A DNA stretch of 64,000 nucleotides from Deltaproteobacteria bacterium CG11_big_fil_rev_8_21_14_0_20_47_16 (GTDB lineage: Bacteria; UBA10199; GCA-002796325; 1-14-0-20-47-16): the NCBI GenBank assembly GCA_002796325.1, contig PCXA01000002.1, positions 62,001-126,000 of the forward strand, read 5' to 3'. The notes below the pieces were generated by a model that did not search any database, was not told the DNA's origin, and saw nothing but the letters and a program-made list of their open reading frames with translations. Shown in pieces: positions 1 through 64,000 of this stretch. The position numbers and the translations under genes are program-made. Each line of letters starts with the position of its first letter. The stretch's first letter is position 1.

Positions 1-100
1 CATTATTGACGTGCCCCATGCAGTCCAAATCACCAAATCGCACTGGGATTACTGTTTCAAATTTCATCGCATTCTCCTTCGATTATGGTAATGGCGCCTT

Positions 101-889
101 ATGCCCGAACTACACGTTATCGTCTACCTGCTTCCGATTGTCTTTGTCGCCGGATTCATTGACTCAGTCGCTGGCGGCGGCGGGCTCATTACTGTTCCTG
201 CTTATTTAATTGCAGGCTTTCCACCCGCCACACTTTTAGGAACCAACAAATGTGTTTCCACCATGGGAACCGTCGTCTCCGCAAGCAAATATATTCACAG
301 TGGGCGCATCTTATGGCCAGTGGCCATTATTGGAATCCCCTGCTCGCTCATCGGATCTGTCTGGGGTGCCCACACCGTTGCACTCTTGGATGCATCCATT
401 GTACGCAAAATCATTTTAGTTGCCCTACCACTTGCTGCAGCAATCACATTGATTCCCAAACCCCATGGCCATATCGAGACCGACATCGGGTGGCGTTCGC
501 TTCGCTTATGGATTTTGATTCCAATTATTAGTTTTGGACTGGGATGGTACGATGGCTTTTTTGGTCCGGGCACAGGTAGCCTACTTATCATGCTGATGTA
601 TGGCATCGCAGGCATGTCACTGATTCACGCCGCTGCAGTGGGACGACTATTTAATTTAGTTTCTAATGCCAGTGCGCTCTTCACCTTCATGTGGCATGGG
701 CAGGTTTGGTATAAAGCCGCACTGCCATTGGGAATTGCAGGAATCGCAGGTCACTGGTGTGGATCTCACTTGGCAATTAAGCGGGGTCACGGCATGGTTC
801 GTGGAATGCTGGTGGTTACTTGTGGACTGCTATTTGCTTACTTGATTTGGCAACAATTTAAGATGCCGATTTCGCCAACCAATCAATAA
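101..889 (+). CDS. TSUP/TauE-SafE family membrane transporter
   Basis: 262-aa multi-[30 protein letters not shown] and [13 protein letters not shown] motifs typical of the TSUP family. Confidence 0.88.
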
Positions 890-1259
890 TTTCAGTCGTT
901 GCAGTACCCGGGGTAAAGATTTGAGAAACACCCACTTTTTTGAGGGCAATAATATCTTCATCAGGAATAATACCACCACCAAACACCAAAATATCGGTGG
1001 CATTTTTCTCTTTAAGCAATTCCATGACCCGCTGAAACAAATGCATGTGCGCACCTGAGAGAATGGACAGTCCAATGGCCTGCACGTCTTCTTGCAAGGC
1101 CGCATTCACAATCATTTCCGGCGTTTGATGCAAGCCCGTGTAGATGACTTCAAATCCCGCATCACGCAGGGCACGCGCCACCACTTTCGCACCGCGGTCA
1201 TGGCCATCAAGGCCGGGCTTACCGATCAATACACGAATTTTTTTGGTTTGTTTTTTCAT
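858..1259 (-). CDS. B12-binding small subunit of acyl-CoA mutase
   Basis: DGHDRGAK (DxHxxG), SILSG and FGGGI cobalamin-binding motifs; stop/start adjacent to the large subunit. Confidence 0.93.
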
Positions 1260-2848
1260 TAGAACATCGCCGGGTCTGTATGCAGCCCAAATTCAGACTG
1301 CATGGTGGAAATCATCTCATTTTCCGTGCAATACGCACGTACACAATCAATCAAACGGGGCATCACATTCTCAGTTCCTGCGCATGCCTTCTTAAGCGCA
1401 GCCAAGGTTGCTTCTACTTTCTTTGGGTCGCGTTCTGATTTTACCTTAGCTACCTTTTTAGACTGCGACACTTGCAACGACTCATCAATACGCAACAACG
1501 GAATCGGTGGATTTTCATCCACCAGAAAATCATTCACACCCACGACAATTTTTTCATTCGATTCCAATTGCTTTTGATAAATGTAGCTGGCGTTGGCAAT
1601 TTCACCCTGAGGGTAGCCTAAGTCAATCGCTGCTAGCATGCCCCCCATGTCATCAATCTTCTTGATGTAATCGTAGGCCTCGGCTTCCAATTCACAGGTC
1701 AACTTTTCAACAAAATACGAGCCACCTAGTGGGTCTACTGTATTTGTAACGCCGGTTTCCTCGGCAATAATCTGTTGCGTACGAAGCGCAATACGCGCGG
1801 TTTCTTCTGTGGGAAGTGCCAGAGTTTCATCCAGTGAATTGGTGTGTAGCGATTGGGTTCCACCCAAAACAGCAGCCATCGCCTGCAATGCCACACGCAC
1901 CACATTGTTGTAGGGTTGTTGTGCAGTCAGTGTGCATCCTGCAGTTTGCGTATGGAAGCGACAAAGCCACGAGCGCGGATTTTTAGCATGGAAGCGTTCC
2001 TTCATAATGTGCGCCCACATGCGGCGTGCGGCGCGATACTTGGCTATTTCTTCAAAAAAGTCATTATGGGCATTGAAGAAATAGGACAGTCGCGGTGCAA
2101 AATCGTCTACATTCATGCCGCGATCCACACAGGCCTGCACATAGGCAATGCCATCCGCAATGGTAAATGCCAATTCTTGCGCTGCTGTCGAGCCTGCTTC
2201 ACGAATATGATAACCTGAAATAGAGACGGTATTCCACTTGGGGACTTCTTTCGTGCAAAACTCAATCATATCGACAACCACGCGCATGCTCGGTTCCGGA
2301 GGAAAACACCAAGCGTGCTGTGCAATAAACTCTTTCAAACAATCATTTTGAATGGTGCCACCAATTTTGCTCCATGGAACGCCACGCTTTTCAGCCAACC
2401 CTAAGTACAAAGCCAGCAGTACGCATGCAGGGCCATTAATCGTCATGGATGTCGTCACTTGATCGAGTGGAATCCCATCAAACAAGACTTCCATGTCGGC
2501 GAGTGTATCAATTGCCACACCACACTTCCCCACCTCACCAAGACTGCGTTCTTGATCAGAGTCATAGCCCATGAGTGTTGGGAAGTCGAAGGCGACTGAC
2601 AATCCGGTTTGTCCGTGATCCAACAAATATTTATAGCGGGCATTGGTCTCTTCAGCAGAACCAAACCCCGAAAAGAGGCGCATCGTCCACACTTTGCCGC
2701 GATACATGGTTTCATGAACGCCACGTGTATACGGGAAGTGCCCAGGCTGACCCAAATAGGTTTCAATGGACCAGTCCGATGGCAAACTATCCGCGGTATA
2801 AAGCGCTTCAATCGGATGATTTGAAACTGTTGTAAATTTTTGAGTCAT
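1259..2848 (-). CDS. B12-dependent acyl-CoA mutase large subunit (methylmalonyl-CoA mutase family; isobutyryl-CoA mutase-like residues)
   Basis: [30 protein letters not shown] and [13 protein letters not shown] motifs; Phe59 and Gln177 at the substrate-specificity positions. Confidence 0.93.
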
Positions 2849-4000
2849 TTAAGCTGTCAATTCCTTCAACACGTTACGCGCAATTACGATGCGTTGAATT
2901 TCACTGGTTCCTTCATAGATTTCAGTAATCTTTGCATCCCTGTAGTGACGCTCCTGTGGATATTCACAGCAATAGCCATAGCCACCCAGAATTTGCACCG
3001 CCTCTTTGGTCACAAAGGTTGCCGTTTCAGATGAGAAAAGCTTGGCCATCGCCGCTTCTTTGCTCATGGGAATATTATTCTGGCGCATCCAGGCTGCACG
3101 ATGTGTGAGCAAACGAGATGCATCAATACGCATGGCCATATCGGCAATTTTTTGTTGAATGAGCTGGAAGTTACTAATCGGTTGATTAAATGCTTCACGA
3201 ATCGTTGAATATTTAACAGATGATTCAAATGCCGCACGCGCGATACCAATTGCTTGTGTTGCAATGCCGATACGGCCTGCATCGAGTGTGTTCATCGCAA
3301 TCGCAAAACCTTCACCTTCTTTGCCCAAAAGATTTTCAGCCGGCACTTCACAGTCAGTTAGCACAATTTCAGAAGTGCTTGATGCGCGAATCCCCATCTT
3401 GTGTTCCACTTTACCTACGCTAAATCCTTTAAAGCCTTTCTCAACAATAAACGCGCTAATGCCTTTGTGCTTCTTTTCTTTATCTGTCATGGCGAATACA
3501 ATCATGGCATCGGCGTTGGGGCCGTTCGTGATAAAGTTTTTCGTGCCATTCAAAATATATTTATCACCCTTCTTGACTGCAGTTGTGCGTTGATTGGCTG
3601 CATCAGATCCGGTACCTGGTTCGGACAAGCAGTACGCACCCAACTGTTCACCCTTAGCAAATGGAACAACATATTTTTGCCTTTGCGCATCGGTACCAAA
3701 TTTCACAATCGGAATGCAGTAGAGCGAATTATTGACTGACATAGTCACTGCCGTTGATGCGCAGGCCGCACTGATTTCTTCTAAAACGAGAACATAGGCC
3801 ACTTGATCCATACCGCCGCCACCCAATTCGGGTGGCACCATAATGCCCATGAAGCCAATTTCCGCCATTTTCTTTATGGCTTCGATTGGAAAATGGGATT
3901 CCGCATCCCACTTCGCGGCAAAGGGTGCGACTTCCTTTTGTGCAAAATCGCGTGCCATCTGCTGAATCATTTTATGATCTTCTGACAATTGAAATTCCAT
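2849..4000 (-). CDS. Acyl-CoA dehydrogenase, short-chain/butyryl-type
   Basis: YCLSEPGTGSDA, FITNGP, ITEIYEGTSEIQRIVIAR (catalytic Glu in YEGTSE as in short-chain enzymes). Confidence 0.92.
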   Translation of the reverse strand: MEFQLSEDHKMIQQMARDFAQKEVAPFAAKWDAESHFPIEAIKKMAEIGFMGIMVPPELGGGGMDQVAYVLVLEEISAACASTAVTMSVNNSLYCIPIVKFGTDAQRQKYVVPFAKGEQLGAYCLSEPGTGSDAANQRTTAVKKGDKYILNGTKNFITNGPNADAMIVFAMTDKEKKHKGISAFIVEKGFKGFSVGKVEHKMGIRASSTSEIVLTDCEVPAENLLGKEGEGFAIAMNTLDAGRIGIATQAIGIARAAFESSVKYSTIREAFNQPISNFQLIQQKIADMAMRIDASRLLTHRAAWMRQNNIPMSKEAAMAKLFSSETATFVTKEAVQILGGYGYCCEYPQERHYRDAKITEIYEGTSEIQRIVIARNVLKELTA

Positions 4001-4011
4001 ATTACCCTCTC

Positions 4012-4785
4012 TTATTTAAAATTCGCTTTTCGCTTTTCTAAAAATGCAGTGAGACCTTCCACACGATCAGGATGATCAAACAATTCAGTAAACCCTTCAC
4101 GCTCAACGGTCATGCCTTCGTGAATCGGCAGATCCATACCCTGTGAAATAGAACGTTTGGCCGCACGAATCGCAAACTGACTGTTATCGGCAATTTGTTT
4201 GGCCACCACTTCGGCTGCCATTTTGAGCCCCTCATGGGGAACCATTTGATTCACAATCCCCCATGCTACGGCTTCTTCTGCCTTGAGACGGCGGCCAGTA
4301 AAAATGAGTTCTTTTGCGCGTGCCGGGCCCACCAAGCGGGTGAGCCGCTGCGTACCACCGAACCCTGGGTACAACCCCAAACTGACTTCTGGCAATCCAA
4401 AGACCGACTTATTGGATGCAATGATCCAGTCACAAGCGAGTGCCAATTCACAGCCACCACCCAATGCAAATCCATTCACGACTGCAATGACTGGCATTGG
4501 GGCATCTGCAATCGCATCCATGCAATCCTGACCCAAGCGAATGAATTTGTCAGCATCTGCTGGACTCATCTTTTGCATGGCAGCGATATCCGCACCTGCT
4601 ACAAAGGCTTTATCTCCAGCGCCCGTTAGCAAAACAACGCGTGTACTATCATCCGCTGCAAGCCGTTCAAATGTGGCCGTCAACTCTGAAAGCACATCCG
4701 CATTAAGTGCATTCAACGCCGGTTGGCGATCCACAATTACAGTGGCAATAGGTCCTTCTTTTTCAACTCTAATAAACTGCGTCAT
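4012..4785 (-). CDS. Enoyl-CoA hydratase (crotonase)
   Basis: AFVAGADIAAM, NGFALGGGCELALACD, SLGLYPGFGGTQRL. Confidence 0.92.
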   Translation of the reverse strand: MTQFIRVEKEGPIATVIVDRQPALNALNADVLSELTATFERLAADDSTRVVLLTGAGDKAFVAGADIAAMQKMSPADADKFIRLGQDCMDAIADAPMPVIAVVNGFALGGGCELALACDWIIASNKSVFGLPEVSLGLYPGFGGTQRLTRLVGPARAKELIFTGRRLKAEEAVAWGIVNQMVPHEGLKMAAEVVAKQIADNSQFAIRAAKRSISQGMDLPIHEGMTVEREGFTELFDHPDRVEGLTAFLEKRKANFK

Positions 4786-4794
4786 CGTGTCTCC

Positions 4795-5643
4795 TTAGTA
4801 CTGGTAGAATCCTTTTCCGCTCTTGCGTCCCAACCATCCCTTTTGCACATAATCAAGAAGCAAGGGGCATGGTTTAAATTTGGGATCCACCAAGCCATCT
4901 TGCATGACATCTAAAATATTCACGACGGTATCCAAACCAATAAAGTCCGCCAATGTCAGTGGCCCCATTGGAAAATTGCAGGACAGCTTCATTGCGGTAT
5001 CAATGTCTTGCACACTCGCCAAATTTTCCTGAACGGCATAAGCAGCTTCATTGATCATAGGCATTAAAATGCGGTTTACAATAAACCCGGCACGATCCTT
5101 GGAAACCACCATTGTCTTGCCCAACTTAGTTACCAGTCCCTTAATCGTTTCAAAGGTCGTATCATTAGTCGCATCTGCGACAATAACTTCCACACATGGC
5201 ATAAGCGGCACGGGATTCATAAAGTGCATGCCAATGACTTTACCGGGGCGTTGAGTCGCCTCAGCCAACTTGGCAATTGAAATGGATGACGTATTACTGG
5301 CCAAAATAGCATCAGCCTTCAGAATTTGATCAAGCGACTTGAACAGTTGTGATTTTACTTTCAAGTCTTCAGTCACAGCTTCAATGACCACATCTGCTGC
5401 TGCAAAATCACTCATCTGTGCGGTTGTTCGAAGATGCGCCATAATATCAGCCACAGCATCAATTGGAATCTTTCCCTTGGCCGCAAATTTTTCAAGTGAC
5501 GTACGAATGGATTGCACAGCCTTTTGTAAGCCCACTTCATTGGTGTCCAGTAGCAAGACGTCAAACCCTGATTGCGCAAACACCTGAGCAATTCCTGCTC
5601 CCATTTGCCCTGCACCCACAACTCCGATAACCTTTGGCATCAT
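4795..5643 (-). CDS. 3-hydroxybutyryl-CoA dehydrogenase
   Basis: GVVGAGQMGAGIAQVFAQSG Rossmann motif; ASNTSSISI, GMHFMNPVPLM, GFIVNRILMPMINEA. Confidence 0.94.
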   Translation of the reverse strand: MMPKVIGVVGAGQMGAGIAQVFAQSGFDVLLLDTNEVGLQKAVQSIRTSLEKFAAKGKIPIDAVADIMAHLRTTAQMSDFAAADVVIEAVTEDLKVKSQLFKSLDQILKADAILASNTSSISIAKLAEATQRPGKVIGMHFMNPVPLMPCVEVIVADATNDTTFETIKGLVTKLGKTMVVSKDRAGFIVNRILMPMINEAAYAVQENLASVQDIDTAMKLSCNFPMGPLTLADFIGLDTVVNILDVMQDGLVDPKFKPCPLLLDYVQKGWLGRKSGKGFYQY

Positions 5644-5655
5644 TACACAGCTCCC

Positions 5656-6831
5656 CTATCGTTCCACAATCATGGCAACAGCTTCACCACCACCAATACA
5701 CAATGTGGCCAGCCCGCGCTTTACATTGCGGCGCTTCATTTCATAAATGAGCGTTGTTAATATACGCGCACCACTCGCCCCAATGGGATGGCCCATTGCA
5801 ACCGCTCCACCATTCACATTCACTTTATCGAGCGACAATTTAAAATGATCGACAGCGGCCATCGCCACGCACGAAAACGCTTCGTTGATTTCAAATAAAT
5901 CGATGTCTTCAATTGTAAGACCTGCTTTATCTAGTGCCTTCTGTATCGCCACAACCGGGGCTGTTGTAAACCACTCCGGTGCCTGACTGGCAGTGGCATG
6001 TGCAACAATAGTTGCAAGTGGTATCTTGCCATTCTTTTGTGCGTATTCTGCAGAGGTCACCACAAGTGCTGCAGCACCATCGTTGAGCGTTGACGCATTA
6101 CCGGCGGTGACACTTCCTGCCTTATCAAACGCAGGACGCAGACTTGGCAACTTTGCCGTATTGCCACGCGAGGGCTCCTCGTCGGTATCGACAATAAGCG
6201 GATCACCCTTACGCTGTGGCACTGCCACTGGCGCAATTTCATCTTTGAAACGACCATCTTTAATTGACGACAACGCACGTTCGTACGACATGGTGGCATA
6301 CTGATCTTGCGCTTCACGACTCATCTTGAATTCACGCACGCACATCTCAGCAGCCGCACCCATGTGAAAATTATTATAAGGATCCCACAAACCATCCAAA
6401 ATCATGCTGTCGAGTAACTCGCCGTGACCCATGCGATAGCCAGTGCGGGCCTTTTGTAATAAGTATGGCGCACGACTCATGTTCTCCATACCGCCAGCGA
6501 CAATTGCTGAGCAGTCACCACTGCGAATCATTTGATCAGCCAACATCACCGCTTTCAAACCTGAGCCACAGACTTTGTTAATTGTTAGCACGCCCGTTTC
6601 AACAGGTAAGCCAGCCTTCAAAGAGGCTTGGCGTGCAGGTGATTGACCAAGACCTGCCGGCAACACACAGCCCATAATGACTTCTTCAATCTGATTGGCA
6701 GGAATTCCCGCGCGTTCCACCGCCGCCTTGATGGCGGCCGCCCCCAAATCCGGTGTTGGAACCTCGGCAAAGGCGCCCTGGAAGGAGGCAATTGGTGTTC
6801 GTGCTGCACTTAAAATGACGGTATTTTTCAT
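5656..6831 (-). CDS. Acetyl-CoA C-acetyltransferase (thiolase)
   Basis: [54 protein letters not shown]. Confidence 0.95.
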
Positions 6832-6903
6832 GGGGGCCCTTATCTATATATAAAGGGATTTTGTAAAGATTTTTGGAGTCTTCCCAAGATTTATATATAT
6901 GTG

Positions 6904-6909
6904 TATAAT
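6904..6909 (+). promoter_or_regulatory. Candidate -10 element (TATAAT) 9 nt upstream of the Calx-beta gene ATG
   Basis: Consensus TATAAT; no convincing -35. Confidence 0.45.
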
Positions 6910-6918
6910 CATTTGATT

Positions 6919-7659
6919 ATGAAGCGTATTTTACTGACCATCTTCACTATTTTAACCGCCAGTGTTGCGTTTGCGCAGATGCCCTATGATCCCGTAACAC
7001 GCGGCATGCCGCTCATTGGGTTTGCACAAACACCCAACATGGTGGAGGAAGGTAACGGCCCGTTTGATATTACCGTGGTTTTGAGCGCCCCTACCGATAA
7101 GGACGTACTGGTCAACTATACGATAACAGGCAACATGCCCAATCAAACCCAATATCAGCTCGGCCAGGGGACACTTTCAATCCCTAGCGGACAGACAGCT
7201 ATCAATCTAACGGTTCCTGCCGTTGATGATAATGTGATTAGTGGAAATCAAATCGTCACAATTATATTATCCAATCCACAATACGCGGTGTTCGGATCAT
7301 CTGTCTTCACATTTACCATTCGCGATGACGACGGACAGTCGAACGAGACCGTGCAACCCATGGTGCGATTTGCCGGACACAATGGAAATACGGTGCAACT
7401 GGTACTGAACATTGCTCAAAGCCAGGATGCGTCTGTGGACTATGATGTCACGGTTACTTCTGTTGGCAGCCAAGACATGCGCGACCTAGGGACCGGAACA
7501 GTTTCATTCCCTGCTGGATCCACATCAGCCACGGTACAAATGCCCGCGTATATTGATCCCAACGAAATTCCATTGCCGCAGACCTACACAACCTATCTCA
7601 GTAATCCGCAAAACCTGACAATTTACGAACCGTTGTTTAGCTTTACGCGGTCGCAGTAA
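6919..7659 (+). CDS. Secreted Calx-beta domain-containing protein
   Basis: Signal peptide MKRILLTIFTILTASVAFAQ; repeat-type VNYTITG...GTLSIPSGQTAINLTVPAVDDN...TIILSNP pattern. Confidence 0.75.
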   Translation: MKRILLTIFTILTASVAFAQMPYDPVTRGMPLIGFAQTPNMVEEGNGPFDITVVLSAPTDKDVLVNYTITGNMPNQTQYQLGQGTLSIPSGQTAINLTVPAVDDNVISGNQIVTIILSNPQYAVFGSSVFTFTIRDDDGQSNETVQPMVRFAGHNGNTVQLVLNIAQSQDASVDYDVTVTSVGSQDMRDLGTGTVSFPAGSTSATVQMPAYIDPNEIPLPQTYTTYLSNPQNLTIYEPLFSFTRSQ

Positions 7660-7677
7660 TCAGGTTATTCCCAGCAT

Positions 7678-9486
7678 ATGACAAAAAATCGATTGGGGGA
7701 TGAAAAAAGCCCCTACCTTCTTCAACACAAAGACAATCCTGTGCATTGGTACGCTTGGGGAACTGATGCATTTACGGCCGCGCGCGCGCAAAACAAGCCC
7801 ATCTTTCTTTCGATTGGTTATTCCACCTGTTACTGGTGCCATGTAATGGAAAAGGATTCATTCGAGCTGCAGGATGTCGCAGCCGCATTGAATGCAGACT
7901 TTATTAGCATCAAAGTCGACCGTGAAGAACACCCCGATGTCGATGCCCTGTATATGGATGCGGTTGTAGGAATGACAGGGCACGGTGGCTGGCCGATGTC
8001 AGTTTTTCTCACACCTGATTTGAAGCCATTTTATGGCGGCACTTTTTTCCGTCGCGAAGAATTTTTGCAACTTTTGGCCAACGTGACGAACGTTTGGAAA
8101 ACCGCACCACAAAAAGTTATCGCATCTGGGGATCAAATTGTAGAGCAGCTTCAAAAGAACACGGTGGCGCTCTACCCAACCACGCTCAGTGCAGCGCTTG
8201 TTGAAAAGGCCGTTGCTGCCTGCAGGCAATCGTTTGATACGCAACACGCTGGCTTTGGCAGCGCGCCCAAGTTCCCTCCCGCGCAAGCCATCTTGATGCT
8301 CTTGCAACGCCATGCGCGCGATAAAAATCCGGATGCACTCAAGATGTCGACCGACACACTCAATCACATGGCCCGTGGCGGGATTCGCGATCAACTGGGT
8401 GGTGGGTTTCATCGCTATTCTGTTGATGCAGAGTGGCTCGCCCCCCATTTTGAAAAGATGCTTTATGATAATGCATTACTCACACTCGCGTATTGCAAAG
8501 CGCAGTCACTCACACAAAATGTGCAATGGGCAGAAGTCATTCGCAGCACCTGTAATTATGTGCTGCGTGAAATGACGGCACCTGAAGGCGGTTTTTTTGC
8601 TGCGCAAGATGCCGGTGACGTTGGCAAAGAAGGTGAATATTACACATGGACATGGGCAATGCTTGAGAAACTGCTCACCGTTGATGAGTTGAAGGCTGTT
8701 AACCAAACCTATGGTGCTGGTGTCATGGGCAATTTTGAGCATGGCCAAAATATTTTAAATCTTTCACTCTCTGTGGATTGGAACGACACGCACAGCCCAC
8801 ACATTGAATCCGCGCACCAGAAACTGATGCAGGCGAGACGCGACCGCAAGGCGCCCCATCAAGATACCAAGATCCTCACCGCTTGGAATGGGCTGATGAT
8901 TGCGGCACTGGCCACAGCTGCCCAAACAGTTAATGAACCCCGCTATTTGGAAGCTGCAGAAAAGGCAGCGCACTTTGTGAAGGCACACTTAACTGCGGGC
9001 AGCAAATTATTGCGCCGGTATTGTAATAATGATGCGGCACTCAATGGTACCGCCGCTGACTATGCATTTATGATTTATGGTTTGATTGCACTGTATCGCG
9101 CCACCCAGAAATCCGACTGCCTGGATTGGGCTGTTGCACTGCAAACCCAATTGGACACTGAATTTTGGGACAGCAAAGACGATGGTTACTTTGCCAGCAG
9201 CGCACAAGAGTTAATTGTTCGCCAGAAGGAATTCCAGGATGGGGCATTGCCATCCGCTAATTCCATTTCTGCCCACAACTTGATTCAACTTGCGATGCTC
9301 ACCGGGAAGATGGACTACCTGAATCGTGCTGAAAAATTATTAAACGCGCTTGCACCCATCATGGGTCAATACCCCATGGCGGCAACAACAGCGATTGCAG
9401 CACTCGACACTTGGCTCAATCGAAATGAGTTAATGACCTGCGATGGTGTTACATGCGTTCAATTGGGGGAACGCCCAAGAGCGTAA
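7678..9486 (+). CDS. DUF255 thioredoxin-domain protein (YyaL/SSP411 family)
   Basis: [53 protein letters not shown]. Confidence 0.94.
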
Positions 9487-11143
9487 GACCGTGGTGCAGA
9501 ACGCTGCGGACATTACCCACGAGTAGCATGGCAGCCTTTTGAAATTCGGGGCTCGCTCCCAAGATGCGGTGATTCTGATAGAAACTGCTAAATGCACTCG
9601 CCAAGTCTGTTAGATACGTACTGATAAATGAGGGTTCATTGGATTCCGCAGCATTGCGAATCACATTGGGGTAGTTGGCCAGCATGCGGGTGATTGCCCA
9701 CGCCTCTTCTTGGTTGAGTGGTGTGACATCTGTTTTAGAATCTACCTTAACCCCCACCTTTTCCATTAATCGTCCAATACGTGCATAGGCATATTGCAGA
9801 TACGGACCCGTTTCGCCTTCGAAGCTCAGCACTTTGTCCCAAGAAAATTCCACATCCTTCACCCGTCGCGTGCGCAAATCATTAAAAACGATCGCGCCAA
9901 TACCCACTTTGCGCGCCACTTCATTCTCATCGACGTTCACATCCAACACCTTTGCCTCACGGATTTTTTCCAACGCGCGTTCTTGTGTTTCAGAAAGCAG
10001 GTCTTCCAGAAACACGAGTGTTCCCTTACGCGTCGAGATCCCTTGAATGCGGCCAAATGGAATGTGTTCCACAGTTGCTGCCCATGCGGGCTGCTCCTTT
10101 TCAAGCAACGCCTTCAATTGTTTGAAGTGCAGAATTTGTTCAGAGCCGACGACATAAAGAATTTTGTCGAAGTGATATTTCTTTTTACGGGCATCGATCG
10201 CTGCCAAGTCACGCGATAAATACAGTGTGGTGCCATCTTGCTTGCGCAACAGTGCGGGCGGCATGTCATCACCCAGTGGCACAACAATGGCCCCTTCACT
10301 TTCAATAGCAACACCACGCGTCACCAAGTCAGATACTGCGGCATCAGCTGCTTTGGGGTAATCGCTCTCCCCTTCGTAAACATCAAAGTGGATCCCCAGC
10401 TCGGCATACATCCGCTCAAACTCGCGAATGCTTTCCTCGCGGAATCGTGTCCATTGGCTAACTGCAGCTGCATCACCTGATTCCAACTTTTGAAACCAAG
10501 CACGACCCTTGTCTTCAAGTGTCGGATCCGTTTCCACTTCTTTATGAAAGCGTACATAGAGATTATACAAATGTTGAATGGGGTGTTTGGCAAGTTCAGC
10601 GTCATCCCCCCATCGCGAATAGGCTTCCATCAATTTGCCAAATTGCGTGCCCCAGTCACCCAGGTAGTTAATGCCTACAACCTTGTAACCCAGTGCACTA
10701 TAAATACGCGTGAGAGACGCACCAATCACGGTGGTCCGCAGGTGCCCAACACCAAATGGTTTGGCAATATTGGGAGACGAGTATTCCACAATCACCGTTT
10801 TACCCTGCCCCAATTTACTGTGGCCGTATTGGCCCGCATTATCGGCAACGGTTTTTAAAATCTGCGCCATGAATGCCGTGCGATTTAAAAAGAAATTCAC
10901 ATAGGGGCCGGTTGCCGCAACGCGCTCAACCAGTTTGGTATCACATGAAATCGCTTTGGAAATATCCTCAGCAAGCTGCTTGGGATTCTTCTTTTCTGCT
11001 TTTGCTAATTGAAAGCATGGAAACGCAAAGTCACCCATTTTGGCATCAGGTGGCACTTCGACAAGCACCGTTAATTGTTCCAATGTCAAACTGGGACAGA
11101 CTTTATGCAAAGCTTCAACAACGTGTTGTTTAAAATCAATCAT
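9449..11143 (-). CDS. argS: Arginyl-tRNA synthetase
   Basis: [42 protein letters not shown]-type C-terminus; start set at MIDFKQ. Confidence 0.96.
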
Positions 11144-11148
11144 TTTAT

Positions 11149-11529
11149 TTATTGTGCTAAAAGCTGCGCGGACCACACACCCAACGCCGCCATGAGCAAT
11201 CCTCCGAATACGCTAAGAATCACATAAACACTCGCATCCCACCAATCGCCCACGCGTACCAGCGTGAGTACTTCGAAACTAAATGTTGAAAAGGTGGTGA
11301 ATGCACCCAAAAATCCAATTGTAATAACGTGCTTCAACTCAAGAGGAACTAGTAGTGTATCTAAGCTCCATTCCATTACAAAGCCCAGAACAAACGATCC
11401 AGCGGCATTAATCACGAGAGTCACATATTGAAAGCGCGAGCCGATCCAGGTGTGCAAGACACCTGTCACTCCATAACGACTGAGTGCTCCTGCAGCACCG
11501 GCAACTCCAATCCAGATCCACGTTGGCAT
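11149..11529 (-). CDS. crcB: CrcB/Fluc fluoride channel
   Basis: GAAGALSRYGVTG, GSFVLGF, TIGFLGAFTTFSTFSFE; start at MPTWIWIG after AGGGGA. Confidence 0.93.
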   Translation of the reverse strand: MPTWIWIGVAGAAGALSRYGVTGVLHTWIGSRFQYVTLVINAAGSFVLGFVMEWSLDTLLVPLELKHVITIGFLGAFTTFSTFSFEVLTLVRVGDWWDASVYVILSVFGGLLMAALGVWSAQLLAQ

Positions 11530-11615
11530 TTTTCCCCTATACGCAACTTCAGGGTTGCAAGCCACACTATTTTGCGTAAAGTACGCGCCAGAAATGTGAA
11601 ACCAAAGGGGGCATT

Positions 11616-12575
11616 ATGGCTGAGCAACAAAGCGTTAGTCTGGGCGGGTCGATCAAAGGCGTATTTTGGGGATTTGTTCTCATTCCCTTGGCCTTATGGC
11701 TCTGTTACCATGGTGAAACCCGCAAAGAGATTTCGGCCTATGTTCAAAAGGCGGTAGCCGTCGTCCCCACTGCCGAACTCGCAGGCGAAAAGGACGTTCG
11801 CTTCTCAGGCACACCCGAAGCCGAAGTTGTTACCGATACCGCCTATGGCGTTGGCAACGCCTGGTACATCAATCGTCAGGTTGACGTGTATCGCCAAGTT
11901 GAAAAAACCCGCAAAGTCAAAAAGGATGGCAAGGACGTTGACGAAAAATATCTCGCCAACGATTGGGTTCGCGATCCCGATATGAGCAAAATTAGCAGTG
12001 TCTCTGAATTGAAATTTGGATCTCTAACAGTTCACATTCCAACGTCTGCACGCTGGATGGAAAACAAAGGTGACAACGTTTTAATGCCTGAAACCATTTT
12101 GGGCAAACCCAATGGTGGCGAACCTGCACTCGGTGACAAACGTGTCAAGGTCACTGGCATTAAGGCGGGCGCTCCACTCTTCGTGGCAGGTCATCACAGT
12201 AATGGTACGATCAGCGCAAACGAAGATGGCATGATGATTGTTTCAGCAATGTCTGAAGGTGAAACCATTCAATCACTCAAGTCGGGTGATCGCTTTATGT
12301 ATTGGCTGATCAAGGTTGGCTCATTCTTGCTCTTATATATCGGTTTTATGTCGGTTCTGGGCCCACTCACTTGGGCATTGTCCTGGATTCCACTACTGGG
12401 CGAAATTGGCCGCGGCGCCATTGGCTTTGCCATGTTCGTGCTGTCTGCCATCCTTATTGCGGCCATTACCGTTTTGGTTCACTACTTCTGGTATGTGTTG
12501 GCGGGATTTGTCGTCTTGCTCGCGGGTATTGTGGCACTACTGGTATCCATCGGTAAGCGCAAACAACCGGCCTAA
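11616..12575 (+). CDS. TMEM43 family membrane protein
   Basis: N-terminal TM, long extracytoplasmic domain, C-terminal TM cluster with GPLTWALSWIPLLGEIGRGAI. Confidence 0.75.
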   Translation: MAEQQSVSLGGSIKGVFWGFVLIPLALWLCYHGETRKEISAYVQKAVAVVPTAELAGEKDVRFSGTPEAEVVTDTAYGVGNAWYINRQVDVYRQVEKTRKVKKDGKDVDEKYLANDWVRDPDMSKISSVSELKFGSLTVHIPTSARWMENKGDNVLMPETILGKPNGGEPALGDKRVKVTGIKAGAPLFVAGHHSNGTISANEDGMMIVSAMSEGETIQSLKSGDRFMYWLIKVGSFLLLYIGFMSVLGPLTWALSWIPLLGEIGRGAIGFAMFVLSAILIAAITVLVHYFWYVLAGFVVLLAGIVALLVSIGKRKQPA

Positions 12576-12582
12576 TTTAAGA

Positions 12583-13422
12583 CTAAGACGTGCGCCACTG
12601 GCGCATCCAGTTGGCAATGGGCAGCAGCTTTTGCAGTGCAATTCCGGTTGCAACGCCATTGTTGTCAAGCATCTCCACAACTGATTCAGTAGCAACGTTA
12701 CCTTTGGCACCTGGTGCAAAGGGGCATCCCCCCAAACCACCTACGGCGCTATCAATCGTGGTAATACCTAAAGATTGTGCCACACGAATATTTTCCAACG
12801 CACGCCCATTGGTATCATGGAAATGTACGGCAATGCGATCCGCTGAAATTGTTTTGAGAAGGATTACAAGCAGACCGCGCACTTCATCGGGGGTTGCGTG
12901 ACCAATCGTATCGCCAAGAGAGACTTCCCAACACCCCATCTTGATCAATTCAGCAGCGAGGGCGACAACTCTTTCAGGTTTGATGGCGCCTTCATAAGGG
13001 CAATGCCAGCAGGTGGATAGATAACCCCGGACATCAATTTGATGAGGCGCTGCCATTTTGATAACGTCTTGAATCTTGGCAAGGGAATCGCCAACCGACA
13101 TGCGAATATTTTTTTGATTAAAGGTTTCAGAGGCCGCAGTAAACACTGCAACACTTGTCATGCCCGATTGAATTGCCGCGTCCATTCCTTTTGGATTCGG
13201 AACAAGCGCGGTATAGCGCACACCTGGTTTACGCGTAAGGCGCTTGACCACCTCGGCTGTGTCCGCCATCGTTGGCACCAAATCAGCGCGCACAAACGAG
13301 CCCACTTCCACATGCTGAACACCTGCATCGACAAGATCGTGAATCAATTTTACCTTGTCATCCGTGGACATTATTTTGGATTCATTTTGCAAACCATCGC
13401 GCGGCCCCACTTCGACAATCAT
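12583..13422 (-). CDS. Hydroxymethylglutaryl-CoA lyase
   Basis: VEVGPRDGLQNE, HFHDTNGRALENI, DSAVGGLGGCPFAPGAKGNVATE. Confidence 0.95.
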   Translation of the reverse strand: MIVEVGPRDGLQNESKIMSTDDKVKLIHDLVDAGVQHVEVGSFVRADLVPTMADTAEVVKRLTRKPGVRYTALVPNPKGMDAAIQSGMTSVAVFTAASETFNQKNIRMSVGDSLAKIQDVIKMAAPHQIDVRGYLSTCWHCPYEGAIKPERVVALAAELIKMGCWEVSLGDTIGHATPDEVRGLLVILLKTISADRIAVHFHDTNGRALENIRVAQSLGITTIDSAVGGLGGCPFAPGAKGNVATESVVEMLDNNGVATGIALQKLLPIANWMRQWRTS

Positions 13423-15062
13423 TCAACCTCCGCAATTTTTTTGCCCATCTCCACCATATCGCCCACTTTATAATTCAGCTTGGTGACAGTCCCTGCCTCT
13501 GGCGCCTTGATCGCATTTTCCATCTTCATAGCTTCCATCACAAGAAGTGTGTCCCCTGCTTCAACGGAATCACCTTCTTCAACCAAGACCTTAACAACGC
13601 GACCTGGCATGGGTGCAATGAGAGAACCCGCAGGCTTTGCGCGACGACGCCCTGTACGTGGTGACGCGGTGGATGAAGAAGACTGTCCTGCTATTGAATC
13701 TGTTTGAGAACTGGTTGCAGGATGCCATGGGCTATAGGGATCATTACGCGGTGGTGATTCTTGCGTCCAATGACTGACAAAAGCATCCACAAAGTGCGTA
13801 TCCACATTGCCATGGATAAAACCGGGTGATCGCAAAATATCGACCAGGAATGGGATGTTTGTTGTAACCCCTTCAATTGTATAATCCTGTAACGCAGTAA
13901 TCATGCGAGTAATTGCCGCCCCACGTGTTTCCGCATGGGTCACCACTTTGGAGAGCATGGGATCAAAATCAATTGTTACGGCAGTGCCCGGTGTGAGCGC
14001 ACTTTCCATGCGCACACCCATGCCAGATGGCTCCGACAGGCGCGCCACACGGCCTGTAACAGGCAAAAAGCCATTCTGCGGATCTTCGGCATAGATACGA
14101 CATTCAATGGCATGCCCTTTGGGTTTCACATCACTTTGATTGAGCGACAGTTTTTCACCCGATGCAATTCGCAACTGCCACGCCACCAAGTCCACATCGT
14201 AGACCTCTTCGGTTACGGCATGTTCCACCTGCAGGCGTGTGTTCATTTCCAAGAAATAATAATTATGATGATGGTCCATCAAAAATTCCATGGTGCCCGC
14301 ACTCACATAGCCCACATGCTTGGCCACCTTGACAGCTGCCTCTCCCATTTCCTTCCGAAGCGCATCACTCACCGCAGGACTCGGTGATTCTTCCACAATT
14401 TTTTGATGACGACGTTGCAGCGAACAATCGCGTTCACCCAGATGCACGGCATTGCCATGGGTATCGGCCAGAATTTGAATTTCGATATGACGTGGATGCT
14501 CCACCAGTTTTTCAATAAAGACGGTGCCATCGCCAAACGCAGCAAGTGCTTCGCGACTGGAGGCGGCCATCGCATCTTTCAGATCCGCCGCCGCCTTCAC
14601 CACGCGCATGCCTTTACCACCACCACCTGCAGCGGCCTTCACCAGAACCGGATAGCCAATCTTGGCAATGGCTTCGGCAACGGTATCAAAGTCGTCCATA
14701 CCCGTCATAATCCCCGGCACGGTCGGCACGCCCAGTGTTTGCATGAGCTGCTTGGCCGCTACTTTATTGCCCATCTGACGCATCACTTCGGCCGACGGGC
14801 CAACAAAAATAATCTTGGCCTTGGCACAGGCCTCCGCAAATTTTGGATTTTCAGAGAGAAAGCCATAGCCCGGATGAATGGCATCGCATTTTTTCGCTTT
14901 GGCAATTTGAATGATGCGATCAATATCCAGGTAGGCCGCAATGGGCTGAACATCGTTATAGACTTGAATAGGTGTCACCCCCAATGCACGACACGCGCGT
15001 GAGATGCGATTGGCAATTTCACCTCGATTAGCGATGAGAAGACGCTGGATCATAGCATCCAA
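13419..15062 (-). CDS. Biotin carboxylase/BCCP alpha subunit, probably methylcrotonyl-CoA carboxylase alpha
   Basis: LIANRGEIANRISRACR, KAAAGGGGKGMRVV, EMNTRLQVEHAVTE, C-terminal biotinyl MEAMKMENAI. Confidence 0.92.
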   Translation of the reverse strand: MDAMIQRLLIANRGEIANRISRACRALGVTPIQVYNDVQPIAAYLDIDRIIQIAKAKKCDAIHPGYGFLSENPKFAEACAKAKIIFVGPSAEVMRQMGNKVAAKQLMQTLGVPTVPGIMTGMDDFDTVAEAIAKIGYPVLVKAAAGGGGKGMRVVKAAADLKDAMAASSREALAAFGDGTVFIEKLVEHPRHIEIQILADTHGNAVHLGERDCSLQRRHQKIVEESPSPAVSDALRKEMGEAAVKVAKHVGYVSAGTMEFLMDHHHNYYFLEMNTRLQVEHAVTEEVYDVDLVAWQLRIASGEKLSLNQSDVKPKGHAIECRIYAEDPQNGFLPVTGRVARLSEPSGMGVRMESALTPGTAVTIDFDPMLSKVVTHAETRGAAITRMITALQDYTIEGVTTNIPFLVDILRSPGFIHGNVDTHFVDAFVSHWTQESPPRNDPYSPWHPATSSQTDSIAGQSSSSTASPRTGRRRAKPAGSLIAPMPGRVVKVLVEEGDSVEAGDTLLVMEAMKMENAIKAPEAGTVTKLNYKVGDMVEMGKKIAEVE

Positions 15063-15799
15063 CTGGGTTTACGTTTTTCGAGGAATGCACTCATGCCTTC
15101 TTGGCCTTCGGGGGTGACACGAATATTGGCGATGGCATTAATAGTTTTGCTGACCATGGCGGGTGTGATTTTGGGGATTAACTCCTTCACCATTTGCTTG
15201 GCCGCAATGATGGCCTTGGGGCCACCCGTCATCAAGATACTCAAAATTTTGTCGAGCTCTGCTTGTAATTGATCACGCGGCACTACGGAATGCACCAAGT
15301 CCAAACCTGCAGCCTGGGCCGCGCGCAGTCGTTCACCCGTAATAAAATAACGACGGGATTGCGACGTACCAATCTTTTGAATCACGTATGGCGCAATAAT
15401 CGAAGGAATGATGCCCAGCTTCACTTCGGACAATCCAAAAACACAGTCTTCCGATGCAATCACAATATCGGCAACAGCCACCAGTCCCACGCCCCCACCG
15501 ATCGCTGCACCTTGCACCACCGCAATGAGCGGCTTCTTCAAATTGTAAAGTGTGGCCATCAGGTTTGAAATCAATGTGGCATCTTTTTTATTTTGGGCCT
15601 TACTTGCATGCAGCGAACTCTTCATCCATTGCAGATCGGCGCCTGCACAAAAGAAGTCCCCTTCACCGCGCAATACAATTGCACGCACACTGGGATCTTT
15701 ATCCGCGGCTTTTGCCTCACGAATCACGCGCTGGATCATTTCTGGATTCAATGCGTTTCGAACTTCGGGTCGGTTGAGTGTAATTATTGCTATTGTCAT
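15050..15799 (-). CDS. Enoyl-CoA hydratase/isomerase, probably methylglutaconyl-CoA hydratase
   Basis: NRPEVRNALNPEM, FFCAGADLQWM, GAAIGGGVGLVAVADIV; operon context. Confidence 0.85.
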   Translation of the reverse strand: MTIAIITLNRPEVRNALNPEMIQRVIREAKAADKDPSVRAIVLRGEGDFFCAGADLQWMKSSLHASKAQNKKDATLISNLMATLYNLKKPLIAVVQGAAIGGGVGLVAVADIVIASEDCVFGLSEVKLGIIPSIIAPYVIQKIGTSQSRRYFITGERLRAAQAAGLDLVHSVVPRDQLQAELDKILSILMTGGPKAIIAAKQMVKELIPKITPAMVSKTINAIANIRVTPEGQEGMSAFLEKRKPSWML

Positions 15800-15801
15800 G
15801 T

Positions 15802-16317
15802 TCAAAATTTCCCTGAAAAACCAACGGCAGGAGCAAGGTTACCAGAACTATTACTCACAGCGGTTGGATAGATAATTCTTGCACTGCCTTCCCGTAATGC
15901 ATAACCAACAAGGGCACCAATCACTGGGCCCAGAACTATTAGTCCCAATCCACCAAGAGAAACAAAAATTGCCGTACCCGTAGGGTCGCCACTGGAACCT
16001 CTATTGCTACCCACTGTGGATATCAGTGCAATACCACCCCCGACACCCACTGCTGTACCAATCAAAAGCCCAGGCAATATCCTACTTTTGACAGACTCAA
16101 TTGATTCAAGATCACTCAATGAATATGATCTTTTACCCTTTTCGTAGACCAATTCTTGATCAGTCTGGAGCTCCAAATTTTTACCCAAAGTACAAAACTT
16201 TTTATCAGTCTTGGGATAAACACAGTAGCGCGTCTTTGGTTCAAAACTCAAAGTATCTGCAAATGAAACCGACTGGACCACGAACATAGCGCATAGCAAC
16301 ATTGCGAATAACTTCAT
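15802..16317 (-). CDS. Hypothetical membrane protein inside the carboxylase operon
   Basis: Signal peptide MKLFAMLLCAMFVVQSVSFA; glycine-rich hydrophobic segments; stop 2 nt before the hydratase ATG. Confidence 0.7.
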   Translation of the reverse strand: MKLFAMLLCAMFVVQSVSFADTLSFEPKTRYCVYPKTDKKFCTLGKNLELQTDQELVYEKGKRSYSLSDLESIESVKSRILPGLLIGTAVGVGGGIALISTVGSNRGSSGDPTGTAIFVSLGGLGLIVLGPVIGALVGYALREGSARIIYPTAVSNSSGNLAPAVGFSGKF

Positions 16318-16325
16318 CTATCCTC

Positions 16326-17918
16326 TTACATTCTAAACACGCCGTACTTGGGATCCCCAAACGGTCGGTTAAGTGCGATTGAAATGCCCTGTGCCAAAAC
16401 ACGGCGTGTATCCACAGGATCAATAATGCCATCATCCCACAGACGTGCCGTGGAATAGTACGCACTACTTTCTGCTGCGTATTTATCGAGTATTGGTTTC
16501 TTGAACGCCTCTTCTTCAGATTTACTCATCGGCTTGGTTTCATTTTTGACGGTTGCCAAAACATTGGCCGCTTGCTCGCCGCCCATGACTGAAATGCACG
16601 CATTCGGCCACATCCAAAGTTGGCGCGGTTGATACGCGCGCCCGCACATGCCGTAATTGCCAGCACCATACGACCCACCAATCACCACTGTAAATTTGGG
16701 CACCACTGAATTGGACACCGCCATCACCATCTTGGCGCCGTCTTTCGCGATGCCGCCATTTTCATATTGCTTGCCCACCATGAAACCTGTGATGTTTTGT
16801 AAAAACACGAGTGGCACGCCGCGCTGATTGCACAACTCAATAAAATGCGCCGCCTTCAGTGAACTTTCAGAAAAGAGTACACCATTGTTGGCCACAATAC
16901 CGACGGGATAACCCATGATGCGTGCAATGCCGCAGACAATAGTTGTACCATAAAGTGCTTTAAACTCATGAAAGCGGCTGCCATCCACCAAGCGGGCAAT
17001 CACTTCATGCACGTCATATGGTTTTTTGAGATCACTATTAATGACACCGTAAATTTCAGATGGATCGTACAAAGGCGCTTCGGGTGGCAGAACATCGAGC
17101 GATTGCTTCACTGATTGCGGTACTGTTGAAACAATAGACCTCAGGATTTCTAACGCATGGGCGTCGTCCTCCGCATAATGATCGGCCACACCGGAGTTAC
17201 GACAATGCACATCTGCGCCACCCAGGTCTTCGGCGGTAACCACTTCACCCGTCGCGGCCTTCACCAACGGCGGTCCACCCAAAAAGATGGTGCCTGTTCC
17301 TTTTACAATTATCGTTTCATCACTCATGGCCGGCACGTATGCACCACCCGCGGTGCAAGATCCCATGACCGCTGCAATCTGTGGAATGCCCTGCGCACTC
17401 ATTTGCGCCTGGTTATAAAAGATGCGACCAAAGTGGTCTTTATCAGGAAATACTTCGGCCTGCAGCGGTAAGAATGCCCCACCGGAATCCACCAAATACA
17501 CGCAGGGCAGTTTGTTTTCGAGTGCGACTTCTTGTGCGCGCAGATGTTTTTTAACGGTGAGTGGAAAATAAGTGCCGCCTTTAACCGTTGCGTCATTCGC
17601 AATAATCAAACACTCGCGGCCCGACACCGTTCCCACACCAGTCACAACGCCCGCACCAGGGGCCTCATTATTATAGCAATCCCATGCGGCCAGTTGAGAG
17701 AACTCCATGAACGGAGAACCGGCATCCAAAAGACCTGCCACACGCTCACGCGCTGTCATCTTGCCGCGGTCTTTGTGACGTTTCTGGGCAACTTCTCCGC
17801 CGCCCGCGCTCACCTTGGCCTTGGCAGCTGAAAATTCTTCCATGACCGCCGCAAAGTCTTTTTGGTTGGTTTTATAAAGCTCTGATTTTGTGTCGATATG
17901 AGAGTCGATGATATCCAT
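16326..17918 (-). CDS. Carboxyl transferase beta subunit, probably methylcrotonyl-CoA carboxylase beta
   Basis: [56 protein letters not shown]. Confidence 0.95.
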
Positions 17919-17924
17919 GCCGAG

Positions 17925-17953
17925 CTTCTACGTCATGCGGAAAGCTCAGGCAA
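17925..17953 (-). promoter_or_regulatory. Candidate promoter of the carboxylase operon, TTGCCT-N17-TAGAAG, 6 nt upstream of ATG
   Basis: -35 17948-17953, -10 17925-17930; no clear Shine-Dalgarno. Confidence 0.5.
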
Positions 17954-19159
17954 AGCATTTTTTGTGCTCGCAGATGAATCAAGCGGCACTACAAATCGGA
18001 CAATAATAAGACTGGCAACACTGAATCCGATTGAAACATAGCCCACTACAGAATAACCCAGCAATTCCCCCGAGACGGCTTTATGCACGATCACACCAGA
18101 TAAAATAGACGCAAGCGCTGCAGCAAGATGCTGCACACACGACACCATTCCCATAAAGCCACCACGGAATCTCGGCTGCACTGTTGCAGTGATCATGGCA
18201 ATTGCAGGGACAAAACGGCCACTCACCGACACAAAGAAGAGCGTTGTTACAAGGAGTGCAACCGGAATGGCCACGCGAGGTAAGTGGGTCACTAGAAAAA
18301 TGGGAATCACGGCAAAAAGGGCCGAAATCACAAATACCCTTGTACGCCCGAATTTATCAGCCAAGCGACCAATCACAGGTGACAGAATACTCGTCGTAAT
18401 CCCACCAATCAGATAAATATAGGTCAGTTGGAATTCAGTAAACCCGACATTGTCCACCATATAAGGGCTGATAAAGGGCACCACCATGAATTGCGTCGCC
18501 ATCAATGTACCCATCAGCAAAAGTGCCATAAACTGATTGCGATGCCTCGCAATACCACGAAGCAAGTCCCAGTAGTGGCCCGCCATGCGTTCACTTATGT
18601 GAGCAGCAACATTCGGCACAAACATATGACTTAAAGCAAGGATGACCAAACTCATTCCGGTAAGTAGCAAGAATGTGGCATGCCAGCCAAAGAGTGTGGC
18701 AATATAAAGCCCAAACGGCACCCCAAAAATGGTGGCCGCAGAAAATGAGGTCATCACAATTCCCATCGCTCCAGCGCGGCGTTCCAGCGGAACCAAGTCA
18801 CCGACAATCGCAAAAATCTGGCCCGACAAGACACCACCAAATAAACCGGAGACCAAGCGTGCCACCATAAGTAACATATAGGTGGGTGCCAAGGCGCAAC
18901 CCAGGGTACTTACCACAAATCCCACATAGGCCGTCATCAGCACATGTTTGCGGTCAAAGTGGTCCACAAAGGCAGCACTCGCAAAGTTGGAAACAGATGC
19001 ACTCAAGGTATACGCTGACACCAGCATCGCAAATTGATGCGGTGTAATGTCAAAGAGCCGCATGAGTTGTGGCCCCAGAGGCATAATCACCATAAAATCC
19101 ATGATGGATGTAAATTGAATGGCCGCCAGGATAAACAGGAGCACTTTTTCATTTTTCAT
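17933..19159 (-). CDS. MFS transporter
   Basis: 12-TM-like ORF; DHFDRKHVLM and GRLADKFGRTRVF loops. Confidence 0.9.
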   Translation of the reverse strand: MKNEKVLLFILAAIQFTSIMDFMVIMPLGPQLMRLFDITPHQFAMLVSAYTLSASVSNFASAAFVDHFDRKHVLMTAYVGFVVSTLGCALAPTYMLLMVARLVSGLFGGVLSGQIFAIVGDLVPLERRAGAMGIVMTSFSAATIFGVPFGLYIATLFGWHATFLLLTGMSLVILALSHMFVPNVAAHISERMAGHYWDLLRGIARHRNQFMALLLMGTLMATQFMVVPFISPYMVDNVGFTEFQLTYIYLIGGITTSILSPVIGRLADKFGRTRVFVISALFAVIPIFLVTHLPRVAIPVALLVTTLFFVSVSGRFVPAIAMITATVQPRFRGGFMGMVSCVQHLAAALASILSGVIVHKAVSGELLGYSVVGYVSIGFSVASLIIVRFVVPLDSSASTKNALPELSA

Positions 19160-19165
19160 GGCGCT

Positions 19166-19194
19166 CTACTATCATTAATCTTTTGACATGAGAA
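19166..19194 (-). promoter_or_regulatory. Candidate promoter of the MFS gene, TTCTCA-N17-TAGTAG, 6 nt upstream of ATG
   Basis: -35 19189-19194, -10 19166-19171; overlaps the divergent pgsA promoter. Confidence 0.4.
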
Positions 19195-19211
19195 TGGTGA
19201 AATTCTAGAAG
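19183..19211 (+). promoter_or_regulatory. Candidate pgsA promoter, TTGACA-N17-TAGAAG, 6 nt upstream of ATG
   Basis: Perfect -35 19183-19188, -10 19206-19211. Confidence 0.6.
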
Positions 19212-19217
19212 CAGCGC

Positions 19218-19817
19218 ATGCCACGTCTTCGCGGAACCATTTTGAACATCCCCAACATCATATCGATGGCGCGCATTGTTGCAGTCCCTGTTTTTGTCAT
19301 TGTCATGATGGCTATTAATCTTAAACATCCTGAAAGCCCCACTGGTAAGTCAGCCGCACTCTGGGCATTTTGGATCTACGTAGGCGCCAGCATCTCTGAC
19401 TTAATCGATGGCTACTATGCGCGGCGCTACAACATCACCAGTGACTTGGGCAAATTCTTGGATCCACTGGCGGACAAACTTCTCAATCTGGCTGCCCTCA
19501 TTATGATGATTCCGCTTCACTGGATTCCGGCGTGGCTTGTTATGCTGCTCATCGCCCGTGAAGTCACCATCACCACACTGCGTGGTGCAGCAGCAAGCGA
19601 AGGCCAGGAAGTGATTGAAGCCAGCAAGTGGGGCAAATACAAAACGGCATTCGGGAACGTGGGAACCGCAGCCCTCGTCCTTCACTACCCCTATTTAAAT
19701 GTGCAATGGAATTTAATCGGTTGGGTTTGTATGGTCATCTTTACCGCATTCTCAGTGGGATCAGGCGCCCACTACTGCTATCACTACTTCGCTTACCACG
19801 TGAAAAATAAGAAATAA
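19218..19817 (+). CDS. pgsA: CDP-diacylglycerol--glycerol-3-phosphate 3-phosphatidyltransferase
   Basis: NIPNIISMARI; SDLIDGYYARRYNITSDLGKFLDPLADK CDP-alcohol phosphotransferase motif. Confidence 0.94.
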   Translation: MPRLRGTILNIPNIISMARIVAVPVFVIVMMAINLKHPESPTGKSAALWAFWIYVGASISDLIDGYYARRYNITSDLGKFLDPLADKLLNLAALIMMIPLHWIPAWLVMLLIAREVTITTLRGAAASEGQEVIEASKWGKYKTAFGNVGTAALVLHYPYLNVQWNLIGWVCMVIFTAFSVGSGAHYCYHYFAYHVKNKK

Positions 19818-19845
19818 AAAAGGCGCCTGCTATCGCAGACGCCTT
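19811..19845 (-). terminator. Intrinsic terminator of tRNA-Gly
   Basis: Minus-strand AAGGCGTCTGCGATAGCAGGCGCCTT hairpin followed by TTTTATTTC. Confidence 0.8.
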
Positions 19846-19846
19846 G

Positions 19847-19918
<72 letters not shown>

Positions 19919-19998
19919 AATTTGGACTATTGCTCTTTTCAATGCTGCGCACGAACAGTGGCTTTGCCAGCTGTGAGTGTCGCAGGATTCTGGGGGAA

Positions 19999-20015
19999 CG
20001 GGGGCATCGCCCCCG
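19999..20015. repeat. GC-rich inverted repeat
   Basis: CGGGGGC-ATC-GCCCCCG upstream of tRNA-Gly and nadB. Confidence 0.7.
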
Positions 20016-20075
20016 CTCTACACAGACCGGGCGCATAAATCAATTTTATATAGCCCTGTCAACTATTTATGGTAG

Positions 20076-21692
20076 ATGCCGCGCATGACCGATTTTCTTG
20101 TGATTGGCTCTGGGATTGCAGGCCTTTATTATGCGCTGAGCGTCGCTGCCCACGGCAAGGTCACCATTATTACCAAGCGTGATCGCGGCGACAGCAACAC
20201 CAAATATGCCCAGGGTGGCATTGCGGCCGTCATGGCAGGTAATGACTCCTTTGAATCCCATGTACAAGATACCCTCATCTCGGGCGATGGTCTCTGCCAT
20301 GAAACGATTGTACGCAGCATCATCCAGGAAGGCCCCGAGCGTGTCCGTCAACTCATTGATTGGGGCGTACGCTTTTCCAAAGGGGAAACCAACTCTTTTG
20401 ACTTGGGACGTGAAGGTGGCCACACGCATCGCCGCATCCTCCACGCCGGTGACGCCACAGGGAATGCCATTGAAACAGCCTTACTCACCGAACTCGAAAA
20501 TCACCCTAACATTACCATTCTCGATCACCACGTGGCAGTTGACCTCATCACAGAGCGTCACACCCACAGCACAACTGATAGCCCTACCTGCTATGGTGCA
20601 TATGTTCTGAACACCCGTAGCAACGAGGTACTCACAATCCCTGCCAAAGTAACACTCCTTGCAACCGGTGGCGCAGGTAAAGTCTATCTTTACACCACCA
20701 ACCCAGATATCGCGAGCGGTGATGGCATGGCCATGGCATGGCGCGCGGGAGCTCAAGTGAGCAATCTAGAATTTGTACAGTTCCATCCGACCTGTCTGTA
20801 CAATCCCCTCTCACAGGATGAGCACGGAAAAACATTTTTGATCTCTGAAGCAGTACGTGGCGAAGGTGGAATCTTGCGTCTCAAATCAGGTGAAGCATTC
20901 ATGCACAACTATGACTCCCGTGGAGACTTGGCTACACGTGACATTACGGCGCGTGCCATTGACCAAGAACTCAAAAAGTCAGGTGAGGCCTGCGTCTATC
21001 TCGACATCACCCATAAGCCGCGAGATTTTCTGCAAAAGCGTTTCCCCACAATTTACAACACCTGTGCACAATTCGGCATCGACATCACAACCCAGCCTAT
21101 TCCAGTCGTACCCGCAGCCCACTACTTCTGCGGTGGCGTTGTCACAGATCAAACAGGTGCTACATCTGTATGCAACTTGTTTGCTGCGGGCGAAGTTGCT
21201 TGCACTGGATTACATGGTGCCAACCGATTGGCCTCCAACTCATTGCTTGAGGCCGTTGTCATGGCGCATCGTGCCGCACAAAACAGCATCACCTACCTTA
21301 ATAACAAAATACCATCACTGCCTGACTGGAATTCTGGGCCGGCAACCACCGCAGATGAACAGGTGGTGATCGCCCACAACTGGGATGAGATTCGTCGGCT
21401 CATGTGGAACTATGTAGGTATTGTACGCACGAACAAACGCCTGCAGCGTGCCGCAACTCGTATCCAGGCATTACGCGATGAGGTTCGTGAATTTTACTGG
21501 CAGACATGCGTCACCAGCGACCTAATTGAACTACGCAACCTGGCAACAGTTGCAAAGTTGGTGATTGATTGCGCAATTGCACGGAAGGAAAGCCGTGGTC
21601 TTCACTACACACTCGACCACCCTCATAAAAGTAACGAACAGGTTAAGGATACTGTGATAGCGGGGCGTGCTTCGAAACCTTCCAGACAATAG
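20076..21692 (+). CDS. nadB: L-aspartate oxidase (start may be 20085)
   Basis: FLVIGSGIAGLYYAL, KYAQGGIAAVM, EGGHTHRRILHAGDATG, GANRLASNSLLEAVV. Confidence 0.96.
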   Translation: MPRMTDFLVIGSGIAGLYYALSVAAHGKVTIITKRDRGDSNTKYAQGGIAAVMAGNDSFESHVQDTLISGDGLCHETIVRSIIQEGPERVRQLIDWGVRFSKGETNSFDLGREGGHTHRRILHAGDATGNAIETALLTELENHPNITILDHHVAVDLITERHTHSTTDSPTCYGAYVLNTRSNEVLTIPAKVTLLATGGAGKVYLYTTNPDIASGDGMAMAWRAGAQVSNLEFVQFHPTCLYNPLSQDEHGKTFLISEAVRGEGGILRLKSGEAFMHNYDSRGDLATRDITARAIDQELKKSGEACVYLDITHKPRDFLQKRFPTIYNTCAQFGIDITTQPIPVVPAAHYFCGGVVTDQTGATSVCNLFAAGEVACTGLHGANRLASNSLLEAVVMAHRAAQNSITYLNNKIPSLPDWNSGPATTADEQVVIAHNWDEIRRLMWNYVGIVRTNKRLQRAATRIQALRDEVREFYWQTCVTSDLIELRNLATVAKLVIDCAIARKESRGLHYTLDHPHKSNEQVKDTVIAGRASKPSRQ

Positions 21693-22218
21693 TGGACTTG
21701 CCGCTCGCACCCACCATACGCAGTGTAAACGGCAGTTTAAAATCTCCGGCAAATGTCACCAAATACGACTTAGACCAATGATAGGTATAAGGGATTAAGC
21801 GATTAAACAGCACATCCTTTTCCAACTGCTCAATAGCCACTGGTGTATATTCTGATTGGCCATCATCCAACTTCAACGACCAAAAGCTATTTTTATCCAA
21901 ACTGAATGTGCTGGCATTTTTAGGGGCATACAAACTGACAATAAACTGTGTGCCTCGCACCTTACTTGCAGGTAAAATTCTAGAGTCAATTTCTGCAGGC
22001 TTTTCCATCACTTCTGTTTCATATTTCCACAAGGCATTGCGCATTGTTGGATTTAAAAATACCACATCCCACATCAACGCTGCTGAAAATGTATCCGCTG
22101 AATACAATTGTTGATCTCGAGAATTTTTCCGAAGAATGGAATAGTAGTGTGCACCGCATGCTTGCAATAGCAGAGAGACAAACAACATTACAGAAGCCAA
22201 ACGAAATTGCCGACGCAT
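21643..22218 (-). CDS. Hypothetical lipoprotein
   Basis: Signal peptide with lipobox LLLQAC; SD GGGGGA before ATG; 3' end overlaps nadB. Confidence 0.75.
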   Translation of the reverse strand: MRRQFRLASVMLFVSLLLQACGAHYYSILRKNSRDQQLYSADTFSAALMWDVVFLNPTMRNALWKYETEVMEKPAEIDSRILPASKVRGTQFIVSLYAPKNASTFSLDKNSFWSLKLDDGQSEYTPVAIEQLEKDVLFNRLIPYTYHWSKSYLVTFAGDFKLPFTLRMVGASGKSTIVWKVSKHAPLSQYP

Positions 22219-22219
22219 A

Positions 22220-23119
22220 TTATCCCCCTATTGGAGCAGAACTATCATGAACTTTGCGCAGATGAGGACGAACATCCCGAGCATCCTCTTTCAGTTGTTC
22301 TTCGAGCCATGTTTCAATATCCGCAAAAACACGATTGCGATCCACTTCATTGAGTATTTCATGGCGCATATCATCGTACCGAATAAATCGTTTTTTGGCG
22401 ATAGGAACCCGTTGATAGAAGGCCTTTGTTCCCGCTGGATCACAAACCTCATCCTGCCCTGCATGCAAAAAGAGTGCTGGCAAATGGACACGCGACGCCA
22501 GGGCCATCATGATTTCCAGATTCTGCATTACAATCGCACCCAAACCAGCAGTTACAAAGCTGAATACCAGTGGATCATGATTATAGGCATCTGCAACTGC
22601 ATCGTCATGTGTCAGCATCTTCGCATCAATTGCGTGTGACAATTTGACATGCTTCATCGAATTTTTGGCCCAGTTGGCCACCTTCTTTTTCCAGCCTGGA
22701 ACGGGCAATTTTAATTGGATATTAGGCGAACTCAATATGACGCCACGCAACCCTTTAGCATAACGAACTACAAAGTTAAGGGCTACCTGGCCGCCAAAAC
22801 TGTGACCAAGTAAAAAAAATGGCAAATTGGGAAAGCGATCCTTAGTGGCTTGGATAAAAAGTGATAGATCCTGTAGAAAATTTTGAAATTGCTCTGCATG
22901 TCCACGCTCACCGCCTGATCGGCCATGCCCACGTTGATCATACAATGCAACTGCGTATCCTCGTTCAACAAAGTAGCGTATGAACGGACCGTAGCGACCT
23001 GAATGATCCCCCATACCATGCACCAAAACCAAAACTGCCTTGGGCTTATCAGGTGACCACCACTGATAAAACAACTTCAGTCCATCAAGCGTTGTAAAAT
23101 GAGAAATTTGCGCGTCCAT
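22220..23119 (-). CDS. Alpha/beta hydrolase, monoacylglycerol lipase/lysophospholipase type
   Basis: VLVHGMGDHSGRYGPF, YDQRGHGRSGG, LLGHSFGG. Confidence 0.92.
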   Translation of the reverse strand: MDAQISHFTTLDGLKLFYQWWSPDKPKAVLVLVHGMGDHSGRYGPFIRYFVERGYAVALYDQRGHGRSGGERGHAEQFQNFLQDLSLFIQATKDRFPNLPFFLLGHSFGGQVALNFVVRYAKGLRGVILSSPNIQLKLPVPGWKKKVANWAKNSMKHVKLSHAIDAKMLTHDDAVADAYNHDPLVFSFVTAGLGAIVMQNLEIMMALASRVHLPALFLHAGQDEVCDPAGTKAFYQRVPIAKKRFIRYDDMRHEILNEVDRNRVFADIETWLEEQLKEDARDVRPHLRKVHDSSAPIGG

Positions 23120-23122
23120 GAA

Positions 23123-24184
23123 TTAGTGTAATTCCTTATCTAATTCCTTTAGCAATTCTTTAGCGCGCTTGGATAGTTTTTTCTCAACCTGTACATGAAT
23201 TTCAACTACGTGATCTCCCTGCCCCTTCTTTTGAAGATGGGGAAATCCCTTATGTGAAATATGAAGACGCGTTCCATGATGCGTTCCCGCAGGGATTTCA
23301 AGCGATGCCTCACCAAAGAGCGTCTTCACCTTTACATGATGGCCCAGTGCAGCCTGTGGATAGGTCACATTCAGTACATCGACAACATCGTCCCCTTCAC
23401 GCTGAAGTGTCTTATGCGGCTTCACCGTAATGAAGACATATAAATCCCCATTGGGACCGCCATGCTCTCCCGCTTCACCTTCATGACGTAACACCAGCCG
23501 CATTCCATCGGCCACACCTGCGGGGATCTTCACGTGAAGCTTCCGCTGATTACGCACACGACCTTGTCCATGGCAGTTATGACAGGGCTTACTTGATTTA
23601 CTCCCAGCACCGTGACAACGTGGACAAGTTGTTTGTATCATGAAGAACCCCTGCCGATGGGCGATTTGCCCCGCACCACCACAACCTGCGCAGGTCTCAC
23701 GATGACTACCAGGAGCATCACCACTTCCATTACAGTCTTCGCATTGTGCCAATCGCGTCGCAACAATCTCTTTTTCAACACCGTGGGCAGATTCTTCAAA
23801 TGAAATGCTAATATCTTCGCGCAAATCCGCACCACCACGGGGCCGGCGACCCCCACGTGTATGATGCCCCGCACCACGCATGCCAAAGAGCTCTTCGAAG
23901 ATGTCACCAAAATGGGAAAAGACATCATCCACACCTTCAAAGCCGTGATACCCTGTGCCTTCCAGACCTGCATGGCCATAGGCATCATAAACACGCCGGC
24001 GATCCGGATCGCTTAAGACCTCATAGGCCTCAGAAGCTTCTTTGAAGCGCTCCTCGGCACTGTGGTCTCCCGGATTTTTATCGGGGTGAAATTGCATGGC
24101 CAGTTTGCGATAGGACTTCTTGATTTCAGTCGCATCAGCTGTGCGGGTTACAGATAAAACTTCGTAATAGTCACGTTTGATCAT
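23123..24184 (-). CDS. dnaJ: Chaperone protein DnaJ
   Basis: DYYEVLSVTRTADATEIKKSYRKLAMQFHPDKNPG J domain; CxxCxG zinc repeats. Confidence 0.97.
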   Translation of the reverse strand: MIKRDYYEVLSVTRTADATEIKKSYRKLAMQFHPDKNPGDHSAEERFKEASEAYEVLSDPDRRRVYDAYGHAGLEGTGYHGFEGVDDVFSHFGDIFEELFGMRGAGHHTRGGRRPRGGADLREDISISFEESAHGVEKEIVATRLAQCEDCNGSGDAPGSHRETCAGCGGAGQIAHRQGFFMIQTTCPRCHGAGSKSSKPCHNCHGQGRVRNQRKLHVKIPAGVADGMRLVLRHEGEAGEHGGPNGDLYVFITVKPHKTLQREGDDVVDVLNVTYPQAALGHHVKVKTLFGEASLEIPAGTHHGTRLHISHKGFPHLQKKGQGDHVVEIHVQVEKKLSKRAKELLKELDKELH

Positions 24185-24277
24185 AGTTTTCGATGGGTTC
24201 GACCCGAGAAATAAAGTGTTTTAGCCAAAAGTCAATCTATCCAACCCAAAAATTTCGATTATTTTGGATTGGCCACC

Positions 24278-24306
24278 TTGACTTCGGTATAGGCCATCCC
24301 TATATG
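24278..24306 (+). promoter_or_regulatory. Candidate dnaK promoter TTGACT-N17-TATATG
   Basis: -35 24278-24283, -10 24301-24306. Confidence 0.6.
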
Positions 24307-24312
24307 GCCTAT
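24289..24312. promoter_or_regulatory. Inverted repeat over the dnaK promoter
   Basis: ATAGGCCAT-CCCTAT-ATGGCCTAT, perfect 9-bp arms. Confidence 0.6.
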
Positions 24313-24361
24313 GTATTCAACCATTTATCTATATTATATAGAAAATCCAAAGGAGACAGTT

Positions 24362-26299
24362 ATGGGAAAGATTATTGGTATTGACCTCGGAACAACCAAT
24401 TCAGTGGTTGCCGTCATGGAAGGTGGCGATCCCAAAATTATTCAAAACCAGGAAGGCACACGCACCACCCCTTCCGTTGTCGCTTATTTGAAAGACGGTG
24501 AAATTGTAGTGGGCCAGGTGGCAAAACGTCAGTCCATCGTCAACCCACACCGGACCGTTTATTCCATCAAGCGATTCATGGGTCGTCGTTTCAATGAAGT
24601 CCAGGATGAAATTAAACGTGTTCCTTATAAAGTCGTTGAAGGACCCAATGGTGGCGCCGATGTCGACATCGATGGCAAGCTCTTCACACCACCTGAAATC
24701 TCAGCCAAAATTTTGCAAAAGTTAAAAAAGGCCGCTGAAGACTATCTTGGCGAAACCGTCACTGAAGCAGTCATCACTGTTCCCGCCTATTTTAACGATG
24801 CCCAACGTCAAGCCACTAAAGATGCCGGTAAGATTGCCGGACTCGATGTAAAGCGCATTGTCAACGAACCAACCGCAGCTGCATTGGCCTATGGCTTGGA
24901 TAAGAAGAAAGACGAAACAATCGCAGTATTCGACTTCGGTGGTGGTACATTCGATATTTCAATTCTAGAAGTTGGTGAGAACGTTGTTGAAGTGATTTCA
25001 ACCAATGGGGATACCCACTTGGGCGGTGACAATATCGACGAACGTCTCATGGAGTATCTTGTTGCCGAATTCAAAAAGGACCAAGGCATCGATGTTAGTA
25101 AAGACCCAGCTGTCATGCAGCGCCTCAAAGAAGCTGCTGAAAAGGCCAAGATTGAGTTATCTTCCACCATGGAAACAGAAGTTAATCTCCCCTTCTTGAC
25201 CGCAGATGCCAACGGTCCCAAACACATGACCATCAAGATCACGCGCGCCAAGTTTGAGTCACTGGTTGCTGACCTTTTGGATCGCACACTCGAGCCCTGC
25301 CGCAAAGCCTTGAAGGACGCTGGGAAAACCGCCAGCGACATTCAAGAAGTCGTCTTGGTCGGTGGATCTACACGCATTCCCAAGATTCAAGAAATGGTCA
25401 AGAGCTTCTTCGGGCGCGAACCACATAAGGGCGTGAACCCAGATGAAGTCGTGGCAGCCGGCGCTGCAGTTCAAGCGGGCGTGCTATCTGGTGACGTCAA
25501 AGACATGCTCTTGCTCGATGTGACCCCACTTTCTCTGGGTATTGAAACATTAGGTGGCGTCATGACAAAACTCATTGAGCGCAACACCACAATCCCAACA
25601 CGCAAGAGTCAGGTGTTTTCAACAGCTGCAGATAGCCAAACCAGCGTTGAAGTTCATGTGCTCCAAGGTGAACGCGAAATGGCTGGCGACAACCGCACCC
25701 TTGCCAAGTTCATTTTGGATGGTATTCCCTCAGCACCACGTGGCGTACCTCAAGTAGAAGTTACATTTGATATTGATGCCAACGGCATTGTGCACGTGTC
25801 CGCCAAGGACAAAGCCTCTGGAAAGGAACAAAAAGTCCAGATTACAGCTTCTAGCGGTCTCTCCAAGGAAGATATTGATCGTGCTGTTAAAGAGGCTCAG
25901 TCACACGAGGCCGACGACAAGAAACGCCGTGAAGAAATTGATATTCGCAACCAAGCTGATGCTATTGTTTATAGTACAGAAAAAACACTCAATGAAAATC
26001 GCGAAAAAATCCCTGTGGGTGATATCAAGCCGATTGAGGATGCCTTGGCCGCTTGCAAGAAAGCGCTTGAAAGCAAGGATAATGCCCAAATCAAGTCCAC
26101 AATGGAGGCTTTGACTCAGGCTTCCCATAAAATGGCTGAGGCTTTATATAAAGCGGGCCAAGACGCCTCACAAGCTGCAAACCCGTCAGAAGCCCACCAA
26201 ACAAGCTCTACGAGCAATCCTGGTGAAGCTGGGGCATCAGAGGCCGGTAAGAAGAAGGATGACAATGTCATCGACGCCGAATTTGAGGAAATGAAGTGA
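24362..26299 (+). CDS. dnaK: Chaperone protein DnaK
   Basis: [31 protein letters not shown]-type motif, SD AAGGAG. Confidence 0.98.
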
Positions 26300-26356
26300 T
26301 TTTAGGCGGAGATTTTTCTTGACCAAAGCCAATTTTTTGAGCAAAAACGCCCCACT

Positions 26357-26866
26357 ATGAAATGTCATTATAAAGATTTAGTACTCCAGACGGAGCAGAA
26401 TAACCTTGCCCAACTTGACTCAAAATTGACCCAATTTTTGGGACAGCATGATTTCTTCTATATTGAGGACTTATGTGAAACCTTCCGTGGCATTGTTAAG
26501 GAAAGTGGGATCAAAGATGGGATGTTGAACGCCCAAGTGATGCACACAACAGCAGTCCTAAGTGTCAATGAACTTGATGAACCAATGCTGTTGGGTGACA
26601 TCAATCGCCGGTTGTCAGACTTGGTGCCACACCTCAATGATTACCTGCATAATAGCAAACTACGTACCAAAAATCTGTGTGCAGATGACTACAAATGTGA
26701 TCGCAATGCTGATGCACATCTCAAGTCCTTCTTGATTGGTGGACACACAGCAAGTCTCTTAGTCCGAAATGGCGAATTGGTTTTGGGCAAATGGCAGCGC
26801 GTCACGATGATTGATTTTGACGGACCACGCCAACGCAAAGTCACTGTGCAAGTAATTGGTGCTTGA
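26357..26866 (+). CDS. YjbQ/UPF0047 family protein
   Basis: HTTAVLSVNE, HLKSFLIGGHTASLLVRNGELVLGKWQRVTMIDFDGPRQRKV. Confidence 0.9.
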   Translation: MKCHYKDLVLQTEQNNLAQLDSKLTQFLGQHDFFYIEDLCETFRGIVKESGIKDGMLNAQVMHTTAVLSVNELDEPMLLGDINRRLSDLVPHLNDYLHNSKLRTKNLCADDYKCDRNADAHLKSFLIGGHTASLLVRNGELVLGKWQRVTMIDFDGPRQRKVTVQVIGA

Positions 26867-27557
26867 TTTGGTCTAAAGGAATAATCCATCTTTCAAGGGC
26901 TGCACCATCCGGTGCGGCCCTTTTTATTTCATCCAATGTGATGGCATTATCAATTTTAAAAACGCCTGACTGTAGCCTTCTAAGTTCAATCACGTGAGCA
27001 CCACAGCCGATAACTTCACCCAAGTCATGCACCAAAGACCGTATAAATGTTCCCTTGCTACAACTCACTTCCAGTGTTGCATTTGTTTGATCACTTTCAA
27101 TGATTCGCATTTGATACACAGTAATTAAGCGCGTCGGAATCGGATGCAACTCTTTTCCACTACGAGCCCACCAATAGAGCGGTTTCCCAGCAACCTTTAC
27201 CGCAGAATATGCAGGTGGCGTCTGTGTTAATTCCCCAACAAACTTTGGTGCCTCTTGGGATAGACACTCAACAATATTGTCAGGTACAGGCCTCATTTTT
27301 GTGACAGTTCCCTCTGCATCATAGGTATCAGTGGACTCACCCCATTTAAGGGTTACCTGATAGGCCTTGTCAGCATTAATTACCTGGCCAGCAATCTTCG
27401 TAGCTGCATTGATGCAAAGAGGAAGTACTCCTGTTGCCAAGGGATCTAACGTGCCAGTATGCCCCACCTTCTTCAAACCATAGGCGCGCTTCACAATTGC
27501 AACAACATCATGTGACGTGTAGCCTTTCGGTTTATCGACAATAAGAATGCCGTCCAT
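26841..27557 (-). CDS. truB: tRNA pseudouridine(55) synthase
   Basis: MDGILIVDKPKGYTSHDVV, KVGHTGTLDPLATGVLP; start at the internal Met. Confidence 0.96.
   Translation of the reverse strand: MDGILIVDKPKGYTSHDVVAIVKRAYGLKKVGHTGTLDPLATGVLPLCINAATKIAGQVINADKAYQVTLKWGESTDTYDAEGTVTKMRPVPDNIVECLSQEAPKFVGELTQTPPAYSAVKVAGKPLYWWARSGKELHPIPTRLITVYQMRIIESDQTNATLEVSCSKGTFIRSLVHDLGEVIGCGAHVIELRRLQSGVFKIDNAITLDEIKRAAPDGAALERWIIPLDQIKHQLLAQ
26895..26929 (+). terminator. Intrinsic terminator of the dnaK-yjbQ unit, inside truB antisense sequence
   Basis: AAGGGCTGCACC-ATCC-GGTGCGGCCCTT, 12-bp stem with one G-T wobble, then TTTATTT. Confidence 0.85.
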
Positions 27558-27564
27558 AAATGTC

Positions 27565-28536
27565 CTATGCAATCGCAGATTCAATGGCGGCCAAAATGAG
27601 AGAACGGACTTCGGGAAGTTGTTTTTCAATAGTACAACCTGCAGCATGCTTATGACCACCACCGCCAAACTGAGCTGCAAGATCTGCAACATTGATCGTC
27701 TTTTTGGATCGAAGGCTTATCTTGTATCGCTTTGATTCTTGTTCACGAATCAAGGCTGCAACTTCAACACCTGCAATCCCACGTGCATACGCAATAAATC
27801 CTTCTGCCATGTCAGATGTGGCACCAGCTTCTTCCAACATCTGCTTTGTCAGGACAAGGCTAGCGCATTGGCCATCAAAATGAAATTCCAGCGTCTCAAG
27901 CACCAAAGATAGCAGTCTCAATTGTGCAGGTGGCGCATTTTCAAGTGCCGACTGACTCACATCTGCAGGACTTGCACCTAAACGTACCAGCTCAGCTGCC
28001 AATTCGAGAACTTCTGCAGTTGTATTGGAGTATTTAAAAAAGCCCGTATCCATGACCAAGCCTGTATAAACAAGGGTGGCAATCTCTGTGGTCATTTGAA
28101 CGGACAAAAGTTTTAGCAATTTATAAATAAGAGTACTCGTCGATGCAGCCTTGGGATCAATGCAGTTGCCCTCTTCTGGTGCAACATGACCAAGATGATG
28201 ATCAATATACATGCATGTGACACCTGAGACCATTTTTTCAAATTCTTCCCCAATACGCTTGGGCTGTGAGCAATCCAACATGACGACAAGATCAATATCA
28301 CTCAGTAATGGAAGCTTGTTTGTAAGTTCGTTAAGATGAGGCAGAAATTGTAAATTAAATGGTATCTTATCCTGGTTATACATTATGACTTGCTTGCCCA
28401 ACTGCTTCAACCCAACACCAAATGCTAATGTAGAACCTATGGCATCACCGTCCGGGTTTGCATGGGACACAACAAGGATTCGTCTCGCGTCCCTAAGTCG
28501 TTGAATGGCGCTGTCGTATGAAGGTTTTAATGTCAT
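27565..28536 (-). CDS. DHH/DHHA1 phosphoesterase (NrnA-like oligoribonuclease/pAp phosphatase)
   Basis: VSHANPDGDAIGS, YIDHHLGH, QFGGGGHKHAAGC. Confidence 0.93.
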   Translation of the reverse strand: MTLKPSYDSAIQRLRDARRILVVSHANPDGDAIGSTLAFGVGLKQLGKQVIMYNQDKIPFNLQFLPHLNELTNKLPLLSDIDLVVMLDCSQPKRIGEEFEKMVSGVTCMYIDHHLGHVAPEEGNCIDPKAASTSTLIYKLLKLLSVQMTTEIATLVYTGLVMDTGFFKYSNTTAEVLELAAELVRLGASPADVSQSALENAPPAQLRLLSLVLETLEFHFDGQCASLVLTKQMLEEAGATSDMAEGFIAYARGIAGVEVAALIREQESKRYKISLRSKKTINVADLAAQFGGGGHKHAAGCTIEKQLPEVRSLILAAIESAIA

Positions 28537-28898
28537 GATTTATGATGAAGCCCAGCAATTAGAGCATCTATTCGCTCGCCATGTTCAATACTCTCATCAA
28601 AATAATACCGAAGAGATGGTAAATATTTGGTAGTCATTTCCTGTGCAAGTGCATGCCTAAATTGGCCTGTATGATCTTCGAGCGCCTGAGCACATTCCTT
28701 TCGGACAGCTTCACCACCAGAAACAAAGTAATAAATTTTAGCAATTTGTAGATCGCGTGTTACTTTAACCGCAGTAAATTGCAGCCCCTTTAAGCGAGGA
28801 TCCTCAAGTTCTGTGTAAGATACTTCGGAAAGCACTCTTAGAATCAGGTCACCAACTCGTTCGCAGCGATCATAGGGAAGTTTTCTTTGGTTTTTCAT
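28533..28898 (-). CDS. rbfA: Ribosome-binding factor A
   Basis: YDRCERVGDLILRVLSEV, FTAVKVTRDLQIAKIYY. Confidence 0.93.
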   Translation of the reverse strand: MKNQRKLPYDRCERVGDLILRVLSEVSYTELEDPRLKGLQFTAVKVTRDLQIAKIYYFVSGGEAVRKECAQALEDHTGQFRHALAQEMTTKYLPSLRYYFDESIEHGERIDALIAGLHHKS

Positions 28899-28900
28899 GG

Positions 28901-31261
28901 TTAATCCAGTTTTGTGGCAGATTCTTCGATGACAAAGGATTCAACTACATCGCCCGGTTTCAAATCGTTATAACCCGCAATAGCAATGCCACACTCGAAA
29001 CCTTCTTGGACTTCTTTGGCATCATCCTTGAAGCGCTTCAGTGAAGAAATATCACCAGTATAGATGACAACATTATCACGGAGCAGACGACCTTTGGAAG
29101 CACGCGTAATTTTGCCTGAAATCACCATGCAGCCGGCAATAGTACCCACTTTGGATACATTGAAGACCTGCCGCACTTCGGCACGGCCATTGACCTTCTC
29201 AGTTAACGTTGGGGCCAATAAACCTTCCATGGCACGTCGCACACTATCGACCATTTCATAAATAATATTGTACGTCTTAATTTCAACATGGTGCTGCTCT
29301 GCCAACTTCTGCGCTTTATTATCTGCAACCACATGAAAGCCAATAATAACCGCATTGGAAGCCATGGCGAGCATGACATCACTTTCGGTAATACCGCCTA
29401 CACCTTTATGAAGAATGGAGACCTTCGCCTTTTCATTACTCAACTTGCTGAGTGATTCTTGAATTACCTCTGCAGAACCAAAGACGTCCGCTTTGACAAT
29501 GATATTCAGGTTTTGGACCTCACCCTCCATCATTTGACGGTGCAAGTCTTCAAGTGTAACTCGGCTATTGGCTGCCAATTGGGCCGCACGCTGAACCGTT
29601 TGGCGGTTTTCACTAATCATACGCGCCACCTTATCATCAGTGGTCACATGTAAGGTGTCACCTGCTTCAGGTGTCCCATCCAAACCAACAACCTCAACTG
29701 GCATTGATGGACCCGCTTCTTTCACTTGTTGTCCGTGTGAATTAACCAGTGCACGAACCTTGCCACTATGGATACCGCAAACCACAAAGTCGCCCACATT
29801 AATGGTACCCGATTGTACTAACAGAGTTGCAACAGGACCACGCCCCTTATCCAAGCGTGCTTCAATAATAGTTCCTTCTGCAGGACCATTTGGATCCGCC
29901 TTCAACTCCAAAACTTCAGATTGCAACAATATCATTCCCAAAAGATCGTCGATGCCTTGTTTGCTTTTAGCAGATGTTGGCACACAAATCGCGTCACCAC
30001 CCCACTCTTCAGTCACAACGCCATATTCAGATAACTCACGTTTAACACGATCTGCATTGGCATCGGGCTTATCAATTTTATTGATGGCCACAATAATTGG
30101 CACACCCGCAGCCTTGGCATGGTCAATGGCTTCTTTCGTCTGTGGCATCACACCGTCGTCAGCTGCAACAACCAGAATAACAATATCCGTAACTTTGGCA
30201 CCACGAGCACGCATGGCCGTAAATGCTGCGTGACCGGGTGTATCGAGGAAGGTGATAACACCTTTACTGTGATGGACATCATACGCACCAATATGCTGGG
30301 TAATACCACCCGCTTCGCCCGAAACAACATCTGCTGCACGGATAGCATCCAGCAAAGAAGTTTTACCATGATCTACGTGGCCCATAACAGTAACCACTGG
30401 AGGACGCGCAATCGCACCTTCACCTGAAGCAGCAGCCTTCTTGGGCTTGGCCAAAAGCTGATCTTCCTGGACACCAGCTCTTTCAATTTCAAACCCATAA
30501 TCGGTTGCCAAAAGCGTGGCTGTATCAAAGTCAATCGACTGATTGATCGTCACCATAATTCCAAGACCAATCAACTTCTTGATAAGCTCACCACCTTTAA
30601 CACCCATCGCCTGAGACAGTTCGGAAACACTAATGGAATTTTCAACCTTGATCACGCGCTTTGCAGGGCTGAGTGTTGTCACTTTGGTCTTTTTAAATTC
30701 ACGTCGGCTACTCTTACGTCGACGCACCAAGGATGGCTCAAAAATACGCTCAACACGATCTGGCACCACAGGAGCCGCTACTGCATCGTCAGAGATTTCA
30801 CCACTTGCAACGATGGTCTCTGCAAATTGTTTAAGCCCACCCGCACGTTTAATATCCTCCATCACCCATTCATCACGACTCTTCTTTTTCTTAGGTGCCT
30901 TCCGTGCCAATGCTTCTTTTTCACGTGCCTCACGTGCTTCACGCTGAACTTGGGATTCAATGGAAGGACGCACTCCCTGAGTCGCAGCAACAGGTTTTGC
31001 AACTGTCTCTGTTGCTCTTGGTGCTTCAATGACGACTGCCTCCTCTTGCACTTCACGAGGTGCTTCAGCCTGAGCAGGTGGAGAATCCTTTTCTGCAATC
31101 ATTTCTTCGGCTTTGACAGGCGCCTTTGCTGACGCCTCAGGCTCAACGGCCTTAGCACGACGTCGGATCAGCGTTGGCTTAAGTCGTTTCTCAACGACGT
31201 CCATTTTGGGCGAATCAGCTGAACCCTCAGTACTTGATGTCGGATGTGTAGGTGTTACCAT
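28901..31261 (-). CDS. infB: Translation initiation factor IF-2
   Basis: RPPVVTVMGHVDHGKTSLLDAIR, FLDTPGHAAF, NKIDKP. Confidence 0.98.
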   Translation of the reverse strand: MVTPTHPTSSTEGSADSPKMDVVEKRLKPTLIRRRAKAVEPEASAKAPVKAEEMIAEKDSPPAQAEAPREVQEEAVVIEAPRATETVAKPVAATQGVRPSIESQVQREAREAREKEALARKAPKKKKSRDEWVMEDIKRAGGLKQFAETIVASGEISDDAVAAPVVPDRVERIFEPSLVRRRKSSRREFKKTKVTTLSPAKRVIKVENSISVSELSQAMGVKGGELIKKLIGLGIMVTINQSIDFDTATLLATDYGFEIERAGVQEDQLLAKPKKAAASGEGAIARPPVVTVMGHVDHGKTSLLDAIRAADVVSGEAGGITQHIGAYDVHHSKGVITFLDTPGHAAFTAMRARGAKVTDIVILVVAADDGVMPQTKEAIDHAKAAGVPIIVAINKIDKPDANADRVKRELSEYGVVTEEWGGDAICVPTSAKSKQGIDDLLGMILLQSEVLELKADPNGPAEGTIIEARLDKGRGPVATLLVQSGTINVGDFVVCGIHSGKVRALVNSHGQQVKEAGPSMPVEVVGLDGTPEAGDTLHVTTDDKVARMISENRQTVQRAAQLAANSRVTLEDLHRQMMEGEVQNLNIIVKADVFGSAEVIQESLSKLSNEKAKVSILHKGVGGITESDVMLAMASNAVIIGFHVVADNKAQKLAEQHHVEIKTYNIIYEMVDSVRRAMEGLLAPTLTEKVNGRAEVRQVFNVSKVGTIAGCMVISGKITRASKGRLLRDNVVIYTGDISSLKRFKDDAKEVQEGFECGIAIAGYNDLKPGDVVESFVIEESATKLD

Positions 31262-31264
31262 GAG

Positions 31265-32677
31265 TTATCCTTTAGCTTCTTCTTTCGCGTCATCGTTCTT
31301 TACTTCAACAGTCTCTTCAATTTCTTCGCTCTTGGCTCCACCTGATGGTAATGCATCTCGTTCAGCCTGAGCTGCAGCTTTAGCAGCCTCTTGCTCTTTC
31401 ATAATTTCGGCTAACACAGACTCTGACGAAAGGCCAGAAGCTTGTGCAGCCCCCGCCTTCTCCAGAATTTCCTTCAACGCATTATCACTCATTCCAGGGA
31501 TACGCTTCAATCCCTCAAGACCCGCGGCCAAAATATCTTCCATCGTGCGGAAACTATGGCTGTGAAGAATAATCGCCGTACCATCATCAATGCCGAGCAT
31601 CCGTGTGAGCGCTTCTTTGTGCCGCCCCGCCAACTCTTCAACACGTGTTTCACTGAGCACATCGATATTCCATCCGGTCAATTGAGCGGCAAGGCGCACG
31701 TTTTGTCCACGGCGACCAATCGCCAGTGATAACTGATCATCAGGCACAATCACTTCCATGCTGTGATCTTTATCGCGAATTACAACCTTTACCACCTCGG
31801 CTGGGGCAATTGCGTTACACACAAAGCGCGCATCGTCGTTATCCCAGGCAATGATATCAATTTTTTCATTACGCAGCTCTTGAACAACTGTTTGAACGCG
31901 AGATCCCTTCATACCCACGCAAGCTCCCACTGGATCCACATCCGAATCGCGCGAATAGACCGCGATTTTGCTACGTGCACCCACCTCACGGGCAACCGCT
32001 TTAATTTCAACAATGCCTTCACGCACTTCAGGAACTTCCATTTCAAATAGTGCACGCACAAGCTCTGGCGTGCGGCGTGACAAAATAATTTGTGGGCCAC
32101 GACCTTCGCGATGAATTTGTAAAAAGTACCCTTGGACACGTTCACCTGGGCGATAACGCTCTGAAGGAACTTGTTCACTCTTTGGAACAGCGGCTTCGGT
32201 ACGCCCCAAATCTACAATCATGTCGCCCTTTTCAAAACGGCGCACAATACCGGTGATCAACTCACCCACACGATCTTTAAATTCTTCGTAGATAAAATCA
32301 CGTTCTGCATCACGCAACTTTTGGATAATGACTTGTTTGGCGGTTTGAGCAGCAATACGGCCATAGATACGCTTTTCAACCTTAACACCCAAGCTATCAC
32401 CCATTTGCGCATCTGGATCTAATTCATGCGCTTCTTTCAACGTCATTTGAGTATTGGCATCTTCAATTGGGTCTGCAACCGTCTTAAATTGGAAGAGCTC
32501 AATTTCTCCATTGTCTTCATTGAAGTGGGCTTCCAATTCGCCCAAGTGACCCAGCTTCTTGCGAGCAGCTGTCAAAAAGGCAGATTCAATCGCTTCTACC
32601 AAACGATCCTTGGGGATGCTCTTTTCTTTGCTCACCTGTTCGAGCACGCGATTCATGTCAATAAACATACCTTCCAT
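31265..32677 (-). CDS. nusA: Transcription termination/antitermination protein NusA
   Basis: S1 and KH domains; DPVGACVGMKGSRVQTVVQELRNEKIDII. Confidence 0.97.
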   Translation of the reverse strand: MEGMFIDMNRVLEQVSKEKSIPKDRLVEAIESAFLTAARKKLGHLGELEAHFNEDNGEIELFQFKTVADPIEDANTQMTLKEAHELDPDAQMGDSLGVKVEKRIYGRIAAQTAKQVIIQKLRDAERDFIYEEFKDRVGELITGIVRRFEKGDMIVDLGRTEAAVPKSEQVPSERYRPGERVQGYFLQIHREGRGPQIILSRRTPELVRALFEMEVPEVREGIVEIKAVAREVGARSKIAVYSRDSDVDPVGACVGMKGSRVQTVVQELRNEKIDIIAWDNDDARFVCNAIAPAEVVKVVIRDKDHSMEVIVPDDQLSLAIGRRGQNVRLAAQLTGWNIDVLSETRVEELAGRHKEALTRMLGIDDGTAIILHSHSFRTMEDILAAGLEGLKRIPGMSDNALKEILEKAGAAQASGLSSESVLAEIMKEQEAAKAAAQAERDALPSGGAKSEEIEETVEVKNDDAKEEAKG

Positions 32678-32687
32678 ACAATTCTCC

Positions 32688-33158
32688 TTAGGATTTGTCC
32701 CAATCCTTCACAACACGGGCCTTGCCCAGTGCCGAAAATGGGATAGTGTAATCAACACCATCCACGGTCATAAAAATATTTTCTTCATCACAGCTCTTCA
32801 AAATACCACGATAGTTTTGGCGTCCTGCCAACGGCGCAACGGTTTTCAATTTCACAGTCTCTCCCAAGAACCGTTTAAAATCTTCAAAGTACCGCAATGG
32901 ACGTTCAATGCCGGGCGACGAAATTTCCAAATCGTAGGCACTATCAATTGGATCTTCTACATCCAAGTGGGTGGATAAAACGATGGACATTTGCGCACAA
33001 TCGTCCAATGTTACACCGCCTTCTTTATCAATGTAGAGCCGCAAGATCTGGCGCCCAGAGTCCCGGAGCAATTCCCGCTCAACCAAACGAAACCCTCTGC
33101 TCTCCAATACCGGCTTAACCGTCATTTCCACCTTTTGGAGTTGTGAATTTTTATCCAT
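32688..33158 (-). CDS. rimP: Ribosome maturation factor RimP
   Basis: LRLYIDKEGGVTLDDCAQMS, YDLEISSPGIERPL. Confidence 0.95.
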   Translation of the reverse strand: MDKNSQLQKVEMTVKPVLESRGFRLVERELLRDSGRQILRLYIDKEGGVTLDDCAQMSIVLSTHLDVEDPIDSAYDLEISSPGIERPLRYFEDFKRFLGETVKLKTVAPLAGRQNYRGILKSCDEENIFMTVDGVDYTIPFSALGKARVVKDWDKS

Positions 33159-33173
33159 ATTCGCACCACAAAA

Positions 33174-33213
33174 ACAAAATGGGCCTTAAAGGCCCACTTT
33201 GTAGGTTACAAAG
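33174..33213 (-). promoter_or_regulatory. Two overlapping hairpins in the rimP-nusA-infB leader (attenuator-like)
   Basis: IR 33197-33213 (CTTTGTA-N3-TACAAAG) and IR 33174-33202 (TGGGCCTT core) followed on the minus strand by TTTTGTTTTTG. Confidence 0.6.
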
Positions 33214-33223
33214 ATTGGTCGCG

Positions 33224-33253
33224 CTTATAGTGGCAAATGCCGTACCGAATCAA
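33224..33253 (-). promoter_or_regulatory. Candidate rimP operon promoter TTGATT-N18-TATAAG
   Basis: -35 33248-33253, -10 33224-33229. Confidence 0.5.
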
Positions 33254-33275
33254 GTCTTAATTCGAATAATTATCT

Positions 33276-33304
33276 TTGATTTTCAGGGATATTCAAGGCA
33301 TAGC
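33276..33304 (+). promoter_or_regulatory. Candidate mqnA promoter TTGATT-N17-CATAGC, 6 nt upstream of ATG
   Basis: -35 33276-33281, -10 33299-33304; no Shine-Dalgarno. Confidence 0.45.
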
Positions 33305-33310
33305 CGCCCC

Positions 33311-34081
33311 ATGTCAAACGAGCAGATACAACTCGGAACAGTGCCCTACCTGAACGCTGCACCGCTCTTGGCAGGCCTTTCGCAGCCTTTGCGTCGCTCT
33401 CATCCAAGGCAATTGGCGCAGCAGCTTATCAGAGGCGACATTGAATTAGCCCTCCTATCCACCTCAGTTCTTTTTGAGCATCACAACCTCTACCTGGTGC
33501 CCGGCATGGCCATTGGATGCCGCGGCCCTGTACAATCAGTTAAACTATTCTTTAATAAAGATGCATTAACTATTGAAAATATAAATAGAATTATACTAAG
33601 TCCGAATTCCAATTCGGCCAATCAGTTAACACGCATTCTCTTTCCCAAGGCCGAATTTTTGGATGGTCAAAAAATAGAAAAACTAGAAATCCCAGACGCT
33701 GAGGTGGTTATTGGAGACGATGCCCTCGTACGACCCGACGCCTTTGGCTCAATTGATATTGGACAACTATGGTGGGAACGCACAGGGCTGCCATTTGTCT
33801 TTGCTGCTTGGATCAGCCGATCCCCCCATATTTCCAGATCGTTATGGGAGCAACTCCATCACGTCAAACAGTCCAATTTGAAGAATTTGAATACGTGCTT
33901 AGACCAAATGACAGAGCCTTACCCACTCGATCGCAATGCACAGATCCGCTATTTGCAAGACAATATCCACTATGATCTGGGTGATACCGAAATGAGGGGA
34001 CTCGCTCGCTTTCGTGAGGAATGCATCACGCATAAGCTGATGCCAGCCGTCCAACCCATTCATCTCGCTACAATTATCTGA
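33311..34081 (+). CDS. mqnA: Menaquinone biosynthesis protein MqnA (futalosine pathway)
   Basis: LGTVPYLNAAPLLAGL, RGDIELALLSTSVLFEH, GCRGPVQSVKLF. Confidence 0.9.
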   Translation: MSNEQIQLGTVPYLNAAPLLAGLSQPLRRSHPRQLAQQLIRGDIELALLSTSVLFEHHNLYLVPGMAIGCRGPVQSVKLFFNKDALTIENINRIILSPNSNSANQLTRILFPKAEFLDGQKIEKLEIPDAEVVIGDDALVRPDAFGSIDIGQLWWERTGLPFVFAAWISRSPHISRSLWEQLHHVKQSNLKNLNTCLDQMTEPYPLDRNAQIRYLQDNIHYDLGDTEMRGLARFREECITHKLMPAVQPIHLATII

Positions 34082-34420
34082 TTATTTTTTAATGGACTTG
34101 GTATGGCCGTATTCGCGTAAAAAGCGGCCTGAACGTGCCTGCGTGCTTTGCGCAGTGGTACGAAGATCATCACTGATTTTATTGGTATCTGCACATTTCA
34201 TACATAACCACTGTTTTACGACCAAACGGTTGTTGTGTTGGTAGTGCTCCACATCAGATGTAAACTTGCTGCACAACTCACATTGATTGCGCATGGATTG
34301 GGCATCTGCTTCAATTCCAGCACCCTTTTGAGGGGCCTTTTTGATCTTGCGCTCCACAACCTTGTTCTGGTCAGTGGACATGAACCCTGCTTTTTGAAGT
34401 GCCTGCTTTAATGAACTCAT
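34082..34420 (-). CDS. Small zinc-ribbon hypothetical protein
   Basis: CELC-x27-CMKC paired cysteines; N-terminal SSLKQALQKAGF resembles DUF2058 starts. Confidence 0.65.
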   Translation of the reverse strand: MSSLKQALQKAGFMSTDQNKVVERKIKKAPQKGAGIEADAQSMRNQCELCSKFTSDVEHYQHNNRLVVKQWLCMKCADTNKISDDLRTTAQSTQARSGRFLREYGHTKSIKK

Positions 34421-34422
34421 AA

Positions 34423-35538
34423 TTATGCTCTACGGTTGTGGATATTTTCCAATAAGTTTTTGCTACGTGGTGAATAGACATTATTCGCACGGCCAATCTT
34501 ATCCAAGCGTCTCTTCACCAAATAATCTGCGGCATCTCGTGTTGAAATCTTCTGGTCTTCAGAAATTTCAAACACACGCATCAGGTTATAATAAATACCA
34601 CGTGTCATACGTTCAGCACGCTCGGGACTATAACCCTCTAGCTCTTGATAGACGTTGATCAAACCACCTGCGTTAATGACATAATCAGGTGCATATAAAA
34701 TACCTCTTTTACCCAAAAGATCTGCATGGGAGTCATGTTCCAATTGGTTATTGGCTGCACCTGCCACAATTTGGCATTGAAGCTCATTGATTGTGCGATC
34801 ATTAATCACAGCTCCCATTGCACACGGCGCCAAAATATCACAAGGCATCGTAATGATTTGGTTGGGCTCAGCAACTTCCAATTCTAAACGTTTTGCCAAA
34901 CCTTCCACACGCTCTTTATCAATATCTGCAATGGTCACCTTGGCGCCAGATTTGACCAGCAGCTCTGCCAAATTGCTTCCAACAGAGCCTGCGCCTTGCA
35001 CATTGATGCGGATTCCCGTTAAATCTTCGTGACCAAACTTCTTTTTCATACAAGCCAATATGCCTTGATAAACACCCAGCGCTGTAAATGGAGCGGGATT
35101 ACCACTACCGCCGTGGTTGGATTCAATCCCCACGACATAATCGGTTTCCATGTACATATATTCGGCATCATTTACATCGATACCAACATCCTCGGCAGTT
35201 ATATAACGACCACCAAGCGTATTAATGAAACGACCAAACATACGGAAGAAACTCTGAGATTTGTGCTTTTTAGGGTCACCAATAATGACCGCCTTACCCC
35301 CACCCAGGTTCAATCCGGCTGCTGCTGCTTTATAGGTCATGCCCCGTGAAAGGCGCAGCACATCCCGTAACGCATCTTCTTCAGTAGCATAGGGCCACAT
35401 GCGCGTTCCGCCCAGTGCAGGGCCTAATGTCGTATTGTGAATAGCAACAATCGCTTTGAGGCCGGTACCCTTGTCTTGAAAAAATACAACTTGCTCGTGA
35501 TCATATTCTTCCATTTTCGCTAATACAGAAACAGTCAT
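34423..35538 (-). CDS. Leucine/branched-chain amino acid dehydrogenase
   Basis: AIHNTTLGPALGGTRMWPY, AAAAGLNLGGGKAVIIGDP, YAPDYVINAGGLINV. Confidence 0.94.
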   Translation of the reverse strand: MTVSVLAKMEEYDHEQVVFFQDKGTGLKAIVAIHNTTLGPALGGTRMWPYATEEDALRDVLRLSRGMTYKAAAAGLNLGGGKAVIIGDPKKHKSQSFFRMFGRFINTLGGRYITAEDVGIDVNDAEYMYMETDYVVGIESNHGGSGNPAPFTALGVYQGILACMKKKFGHEDLTGIRINVQGAGSVGSNLAELLVKSGAKVTIADIDKERVEGLAKRLELEVAEPNQIITMPCDILAPCAMGAVINDRTINELQCQIVAGAANNQLEHDSHADLLGKRGILYAPDYVINAGGLINVYQELEGYSPERAERMTRGIYYNLMRVFEISEDQKISTRDAADYLVKRRLDKIGRANNVYSPRSKNLLENIHNRRA

Positions 35539-35555
35539 GTAGTGCTCCTCTCAAT

Positions 35556-36716
35556 TTGGAAAACAACGCGGCGCACATGCCACCAGAACTCTCATTTGTC
35601 AACTCTGGTCAAACGATCCGCTTTCATGCTACGGACGCCGGCATGCAACTTCGTGATTCTCAAAAAGCCATTGGAATTGATGGTGACCACATCACCTATG
35701 TCTGCGACCTCAATGACGCCCCTGTTGAAGCTGAGACTATTACACTTGCCGATACGGTATTACTTCCCGGCTTTGTAAATGCCCACTGCCACTTGGATTT
35801 GTCACATATGAAGGACCAATTTTCCTACAATGGATCGTTTTCAGGATGGATTCAGGAAGTGATGGCACAGCGATTGACACCCGATGCGGATGCCATGCGC
35901 TCAGCGGCACAGGCCCTCATCCAGTCCGGCGTTACATCGGTTAACGACCATGTCGGTGCCTGGTCGGACCTGTCATCGATTACAGATCTGCCACTACGCT
36001 ATCGTTTCTTCGTTGAAGTGTCAGGCGTTACCCCAGAAACAGCAGCCACGCGGCTCCAGATGGCGCAAGACTTGGCCATTCAATTGCAGCGTGAGGGGAA
36101 AATGGCCACTGCCACACCGCACTCCTCCTATTCACTCCATGCCGCCACACGGGATTCAATGATCGGAAATGCAACGACCACACTTTCCATCCATTATGCG
36201 GAGAGTGCAGAAGAAAAAGACTACTTTGTAACGGGCGCCGGCAAGATGGCCGATTTTTTACACGACCTGGGGGCACCGCAAGGAAAGCCAACCGCGATGC
36301 CGTTTCCCAAGTCGTTTCTGGCCGTGCATTGCAACACTGTCACCGATGATGACATCCAGCGATTGAAAACGAGTGGCGCCACAGTGGTGCACTGCCCGCG
36401 CAGTCATCGCTACTTTAATCACCCCCCGTTTCCATTACAGAAGCTTCGGGATGCAGGCATTCCCATTCAAATTGGCACCGACAGCTTGGCAAGCTGCCCC
36501 AACATGGACTTTTTAGAAGAGCTGCGGGCCATGCGAGAGGAATTTCCGTTTTTGACAGCAACGGAAATCCTAAAAATGGCCAGTGGCAATTGTCAGGCGG
36601 GTGGCGCCGCTTTTGCCCCAGGACAATTTGCCGATATTGTTGGACTTCCCATGCAAGATGATATTTTACAGGGACCCGTTACATTCAGCATGATTGGAGG
36701 CAAACGTGTCATTTGA
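35556..36716 (+). CDS. Amidohydrolase, aminodeoxyfutalosine deaminase-like (start may be 35577)
   Basis: LPGFVNAHCHLDLSH, IHYAESAEEKDYF, VVHCPRSHRYF, GTDSLAS. Confidence 0.8.
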   Translation: MENNAAHMPPELSFVNSGQTIRFHATDAGMQLRDSQKAIGIDGDHITYVCDLNDAPVEAETITLADTVLLPGFVNAHCHLDLSHMKDQFSYNGSFSGWIQEVMAQRLTPDADAMRSAAQALIQSGVTSVNDHVGAWSDLSSITDLPLRYRFFVEVSGVTPETAATRLQMAQDLAIQLQREGKMATATPHSSYSLHAATRDSMIGNATTTLSIHYAESAEEKDYFVTGAGKMADFLHDLGAPQGKPTAMPFPKSFLAVHCNTVTDDDIQRLKTSGATVVHCPRSHRYFNHPPFPLQKLRDAGIPIQIGTDSLASCPNMDFLEELRAMREEFPFLTATEILKMASGNCQAGGAAFAPGQFADIVGLPMQDDILQGPVTFSMIGGKRVI

Positions 36717-38157
36717 TTCTTTAAGTGAGTTTGTGAAATTTTTGGAAGACCGCGACGAACTGATTCGTATCGATCAGCCCATTGACCGCAAACTGGAAGT
36801 CACCGAAATTGCCGATCGTGTGATGAAATCCCCAGGCGGCGGCAAAGCCCTACTCTTCACTAATATTAAAGATTCGCCTTATCCGTTATTGATCAACGCC
36901 CTTGGCACCATGCAACGTGTTGCCTGGGCATTGGGCGGCGATTCCATTTCAGAATTGCAACGCAAAGTAGATGAACTCGTCAAAACCGCACCACCGTCTG
37001 GACTATTTGAAAAAATTAAGATGCTGCCGAAGTTGGCCAAATTTGGCGCACTCATGCCCAAGTCCGTGAACAGCGGCGCCTGCCAAGATGTCGTCATGGA
37101 CTCACCAAACCTTAGCAAAATCCCCATACTCACCTGTTGGCCACTGGATGCAGGGCCCTTCATTACATTTCCACTCGTTGTCACACGCGACCCCGATACC
37201 GGGCTGCGAAACGTGGGCATGTACCGCATGCAAGTCTACGACAAGCAAACAACCGGCATGCATTGGCAGGTGCACAAAACCGGCATGCGCCATTACCAAC
37301 GCTACAAAGAACTCGGCAAGCGCATGCCCGTCTCAGTGATTATTGGTGGCGATCCATCGTATACCTGGTCGGCCTGCGCCCCGCTGCCCGACGGCATTGA
37401 TGAGTTCATGATTGCTGGCATGCTGCGTGGCCGTGGCGTGGAAATGGTGAAATGTAAAACGAACGATTTGGAAGTCCCTGCAAACGCGGACTTTGTGATT
37501 GAAGGCTATGTCGACCCATCAGAACATCTGCGCCGCGAAGGTCCGTTTGGCGATCACACCGGATATTATTCGTTGGCCGATGACTATCCCGTTTTCCATG
37601 TCACAGCGATCACGCATCGCAAGAACCCCATTTACTTCACGACCATTGTTGGAAAGCCACCGATGGAAGATGGCGCCATGGGCAAAGCGATTGAACGCCT
37701 GTCCCTGCCACTCTTAAAAATGACATTCCCTGAAATTGTGGATGTGAATCTGCCGGTAGAAGCCTGCTTTCATAATCTCGCAATTGTCTCGATCAAAAAA
37801 CAATACCCCGGTCATGCCCAAAAAATTATGCACAGCATTTGGGGCATGGGTCAGCTCATGTTTTCAAAATGCATCATCGTGGTCGATGGCGACGTCGATG
37901 TACAAAATCCCGCAGAAGTATTGTGGCGCGTTTCTAATAACATTGATGCCACACGTGACTTGGTCTTAACCCAAGGCCCGGTCGATGCATTGGACCACGC
38001 CAGCCCTCGCGCCAACCTGGGCGGCAAATGGGGCATTGATGCCACGCGCAAACTGCAGAGCGAAGGCCACCCCCGCGAATGGCCACCAGATATTGTGATG
38101 AGTGACGATGTGAAGAAAAAGATCGATGGAATTTGGAAGCAGTTGGGAATCCGCTAA
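36706..38157 (+). CDS. UbiD family decarboxylase, probably menaquinone biosynthesis
   Basis: GTG start after GGAGG; PEVVDVN-type FPEIVDVNLPVEACFHNLAIVSIKKQYPGHA, GPFGDHTGYYS. Confidence 0.92.
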   Translation: MSFDSLSEFVKFLEDRDELIRIDQPIDRKLEVTEIADRVMKSPGGGKALLFTNIKDSPYPLLINALGTMQRVAWALGGDSISELQRKVDELVKTAPPSGLFEKIKMLPKLAKFGALMPKSVNSGACQDVVMDSPNLSKIPILTCWPLDAGPFITFPLVVTRDPDTGLRNVGMYRMQVYDKQTTGMHWQVHKTGMRHYQRYKELGKRMPVSVIIGGDPSYTWSACAPLPDGIDEFMIAGMLRGRGVEMVKCKTNDLEVPANADFVIEGYVDPSEHLRREGPFGDHTGYYSLADDYPVFHVTAITHRKNPIYFTTIVGKPPMEDGAMGKAIERLSLPLLKMTFPEIVDVNLPVEACFHNLAIVSIKKQYPGHAQKIMHSIWGMGQLMFSKCIIVVDGDVDVQNPAEVLWRVSNNIDATRDLVLTQGPVDALDHASPRANLGGKWGIDATRKLQSEGHPREWPPDIVMSDDVKKKIDGIWKQLGIR

Positions 38158-38158
38158 C

Positions 38159-38455
38159 TCAACCTAAGATGTGAAATCCATCATCTCTCTTAACGACATT
38201 GAAGGAATCCCATAAAGAATAGTACCAACTTACAGTGGCAGATAAATTCTGTACCTCCACATTTCCCTCAGGACATGCAAAATATGGATGATTGCGCTGA
38301 TCACAGCCAACACTCATGAGATTGATATACTCCTTGAGCCTGCTCGTTGCACGCCCCTCAGTGTCATCCGTCACGCAGATGGTATCCGTAGCCAAATATG
38401 TACGCATTAAAAACGTATCTTGAATCAAAAGTGATTGGCAAGCGCGCACAGCCAT
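38159..38455 (-). CDS. Hypothetical small protein
   Basis: 98-aa reading with SD GGAGG 4 nt before ATG; longer ORF form runs into folD. Confidence 0.5.
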   Translation of the reverse strand: MAVRACQSLLIQDTFLMRTYLATDTICVTDDTEGRATSRLKEYINLMSVGCDQRNHPYFACPEGNVEVQNLSATVSWYYSLWDSFNVVKRDDGFHILG

Positions 38456-38474
38456 AAATCCTCCAGTAGCATCG

Positions 38475-38503
38475 TTGACAATGCGCCTCATAGCGCATAG
38501 AAG
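38475..38503 (+). promoter_or_regulatory. Candidate folD operon promoter TTGACA-N17-TAGAAG, 7 nt upstream of ATG
   Basis: Perfect -35 38475-38480, -10 38498-38503; TGCGC-N6-GCGCA repeat in the spacer. Confidence 0.6.
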
Positions 38504-38510
38504 CGCGGTC

Positions 38511-39344
38511 ATGCAACTCATTGATGGGAAAAAAATTGCGCAAGAACGGCAAGATGCCGTGACCAAAGCGGTCCAAAAATTAGCCACACCACCCCACTTG
38601 GTCGTGGTGCTTGTTGGTGAAGACTCCGCATCTGTTGTATACACCCGCAACAAACATGCCACCTGCGAAAAAGTGGGCATGAAGAGCACGCTCCTTAAGT
38701 TGCCTGCCACCATTTCAGAAGACGATTTGCTCTCTAAAATTCACGACCTCAATCAGGAACGTGATGTGCATGGCATCTTAATTCAATTGCCGCTTCCCAA
38801 ACATATTTCAGCCGATCGTATCATGGATGCGATTGATCCCCACAAAGATGTGGATGGCTTTCACCCCGAAAATGTAGGCCTCTTGCATTTGGGCCAGCCG
38901 CGATTTGTGCCATGCACTCCCAAAGGCGTCATGACATTACTCGATTCAATTGATTATGACTGTGCCGGCAAAAATGCCGTGGTTATTGGTCGTAGTAACA
39001 TTGTTGGGAAACCCATGGCCGAACTACTTTTGCAACGCAATGCGACCGTTACCATTTGTCATAGCAAGACCAAAGACATCACGACGATCACTCGCACCGC
39101 AGATATTTTGGTTGCAGCTGCAGGTAAGCCCCACTTGGTTACTGCAGATTGGGTCAAGCCCGGTGCCTGCGTCATCGACGTCGGCATTCATCGCATGCCA
39201 GATGGCAAACTCACGGGTGATGTTGATTTTGATTCTGTTTCAAAAATTGCGGGATGGATTACACCTGTTCCGGGTGGCGTTGGCCCCATGACCATTGCCA
39301 CACTTTTGGAAAACACACTTCAAGCTGCCGAAGGAGCTATTTAA
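38511..39344 (+). CDS. folD: Methylenetetrahydrofolate dehydrogenase/cyclohydrolase
   Basis: [56 protein letters not shown]. Confidence 0.97.
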
Positions 39345-40432
39345 TGACACAAAAAACGCCATTATATGATGCCCACGTCAAACTTGGTGCCCGCATGGTA
39401 CCCTTTGCGGGTTGGGACATGCCGGTGCAGTACGCCGGTGTTATGGCTGAGCACGATGCCGTACGCACGAATGCTGGCATCTTCGATGTCAGTCACATGG
39501 GCGAGTTTGAATTTTCAGGTCCCGATGCCCTCGCCTGTTTGCAATGGTTAACTCCAAATGATGTTGCGAAACTCGCTGTGGGCCACGGTCAATACTCCCT
39601 TCTCTGCAACGAAAAAGGTGGTGTGGTCGACGACATCATTATTTACCGATTGGAAGACACACGTTACCTGATGGTTGTAAACGCAGCCAACATTGAAAAA
39701 GATTGGAAATGGGTACAAACCCATCAAAAGGGAAACGCCAAAGTTACCAACCGTAGTGCTGAATTTGCATTGCTTGCAGTACAAGGGCCCAAGGCCATGG
39801 GCATCGTTCAAAAAATCGCATCCACTGATTTGAGCAACTTATCCCGATTTGCATGCACCTGGTCCAAATTAAATGGCGCCGGTGAATGTTTGATTGCGCG
39901 CACTGGATACACCGGTGAAGATGGATGTGAAATTTTTGTCGCACCAGATAAAGCCACTGGGCTGTGGAATGCACTACTCGATGCTGGCAAACCGGATGGA
40001 TTGGTCCCCGCAGGACTTGGTGCACGTGACACCCTACGCGTTGAAATGAAATATCCCCTCTATGGCCACGAATTAACAGACAGCACAAACCCCATCGCCG
40101 CGGGGTTAAGCTGGGTCGTTAAGTTGGGTAAGCCCGATGACTTTATCGGTCGTGCGCCCATTCAAAAAGTCAAAGATGCCGGGCGTGAAATTGCACTTGT
40201 CGGTTTTGAAATGATCGACAAAGGCATTCCACGTGACGCCTACGCTATCGTTAGCAACAAAAAAATTATTGGTGCGGTCACAAGCGGCACCATGTCACCT
40301 ACACTTAAAAGGGCCATAGGCATCGGTTACGTACCCGTTGCTTTTGCAGAGGTGGGAAGCAAATTTTCAATTGACATACGAGGCAGCGAACGCGTAGCTC
40401 ACGTTGTTTCAACACCATTCATCAAAAAATAA
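39344..40432 (+). CDS. gcvT: Glycine cleavage system T protein
   Basis: [41 protein letters not shown] overlap with folD. Confidence 0.97.
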
Positions 40433-40446
40433 TTCGGAGGTTTGAC

Positions 40447-40836
40447 ATGAATTTCCCTGACGATTTAAAATACACCAAAGAACACGAGTGGGTACGCATG
40501 GATGCCAATATTGCAACCATCGGTATCACCGATTATGCGCAGCATTCATTGGGCGATATTGTTTACCTAGAACTTCCTGGCGAGGGAGAAGTATTTAGCA
40601 AGGGCGATACAGTCGGCGTTGTGGAATCCGTTAAAGCTGTATCTGACATCTATACCCCCATGAGCGGCGAAGTTTCAGACGTCAACGATCCACTAAAGGA
40701 AACGCCTGAAACATTAAACGAAGATTGTTATAATGAAGGCTGGCTCTATCGACTTCAGGTCAACGCCATTGAAGAATATGACGAGCTCATGGATCACACC
40801 GCCTACGCCGCTTTTGTCAAAGAAGAGCAACCCTAA
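40447..40836 (+). CDS. gcvH: Glycine cleavage system H protein
   Basis: YTKEHEWVRMD, GVVESVKAVSDIYTPMSGEV lipoyl motif. Confidence 0.97.
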   Translation: MNFPDDLKYTKEHEWVRMDANIATIGITDYAQHSLGDIVYLELPGEGEVFSKGDTVGVVESVKAVSDIYTPMSGEVSDVNDPLKETPETLNEDCYNEGWLYRLQVNAIEEYDELMDHTAYAAFVKEEQP

Positions 40837-40942
40837 TTGTTTAACAACAGCGAGCACGGCGAGCGTGAGGGGGAGGCTCCACACGGCTTTGCCGGGTGGA
40901 GGGGGCGACGCTAGCCTCTCATGAAAGAAGAGCAACCTTAAT
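40819..40942. repeat. 19-bp direct repeat (40819-40837 and 40924-40942, 1 mismatch) flanking an 86-bp palindromic insert
   Basis: AAAGAAGAGCAACC[C/T]TAAT copies; insert contains CTCCACaCGGC-ttt-GCCGgGTGGAG. Confidence 0.85.
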
Positions 40943-42287
40943 GCGCTATATCCCACACACCTCCGACGACATCCGCGAAATGCTGGCTGACATTGGAACT
41001 GCACGTGTTGAGGATTTATTTTCGACCATTCCCGAAAAACTGCAGGTTAAAGAACCACTGAATCTTCCAAAAGCATTATCAGAACCAGAGCTAATGGCGG
41101 AACTCACACGGCTCGCTGCAAAGAATACCAATGCAACGACGACGGCTTCTTTCTTGGGTGCAGGTGCGTACAATCACTACTCCCCCACTTTGGTCAACAC
41201 ACTCATTCAGCGTAGCGAGCTACTTACACCGTACACGCCGTACCAAGCCGAAATCGCACAAGGTACATTGCAAATTATTTTTGAATTTCAAACCATGGTC
41301 GCAAATCTTTTAGGATTCGATCTGGCCAACGCATCAATGTACGATGGTTCGACTGCCATGGCCGAAGCAGCGCTGATGGCCATGCGCATCACAAAGCGCA
41401 AAGGCATTGTCGTTGCACATACGGCGCACCCCGAATATCGTGCAGTACTCGACAACATCATCACGCCACCGGGTGCCAAAATTCAGTTGGCCGCATTTGC
41501 GTCTACCGGCTTGATGGATCTGGATCAGCTAAAGTCACAAGTTAACAACACAACAGCAGCTGTCATTGTACAATCCCCCAACTTCTTTGGGGGCATTGAG
41601 TCCATTTCTAAGATTGCGGATATCGCACATGCTGTTGGCGCATTGTGCATTGTGGTGGTCACTGACCCCACGTCTCTAGGACTCTTAAAATCGCCAGGCG
41701 CTCAAGGTGCGGACATCGCTGTTGCTGAAGGCCAGTCCTTTGGACTGGGTCTGCAGTTTGGTGGGCCGAACTTGGGACTCTTCGCTACTAAAAATGAATT
41801 TTTACGCATGATGCCAGGCCGCCTAGTGGGTGAAACCACCGACGCCGAAGGCCGCCGCGGCTATGCGTTGGCATTTGCCACACGCGAGCAACACATCCGT
41901 CGTGAAAAAGCGACATCCAACATTTGTACCAATCAAGCGCTGTGTGCAACTGCAGCCACCATTTACATGGCCACCATTGGTAAGCAGGGCTTACAACAAG
42001 TGGCGACACTTTCACTTGAGCGCGCTGTGCAATTGCGTAAGCGATTGGGTAAAATAAAAAGCATTTCGTTCCCCTTCTCTGCACCCACTTATAATGAATT
42101 CGTCGTTCGCCTGCCCATTGCGGCAGCCGACGCCGTTCATAAATTAACGAGCAAAAATATTTTGGGTGGCGTTGCCCTTTCACGTTGGTACGCCAACCAA
42201 CCCAACGACCTATTGGTTTGCACCACCGAACTGACACAGCCGGGGCATATTGATGACCTGGGACGCGCATTGGAGGAAATTCTGTGA
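40941..42287 (+). CDS. gcvPA: Glycine dehydrogenase (decarboxylating) subunit 1
   Basis: MRYIPHTSDDIREML, SFLGAGAYNHYSP, YTPYQAEIAQGTLQ. Confidence 0.96.
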   Translation: MRYIPHTSDDIREMLADIGTARVEDLFSTIPEKLQVKEPLNLPKALSEPELMAELTRLAAKNTNATTTASFLGAGAYNHYSPTLVNTLIQRSELLTPYTPYQAEIAQGTLQIIFEFQTMVANLLGFDLANASMYDGSTAMAEAALMAMRITKRKGIVVAHTAHPEYRAVLDNIITPPGAKIQLAAFASTGLMDLDQLKSQVNNTTAAVIVQSPNFFGGIESISKIADIAHAVGALCIVVVTDPTSLGLLKSPGAQGADIAVAEGQSFGLGLQFGGPNLGLFATKNEFLRMMPGRLVGETTDAEGRRGYALAFATREQHIRREKATSNICTNQALCATAATIYMATIGKQGLQQVATLSLERAVQLRKRLGKIKSISFPFSAPTYNEFVVRLPIAAADAVHKLTSKNILGGVALSRWYANQPNDLLVCTTELTQPGHIDDLGRALEEIL

Positions 42288-43771
42288 GTCACAGCATGCC
42301 TGCAACGCCCGGTGGAACTGGGCTCATTTTAGAAGAAGCCACCCTCTTTGACCTTAGCCGTCCAGGACGCAAAGGTGCCTCTCTACCAGCGGTTTCAACA
42401 TCGTTTAACGTCAGTAAACATTTACCGGCCGACCTTCTTAATACCGATGGCCCCAATTTGCCGGAATTATCTGAGCCCGAAGTCAACCGCCACTTTGTGC
42501 GACTTTCCACGTGGAACTATAATAAAGATGCAGGGTTCTTCCCTCTGGGTTCGTGCACAATGAAATACAACCCCAAGGTGAATGAATGGAGTGCGCGACT
42601 GCCAGGCTTCGCAGCGTCACACCCCTACCAACCACTGGAAACGGTTCAAGGAAACTTAGAGCTACTTTATAATTTGGAAAAGTTTTTGGGTGAAGTTGGC
42701 GGCATGGAATGCGTCACGCTCTGGCCCAATGCAGGCGCTCATGGTGAACTCACCGGTATTCAAATCATGCGCAGCTATCATTTGGCCAAAGGCAATGCGC
42801 GCAAATCCATTATCATCCCAGATAGCGCCCACGGCACAAACCCTGCCAGCACAGCGCTTTGCGGATACTCTGTTATCCAAGTCAAATCGAATGAAAAGGG
42901 ACATTTAGACCCCGAAGCTGTTGCAAAGGTCATGACCGAAGATGTCGCTGGCATCATGGTCACCAATCCCAGCACATTGGGCTTGTTTGAAACCCACTTA
43001 CCTGAAGTTGCTGAAATCGTTCATGCCAAGGGCGGCTTGGTCTATTGCGATGGTGCCAACTTAAACGCACTGATGGGTGTGGCAAAGTTAGGTCATTGTG
43101 GTGCTGACATCATGCATTACAATTTGCATAAAACATTTTCCACCCCACACGGTGGTGGCGGCCCCGGTGCAGGCCCTGTCGGTGTCAAAAAACATTTGGA
43201 ACCCTTCTTGCCAGTGCCTCGCGTCGTCAAAGATGGTGATAACTATACAATCACTGAAGACTGCCCGCAGTCTGTCGGGCGCGTCCGCGCTTTTTTTGGC
43301 AACTTTGGTGTCCTGGTGCGCGCTTACACTTACATTCGTGAACTGGGCGCAGATGGACTTAAGCTCGCCACACAAATGGCTGTTTTAAACAGTAACTATA
43401 TTTTAGCGAAATTGAAAGATGACTATCAGCCTGCACAAAAGGAACGCCCACTACACGAATGTATTTTGACAGACAAAAAGCAACAGGAATTTGGGGTCAA
43501 GACCTTGGATATTGCCAAGCGCTTGATGGATTATGGATTTCATCCCCCAACCGTTTATTTTCCGCTCATTGTGCCCGGCGCCATGATGATCGAGCCCACC
43601 GAAACGGAAAGCAAGGAAGCCTGCGATCAATTCATCACAGCGATGAAGGAAATTGCACGCGAATGCGAAGCCACACCGGAAAAGGTGAAAAGCGCACCCC
43701 ACCGAACCTTCCGCCGTCGCCTCGACGAAGCCAAAGCCGTCAAAGAACCCAAGTTGATTTGGAAGAAGTAA
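42284..43771 (+). CDS. gcvPB: Glycine dehydrogenase (decarboxylating) subunit 2
   Basis: LGSCTMKYNPK, PDSAHGTNPAS, NLHKTFSTPHGGGGPGAGPVGV. Confidence 0.97.
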   Translation: MSHSMPATPGGTGLILEEATLFDLSRPGRKGASLPAVSTSFNVSKHLPADLLNTDGPNLPELSEPEVNRHFVRLSTWNYNKDAGFFPLGSCTMKYNPKVNEWSARLPGFAASHPYQPLETVQGNLELLYNLEKFLGEVGGMECVTLWPNAGAHGELTGIQIMRSYHLAKGNARKSIIIPDSAHGTNPASTALCGYSVIQVKSNEKGHLDPEAVAKVMTEDVAGIMVTNPSTLGLFETHLPEVAEIVHAKGGLVYCDGANLNALMGVAKLGHCGADIMHYNLHKTFSTPHGGGGPGAGPVGVKKHLEPFLPVPRVVKDGDNYTITEDCPQSVGRVRAFFGNFGVLVRAYTYIRELGADGLKLATQMAVLNSNYILAKLKDDYQPAQKERPLHECILTDKKQQEFGVKTLDIAKRLMDYGFHPPTVYFPLIVPGAMMIEPTETESKEACDQFITAMKEIARECEATPEKVKSAPHRTFRRRLDEAKAVKEPKLIWKK

Positions 43772-43776
43772 GGTAA

Positions 43777-44421
43777 TTACAAAGGCTGCTTAAGTGCTTC
43801 GTTTTTTTCCATCCAAGCTCCACTAATAGAAATTGCCTCCATAATGGCAATAAGAGCTAAAGCTGGCATGGGTGATTTCAAGTGAATACCCATCATAACG
43901 CCAAACCCAGCGCCTGCAGCAGAGTAATAATGATCATTAGCTCTTAATTCCGACTCTCCAGTGAGCAAATTGAGGTGGTCACGCGTTATAAAGTTTTCGC
44001 CCTTTCGGTTTAACTCGGTCTTATATGCCAGGAGAGTCCCAGTTGCATTCTGAAATTGGTCCCCAACATAGTATCCTGAACAGCCTGGAAAGAATGTCGA
44101 AAATGCCTTTGGTGCTATTTCTGTCAGCACTGTGTAGGCATCCCTGTACAACGATGAAATCTCGGGCGCCAGATCCTGATCACTTGCCCCAGCTTGCATT
44201 TTAGGTAAAATTTCCGCGTTGGCGCGTGCTCTGAAATAATCAATAGCGCTGTTTGCAAGGGCTGTTGCATTGTTCTGACATGACTTTTCTTGAAGTTGTG
44301 CATCAAATCGGCTCACCACCGTATTTTGGTCATCCGCGCATTCTTTATAGCAGTCACTGTATCCCCCGTATATAAGACCACATGCTTGGACACAATTTCT
44401 TACCGCTTCATTAATCGCCAT
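43777..44421 (-). CDS. Hypothetical protein with N-terminal twin CX3C motif
   Basis: SD AAGGAG before ATG; CVQAC-x9-CYKEC. Confidence 0.7.
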   Translation of the reverse strand: MAINEAVRNCVQACGLIYGGYSDCYKECADDQNTVVSRFDAQLQEKSCQNNATALANSAIDYFRARANAEILPKMQAGASDQDLAPEISSLYRDAYTVLTEIAPKAFSTFFPGCSGYYVGDQFQNATGTLLAYKTELNRKGENFITRDHLNLLTGESELRANDHYYSAAGAGFGVMMGIHLKSPMPALALIAIMEAISISGAWMEKNEALKQPL

Positions 44422-44465
44422 AACTGCTCCTTATCTTGTTATGAGGGCTACACATCAAAACACAT

Positions 44466-44499
44466 AGACCCTGTCAAGCAGCAAATCCTTGCAGGGTCT
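44466..44499 (-). terminator. Hairpin between the tonB-like gene and the downstream hypothetical gene
   Basis: AGACCCTG-CAAG...CTTG-CAGGGTCT; downstream minus-strand sequence only moderately U-rich. Confidence 0.45.
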
Positions 44500-44524
44500 G
44501 CATTCCAGAGCAATTGGCAACCAA

Positions 44525-45442
44525 TCAAAACAGAATAAAACTCCACGCCATGCGCACAGCACCGTCTTTAAGGAGTTTTGCGGGTGGGGTAGAAAATGGT
44601 GATGATGCACGTATTGTGCGCAATGCTTCCTCGTCATACGCCGGCATTCCGGATTTTTTGAGAATAAACAGCTCACTCAGTGCACCCTGCGGGCTCACAG
44701 CCACAGCAAGCACCACCCGTAACGGCAGTACCAATTGATACCCAGTAGCTACCGACATACGCACTGGCGGCTCGGGGTTCCAAGTTTGCCTAAAAATGCG
44801 TTTCAGCATCACAAAATATTCAACATCGGGATGGCGAAAGATATTGACGTAGGTGTGATCACCAAAGCGATAATCCGGCAAATAATCATCCGATAACGGC
44901 ATGCTGCTTGCCCCGCTCATATCGTAGGTCATTGCTGAGCGACTGCTTCCCTTTCGCTGACTTCTCCGTGGAGAACCGCTCTGAGTTTCCATTTGACCTG
45001 GCGAGTGCATTGCAAAAAGACTGGGGTCTACCGCATACAGACTTCTCGAGTTAAATGGCAAACGAGGCTCACTAAACCGATTTCTGGGATTCAATCGGGA
45101 CGCATGCTCACCACCAGACTGCTGCTGAGAACGAGACGGTGAACGTGTTGTAGTACGTTGCTGGACTTGCGGTTGGGGTCTCGTCGGACGCGCAACGGTC
45201 TCTTGCGTCACTGCATTATTTTCAACGCCAATCGCACGTGCTGTTTTTGGGATTTGCCGGTTCGCAGGTATATTGGTGTCCGCCAAATTCATCCCTTGCG
45301 CATCAAACACCTCAATTGGCTGCTGGTTCGCATTGGTTGGCATTGGAATATGAATATAAATCAGACCCAGCATCACAGCCAAATGCAGCAGCAGTGACAA
45401 GATCAGTGCAATGAGCAACGCGTGGCGTAACTTAAAATTCAT
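44525..45442 (-). CDS. TonB-like C-terminal domain protein
   Basis: N-terminal TM, long linker, C-terminal VVLAVAVSPQGALSELFILKKSGMPAYDEEALRTIRASSPF. Confidence 0.85.
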   Translation of the reverse strand: MNFKLRHALLIALILSLLLHLAVMLGLIYIHIPMPTNANQQPIEVFDAQGMNLADTNIPANRQIPKTARAIGVENNAVTQETVARPTRPQPQVQQRTTTRSPSRSQQQSGGEHASRLNPRNRFSEPRLPFNSRSLYAVDPSLFAMHSPGQMETQSGSPRRSQRKGSSRSAMTYDMSGASSMPLSDDYLPDYRFGDHTYVNIFRHPDVEYFVMLKRIFRQTWNPEPPVRMSVATGYQLVLPLRVVLAVAVSPQGALSELFILKKSGMPAYDEEALRTIRASSPFSTPPAKLLKDGAVRMAWSFILF

Positions 45443-46113
45443 GCTGGCGGCCCCCAAATCAAGTGCCACCACTCTCCTGATTTGAGTTTGATATCCAAGA
45501 CGTATTGAATCCAAACAGGAATGACGTCACGCTGCCAATTTTGGGTCATCGGGATACCACCACGATCACTACCTTGGCAATCAGGACAAACTACGCCGCC
45601 TGATTCCGCCAAAATTCGCCACCCTGAATCCACTTCTTCCTGCTTTTCACAGTGCACACAATGAGAAACCATCGGTTGAAACCCCAACAAGCCCAACCAA
45701 TCCCAACAGAATCGCTGCAAAACGGGCGCAGGGTCACCCTGAGGCAGATCATTTAAAAATTGAGTAAGACGCGCAAATTTTTCAGGACTTGCCTGATGCT
45801 CAGGCCAGGTGCGATCCACCAATTCAAGGGCATAGCTCATCGCTCCCAACAATGAATGCGGAATGTCCATCCCTAAAAAGCTGCGAACAATACGCATGTC
45901 CTGGAGCGTGCTGAGATGAGACGACTTTGCTGGCAAACAAAGGATTTCCACCTCAGACCCTAGTGGAAACCCGCTTGGAAAGCGCTTTTGCGACCGACGT
46001 GCCGAATTGGCAATTGCAGTCAGTCGCCCATGAGGCGTCGCAAAGCGTACCAAAATATCGGTTTCCCTGAGTGTCTTGGATGAAATAATGACCGCTTGCT
46101 GAGTCTGTGTCAT
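45439..46113 (-). CDS. recO: DNA repair protein RecO
   Basis: AVIISSKTLRETDILVRFATPHGRLTAIANSAR; CxxC...CxxC zinc site. Confidence 0.9.
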   Translation of the reverse strand: MTQTQQAVIISSKTLRETDILVRFATPHGRLTAIANSARRSQKRFPSGFPLGSEVEILCLPAKSSHLSTLQDMRIVRSFLGMDIPHSLLGAMSYALELVDRTWPEHQASPEKFARLTQFLNDLPQGDPAPVLQRFCWDWLGLLGFQPMVSHCVHCEKQEEVDSGWRILAESGGVVCPDCQGSDRGGIPMTQNWQRDVIPVWIQYVLDIKLKSGEWWHLIWGPPA

Positions 46114-46223
46114 AGATGTCGTGTGAGTTGAGGAACACAGGCAAATCGAGAAATTAGCCAGTAAAGCACCAACCCCCCGCCCACCAGATATCCTGCTGCT
46201 TTCCAAAGGTCTTTACGCAACAT
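46110..46223 (-). CDS. 37-aa predicted single-TM protein upstream of recO
   Basis: MLRKDLWKAAGYLVGGGLVLYWLISRFACVPQLTRHL; SD GAGGA; ATGA overlap with recO; not in the supplied ORF list. Confidence 0.6.
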   Translation of the reverse strand: MLRKDLWKAAGYLVGGGLVLYWLISRFACVPQLTRHL

Positions 46224-46244
46224 GGTTCCTCAATACCACAGCAC

Positions 46245-47177
46245 CTAGAAATTGGGAATTTCGAAGTGAATCAATTGCTGGAATTGGCGATAACGGTTCG
46301 CAATGTCCGCCCAGTTAAGCTGCTGCATCCGTTCACAACCAAACGCTTCAACATTAAAGGAGGCCATTACACTTCCACAGATCATAGCCTGACGCAGACT
46401 CTTACTGTCCAAAGTACCAACACGCGCCAAATAGCCCAAGAAGCCACCTGCAAAGGAGTCCCCTGCCCCTGTCGGATCAATAACGCTTGATAGTGGCAAC
46501 GCTGGCGCAGAGAATGTCTCTTGTACGCTTTCCTGACATGAAAAGAGGAGCGCACCATATTCACCACGTTTAATCACAACAACAGAAGGGCCCATATCCT
46601 GGATAATGGCCGCAGCCTTCACCAGGTTACGCTCCCGCGACAATAGCCGTGCCTCGGTTTCGTTAATTAACAGAATATCCACCGCTTCAATTGTCTTCAG
46701 CAACTCATCACGTTTGCCTTCAATCCAAAAATTCATGGTGTCGCAGGCAATCCATTTTGGCTTATCCATCTGCTGCAACACATTACGCTGAAGAACAGGA
46801 TCAATATTCGCCAGAAACAAATAAGGTAACTTTTGAAAATCTTCAGTTAACTCGGGGCAAAATGTTGCAAACACATTCAGCTGAGTATCTAAGGTTTGGG
46901 CCTCATTAAGATCATTGCCATAGCGCCCCTTCCAATGAAATGTGCGGCCATCTTTATTGATCTGAACTTGAGACACATCGACATCACGCTCTTTCAGAAA
47001 ATCCAGATCATTCATCGCAAAGTCATGTCCCACCACACCCACCATCTTTACCCCTTCAACAAAAAAGCTGGATGCCGCTGCAAAATGGGTCGCCGCACCA
47101 CCCAAGACACGCTCACGCTTTCCAGTAGGCGTTTCCAAATCATCAAATGCAATCGATCCAACAACGACAATACTCAT
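46245..47177 (-). CDS. PfkB family carbohydrate/nucleoside kinase
   Basis: VIDPTGAGDSFAGGFLGYLA; GGAATHFAAASSFF. Confidence 0.92.
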   Translation of the reverse strand: MSIVVVGSIAFDDLETPTGKRERVLGGAATHFAAASSFFVEGVKMVGVVGHDFAMNDLDFLKERDVDVSQVQINKDGRTFHWKGRYGNDLNEAQTLDTQLNVFATFCPELTEDFQKLPYLFLANIDPVLQRNVLQQMDKPKWIACDTMNFWIEGKRDELLKTIEAVDILLINETEARLLSRERNLVKAAAIIQDMGPSVVVIKRGEYGALLFSCQESVQETFSAPALPLSSVIDPTGAGDSFAGGFLGYLARVGTLDSKSLRQAMICGSVMASFNVEAFGCERMQQLNWADIANRYRQFQQLIHFEIPNF

Positions 47178-47179
47178 GG

Positions 47180-48040
47180 CTACTCCTTAATGTATTTATT
47201 AATTAACAACCCCAAGCGTTCTTTAGCAGATGCGGGTATAGCAGCAGGACTAGTCATAATGGCAAACTGCAGCGCCTTCTCACACTCACAACTGCGGCTA
47301 CCCACTGTTGGGATTACCGCACGCAACACCTTTTGTGCATTTTCAACATTGGCCTTAACAGTTGCAACAACCTTACTCACATCCACCACTTCATCTTCCT
47401 TCCAACAATCGTAGTCGGTTGACAATGCAATGGTTGCAAAACAGATTTCCGCTTCGCGCGCCAACTTGGCTTCTTGCAAATTGGTCATCCCAATGACCGA
47501 GGCGTTCATGGCACGATAACTGTGTGATTCTGCGCGTGTTGAAAATGCAGGGCCTTCCATGCACACATAGGTTCCCCCAAAGTGACTGGTCACTCCTGCT
47601 GTTCTGCAGGCTTCATGTAATTTTTTGGCTAAGTTCGAACAAATGGGATCCGCAAAAGAAACATGCGCTACCACACCATCGGTAAAAAATGTGGAAGGAC
47701 GATCCTTAGTGCGATCATAAAATTGATCAATTATCACAAAGTGGCCGGGATGAATTTCCTCCCGCAGGCTACCGACAGCAGACACAGAGATGATATGATC
47801 CACTCCCAACTGCTTCATGCCATAGATATTGGCACGGTAATTAATTTCGGTTGGACTGATTTTGTGACCACGACCGTGGCGAGACAGGAATACAACGCGA
47901 CACTCTTCAAGCTCACCAATAATATAGGCATCTGACGGGTCACCAAATGGGGTCTTGAGCCGCTTTTCTTCAATGACTTTGAGGCCCGGCATTTCGTACA
48001 ATCCGCTGCCACCAATGATTCCAATAGCTTGTTTTGTCAT
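47180..48040 (-). CDS. mtnP: S-methyl-5'-thioadenosine phosphorylase
   Basis: IGIIGGSGLYEM, RHGRGHKISPTEINYRANI, CMEGPAFSTRAESH. Confidence 0.96.
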   Translation of the reverse strand: MTKQAIGIIGGSGLYEMPGLKVIEEKRLKTPFGDPSDAYIIGELEECRVVFLSRHGRGHKISPTEINYRANIYGMKQLGVDHIISVSAVGSLREEIHPGHFVIIDQFYDRTKDRPSTFFTDGVVAHVSFADPICSNLAKKLHEACRTAGVTSHFGGTYVCMEGPAFSTRAESHSYRAMNASVIGMTNLQEAKLAREAEICFATIALSTDYDCWKEDEVVDVSKVVATVKANVENAQKVLRAVIPTVGSRSCECEKALQFAIMTSPAAIPASAKERLGLLINKYIKE

Positions 48041-48089
48041 AGGAAATGGGCTTAACGCGAAGCTAGAATGACGTCCATGTTTTTTTGGC

Positions 48090-49274
48090 CTATAAGCCGT
48101 GCTGCTTGGCTTCTTCTAACAGGCGGTGCAAACCCAAGACAGAGCGCGCGGGTGATCGATCTCTTAAACTTGTTAATAGTGTACCACCGGCTCTTTTGGA
48201 GAAACCCATCTGCCGTAAAATTCGCTGTGCCTCGGGTTGATTGTGAGGTGATGAAATCAATGCAATCATCGCAGATAGCGATAAGTTATGGCGTCGCGCG
48301 AGAACCTGAACTGCATCAAAATATGCAGCGCCTCCGGGGTGTGATATATAATTTTTCAAAATATCAACATCATCATGAGGTGTACTAGAAATCTCAAGAT
48401 CTGCTGGCCACAGCACTTCCGCATAGGTCACAAGACTCATCATGCGTTCACCCCAGTGCCTTAAATCACGTTCCCAGCCAGCATCAACATGCATATCAAC
48501 AGGCGAACGGAGAATATGGAATAATGCCACAATCCCTTCTTGAATCGCATTATAATAAGCAGCCAAACTGTCAACAATGGCCTCTGCAACACCCTTTGAA
48601 TAAGCAGCTGGCCCTAGTGTTGATCGAATATCACTCTCTCGTTCTATATAAAAGTTGAGCACATCAGTGGATGCAGAGATAATAGTGGCGAAATCACCGA
48701 CAGCTCTTGATTGCGCATGAACTGTCTTTAATGATTCTAACTCATGATTCAAATTACGCAGCAAATGAAAGGCCACAGCTGCGAGGGGATCCCCTGCTAG
48801 GGTATAATAACGTGCAGCCTGTTCAATCGCACGAAGTGCAGCGGCATCGTGAAAACCTGCCATATGGATAGCGCCCATTCTCATAAATGCATCAGCGGCC
48901 GTGACAAAATCAAGGTAACCTGAAGCTGCATCAGCAATTGCACTGAGCGCACGCAGTGCCAAGTTTGGGAAATCGGCTGCTACTAATAGATCCACCGTTT
49001 TTGTAATAGTTGCTGTATTATTGGGCGCTCTTCCTCTCGCTCGAAGTCCTTCCAGCAACTGCACCGCCTCATGAGCACTGCCCTTCATACGACTTGGGTC
49101 GCCCAAAAGTTTGGCAAATTGCAAACGCGCCGCTGCATCGTCTAATGCCTCTTCGTATCTGGTAGGGCCAACAGCGACTTGAGTAGTTGGTGGTTTATGA
49201 GAGGCAAGCGCTCCCAAAAGTGCTCTTACACCTGGCGGTAAAAATAATGTCGAACCAATATTATCACGGGCCAT
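48090..49274 (-). CDS. Hypothetical helical-repeat-like protein
   Basis: SD GAGGAG; Ala/Leu-rich helical pattern; no recognised family motif. Confidence 0.7.
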   Translation of the reverse strand: MARDNIGSTLFLPPGVRALLGALASHKPPTTQVAVGPTRYEEALDDAAARLQFAKLLGDPSRMKGSAHEAVQLLEGLRARGRAPNNTATITKTVDLLVAADFPNLALRALSAIADAASGYLDFVTAADAFMRMGAIHMAGFHDAAALRAIEQAARYYTLAGDPLAAVAFHLLRNLNHELESLKTVHAQSRAVGDFATIISASTDVLNFYIERESDIRSTLGPAAYSKGVAEAIVDSLAAYYNAIQEGIVALFHILRSPVDMHVDAGWERDLRHWGERMMSLVTYAEVLWPADLEISSTPHDDVDILKNYISHPGGAAYFDAVQVLARRHNLSLSAMIALISSPHNQPEAQRILRQMGFSKRAGGTLLTSLRDRSPARSVLGLHRLLEEAKQHGL

Positions 49275-49339
49275 AATTACAACTCCTCATGGGTGAGGTA
49301 TGGTATGTATCGACACCATTTTCAAATAGTAACGCACTA

Positions 49340-50470
49340 TTAAAATGACATTTCTGTGACATTTTTACGGGAACTCTCTTGTGCGAGTTGGCCACACGCC
49401 GCTAAAATCTCACGACCACGGCTCACGCGGATGTTAACTTGGATATGCTTGGCATGAACCCATTCTGAAAACTGCGAAATCACTTCGTCACTGGGCCGCT
49501 CCCAACTGTTGCCTGGAAAGGGGTTAAACGGAATCAAGTTAACCTTTGCTGGAATATGAGCGATCAATTTGGCCAAACCATCGGCATCACTCTTGCGATC
49601 ATTCACACCGGCAATCAATAAATACTCAAACGTCACGCGATCCCGTGGATGCTTTTCAACATAGTAGCGACAGGCATCCATAATTTCCTGCATGGGGTAA
49701 CGATTCGCCATTGGAATAAGTGTTTTACGAATCTCATCATTCACAGCGTGTAGTGACAGTGCCAATTTCACATGCATATTGGGTTCATCGGCCAATCGTT
49801 TAATAGCCGGTGCAATGCCAACCGTTGAAAGTGTAATTTTACGCTGCGTGATTTTGAGGCCATGGGGGCTGTACATGGTACGCAAGGCCTGAACCATATT
49901 GCTATAATTGGCAAGAGGCTCGCCCATACCCATCAACACAATGTTAGTGATCGGCCCAATCGTGTTATGAATACGACGGTTCACTTCAACAATTTGCCCC
50001 ACGATTTCCCCATGCGTCAAATTGCGCATCAGCCCCATCGTGGCAGTGCGACAAAATGTACATCCCATCGCACACCCAGCCTGCGTTGAAATGCACAAGG
50101 TACGGCGCTTGGGATTCACGCCCCCACCCGCAACACCTAAACTGCGATCGTTAAGTGATTCAAAATCCGACGGAATTAATACGGATTCAATCTTTTGGCC
50201 GTCAGCAAGCGCCCATGCAAACTTGTGTGTCCCATCTGTAGCCAATTGTTCATCTGCCACTGTCATCCCCGGGATATCATAGGTCTCAGCTAGCAGTTCG
50301 CGAGTCGTCTTTGCCAAATTGGTCATTTCTTCAAAAGTGCTGACGTGCTTTTGGTAGAGCCACTCCTGAATCTGACGCGCAGAAAAGGACTTTAAGCCCA
50401 TTTCGGCGACCGCTGAAGGCCATTTTTCAGGCGTAATGTCATATATAGACGGTTTGGTCATAACGGGCAC
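49340..50470 (-). CDS. rlmN: 23S rRNA (adenine(2503)-C(2))-methyltransferase (start may be 50461)
   Basis: CISTQAGCAMGCTFCRTATMG, VLMGMGEPLANY, GVNDRKSDADGLAKL. Confidence 0.96.
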   Translation of the reverse strand: MPVMTKPSIYDITPEKWPSAVAEMGLKSFSARQIQEWLYQKHVSTFEEMTNLAKTTRELLAETYDIPGMTVADEQLATDGTHKFAWALADGQKIESVLIPSDFESLNDRSLGVAGGGVNPKRRTLCISTQAGCAMGCTFCRTATMGLMRNLTHGEIVGQIVEVNRRIHNTIGPITNIVLMGMGEPLANYSNMVQALRTMYSPHGLKITQRKITLSTVGIAPAIKRLADEPNMHVKLALSLHAVNDEIRKTLIPMANRYPMQEIMDACRYYVEKHPRDRVTFEYLLIAGVNDRKSDADGLAKLIAHIPAKVNLIPFNPFPGNSWERPSDEVISQFSEWVHAKHIQVNIRVSRGREILAACGQLAQESSRKNVTEMSF

Positions 50471-50522
50471 CCACTACCCCAAAACCGTTTACTTTCAAAT
50501 ACTTATTTGGTAACCCTTCAAC

Positions 50523-51548
50523 ATGCGCTCGTACTATCAATTATACCGTTCTGGGGAGCTTTTACGCCGCGTTGAAGCCCTTGAAAACCGTCTCAATGGC
50601 TGCCGCGTCTGTCCCCGGCACTGTAACGTGCGCCGCGACCAAGATGACATGGGATTTTGCCGTACGGGACACCTGCCTGTGGTTTCCGCAGTGACCCCGC
50701 ACTTTGGTGAAGAACCGGCACTCTCTGGCACGCGCGGCGCCGGCAACGTATTCTTTGGAAGCTGCAATTTGCGGTGTAGTTATTGCCAGAACTTTGAAAT
50801 CAGTCAGGATAAATTCGTTCGCAGCAAAGATGAACTGACACACGAGTCACTTGCTGAAAAAATCATGTGGCTACAAAAGCAAGGATGCCACAGCATCAAC
50901 TTTGTCTCTCCCTCTCATTTCGTTCCCCAAATGCTGCGTGCCATTTACATTGCCTGCGGCATGGGACTTGACCTGCCTATTGTGTATAACACCAGTAGCT
51001 ATGATGACGTCGAGAGCCTCCGACTATTGGACGGCATTGTGGATATTTATCTACCGGATTTAAAGTATAGCGATAATCAATCCGGCATAGACTACTCTGC
51101 ATGTGCCTCTTATGCCGATATCAGTCGCGCGGCGGTCAAAGAAATGTTTCGGCAAGTCGGCAATTTACAATTAGATGATGCGGGTATTGCGGCCCGTGGG
51201 ATCATCATTCGCCACCTCGTTCTACCCAACGACTTGGCAGGCAGTGAAGATACTCTAAGATGGATTGCACATGAGCTGGGAACAGATGTTACGATTAGTG
51301 TCATGGCACAATACTACCCCACGAATAAGGCTGAGCAAGATCCACTACTTTCACGCACGGTGCGTGAACGTGAGTATAGTCGTGTTTTAGAATTGGTAGA
51401 AAACCTAGGCTTTACTAACGGATGGTGCCAAGAGTTTGAAGCTGAGCGCACCTATCGCCCCAACTTCAAGCGTACGATGCCGTTCGATCACACAGAGCTT
51501 GGGGTTTCAGATGGTGAATTGCCAAAGAAAATTGTCTGCGTGGGATAA
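50523..51548 (+). CDS. Radical SAM protein, PflA-like
   Basis: CRVCPRHCNVRR; FFGSCNLRCSYCQNFEIS (CX3CX2C). Confidence 0.92.
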   Translation: MRSYYQLYRSGELLRRVEALENRLNGCRVCPRHCNVRRDQDDMGFCRTGHLPVVSAVTPHFGEEPALSGTRGAGNVFFGSCNLRCSYCQNFEISQDKFVRSKDELTHESLAEKIMWLQKQGCHSINFVSPSHFVPQMLRAIYIACGMGLDLPIVYNTSSYDDVESLRLLDGIVDIYLPDLKYSDNQSGIDYSACASYADISRAAVKEMFRQVGNLQLDDAGIAARGIIIRHLVLPNDLAGSEDTLRWIAHELGTDVTISVMAQYYPTNKAEQDPLLSRTVREREYSRVLELVENLGFTNGWCQEFEAERTYRPNFKRTMPFDHTELGVSDGELPKKIVCVG

Positions 51549-52567
51549 GCCATATTCAACCCAGCCTTATCGAATGATTCTTTAATTTTAAAATTAATAA
51601 CCTGCTGGCAGTCCATGTAGTCGTAATAGTTGTTGGAGAGCACAAAATAAATCGCTTCAAAATTTAAACTCGAAGCACCAAATTCCTTAAAGTGGCAGCG
51701 GTCAAACTGAACCTTCTTATCACTCATAATCGCATCTTTGATTAAGCTGTTAGCTGTCTTCAATCCATCTAGACTTGTTTGATATACCAGACCAATTGAC
51801 AACATCACGCGACGCATTTCCATTTTCTTAAAATTCTGGATACGACTGCTTGTAAGTTCGCGGTTGGAAATCACAAGTTCCTCACCCTGCAAACTTTGAA
51901 GCCGTGTTGTCTTAAGGCCAATATTTTTAACGGTCCCAGTATCTGAACCGACGGTGATCAAATCACCTAATTCAAATGGTCTGTCAAAATAGATCGAAAA
52001 GGAACTAAAGATATCTCCCAGAATATTTTGAGTCGCTAACGCAACCGCCACACCACCAATCCCCAAGCTGGTAACAAGTGATGATACATTAAATCCCAAA
52101 TTTGAAAGAATGAGGAGCAGCCCAATGCTCCACAGTGCAATGCGGGCAATGAACTGGATCCCCACGAATGTTCCACGTGCGGCTTGCTGATTGGTGGCAT
52201 TACCACGCTTTGACAATGTATCCAAAAATGTCGCCAACAATGACTGCACACTGCGAATACATTGTAGCACAATCACAATCATTACAATGGCGCGCATTGC
52301 CTTGGTGATGGATGGACTCAAAACAACAAACTGTGCAGCAACAGCCAAAGAAATGGCAAAATAGAAAAACGCGGTAATAGACCGCATCCCCACAGTTACA
52401 AAACGTACAACTTGATATTGGCTATTTTGGGCCAACTTATTGAGACGTCTGACAATGTAACGTCTGAACAGATAGAACCCAAACCACATTCCCAACAAAA
52501 CACCGAGAGCAACCCCGACATCTTCAATGCTATTTTTCCCGAATACGTACTGAAGTATATTTTCCAT
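51488..52567 (-). CDS. MscS family mechanosensitive ion channel
   Basis: TSLGIGGVAVALATQNILGDIFSSFSIYFDRPFELGD. Confidence 0.93.
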   Translation of the reverse strand: MENILQYVFGKNSIEDVGVALGVLLGMWFGFYLFRRYIVRRLNKLAQNSQYQVVRFVTVGMRSITAFFYFAISLAVAAQFVVLSPSITKAMRAIVMIVIVLQCIRSVQSLLATFLDTLSKRGNATNQQAARGTFVGIQFIARIALWSIGLLLILSNLGFNVSSLVTSLGIGGVAVALATQNILGDIFSSFSIYFDRPFELGDLITVGSDTGTVKNIGLKTTRLQSLQGEELVISNRELTSSRIQNFKKMEMRRVMLSIGLVYQTSLDGLKTANSLIKDAIMSDKKVQFDRCHFKEFGASSLNFEAIYFVLSNNYYDYMDCQQVINFKIKESFDKAGLNMAYPTQTIFFGNSPSETPSSV

Positions 52568-52604
52568 AGATTTTCTATACTCCATGAGTTCAATAATTCA
52601 ACCC

Positions 52605-52636
52605 AATAAAAAGGCCACATCGACTGATGTGGCCTT
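52605..52636 (-). terminator. Intrinsic terminator of tRNA-Ala
   Basis: Minus-strand AAGGCCACATCAGTCGATGTGGCCTT hairpin followed by TTTATTGG. Confidence 0.85.
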
Positions 52637-52652
52637 AAATTTGACTATTTTG

Positions 52653-52725
<73 letters not shown>

Positions 52726-52738
52726 AAAAGTGGTCGGC

Positions 52739-52767
52739 TGATTAGTTGAAAGCCTTTGTGCTGTCAA
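52739..52767 (-). promoter_or_regulatory. Candidate tRNA-Ala promoter TTGACA-N17-TAATCA
   Basis: -35 52762-52767, -10 52739-52744, 13 nt from the mature tRNA 5' end. Confidence 0.65.
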
Positions 52768-52774
52768 CCATTGC

Positions 52775-53548
52775 CTACCATTGCACAAATAGACCCACTT
52801 CTGGACCCTGAATTGGGCTTGCACCCTTTACCTTAATGTATCGATAGCCAGCGCGCGCGCCAATCCATCTGAATTTACCTGCAATGCCAGCATCTACTTC
52901 TTGCAGTGGTAATTTGTCTCCCAAGAAGGTGACATAATAGCGTGTATCAAGCTGCACCCACCTACCAATATTGATATAAAATGGCAGCCCAAAATCAAAG
53001 CCCTGATGCACTTGTGTCCCCCAGATACGGCGGTAACCAAGCGCGACATCCAGCTGAAAAAATTCCGTGAGCAACGGAATTCGTAATAATCCATGTGTTG
53101 CAAAATCGTTTAAGCGATCACTGCCCTCATAAAAGCGTGTATAATCAGCATCCGCAGCAATCATCAGGTAGCCTGCTTCGCCCTTAACTCGAAAGGCATG
53201 CACGCCGTCGGGATCATAAAAATACATGCTATCCAGCCGAATATTGGGAAGTGCAAAGCTATAATTTTGGCGCAAATTATGATTCACTTCTTGAATCGTC
53301 GTTCCCTGCAAGTTGCCACGCTCACCTTGATCGGGATTCCCTGAAGATGCGGCATTTTGAGCAAAAAGCGCTCCAAAAAAAACATCAATAATTGTTGATG
53401 CGAGGGTATCATCATTATCGCTCGATGATGAGGATGAAGAATTTGAAGAGCTGTTATTATCCGCTGCATCTTCAAAATCTTTTAACTTGCCCGCATGAGC
53501 AGTCGAAACAAATATACAAAATAATAGAAGGGCCACGAGTCTACGCAC
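52775..53548 (-). CDS. Secreted/outer-membrane hypothetical protein
   Basis: GTG start; signal VRRLVALLLFCIFVSTAHAG; Ser/Asn-rich linker; alternating aromatic beta-rich C-terminal half. Confidence 0.7.
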   Translation of the reverse strand: MRRLVALLLFCIFVSTAHAGKLKDFEDAADNNSSSNSSSSSSSDNDDTLASTIIDVFFGALFAQNAASSGNPDQGERGNLQGTTIQEVNHNLRQNYSFALPNIRLDSMYFYDPDGVHAFRVKGEAGYLMIAADADYTRFYEGSDRLNDFATHGLLRIPLLTEFFQLDVALGYRRIWGTQVHQGFDFGLPFYINIGRWVQLDTRYYVTFLGDKLPLQEVDAGIAGKFRWIGARAGYRYIKVKGASPIQGPEVGLFVQW

Positions 53549-54512
53549 GTATCCGATCCTTAAGTCTCGCTGCAATAAAATGCCAAACAACAACTGCTGC
53601 AAGTCGAGCGGTGATTGCCTGACCATCCACTTTGGGATTGATCTCCATAATTTCTAATTGCCGAATGGCATGATGGGCACCTAAAAGCTCCGCCAAATAA
53701 AGTGATTCCTCTGCGGAAAATCCAACAACAGCTGAAGCCGAAACACCTGGTGCTGCAGACGCTATAATACTATCCATGTCCCAACTCACACCCACAGATT
53801 TGGATTGAACCCAATGATTAACAAGGTCTGTTAAAACCTTTAAACGACCACCCTGTGATAAATCTCGCCATGACCATAAATGCATTCCTTGCTCACGAGC
53901 GAAGTGAACGTGGGCTGCGGTATTACTGTGGCTTTGATAGCCCACCATATAAATATCCTTGCCCAAAACTTGTCCCTCTTCGATAAGGCGACGAAACGTG
54001 GTTCCACTCCCTATTTGACCATCTGGCTCACGACCCCGCACATCCAAATGAGCATCTAGATTTACAATACATGATCGGGCATCAAAGTCGCGCAACCCCA
54101 TAAGACTGCCATATGCCGTATCATGACCACCCCCCAACACAATGACTGTTGCTCCACGTCGATGCAATGCCGCAACAACCTGACGTAATGCCTCGTGGGT
54201 GGCTTCAATTGTACTCTCGGGTAAAACATCCCCTACATCAAGAAGCGAAGCTCCTTGAAGTTCTCCTTCTGCACCAATTGGAAGTCGATAAAAGCACTGA
54301 CGAAAAATGGCAGGACCAAAACGCGCCCCAATGCGACCATGGTTGACTGCAACACCACGATCATCTGGGATACCCACAATTGTAATATCCCCTTCTTTAA
54401 CTTGCTTGATATCTGAAACGACGGTAACCAGCTCCGCTAAGCGAGGGTCATCTCGGCGCTTCCATGGCAAATAATCTGCCAGCCTTACAGGTTGTAACCG
54501 TGGTGGCGCCAT
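53541..54512 (-). CDS. hutG: Formimidoylglutamase/arginase family (ureohydrolase)
   Basis: VLGGGHDTAYGSL, NLDAHLDVRG, SWDMDSI; next to hutI. Confidence 0.88.
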   Translation of the reverse strand: MAPPRLQPVRLADYLPWKRRDDPRLAELVTVVSDIKQVKEGDITIVGIPDDRGVAVNHGRIGARFGPAIFRQCFYRLPIGAEGELQGASLLDVGDVLPESTIEATHEALRQVVAALHRRGATVIVLGGGHDTAYGSLMGLRDFDARSCIVNLDAHLDVRGREPDGQIGSGTTFRRLIEEGQVLGKDIYMVGYQSHSNTAAHVHFAREQGMHLWSWRDLSQGGRLKVLTDLVNHWVQSKSVGVSWDMDSIIASAAPGVSASAVVGFSAEESLYLAELLGAHHAIRQLEIMEINPKVDGQAITARLAAVVVWHFIAARLKDRIRA

Positions 54513-55744
54513 ACCACTTCTCCCTCACACACAACCGTTCTCAAAAAGCTTGCACCATAGCGGTACAGGGGCACAATTTCATGATCAACCCCCAGAACCA
54601 CAAGATCAGCCCGCTTTCCAAGCGCAATCGACCCAATATCATGCTCTGCTGCAATGGCATGTGCGGCATTAAGGGTCACACCCAAAAGTGCTTCTTCAGG
54701 TGTAAGGCCCATTTGCGTAATTGCAATTGTCGCGACAAGAAATAGATCCAGGCAAGGTGTTGTATCTGGGTTATAATTGCTGGCAATTGCAACGCGAACA
54801 CCCGCATCAATCATTTTACGAGCTGGTGCATATCGTGTCGCTCCAGCAAAAAAGGTCGTGCCTGGCAAAATGACTGCCGTTGTTCCCGCTTTTGCCAATG
54901 CGGCAATCCCAGTATCTGAAATATATTCCAGATGATCTGCACTGACAGCGCCCACCTCTGCTGCCAGTTGAGCACCACCTCGATCACTAAATTGATCTGC
55001 GTGAACCTTTACCAACATTTTACTTTTTTGGGCAGCTGCAATCATCTTGCGTGCTTCATCACGACGAAACGCATGCTCATCTACACAAACATCAAAGAAT
55101 TGGGCTAAGTGATCAGCTCTCACTGCAGGAATAATCTTTTTAATGATGTCATTAACACGTGATGCACGCGCCTTTGAAAGAACCCTCCCTACAAATAGCG
55201 TTGGAATAAAGCGCTCTACATGATTATCACCCAATGCCCGCACAACATTGAGCAGCTTAAGCTCAGATTCCTCAGCATAACCATAACCACTTTTAACTTC
55301 GATAGTCGTAACACCATGCCGTAAAACCTCATCCGCTCGCTCAGAAGCATGCTCAAACAACACATCAAAATGAGACTCTTGTGTTGCGCGCATGATCGGT
55401 AGGAAATCTGGTTTTCCAAAAGTATCCTTTTTGTACTGACCATGCACCAAATGGGTATGGCTATCGATCAAACCTGGCATGACAACTCCACCGTCAGCAT
55501 CAATGCGCACCTCTCCAACTGTTCTGGGGAGTACAGGCTCTTTGCCGTCAGGTCCAAACCATGTGATCCGCCCGTGCATACACCGGATTGCAGCATTACG
55601 AATCACACCCAGACGACCCAATCGACCTCGTCCAGGCTGCATAGTGACCAATCGACCAATATTTTCAATAAGGAGTGATTCCGGATGATGCATTCGGCGT
55701 TTACGGAGCTTCGGTCCCCTCTTTCGCGGAAGCTTTTTAAACAT
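54485..55744 (-). CDS. hutI: Imidazolonepropionase
   Basis: VMPGLIDSHTHLVHG, VKVHADQFSDRGGAQLAAEVGAVSADHLE, NYNPDTTP. Confidence 0.95.
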   Translation of the reverse strand: MFKKLPRKRGPKLRKRRMHHPESLLIENIGRLVTMQPGRGRLGRLGVIRNAAIRCMHGRITWFGPDGKEPVLPRTVGEVRIDADGGVVMPGLIDSHTHLVHGQYKKDTFGKPDFLPIMRATQESHFDVLFEHASERADEVLRHGVTTIEVKSGYGYAEESELKLLNVVRALGDNHVERFIPTLFVGRVLSKARASRVNDIIKKIIPAVRADHLAQFFDVCVDEHAFRRDEARKMIAAAQKSKMLVKVHADQFSDRGGAQLAAEVGAVSADHLEYISDTGIAALAKAGTTAVILPGTTFFAGATRYAPARKMIDAGVRVAIASNYNPDTTPCLDLFLVATIAITQMGLTPEEALLGVTLNAAHAIAAEHDIGSIALGKRADLVVLGVDHEIVPLYRYGASFLRTVVCEGEVVWRHHGYNL

Positions 55745-55758
55745 GAAATTGAGCCCCC

Positions 55759-56316
55759 CTAGGCTCGCTCTTGATACTCACCTGTTTCAGTATTGACGAC
55801 AATTTTGTCACCAGCCTGAATAAATGTTGGAACCTTCACTACAAGACCAGTTTCCAATGTGGCGCTCTTAAAGGAACCCGATGCAGTACCACGTTTAATG
55901 GTCGGCTCTGCATCCGCGACTGTTAATGTCACCGACATTGGCAAATCAACCCCGATTGGACTTCCTTCATACATTTCCAATTGAACCTTGCAGCCCGGCA
56001 ACATAAAATTGACCAAGCTCCCAATATAGTCTTTCGGCAAAGCAATCTGCTCAAAATTTTCTGTGTTCATGAAGTGAAAGAAATCATCATCAGCATACAA
56101 ATACTCAACTTCGTGCTGTTCAAATGTTACTTTCTCGAGCTTTTCGTCGGACCCAAATCGCTTTTCCATCTGAGTGCCATTTTTAATACTGCGGAGTTTG
56201 GTCTGAACCATACCACGCCAGTTACCAGGGGTAACATGGACAATGCTCATCGCGCGATAGAGTTGACCATCCAGCAGAATGATATTACCAACTTTGAGTT
56301 GAGTTGCTGTAATCAT
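55759..56316 (-). CDS. efp: Elongation factor P
   Basis: DFFHFMNTENFEQI, VEYLYADD, GLVVKVPTFIQAGDKIVVNTETGEY; tip loop PGNWRG. Confidence 0.95.
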   Translation of the reverse strand: MITATQLKVGNIILLDGQLYRAMSIVHVTPGNWRGMVQTKLRSIKNGTQMEKRFGSDEKLEKVTFEQHEVEYLYADDDFFHFMNTENFEQIALPKDYIGSLVNFMLPGCKVQLEMYEGSPIGVDLPMSVTLTVADAEPTIKRGTASGSFKSATLETGLVVKVPTFIQAGDKIVVNTETGEYQERA

Positions 56317-56406
56317 GAATAGACTCCTACTTTAAAATCCGTTGTTCTTTCAAGGATTTACCAGAAAAAGTCAAGTTTATTGAGGAGTAGAACCGCTACT
56401 TTGAAA

Positions 56407-57090
56407 TTATTGGATCCATTCATCCATGGCTTCATTCGTCCAATAATCGCCAACCAAATGCGGACCTTCTGGCTCAGCATCTGCCACATCAGTTGGTGCA
56501 TTATCAACGCCAACCAACATTGTCTTCTGAGCAGATATTGCAGAACCCCTTGCAACGAGATCCTGATTATAGAAGAATTTTAGATCAAAGCTGCCACTAT
56601 TAATAATTCTGACAGAACCATCTGGAACGTCATTCACAAATGAAATCTTCATCGTCCCTTTGACACGTTTATATGATGGTCTGTTCGAACTACCGTCATT
56701 GTACTCGTAATCAGAGGTTACAAATTGTTTATCACCTTCTTGCTGAACTTTAAATGAAAGCGTTTGCTTTGTTCCATCTTCCAACTTCTTGGTAATTTTG
56801 ACAGTTGCTGTATGAGCAGACTTCCGTGTCGCTTCAACAGTCACTGTTTCTGAGTCACTGGCCTTCGCCCAACCATAATTTGCGGTTACGGGATTTGTGG
56901 CAGCTTCCGTCGCAACGTTAATATCTTTGCTCACATCTGTCTTATTCTCAGGTGGATAATTTGTAAGATCACTCATCACAGAAGTTGCAGGACCACTATA
57001 TCCCTCGTTGAATGCGCGACACCCTGATACAACAGTAATAAGCGCTAAGAAAATGAAACAGGAAAACAACTGTGTGCAGACGCGATTCAT
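56407..57090 (-). CDS. Hypothetical lipoprotein
   Basis: Signal with lipobox VVSGC; SD AAGGAG before MNRVCTQLF. Confidence 0.75.
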   Translation of the reverse strand: MNRVCTQLFSCFIFLALITVVSGCRAFNEGYSGPATSVMSDLTNYPPENKTDVSKDINVATEAATNPVTANYGWAKASDSETVTVEATRKSAHTATVKITKKLEDGTKQTLSFKVQQEGDKQFVTSDYEYNDGSSNRPSYKRVKGTMKISFVNDVPDGSVRIINSGSFDLKFFYNQDLVARGSAISAQKTMLVGVDNAPTDVADAEPEGPHLVGDYWTNEAMDEWIQ

Positions 57091-57188
57091 ATCAACAACT
57101 CCTTCCAAAGTTAGATGTGATCTATTCACTATAGGTTTCGGCAGATTGATGAAAAAGTTGCGTCCTTTTTCAAAGATTTTCACTTTTT

Positions 57189-57728
57189 TTATTTAGAATA
57201 TTCGGAAATCTTGGAATTCAAATATGAGATCATTACTGTTGAATTCCAGTCCTGAGCACCTATGAATTTGCGAATAATCCTTCCGTCCGGACTCACAATA
57301 TATGTCTCAGGCAAAGCATACGTCCCAAACTGATCTGCAACAGCCCCTTTAGTGTCCATAAGTACTTTAAATTGTATAGTTTTTTTCCGGTTTAACGTTT
57401 GTATTGCCTTCCAACCGTTGTTGTCCCCGGTCGCATCCAAACTAATTCCTAAAATAGCAATGCCAGGGTTGTCATGATAGCGAGCTGCCATATCATTAAA
57501 TTCTGGAAACTCCTGCATACAGGTCCCACACCAAGTTGCCCAGAAGTGGACGATTAAAAGTTTTCCCTGATAATCCGCGAGGCTCACTTGCTTTTGGGTT
57601 TCATCCTGAAGAGAAAACGATGGCGCAGCATCCCCCACCTTCAACCCCTCAGGATGCCAAGTCACAAAGCAATAGACCGCTACAGCAATTGCTGTAGCGG
57701 TCAGAAATGCTCGAACAGTTGAATTCAT
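57189..57728 (-). CDS. TlpA/ResA-like thioredoxin-fold protein
   Basis: VHFWATWCGTCMQEFPEF (WCxxC); N-terminal TM; TAATG overlap with rplQ. Confidence 0.93.
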   Translation of the reverse strand: MNSTVRAFLTATAIAVAVYCFVTWHPEGLKVGDAAPSFSLQDETQKQVSLADYQGKLLIVHFWATWCGTCMQEFPEFNDMAARYHDNPGIAILGISLDATGDNNGWKAIQTLNRKKTIQFKVLMDTKGAVADQFGTYALPETYIVSPDGRIIRKFIGAQDWNSTVMISYLNSKISEYSK

Positions 57729-58225
57729 TAGGCAGTTTTGGCCTTAGCCGTCTTTTTAGCTGCAGGCTTCTTCGCCGCAGCTTTCGCACTCTTTGGTGCA
57801 GCTGACTTCGCTGTCTTGGAGGCTGCCTTCTTAGCCTTAGGTGCTGGTGCAGCAGTCACCGAACCAATTTCAGCAGATAGGTACTCGATAATCGCCATTG
57901 GCGCATTGTCACCATGTCGGTTACCCAAGCGCATAATGCGTGTATATCCACCATTGCGGGCCTTAAAGCGATCCGCCAAATTGGTGAATAGCTTTTGGAT
58001 CGCATTATCATTCTGCACATAGCGCAATGCACGCCTACGTGCAGACAGTGAACCATCTTTACCAAGGCTTACCATCCAGTCGGCCCAACGGCGCAACTCT
58101 TTGGCTTTTGGTAATGTTGTTTCAATGCGATCATGCAAAATTAATGATGACAACATATTGCGGAACAAAGCCAAGCGATGGCTTGTGGTCCGACCTAATT
58201 TACGAGAATCTACTAAGTGACGCAT
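57728..58225 (-). CDS. rplQ: 50S ribosomal protein L17
   Basis: [38 protein letters not shown]; Lys/Ala-rich C-terminal tail. Confidence 0.97.
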
Positions 58226-58228
58226 AAC

Positions 58229-59257
58229 TTACTCCACATCCTTTGGCCGATACTTTTCAGCATCGCCTGTGTTAAACCCATCTAATTTCATACCGAGGGA
58301 CAAGCCCATCTCGGCAAGAATTTCCTTAATTTCATTCAATGACTTGCGACCAAAGTTTTTGGTACGCAACATTTCTGGCTCAGAGCGCTGGCACAACTCA
58401 CCGATGAAGCGAATGTTTGCATTCTGTAAGCAATTCGCAGAACGGACAGACAATTCAAGTTCGTCCACGCGGCGATAAAGATTTTCGTTCAACGCTGGGC
58501 GATCCTGTTGAATTTCCAATTCCACTGGCTCATCAATTTCTTCAAAACTAATGAACACTTGGAGTTGTTCCTTCAAGATCTTGGCTGCAAAAGCAACAGC
58601 ATCCTCTGGAGCAACTGATCCGTTGGTCCAGACTTCCAAAATCAAACGATCGTAGTCTGTCATTTGGCCAACGCGTGCGTTTGTTACATTGAAGTTCACC
58701 TTCAAAACAGGTGAATAAATGGAATCAATTGGAATCACGCCGATAACCGCATTCTCATCTTTGTTACGATCTGCCGGGACATAGCCCTTGCCCATACGGA
58801 CAAACAGTTCCATGTCGAGCTTTGAATCAGGTGCCAAAGTCGCAATATGTAAATCTGGATTCAAAACTGTCACTGAAGATGGCACTTCAATATCTTTGGC
58901 TGTTAAAACTTTTTCACCAGTTGCTTTAATTTTCAATGTCTCACGATCACCAGTATGCAACTGAAGGCGCAATTCTTTGAGGTTCAAAATAATATCTGTA
59001 ACATCCTCACGCACGCCCGGAATTGTTGAAAACTCATGTTGCACGCCATCGATCTTAACGGCAGCAACTGCAGCACCTTGGAGTGAAGACAGCAAGATGC
59101 GGCGCAGTGAGTTACCAAGCGTAATACCAAATCCACGCTCAAGAGGCTTCACTTCAAACTTACCATATGTTGGTGTCAGTGTTTCTCTTTCAATTTCGAG
59201 CCCACGGGGACGAATCAAACTCCGCCAATTACGATACATAGTGTGAACCTCCGGCAA
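58229..59257 (-). CDS. rpoA: RNA polymerase alpha subunit
   Basis: [28 protein letters not shown]-terminal [15 protein letters not shown]. Confidence 0.98.
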
Positions 59258-59266
59258 AAAGTTAGT

Positions 59267-59896
59267 TTACTTGGAATACAATTCAACAATCAACTGTGGC
59301 TTGATGTGACCCATCACAAGCTGTTCACCAGCTGGATACGCCATCAACTGTGCTGAGTAATCATCTTTGTTGAGGCTCACCCATTCTGGCAAACCACGAC
59401 GCTCAGCACCCGCCAATGCTTCATTGATACGGGCAATCTTACGACTCTTTTCAGCCACTGCAACCACATCACCCTGCTGCACGAGATAAGACGGAATATT
59501 CACGCGCTTACCATTCACAGTAAAATGACCTTGACGCACTAACTGACGGGCCTCTTCACGTGAACGACCAAATCCCATGCGGCACACCAAATTATCCAGG
59601 CGGCGTTCAAGCAAGAGAATCAGGTTATCACCTGTAATGCCCTTCATACGTTCAGCCATCGAGAAATACCGACGGAACTGACGTTCCAGAATTCCATAAA
59701 TACGCTTCACCTTCTGCTTTTCGCGAAGTTGGGTACCGTATTCGGACTGTTTTTTACGAGCCTGACCATGCTGGCCAGGAGCATATTGCCGACGCTCAAT
59801 GGCGCACTTATCGGAGAAGCAACGGTCACCCTTTAAAAAGAGCTTGATGCCTTCACGACGGCAGAGTCTGCAAACTGAATCACAATAACGAGCCAC
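59267..59896 (-). CDS. rpsD: 30S ribosomal protein S4
   Basis: [48 protein letters not shown]. Confidence 0.98.
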
Positions 59897-59905
59897 AATT
59901 CCTCC

Positions 59906-60358
59906 TTATACTCGACGACGTTTGGGGGGACGGCAACCATTGTGAGGAATGGCGGTAACGTCCCGAATGTAAGAAATTTTAATACCTGAATTCGCAATCG
60001 CACGAAGTGCTGATTCACGGCCCACTCCTGGACCCTTCACATGCACAACAACTGAACGCATGCCACATTCTCTGGCTTTGCGTGCGGCCTCTTCACCTGC
60101 AATCTGTGCTGCAAATGGGGTGCTCTTACGGCTTCCTTTAAATCCTTTAGAACCTGAACTTGACCAACAGAGTACATGCCCCTGTGGATCCGTGAAGGTA
60201 ATAATGGTATTGTTAAATGTCGCCAATACATGTGCAAACCCAGTAGCAACATTCTTCTTTCCTTTTTTAACACGTACCTTCACAGGTGCAGCAGCTTCTG
60301 TAGCTTCAACTGGGGCAGCCTTCTTTTCTTTTTTGGTTTCTTTCACTTCTTCAGCCAT
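59906..60358 (-). CDS. rpsK: 30S ribosomal protein S11
   Basis: [40 protein letters not shown]. Confidence 0.97.
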
Positions 60359-60384
60359 ATCTCAACTCCTGTTAGTAATAAGTA

Positions 60385-60771
60385 TTACTTGCTGGTTGGC
60401 GCCTGTTTCTTGCCTGCAATTGCAACGCGTGGGCGACCTTTTGCAGTACGCGCATTTGTCTTCGAACGTTGACCACGGGCAGGCAAACGCTTGATATGAC
60501 GCAAACCACGGTAAGTACCCGTATCCTTGAGCAACTTGATATTACCAGAAATTTCGCGACGCAAATCACCTTCCACTTTGTAAATGGATTCGATCATATC
60601 ACGAATCTTGGCGATCTCGCCTTCGCTCAACTTCTCAGCACGCAAATCTTTGTCAATGCCGGCCTTGTCTAGAATTTCAATGGCATTGGTTGGGCCAATT
60701 CCATAAATGTAGCGAAGGGCAATACGAACCTTTTTCTTCGCGGGAATGTCTACACCTGCAATACGTGGCAT
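60385..60771 (-). CDS. rpsM: 30S ribosomal protein S13
   Basis: [51 protein letters not shown]. Confidence 0.98.
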
Positions 60772-60775
60772 ATGC

Positions 60776-60889
60776 TTATCCTTGTTTCTGTTTGTGTTTT
60801 GGATTTGAACAAATCACCCGAACAACCCCATTGCGACGGATAACTTTGCACTTATCACAAATCTTTTTAACTGATGATCTTACTTTCAT
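60776..60889 (-). CDS. rpmJ: 50S ribosomal protein L36 (not in supplied ORF list)
   Basis: [37 protein letters not shown] translated from the minus strand. Confidence 0.97.
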
Positions 60890-60896
60890 AGCATCC

Positions 60897-61115
60897 TCAC
60901 TTCACGCGGAACGTAATACGCCCACGAGTTAAATCATAAGGCGACAACTCCACTTTGACACGATCGCCCGGTAAAATTTTAATAAAGTACATCCGCATCT
61001 TACCCGAAATATGGGCCAAGACCTGATGACCATTGTCGAGTTTCACTTGAAACATTGCGTTGGGCAAAGTTTCAAGTACCGTACCTTCCATTTCAATTGC
61101 ATCTTCTTTAGCCAT
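60897..61115 (-). CDS. infA: Translation initiation factor IF-1
   Basis: [41 protein letters not shown]. Confidence 0.98.
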
Positions 61116-61142
61116 TCATTCCTCAAAAAATTCTTTAACAAA

Positions 61143-61889
61143 TCAATGTAAACTCAAGATATCTGGACCATTTTCCGTGACTGCCACGGAGTGTTCAAAA
61201 TGGGCGGAGGGCTTAGCATCTGCCGTCACAACTGTCCAGTCATCTGATAAAAGCTTAACCGCGCCCGTTCCCTCGTTCACCATGGGCTCAACCGCCAAAA
61301 CCATACCCGCCTTGAGCCTTAAACCCGATCCGGCCACCCCATAATTGGGCACTTGGGGTTCCTCATGGAGACTGCGGCCAATACCATGACCGACATAATC
61401 CCTAACAATTCCAAAGCCTTCGGCCTCAACATGCTGCTGAATTGCCGCTCCAACATCCCCCAGGCGGTTCCCAGGAACCATCAGTGCAATCCCTTTTGCC
61501 AGGGCCTCCTGAGTAATGCTTAGAAGGCGCTCTGTACGAGGTGGAATCTGACCAATGGCAAAGGTCATTGCGTGGTCACCATAAAAACCATCCAAAATCA
61601 CACCGCAATCCACGCTAACAATGTCACCTTCAACCAAGGGACGCTTATTGGGGATTCCATGAACCACTTCCTCATTAATGGAAGTGCAGAGTGTCGCAGG
61701 AAAGCCACGATATCCCAAAAAAGCCGGCTTACCACCGCGCTCCTTAATAATTTCAAAGGCGACACGATCCAAATCTTGAGTTGTCACTCCAGGTACAATC
61801 TGTGTTGCTAAGGTTTTCATTACCTCAACAACCACTTGATTCGCCCGACGCATTTTTTCAATTTCGGCCTTGGATTTGAGTATGATCAT
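61143..61889 (-). CDS. map: Type I methionine aminopeptidase
   Basis: MIILKSKAEIEKMRRA; VHGIPNKRPL, VSVDCGVILDGFYGDHAMTF, VGHGIGRSLHEEP. Confidence 0.97.
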   Translation of the reverse strand: MIILKSKAEIEKMRRANQVVVEVMKTLATQIVPGVTTQDLDRVAFEIIKERGGKPAFLGYRGFPATLCTSINEEVVHGIPNKRPLVEGDIVSVDCGVILDGFYGDHAMTFAIGQIPPRTERLLSITQEALAKGIALMVPGNRLGDVGAAIQQHVEAEGFGIVRDYVGHGIGRSLHEEPQVPNYGVAGSGLRLKAGMVLAVEPMVNEGTGAVKLLSDDWTVVTADAKPSAHFEHSVAVTENGPDILSLH

Positions 61890-61890
61890 C

Positions 61891-62550
61891 TCAACTCGTT
61901 TTTCCGATTGCGGACAGCAAACGCTGTTCAATCTCCTCCACCGACCCAACACCATTTATTGTCTTCAAAATTCCTTGTTGCTTATAATATTCTGCCAACG
62001 GCAATGTTTCCTTCCGATACACTTCCAAGCGCTTACGAGCTGTTTCAATTGTGTCATCAGGTCTCTGATATAGCGGACCATTACAACTGTCACACTGCCC
62101 TGCTGCCTTGGATGGTCGAAACTCCACATGATAACTGGCACCACATTTTTTACAGAGCCAGCGACCTGAAAGCCGCTTCAACAAATCTGAATCGGGAACC
62201 ACAATTTCACAGACCACATCCAAACGACTATCTACAGACTTTAGCATTTGGTCCAACGCAGTTGCCTGAGGCACCGTGCGAGGAAAACCATCTAAAATAT
62301 AACCATTCACACAATCTGGCTGGGTGATTCGATCCCGCATGAGGCCAATCATGACATCATCCGGGACCAACACCCCGCGCTCCATATAATCTTTAGCCTT
62401 TAAACCCAACTCTGTTCCTGCAGCCAAGGCCTGTCTCAACATATCACCCGTCGAAAGTTGAGGAATACCAAACTGGCGGCGCAACACCTCGGACTGAGTG
62501 CCCTTTCCTGAACCAGGTGCACCTAAAAGCAACAACCGTAGTGCCACCAT
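61891..62550 (-). CDS. adk: Adenylate kinase
   Basis: LLLGAPGSGKGTQSEVL; DGFPRTVPQA; zinc-type LID CxxC...CxxC. Confidence 0.97.
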   Translation of the reverse strand: MVALRLLLLGAPGSGKGTQSEVLRRQFGIPQLSTGDMLRQALAAGTELGLKAKDYMERGVLVPDDVMIGLMRDRITQPDCVNGYILDGFPRTVPQATALDQMLKSVDSRLDVVCEIVVPDSDLLKRLSGRWLCKKCGASYHVEFRPSKAAGQCDSCNGPLYQRPDDTIETARKRLEVYRKETLPLAEYYKQQGILKTINGVGSVEEIEQRLLSAIGKTS

Positions 62551-63851
62551 TATCCAGCCCGCCCCTTAAAGCGACCACCACTGGAACCAGACATAAAACC
62601 ATCGTAATTGCGCGACAGTAGGTGTGTTTCAATCTGTGCAATCGTATCCATCGCCACACCCACCACAATCAATAGGGATGTTCCGCCAAATGTTACCGCC
62701 AAAAGACCTGGAATCTGAAACTGATTACTTAGAATCGATGGAAGCAAACATACAAATGACAAGTAAGCAGCACCACCTACAGTAATTCGCGTCAGAACTC
62801 GGTCAATATAATCAGACGTTGCCTTTCCGGGGCGCAGCCCAGGAACATAGCCACCATATTTACGAAGGTTATCGGCAACGTCCACAGGATTAAAAGTCAC
62901 AGCTGTATAAAAAAATGTGAAAAAAACAATCAATGCAACATACAATGTATCATGCATCCAACCTTGTCCTAATTCTTGCGCAAACGCCTTCAGTGTTTCA
63001 TTTGGCATAAACTGAACAATCGTTGCAGGAAACATAATGAGGGATGATGCAAAAATAGGTGGAATCACACCCGACATATTCAGCTTGAGCGGCAAATGGG
63101 TTGCCTGCCCACCATACATTTTACGTCCCACAACCCGCTTGGCGTACTGAACAGGTATACGACGTTGTGCACGTTCAAAATACACAATGAATGTAATGAT
63201 TGCTGCAATGAAGGCAAGAATAAGCAAAAACCCAAAGAGGCCATACTGGCTCCTGTTACTCCATGCTGCCACAATACCAGGCGGAATACGCGTTACGATA
63301 CCGGCAAAGATAATCAGTGAAATACCATTACCAATGCCACGTTCTGTAATTTGCTCACCTAGCCACATCAGGAAGCAAGTTCCTGCTGTCAATGTCACCA
63401 TAGTGGATACACAAAACGCCACAATACTCATACCTGGCAACATAATACCTTGTTGAACCAATCCATAGCTAATACCAAACGACTGCACAAGGCTCAGCAC
63501 AACAGTGCTATATCGAGTATACTGAGTGATCTTCTTGCGACCACTATCCCCCTCTTTTTGCATTTCTGCAATTGCAGGCACTGCAACTGCCAAAAGCTGA
63601 AAGATAATAGATGCCGAGATATAGGGCATAATACCTAACGCAAAGACAGAGAAGCGCTCTAATGCACCACCTGAAAAGAGATTAAAAATGTCAAAGACCG
63701 TTCCAGGCTTTAGCAATTTCGCCAATGCACTGGTATTCACACCTGGGGTTGGTACATAAATACCGATTCGATATAACCCCAACATCGCAACCGTAAACAA
63801 TATCCGGCGTCGAAGTTCTGGAATCTTGGCTAAATTTCCGACTGTTGCCAC
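62550..63851 (-). CDS. secY: Preprotein translocase subunit SecY
   Basis: [58 protein letters not shown]. Confidence 0.98.
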
Positions 63852-63872
63852 GTATCAAATCCCCCGGTTGAT

Positions 63873-64000
63873 TTAAGCTGTTGCGACTTCTTCAACAATC
63901 CTACCACCAGCTGCAATAATCTTCTCGCGCGCGCTGGTTGAAACCTTGTCAACATTCACCACATAGGCGCGATCTACCGCACCGCGTCCCAGAATTTTAA
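63873..64000 (-). CDS. rplO: 50S ribosomal protein L15, C-terminal part (runs off window)
   Basis: Minus-strand translation KILGRGAVDRAYVVNVDKVSTSAREKIIAAGGRIVEEVATA. Confidence 0.88.
   Translation of the reverse strand, partial: KILGRGAVDRAYVVNVDKVSTSAREKIIAAGGRIVEEVATA

Follow-up and report, generated by a model that had tools for sequence, protein, structure and literature searches.

A split mutase encoded in a butyryl-CoA operon is predicted to act on isobutyryl-CoA

Introduction

Which substrate is rearranged by the mutase encoded at 1259-2848 of the window, the whole 64,000-nucleotide stretch of DNA analyzed here, from a little-studied bacterium? The name given to this enzyme matters, in that methylmalonyl-CoA mutase (MCM) would predict propionate metabolism and not conversion of valine to butyrate. 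A split isobutyryl-CoA mutase (ICM) is known biochemically from Streptomyces. Mislabelling of ICM-type enzymes as MCM has a documented precedent in IcmF (Cracan et al. 2010, cited by PMC7764203), and a preliminary description of this DNA had proposed from two active-site residues that the default MCM annotation is probably wrong on substrate. We propose that 858-2848 very probably encodes a split AdoCbl-dependent ICM of the IcmA/IcmB type, likely running in the direction of valine breakdown; both substrate and direction are predictions from sequence. Split ICMs are already known; the operon of this one is unusually clear, as is its internal control.

Results and Discussion

Gene and operon context

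The large-subunit reading frame begins with ATG at 2848 and ends with a stop at 1259 (529 aa), and the plus strand across this interval is full of stops in the ORF reading. The gene is real and lies on the minus strand, a detail absent from the preliminary description. As that description had anticipated, a family model supplies the MCM name: TIGR00641 matches over the full length with 767 bits (cut-off 304). PF01642 is also over its cut-off, and the MM_CoA_mutase domain has no fused B12 or GTPase domain. The IcmF model NF045497 gives only a partial match (340 bits; cut-off 1500), and no IcmF-type fusion of B12 domain, GTPase, and mutase was matched in the genome. The gene is the fifth of six minus-strand genes, with gaps of 12, 9, 11, 0, and -1 bp between them:

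5656-6831, minus strand: acetyl-CoA C-acetyltransferase (thiolase), first gene of the operon (TIGR01930, 452 bits, above the cut-off of 241)
4795-5643, minus strand: 3-hydroxybutyryl-CoA dehydrogenase (NCBIfam PRK07530 and PRK05808, 373 and 368 bits, below the cut-offs of 420 and 408)
4012-4785, minus strand: enoyl-CoA hydratase (crotonase; best NCBIfam model short-chain-enoyl-CoA hydratase PRK05809, below cut-off)
2849-4000, minus strand: short-chain acyl-CoA (butyryl-CoA) dehydrogenase, directly abutting the mutase gene
1259-2848, minus strand: predicted isobutyryl-CoA mutase large (substrate-binding) subunit (529 aa; F59, L92, Q177, and H214; from ORF, residues, PDB alignment, TIGR00641, and tree)
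858-1259, minus strand: mutase small (cobalamin-binding) subunit (133 aa; TIGR00640, 166 bits), overlapping the large-subunit gene by one base

The best PDB matches of the dehydrogenase at 2849-4000 are short-chain acyl-CoA dehydrogenases (SCADs; 456-440 bits), above isovaleryl- and isobutyryl-type dehydrogenases, and the YEGTSEI motif is found at its residue 362. The small subunit carries the DxHxxG motif as DGHDRG at residue 18. The operon would combine acetyl-CoA/butyryl-CoA chemistry with an enzyme that would connect butyryl-CoA with isobutyryl-CoA, and this genomic context is stronger evidence than the active-site residues. A search of the whole window against Rfam found no cobalamin riboswitch at the gathering threshold, and two tRNAs only.

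Like the window pair, IcmA/IcmB of Streptomyces cinnamonensis (EC 5.4.99.13) consists of separate large and B12-binding subunits, but the window pair is set in an operon with thiolase-to-butyryl-CoA-dehydrogenase genes. In Syntrophothermus lipocalidus TGB-C1, a split ICM encoded within the cluster Slip_0757-0760 is predicted to function in the oxidation of isobutyrate to butyrate (PMC5017805); that cluster includes adenosyltransferase and MeaB genes, whereas the window cluster includes β-oxidation genes.

In the mechanism that we propose, the large subunit would bind the acyl-CoA, with Phe59 and Gln177 replacing the Tyr/Arg pair that holds the second carboxylate in MCM, so that an uncharged C4 acyl group would fit, and with His214 retained beside the thioester. 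The small subunit would carry cobalamin in the base-off/His-on form and supply the 5'-deoxyadenosyl radical, and a 1,2-shift of the CoA-thioester group would interconvert isobutyryl-CoA and n-butyryl-CoA. Butyryl-CoA could then be processed by the other operon enzymes via crotonyl-CoA, 3-hydroxybutyryl-CoA, and acetoacetyl-CoA to two acetyl-CoA.

Direction of the pathway

The simplest reading of the locus is that valine would be degraded through isobutyryl-CoA and butyryl-CoA to two acetyl-CoA, bypassing the methacrylyl-CoA/methylmalonate-semialdehyde route. The conjunction of ICM-like active-site residues with ICM-like gene neighbors suggests that the bacterium probably burns valine in this manner. 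Canonical enzymes of the bypassed route (HIBCH, HIBADH, and MMSDH) are not evident in this assembly, which is 99.75% complete, although divergent enzymes could fall under the model cut-offs. The ECH_2/HIBCH model matches only a segment of a 792-aa protein and the crotonases of the two clusters in this window, and nothing in the genome exceeds the cut-off for MMSDH (best 257 against 448.5 bits) or HIBADH (best 179 against 292 bits). The genome does encode a branched-chain-type E1-alpha (best matches BCKDH, 164 bits versus 139 for PDH), an ETF-quinone oxidoreductase (ETF-QO), a PduO-type adenosyltransferase, and MeaB, the last on a different contig from the mutase operon. Supporting context is provided by a minus-strand, leucine-degradation-like cluster at 12583-17918, outside the operon at a distance of 6 kb:

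12583-13422, minus strand: HMG-CoA lyase (379 bits, over cut-off)
13419-15062, minus strand: biotin carboxylase/BCCP (family model match)
15050-15805, minus strand: methylglutaconyl-CoA-hydratase-like crotonase (model search)
16326-17918, minus strand: carboxyltransferase (read from the ORF)

Alternatively, the same ICM may run mainly in reverse, converting acetyl-CoA via butyryl-CoA to isobutyryl-CoA, which would then prime the synthesis of branched fatty acids. Every step is reversible in principle, and ICM provides polyketide building blocks in Streptomyces (PMC2847961). Nevertheless, we consider this direction rather unlikely given the catabolic surroundings, with the leucine cluster in the same window, the SCAD-type dehydrogenase, the ETF-QO, the BCKDH-like E1, and the lack of an evident canonical valine route in the genome.

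Elsewhere in the window, an amino acid dehydrogenase of the Leu/Phe/Val/Trp-dehydrogenase type is encoded at 34423-35538 (ScyB model, 403 bits, below the cut-off of 600); it could be a source of branched 2-oxo acids. Genes resembling the futalosine route to menaquinone, read from ORFs only, are found at 33143-38157:

33143-34081: MqnA-like protein (ORF reading)
35556-36716: amidohydrolase (ORF reading)
36694-38157: UbiD-like decarboxylase (ORF reading)

Specificity residues of the large subunit

The translation contains Phe59, Gln177, and His214 as the preliminary description had claimed, with the spacings it had reported (118 residues between 59 and 177, 155 between 59 and 214), and a phmmer alignment sets these residues opposite Y89, R207, and H244 of Propionibacterium shermanii MutB (1req_A). 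The Tyr89/Arg207 pair of MCM is absent and Phe/Gln is found instead, while the catalytic His (MutB His244) is kept as H214. The fold, catalytic His, and cofactor are common to MCM and the window enzyme, but MCM has the Tyr/Arg pair and a neighborhood of propionyl-CoA carboxylase (PCC) and epimerase genes, and the window locus has neither. The Phe/Gln pair is also a likeness to IcmA/IcmB, where the preliminary description places it at Phe80/Gln198. IcmF of Cupriavidus metallidurans (8ssl/4xc6), whose substrate is isobutyryl-CoA, shares this pair (Phe at chain position 618 and Gln at 762, counted from the alignment), though it fuses a B12 domain, GTPase, and mutase that are three separate genes in the window genome. 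Both sites are recognized specificity determinants of the family, following the two-site rule that Jost et al. (2015) set out and PMC7238569 cites and applies.

To examine these columns more broadly, we collected 80 homologous loci with organism names by a scan of genome contigs and widened the set with genomes of the same class, other bacteria, and plasmid-borne homologues. When about 140 relatives are aligned jointly, the two columns vary strictly together, with Phe/Gln in 88 rows and Tyr/Arg in 55, a few of these rows being duplicate fragments of one gene. Here too the window protein has Phe/Gln at both columns. Other letters occur in HcmA and three distant plasmid-borne homologues. A third column, at residue 92 (codon 2573-2575, minus strand; MutB His122 by alignment), follows the same division: it is Leu or Ile in 88/88 Phe/Gln rows, Gln or His in 55/55 Tyr/Arg rows, and Leu in HcmA and in IcmF, the latter in both its class homologue and the solved chain.

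The sole row mixing the pairs is a Tyr/Gln sequence (L156:7489-9007; G016:C94) at a contig end of a metagenome-assembled genome (MAG). We rejected it as a natural intermediate: its N-terminal half matches L150, among the Tyr/Arg genes of the class, at 88%, and its C-terminal half matches L052, among acidobacterial Phe/Gln genes, at 90%. It was set aside as a chimeric contig or a recombinant.

The closest solved relative of the large subunit, and its best PDB match, is HcmA (4r3u, 531.9 bits), which is likewise split from its partner HcmB and has Gln at the second site. This match raises the prospect of a mutase for 2-hydroxyisobutyryl-CoA, or else for pivalyl-/isovaleryl- or 2-methylbutyryl-CoA, and IcmF is indeed active on pivalyl- and isovaleryl-CoA (PMC10481361). 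By analogy, the substrate range of the window enzyme may be wider than isobutyryl- and butyryl-CoA. As its dedicated function, however, such a substrate is improbable: the first site of HcmA is Ile, where the window protein has Phe59, and the neighbors are genes for straight-chain C4 β-oxidation.

Phylogeny and neighborhoods of relatives

The window protein groups among Phe/Gln sequences only, with SH-aLRT values of 96-99 for local groups in the larger tree and 95-98 in a thinned tree with both columns masked. Placement within the MCM clade, which the preliminary description had named as decisive against it, was not obtained: the protein did not fall inside the Tyr/Arg set, although the backbone is weakly resolved and forcing the protein together with that set was not rejected by the AU test (p-AU 0.27). 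The trees lack a characterized IcmA sequence, and the IcmF-type row forms a long branch. Even with both columns masked, the division between Phe/Gln and Tyr/Arg is a single change on the tree; the agreement among residues thus mostly traces back to a single inherited division rather than to repeated independent changes. The nearest relatives, at about 71% identity, come from MAGs labelled as Deltaproteobacteria and Bdellovibrio, and identity to the Tyr/Arg paralogue of the same genome is 60%.

The order of the operon is kept, in whole or in part, at six of the nearest homologous loci. Among the 53 Phe/Gln and 20 Tyr/Arg loci whose flanks total 6 kb or more, β-oxidation genes neighbor the mutase at 21 of the former and none of the latter (Fisher p = 4e-4), and an epimerase or propionyl-CoA carboxylase gene at 0/53 versus 17/20 (Fisher p = 6e-14); because the loci are related, these p-values overstate independence. 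The butyryl-CoA neighborhood is missing at 32 of the 53 Phe/Gln loci, many of them in other phyla.

A Tyr/Arg paralogue and a single small subunit

PF01642 identifies two mutase genes in this genome. The second, on contig 14, encodes a 498-aa Tyr/Arg protein without a B12 domain and lies within 9 kb of genes for methylmalonyl-CoA epimerase (MCE), PCCB, and PCCA. Thus, both mutase types are present in one genome, each in its expected pathway. That the window enzyme is itself an MCM tolerating Phe/Gln is barely credible, since for all that family models give it this name, the Tyr/Arg pair is absent, the role is filled by the paralogue near epimerase and propionyl-CoA carboxylase, and MCE or PCCB is nearby at none of the 53 Phe/Gln loci. 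Taken together, the Phe/Gln columns, the place in the tree, the butyryl-CoA operon, and the separate MCM candidate support ICM over MCM as the predicted function. The preliminary description was sound in its reading of the residues and silent on the surrounding operon, on the Tyr/Arg paralogue, and on the lone small subunit.

No partner small-subunit gene was found near the Tyr/Arg paralogue. By PF02310, the only free cobalamin-binding mutase subunit in the genome is that of the window operon; the remaining matches are proteins of 1142 and 498 aa, presumably a methionine synthase and a radical-SAM-type protein. The same holds for most relatives that have both mutases: in eleven genomes of the class, a Phe/Gln and a split Tyr/Arg large subunit are each present once but only one free small subunit is encoded. 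Its gene lies beside the Phe/Gln gene in ten of them and on a separate contig in G011. One free small subunit per genome with two large subunits suggests that both mutases may share it. From gene counts, we see an even chance that one small subunit serves both ICM and MCM large subunits in this genome and across the class. This is the part of our findings that would surprise; if true, the B12 cargo would act as an interchangeable module that ties the metabolism of valine to that of propionate. Our literature search, of partial coverage, turned up no account of two mutases drawing on one small subunit.

Nine genomes carry the Phe/Gln enzyme only. In these, at least nine class relatives, the MCM name would invent a methylmalonyl-CoA step. 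Two or three alignment columns together with operon context offer a simple renaming rule across many uncultured phyla.

Two minor observations concern the other mutases. The Tyr/Arg paralogue (L004:8163-9659) lacks about 30 N-terminal residues of the window enzyme, and L152, L158, and L168 are similarly short. Many class genomes also encode a third mutase (L174, L175, L176) of about 655 aa, possibly ethylmalonyl-CoA-mutase-like, with a fused B12 domain, the Tyr/Arg pair, and an unusual SRGT motif.
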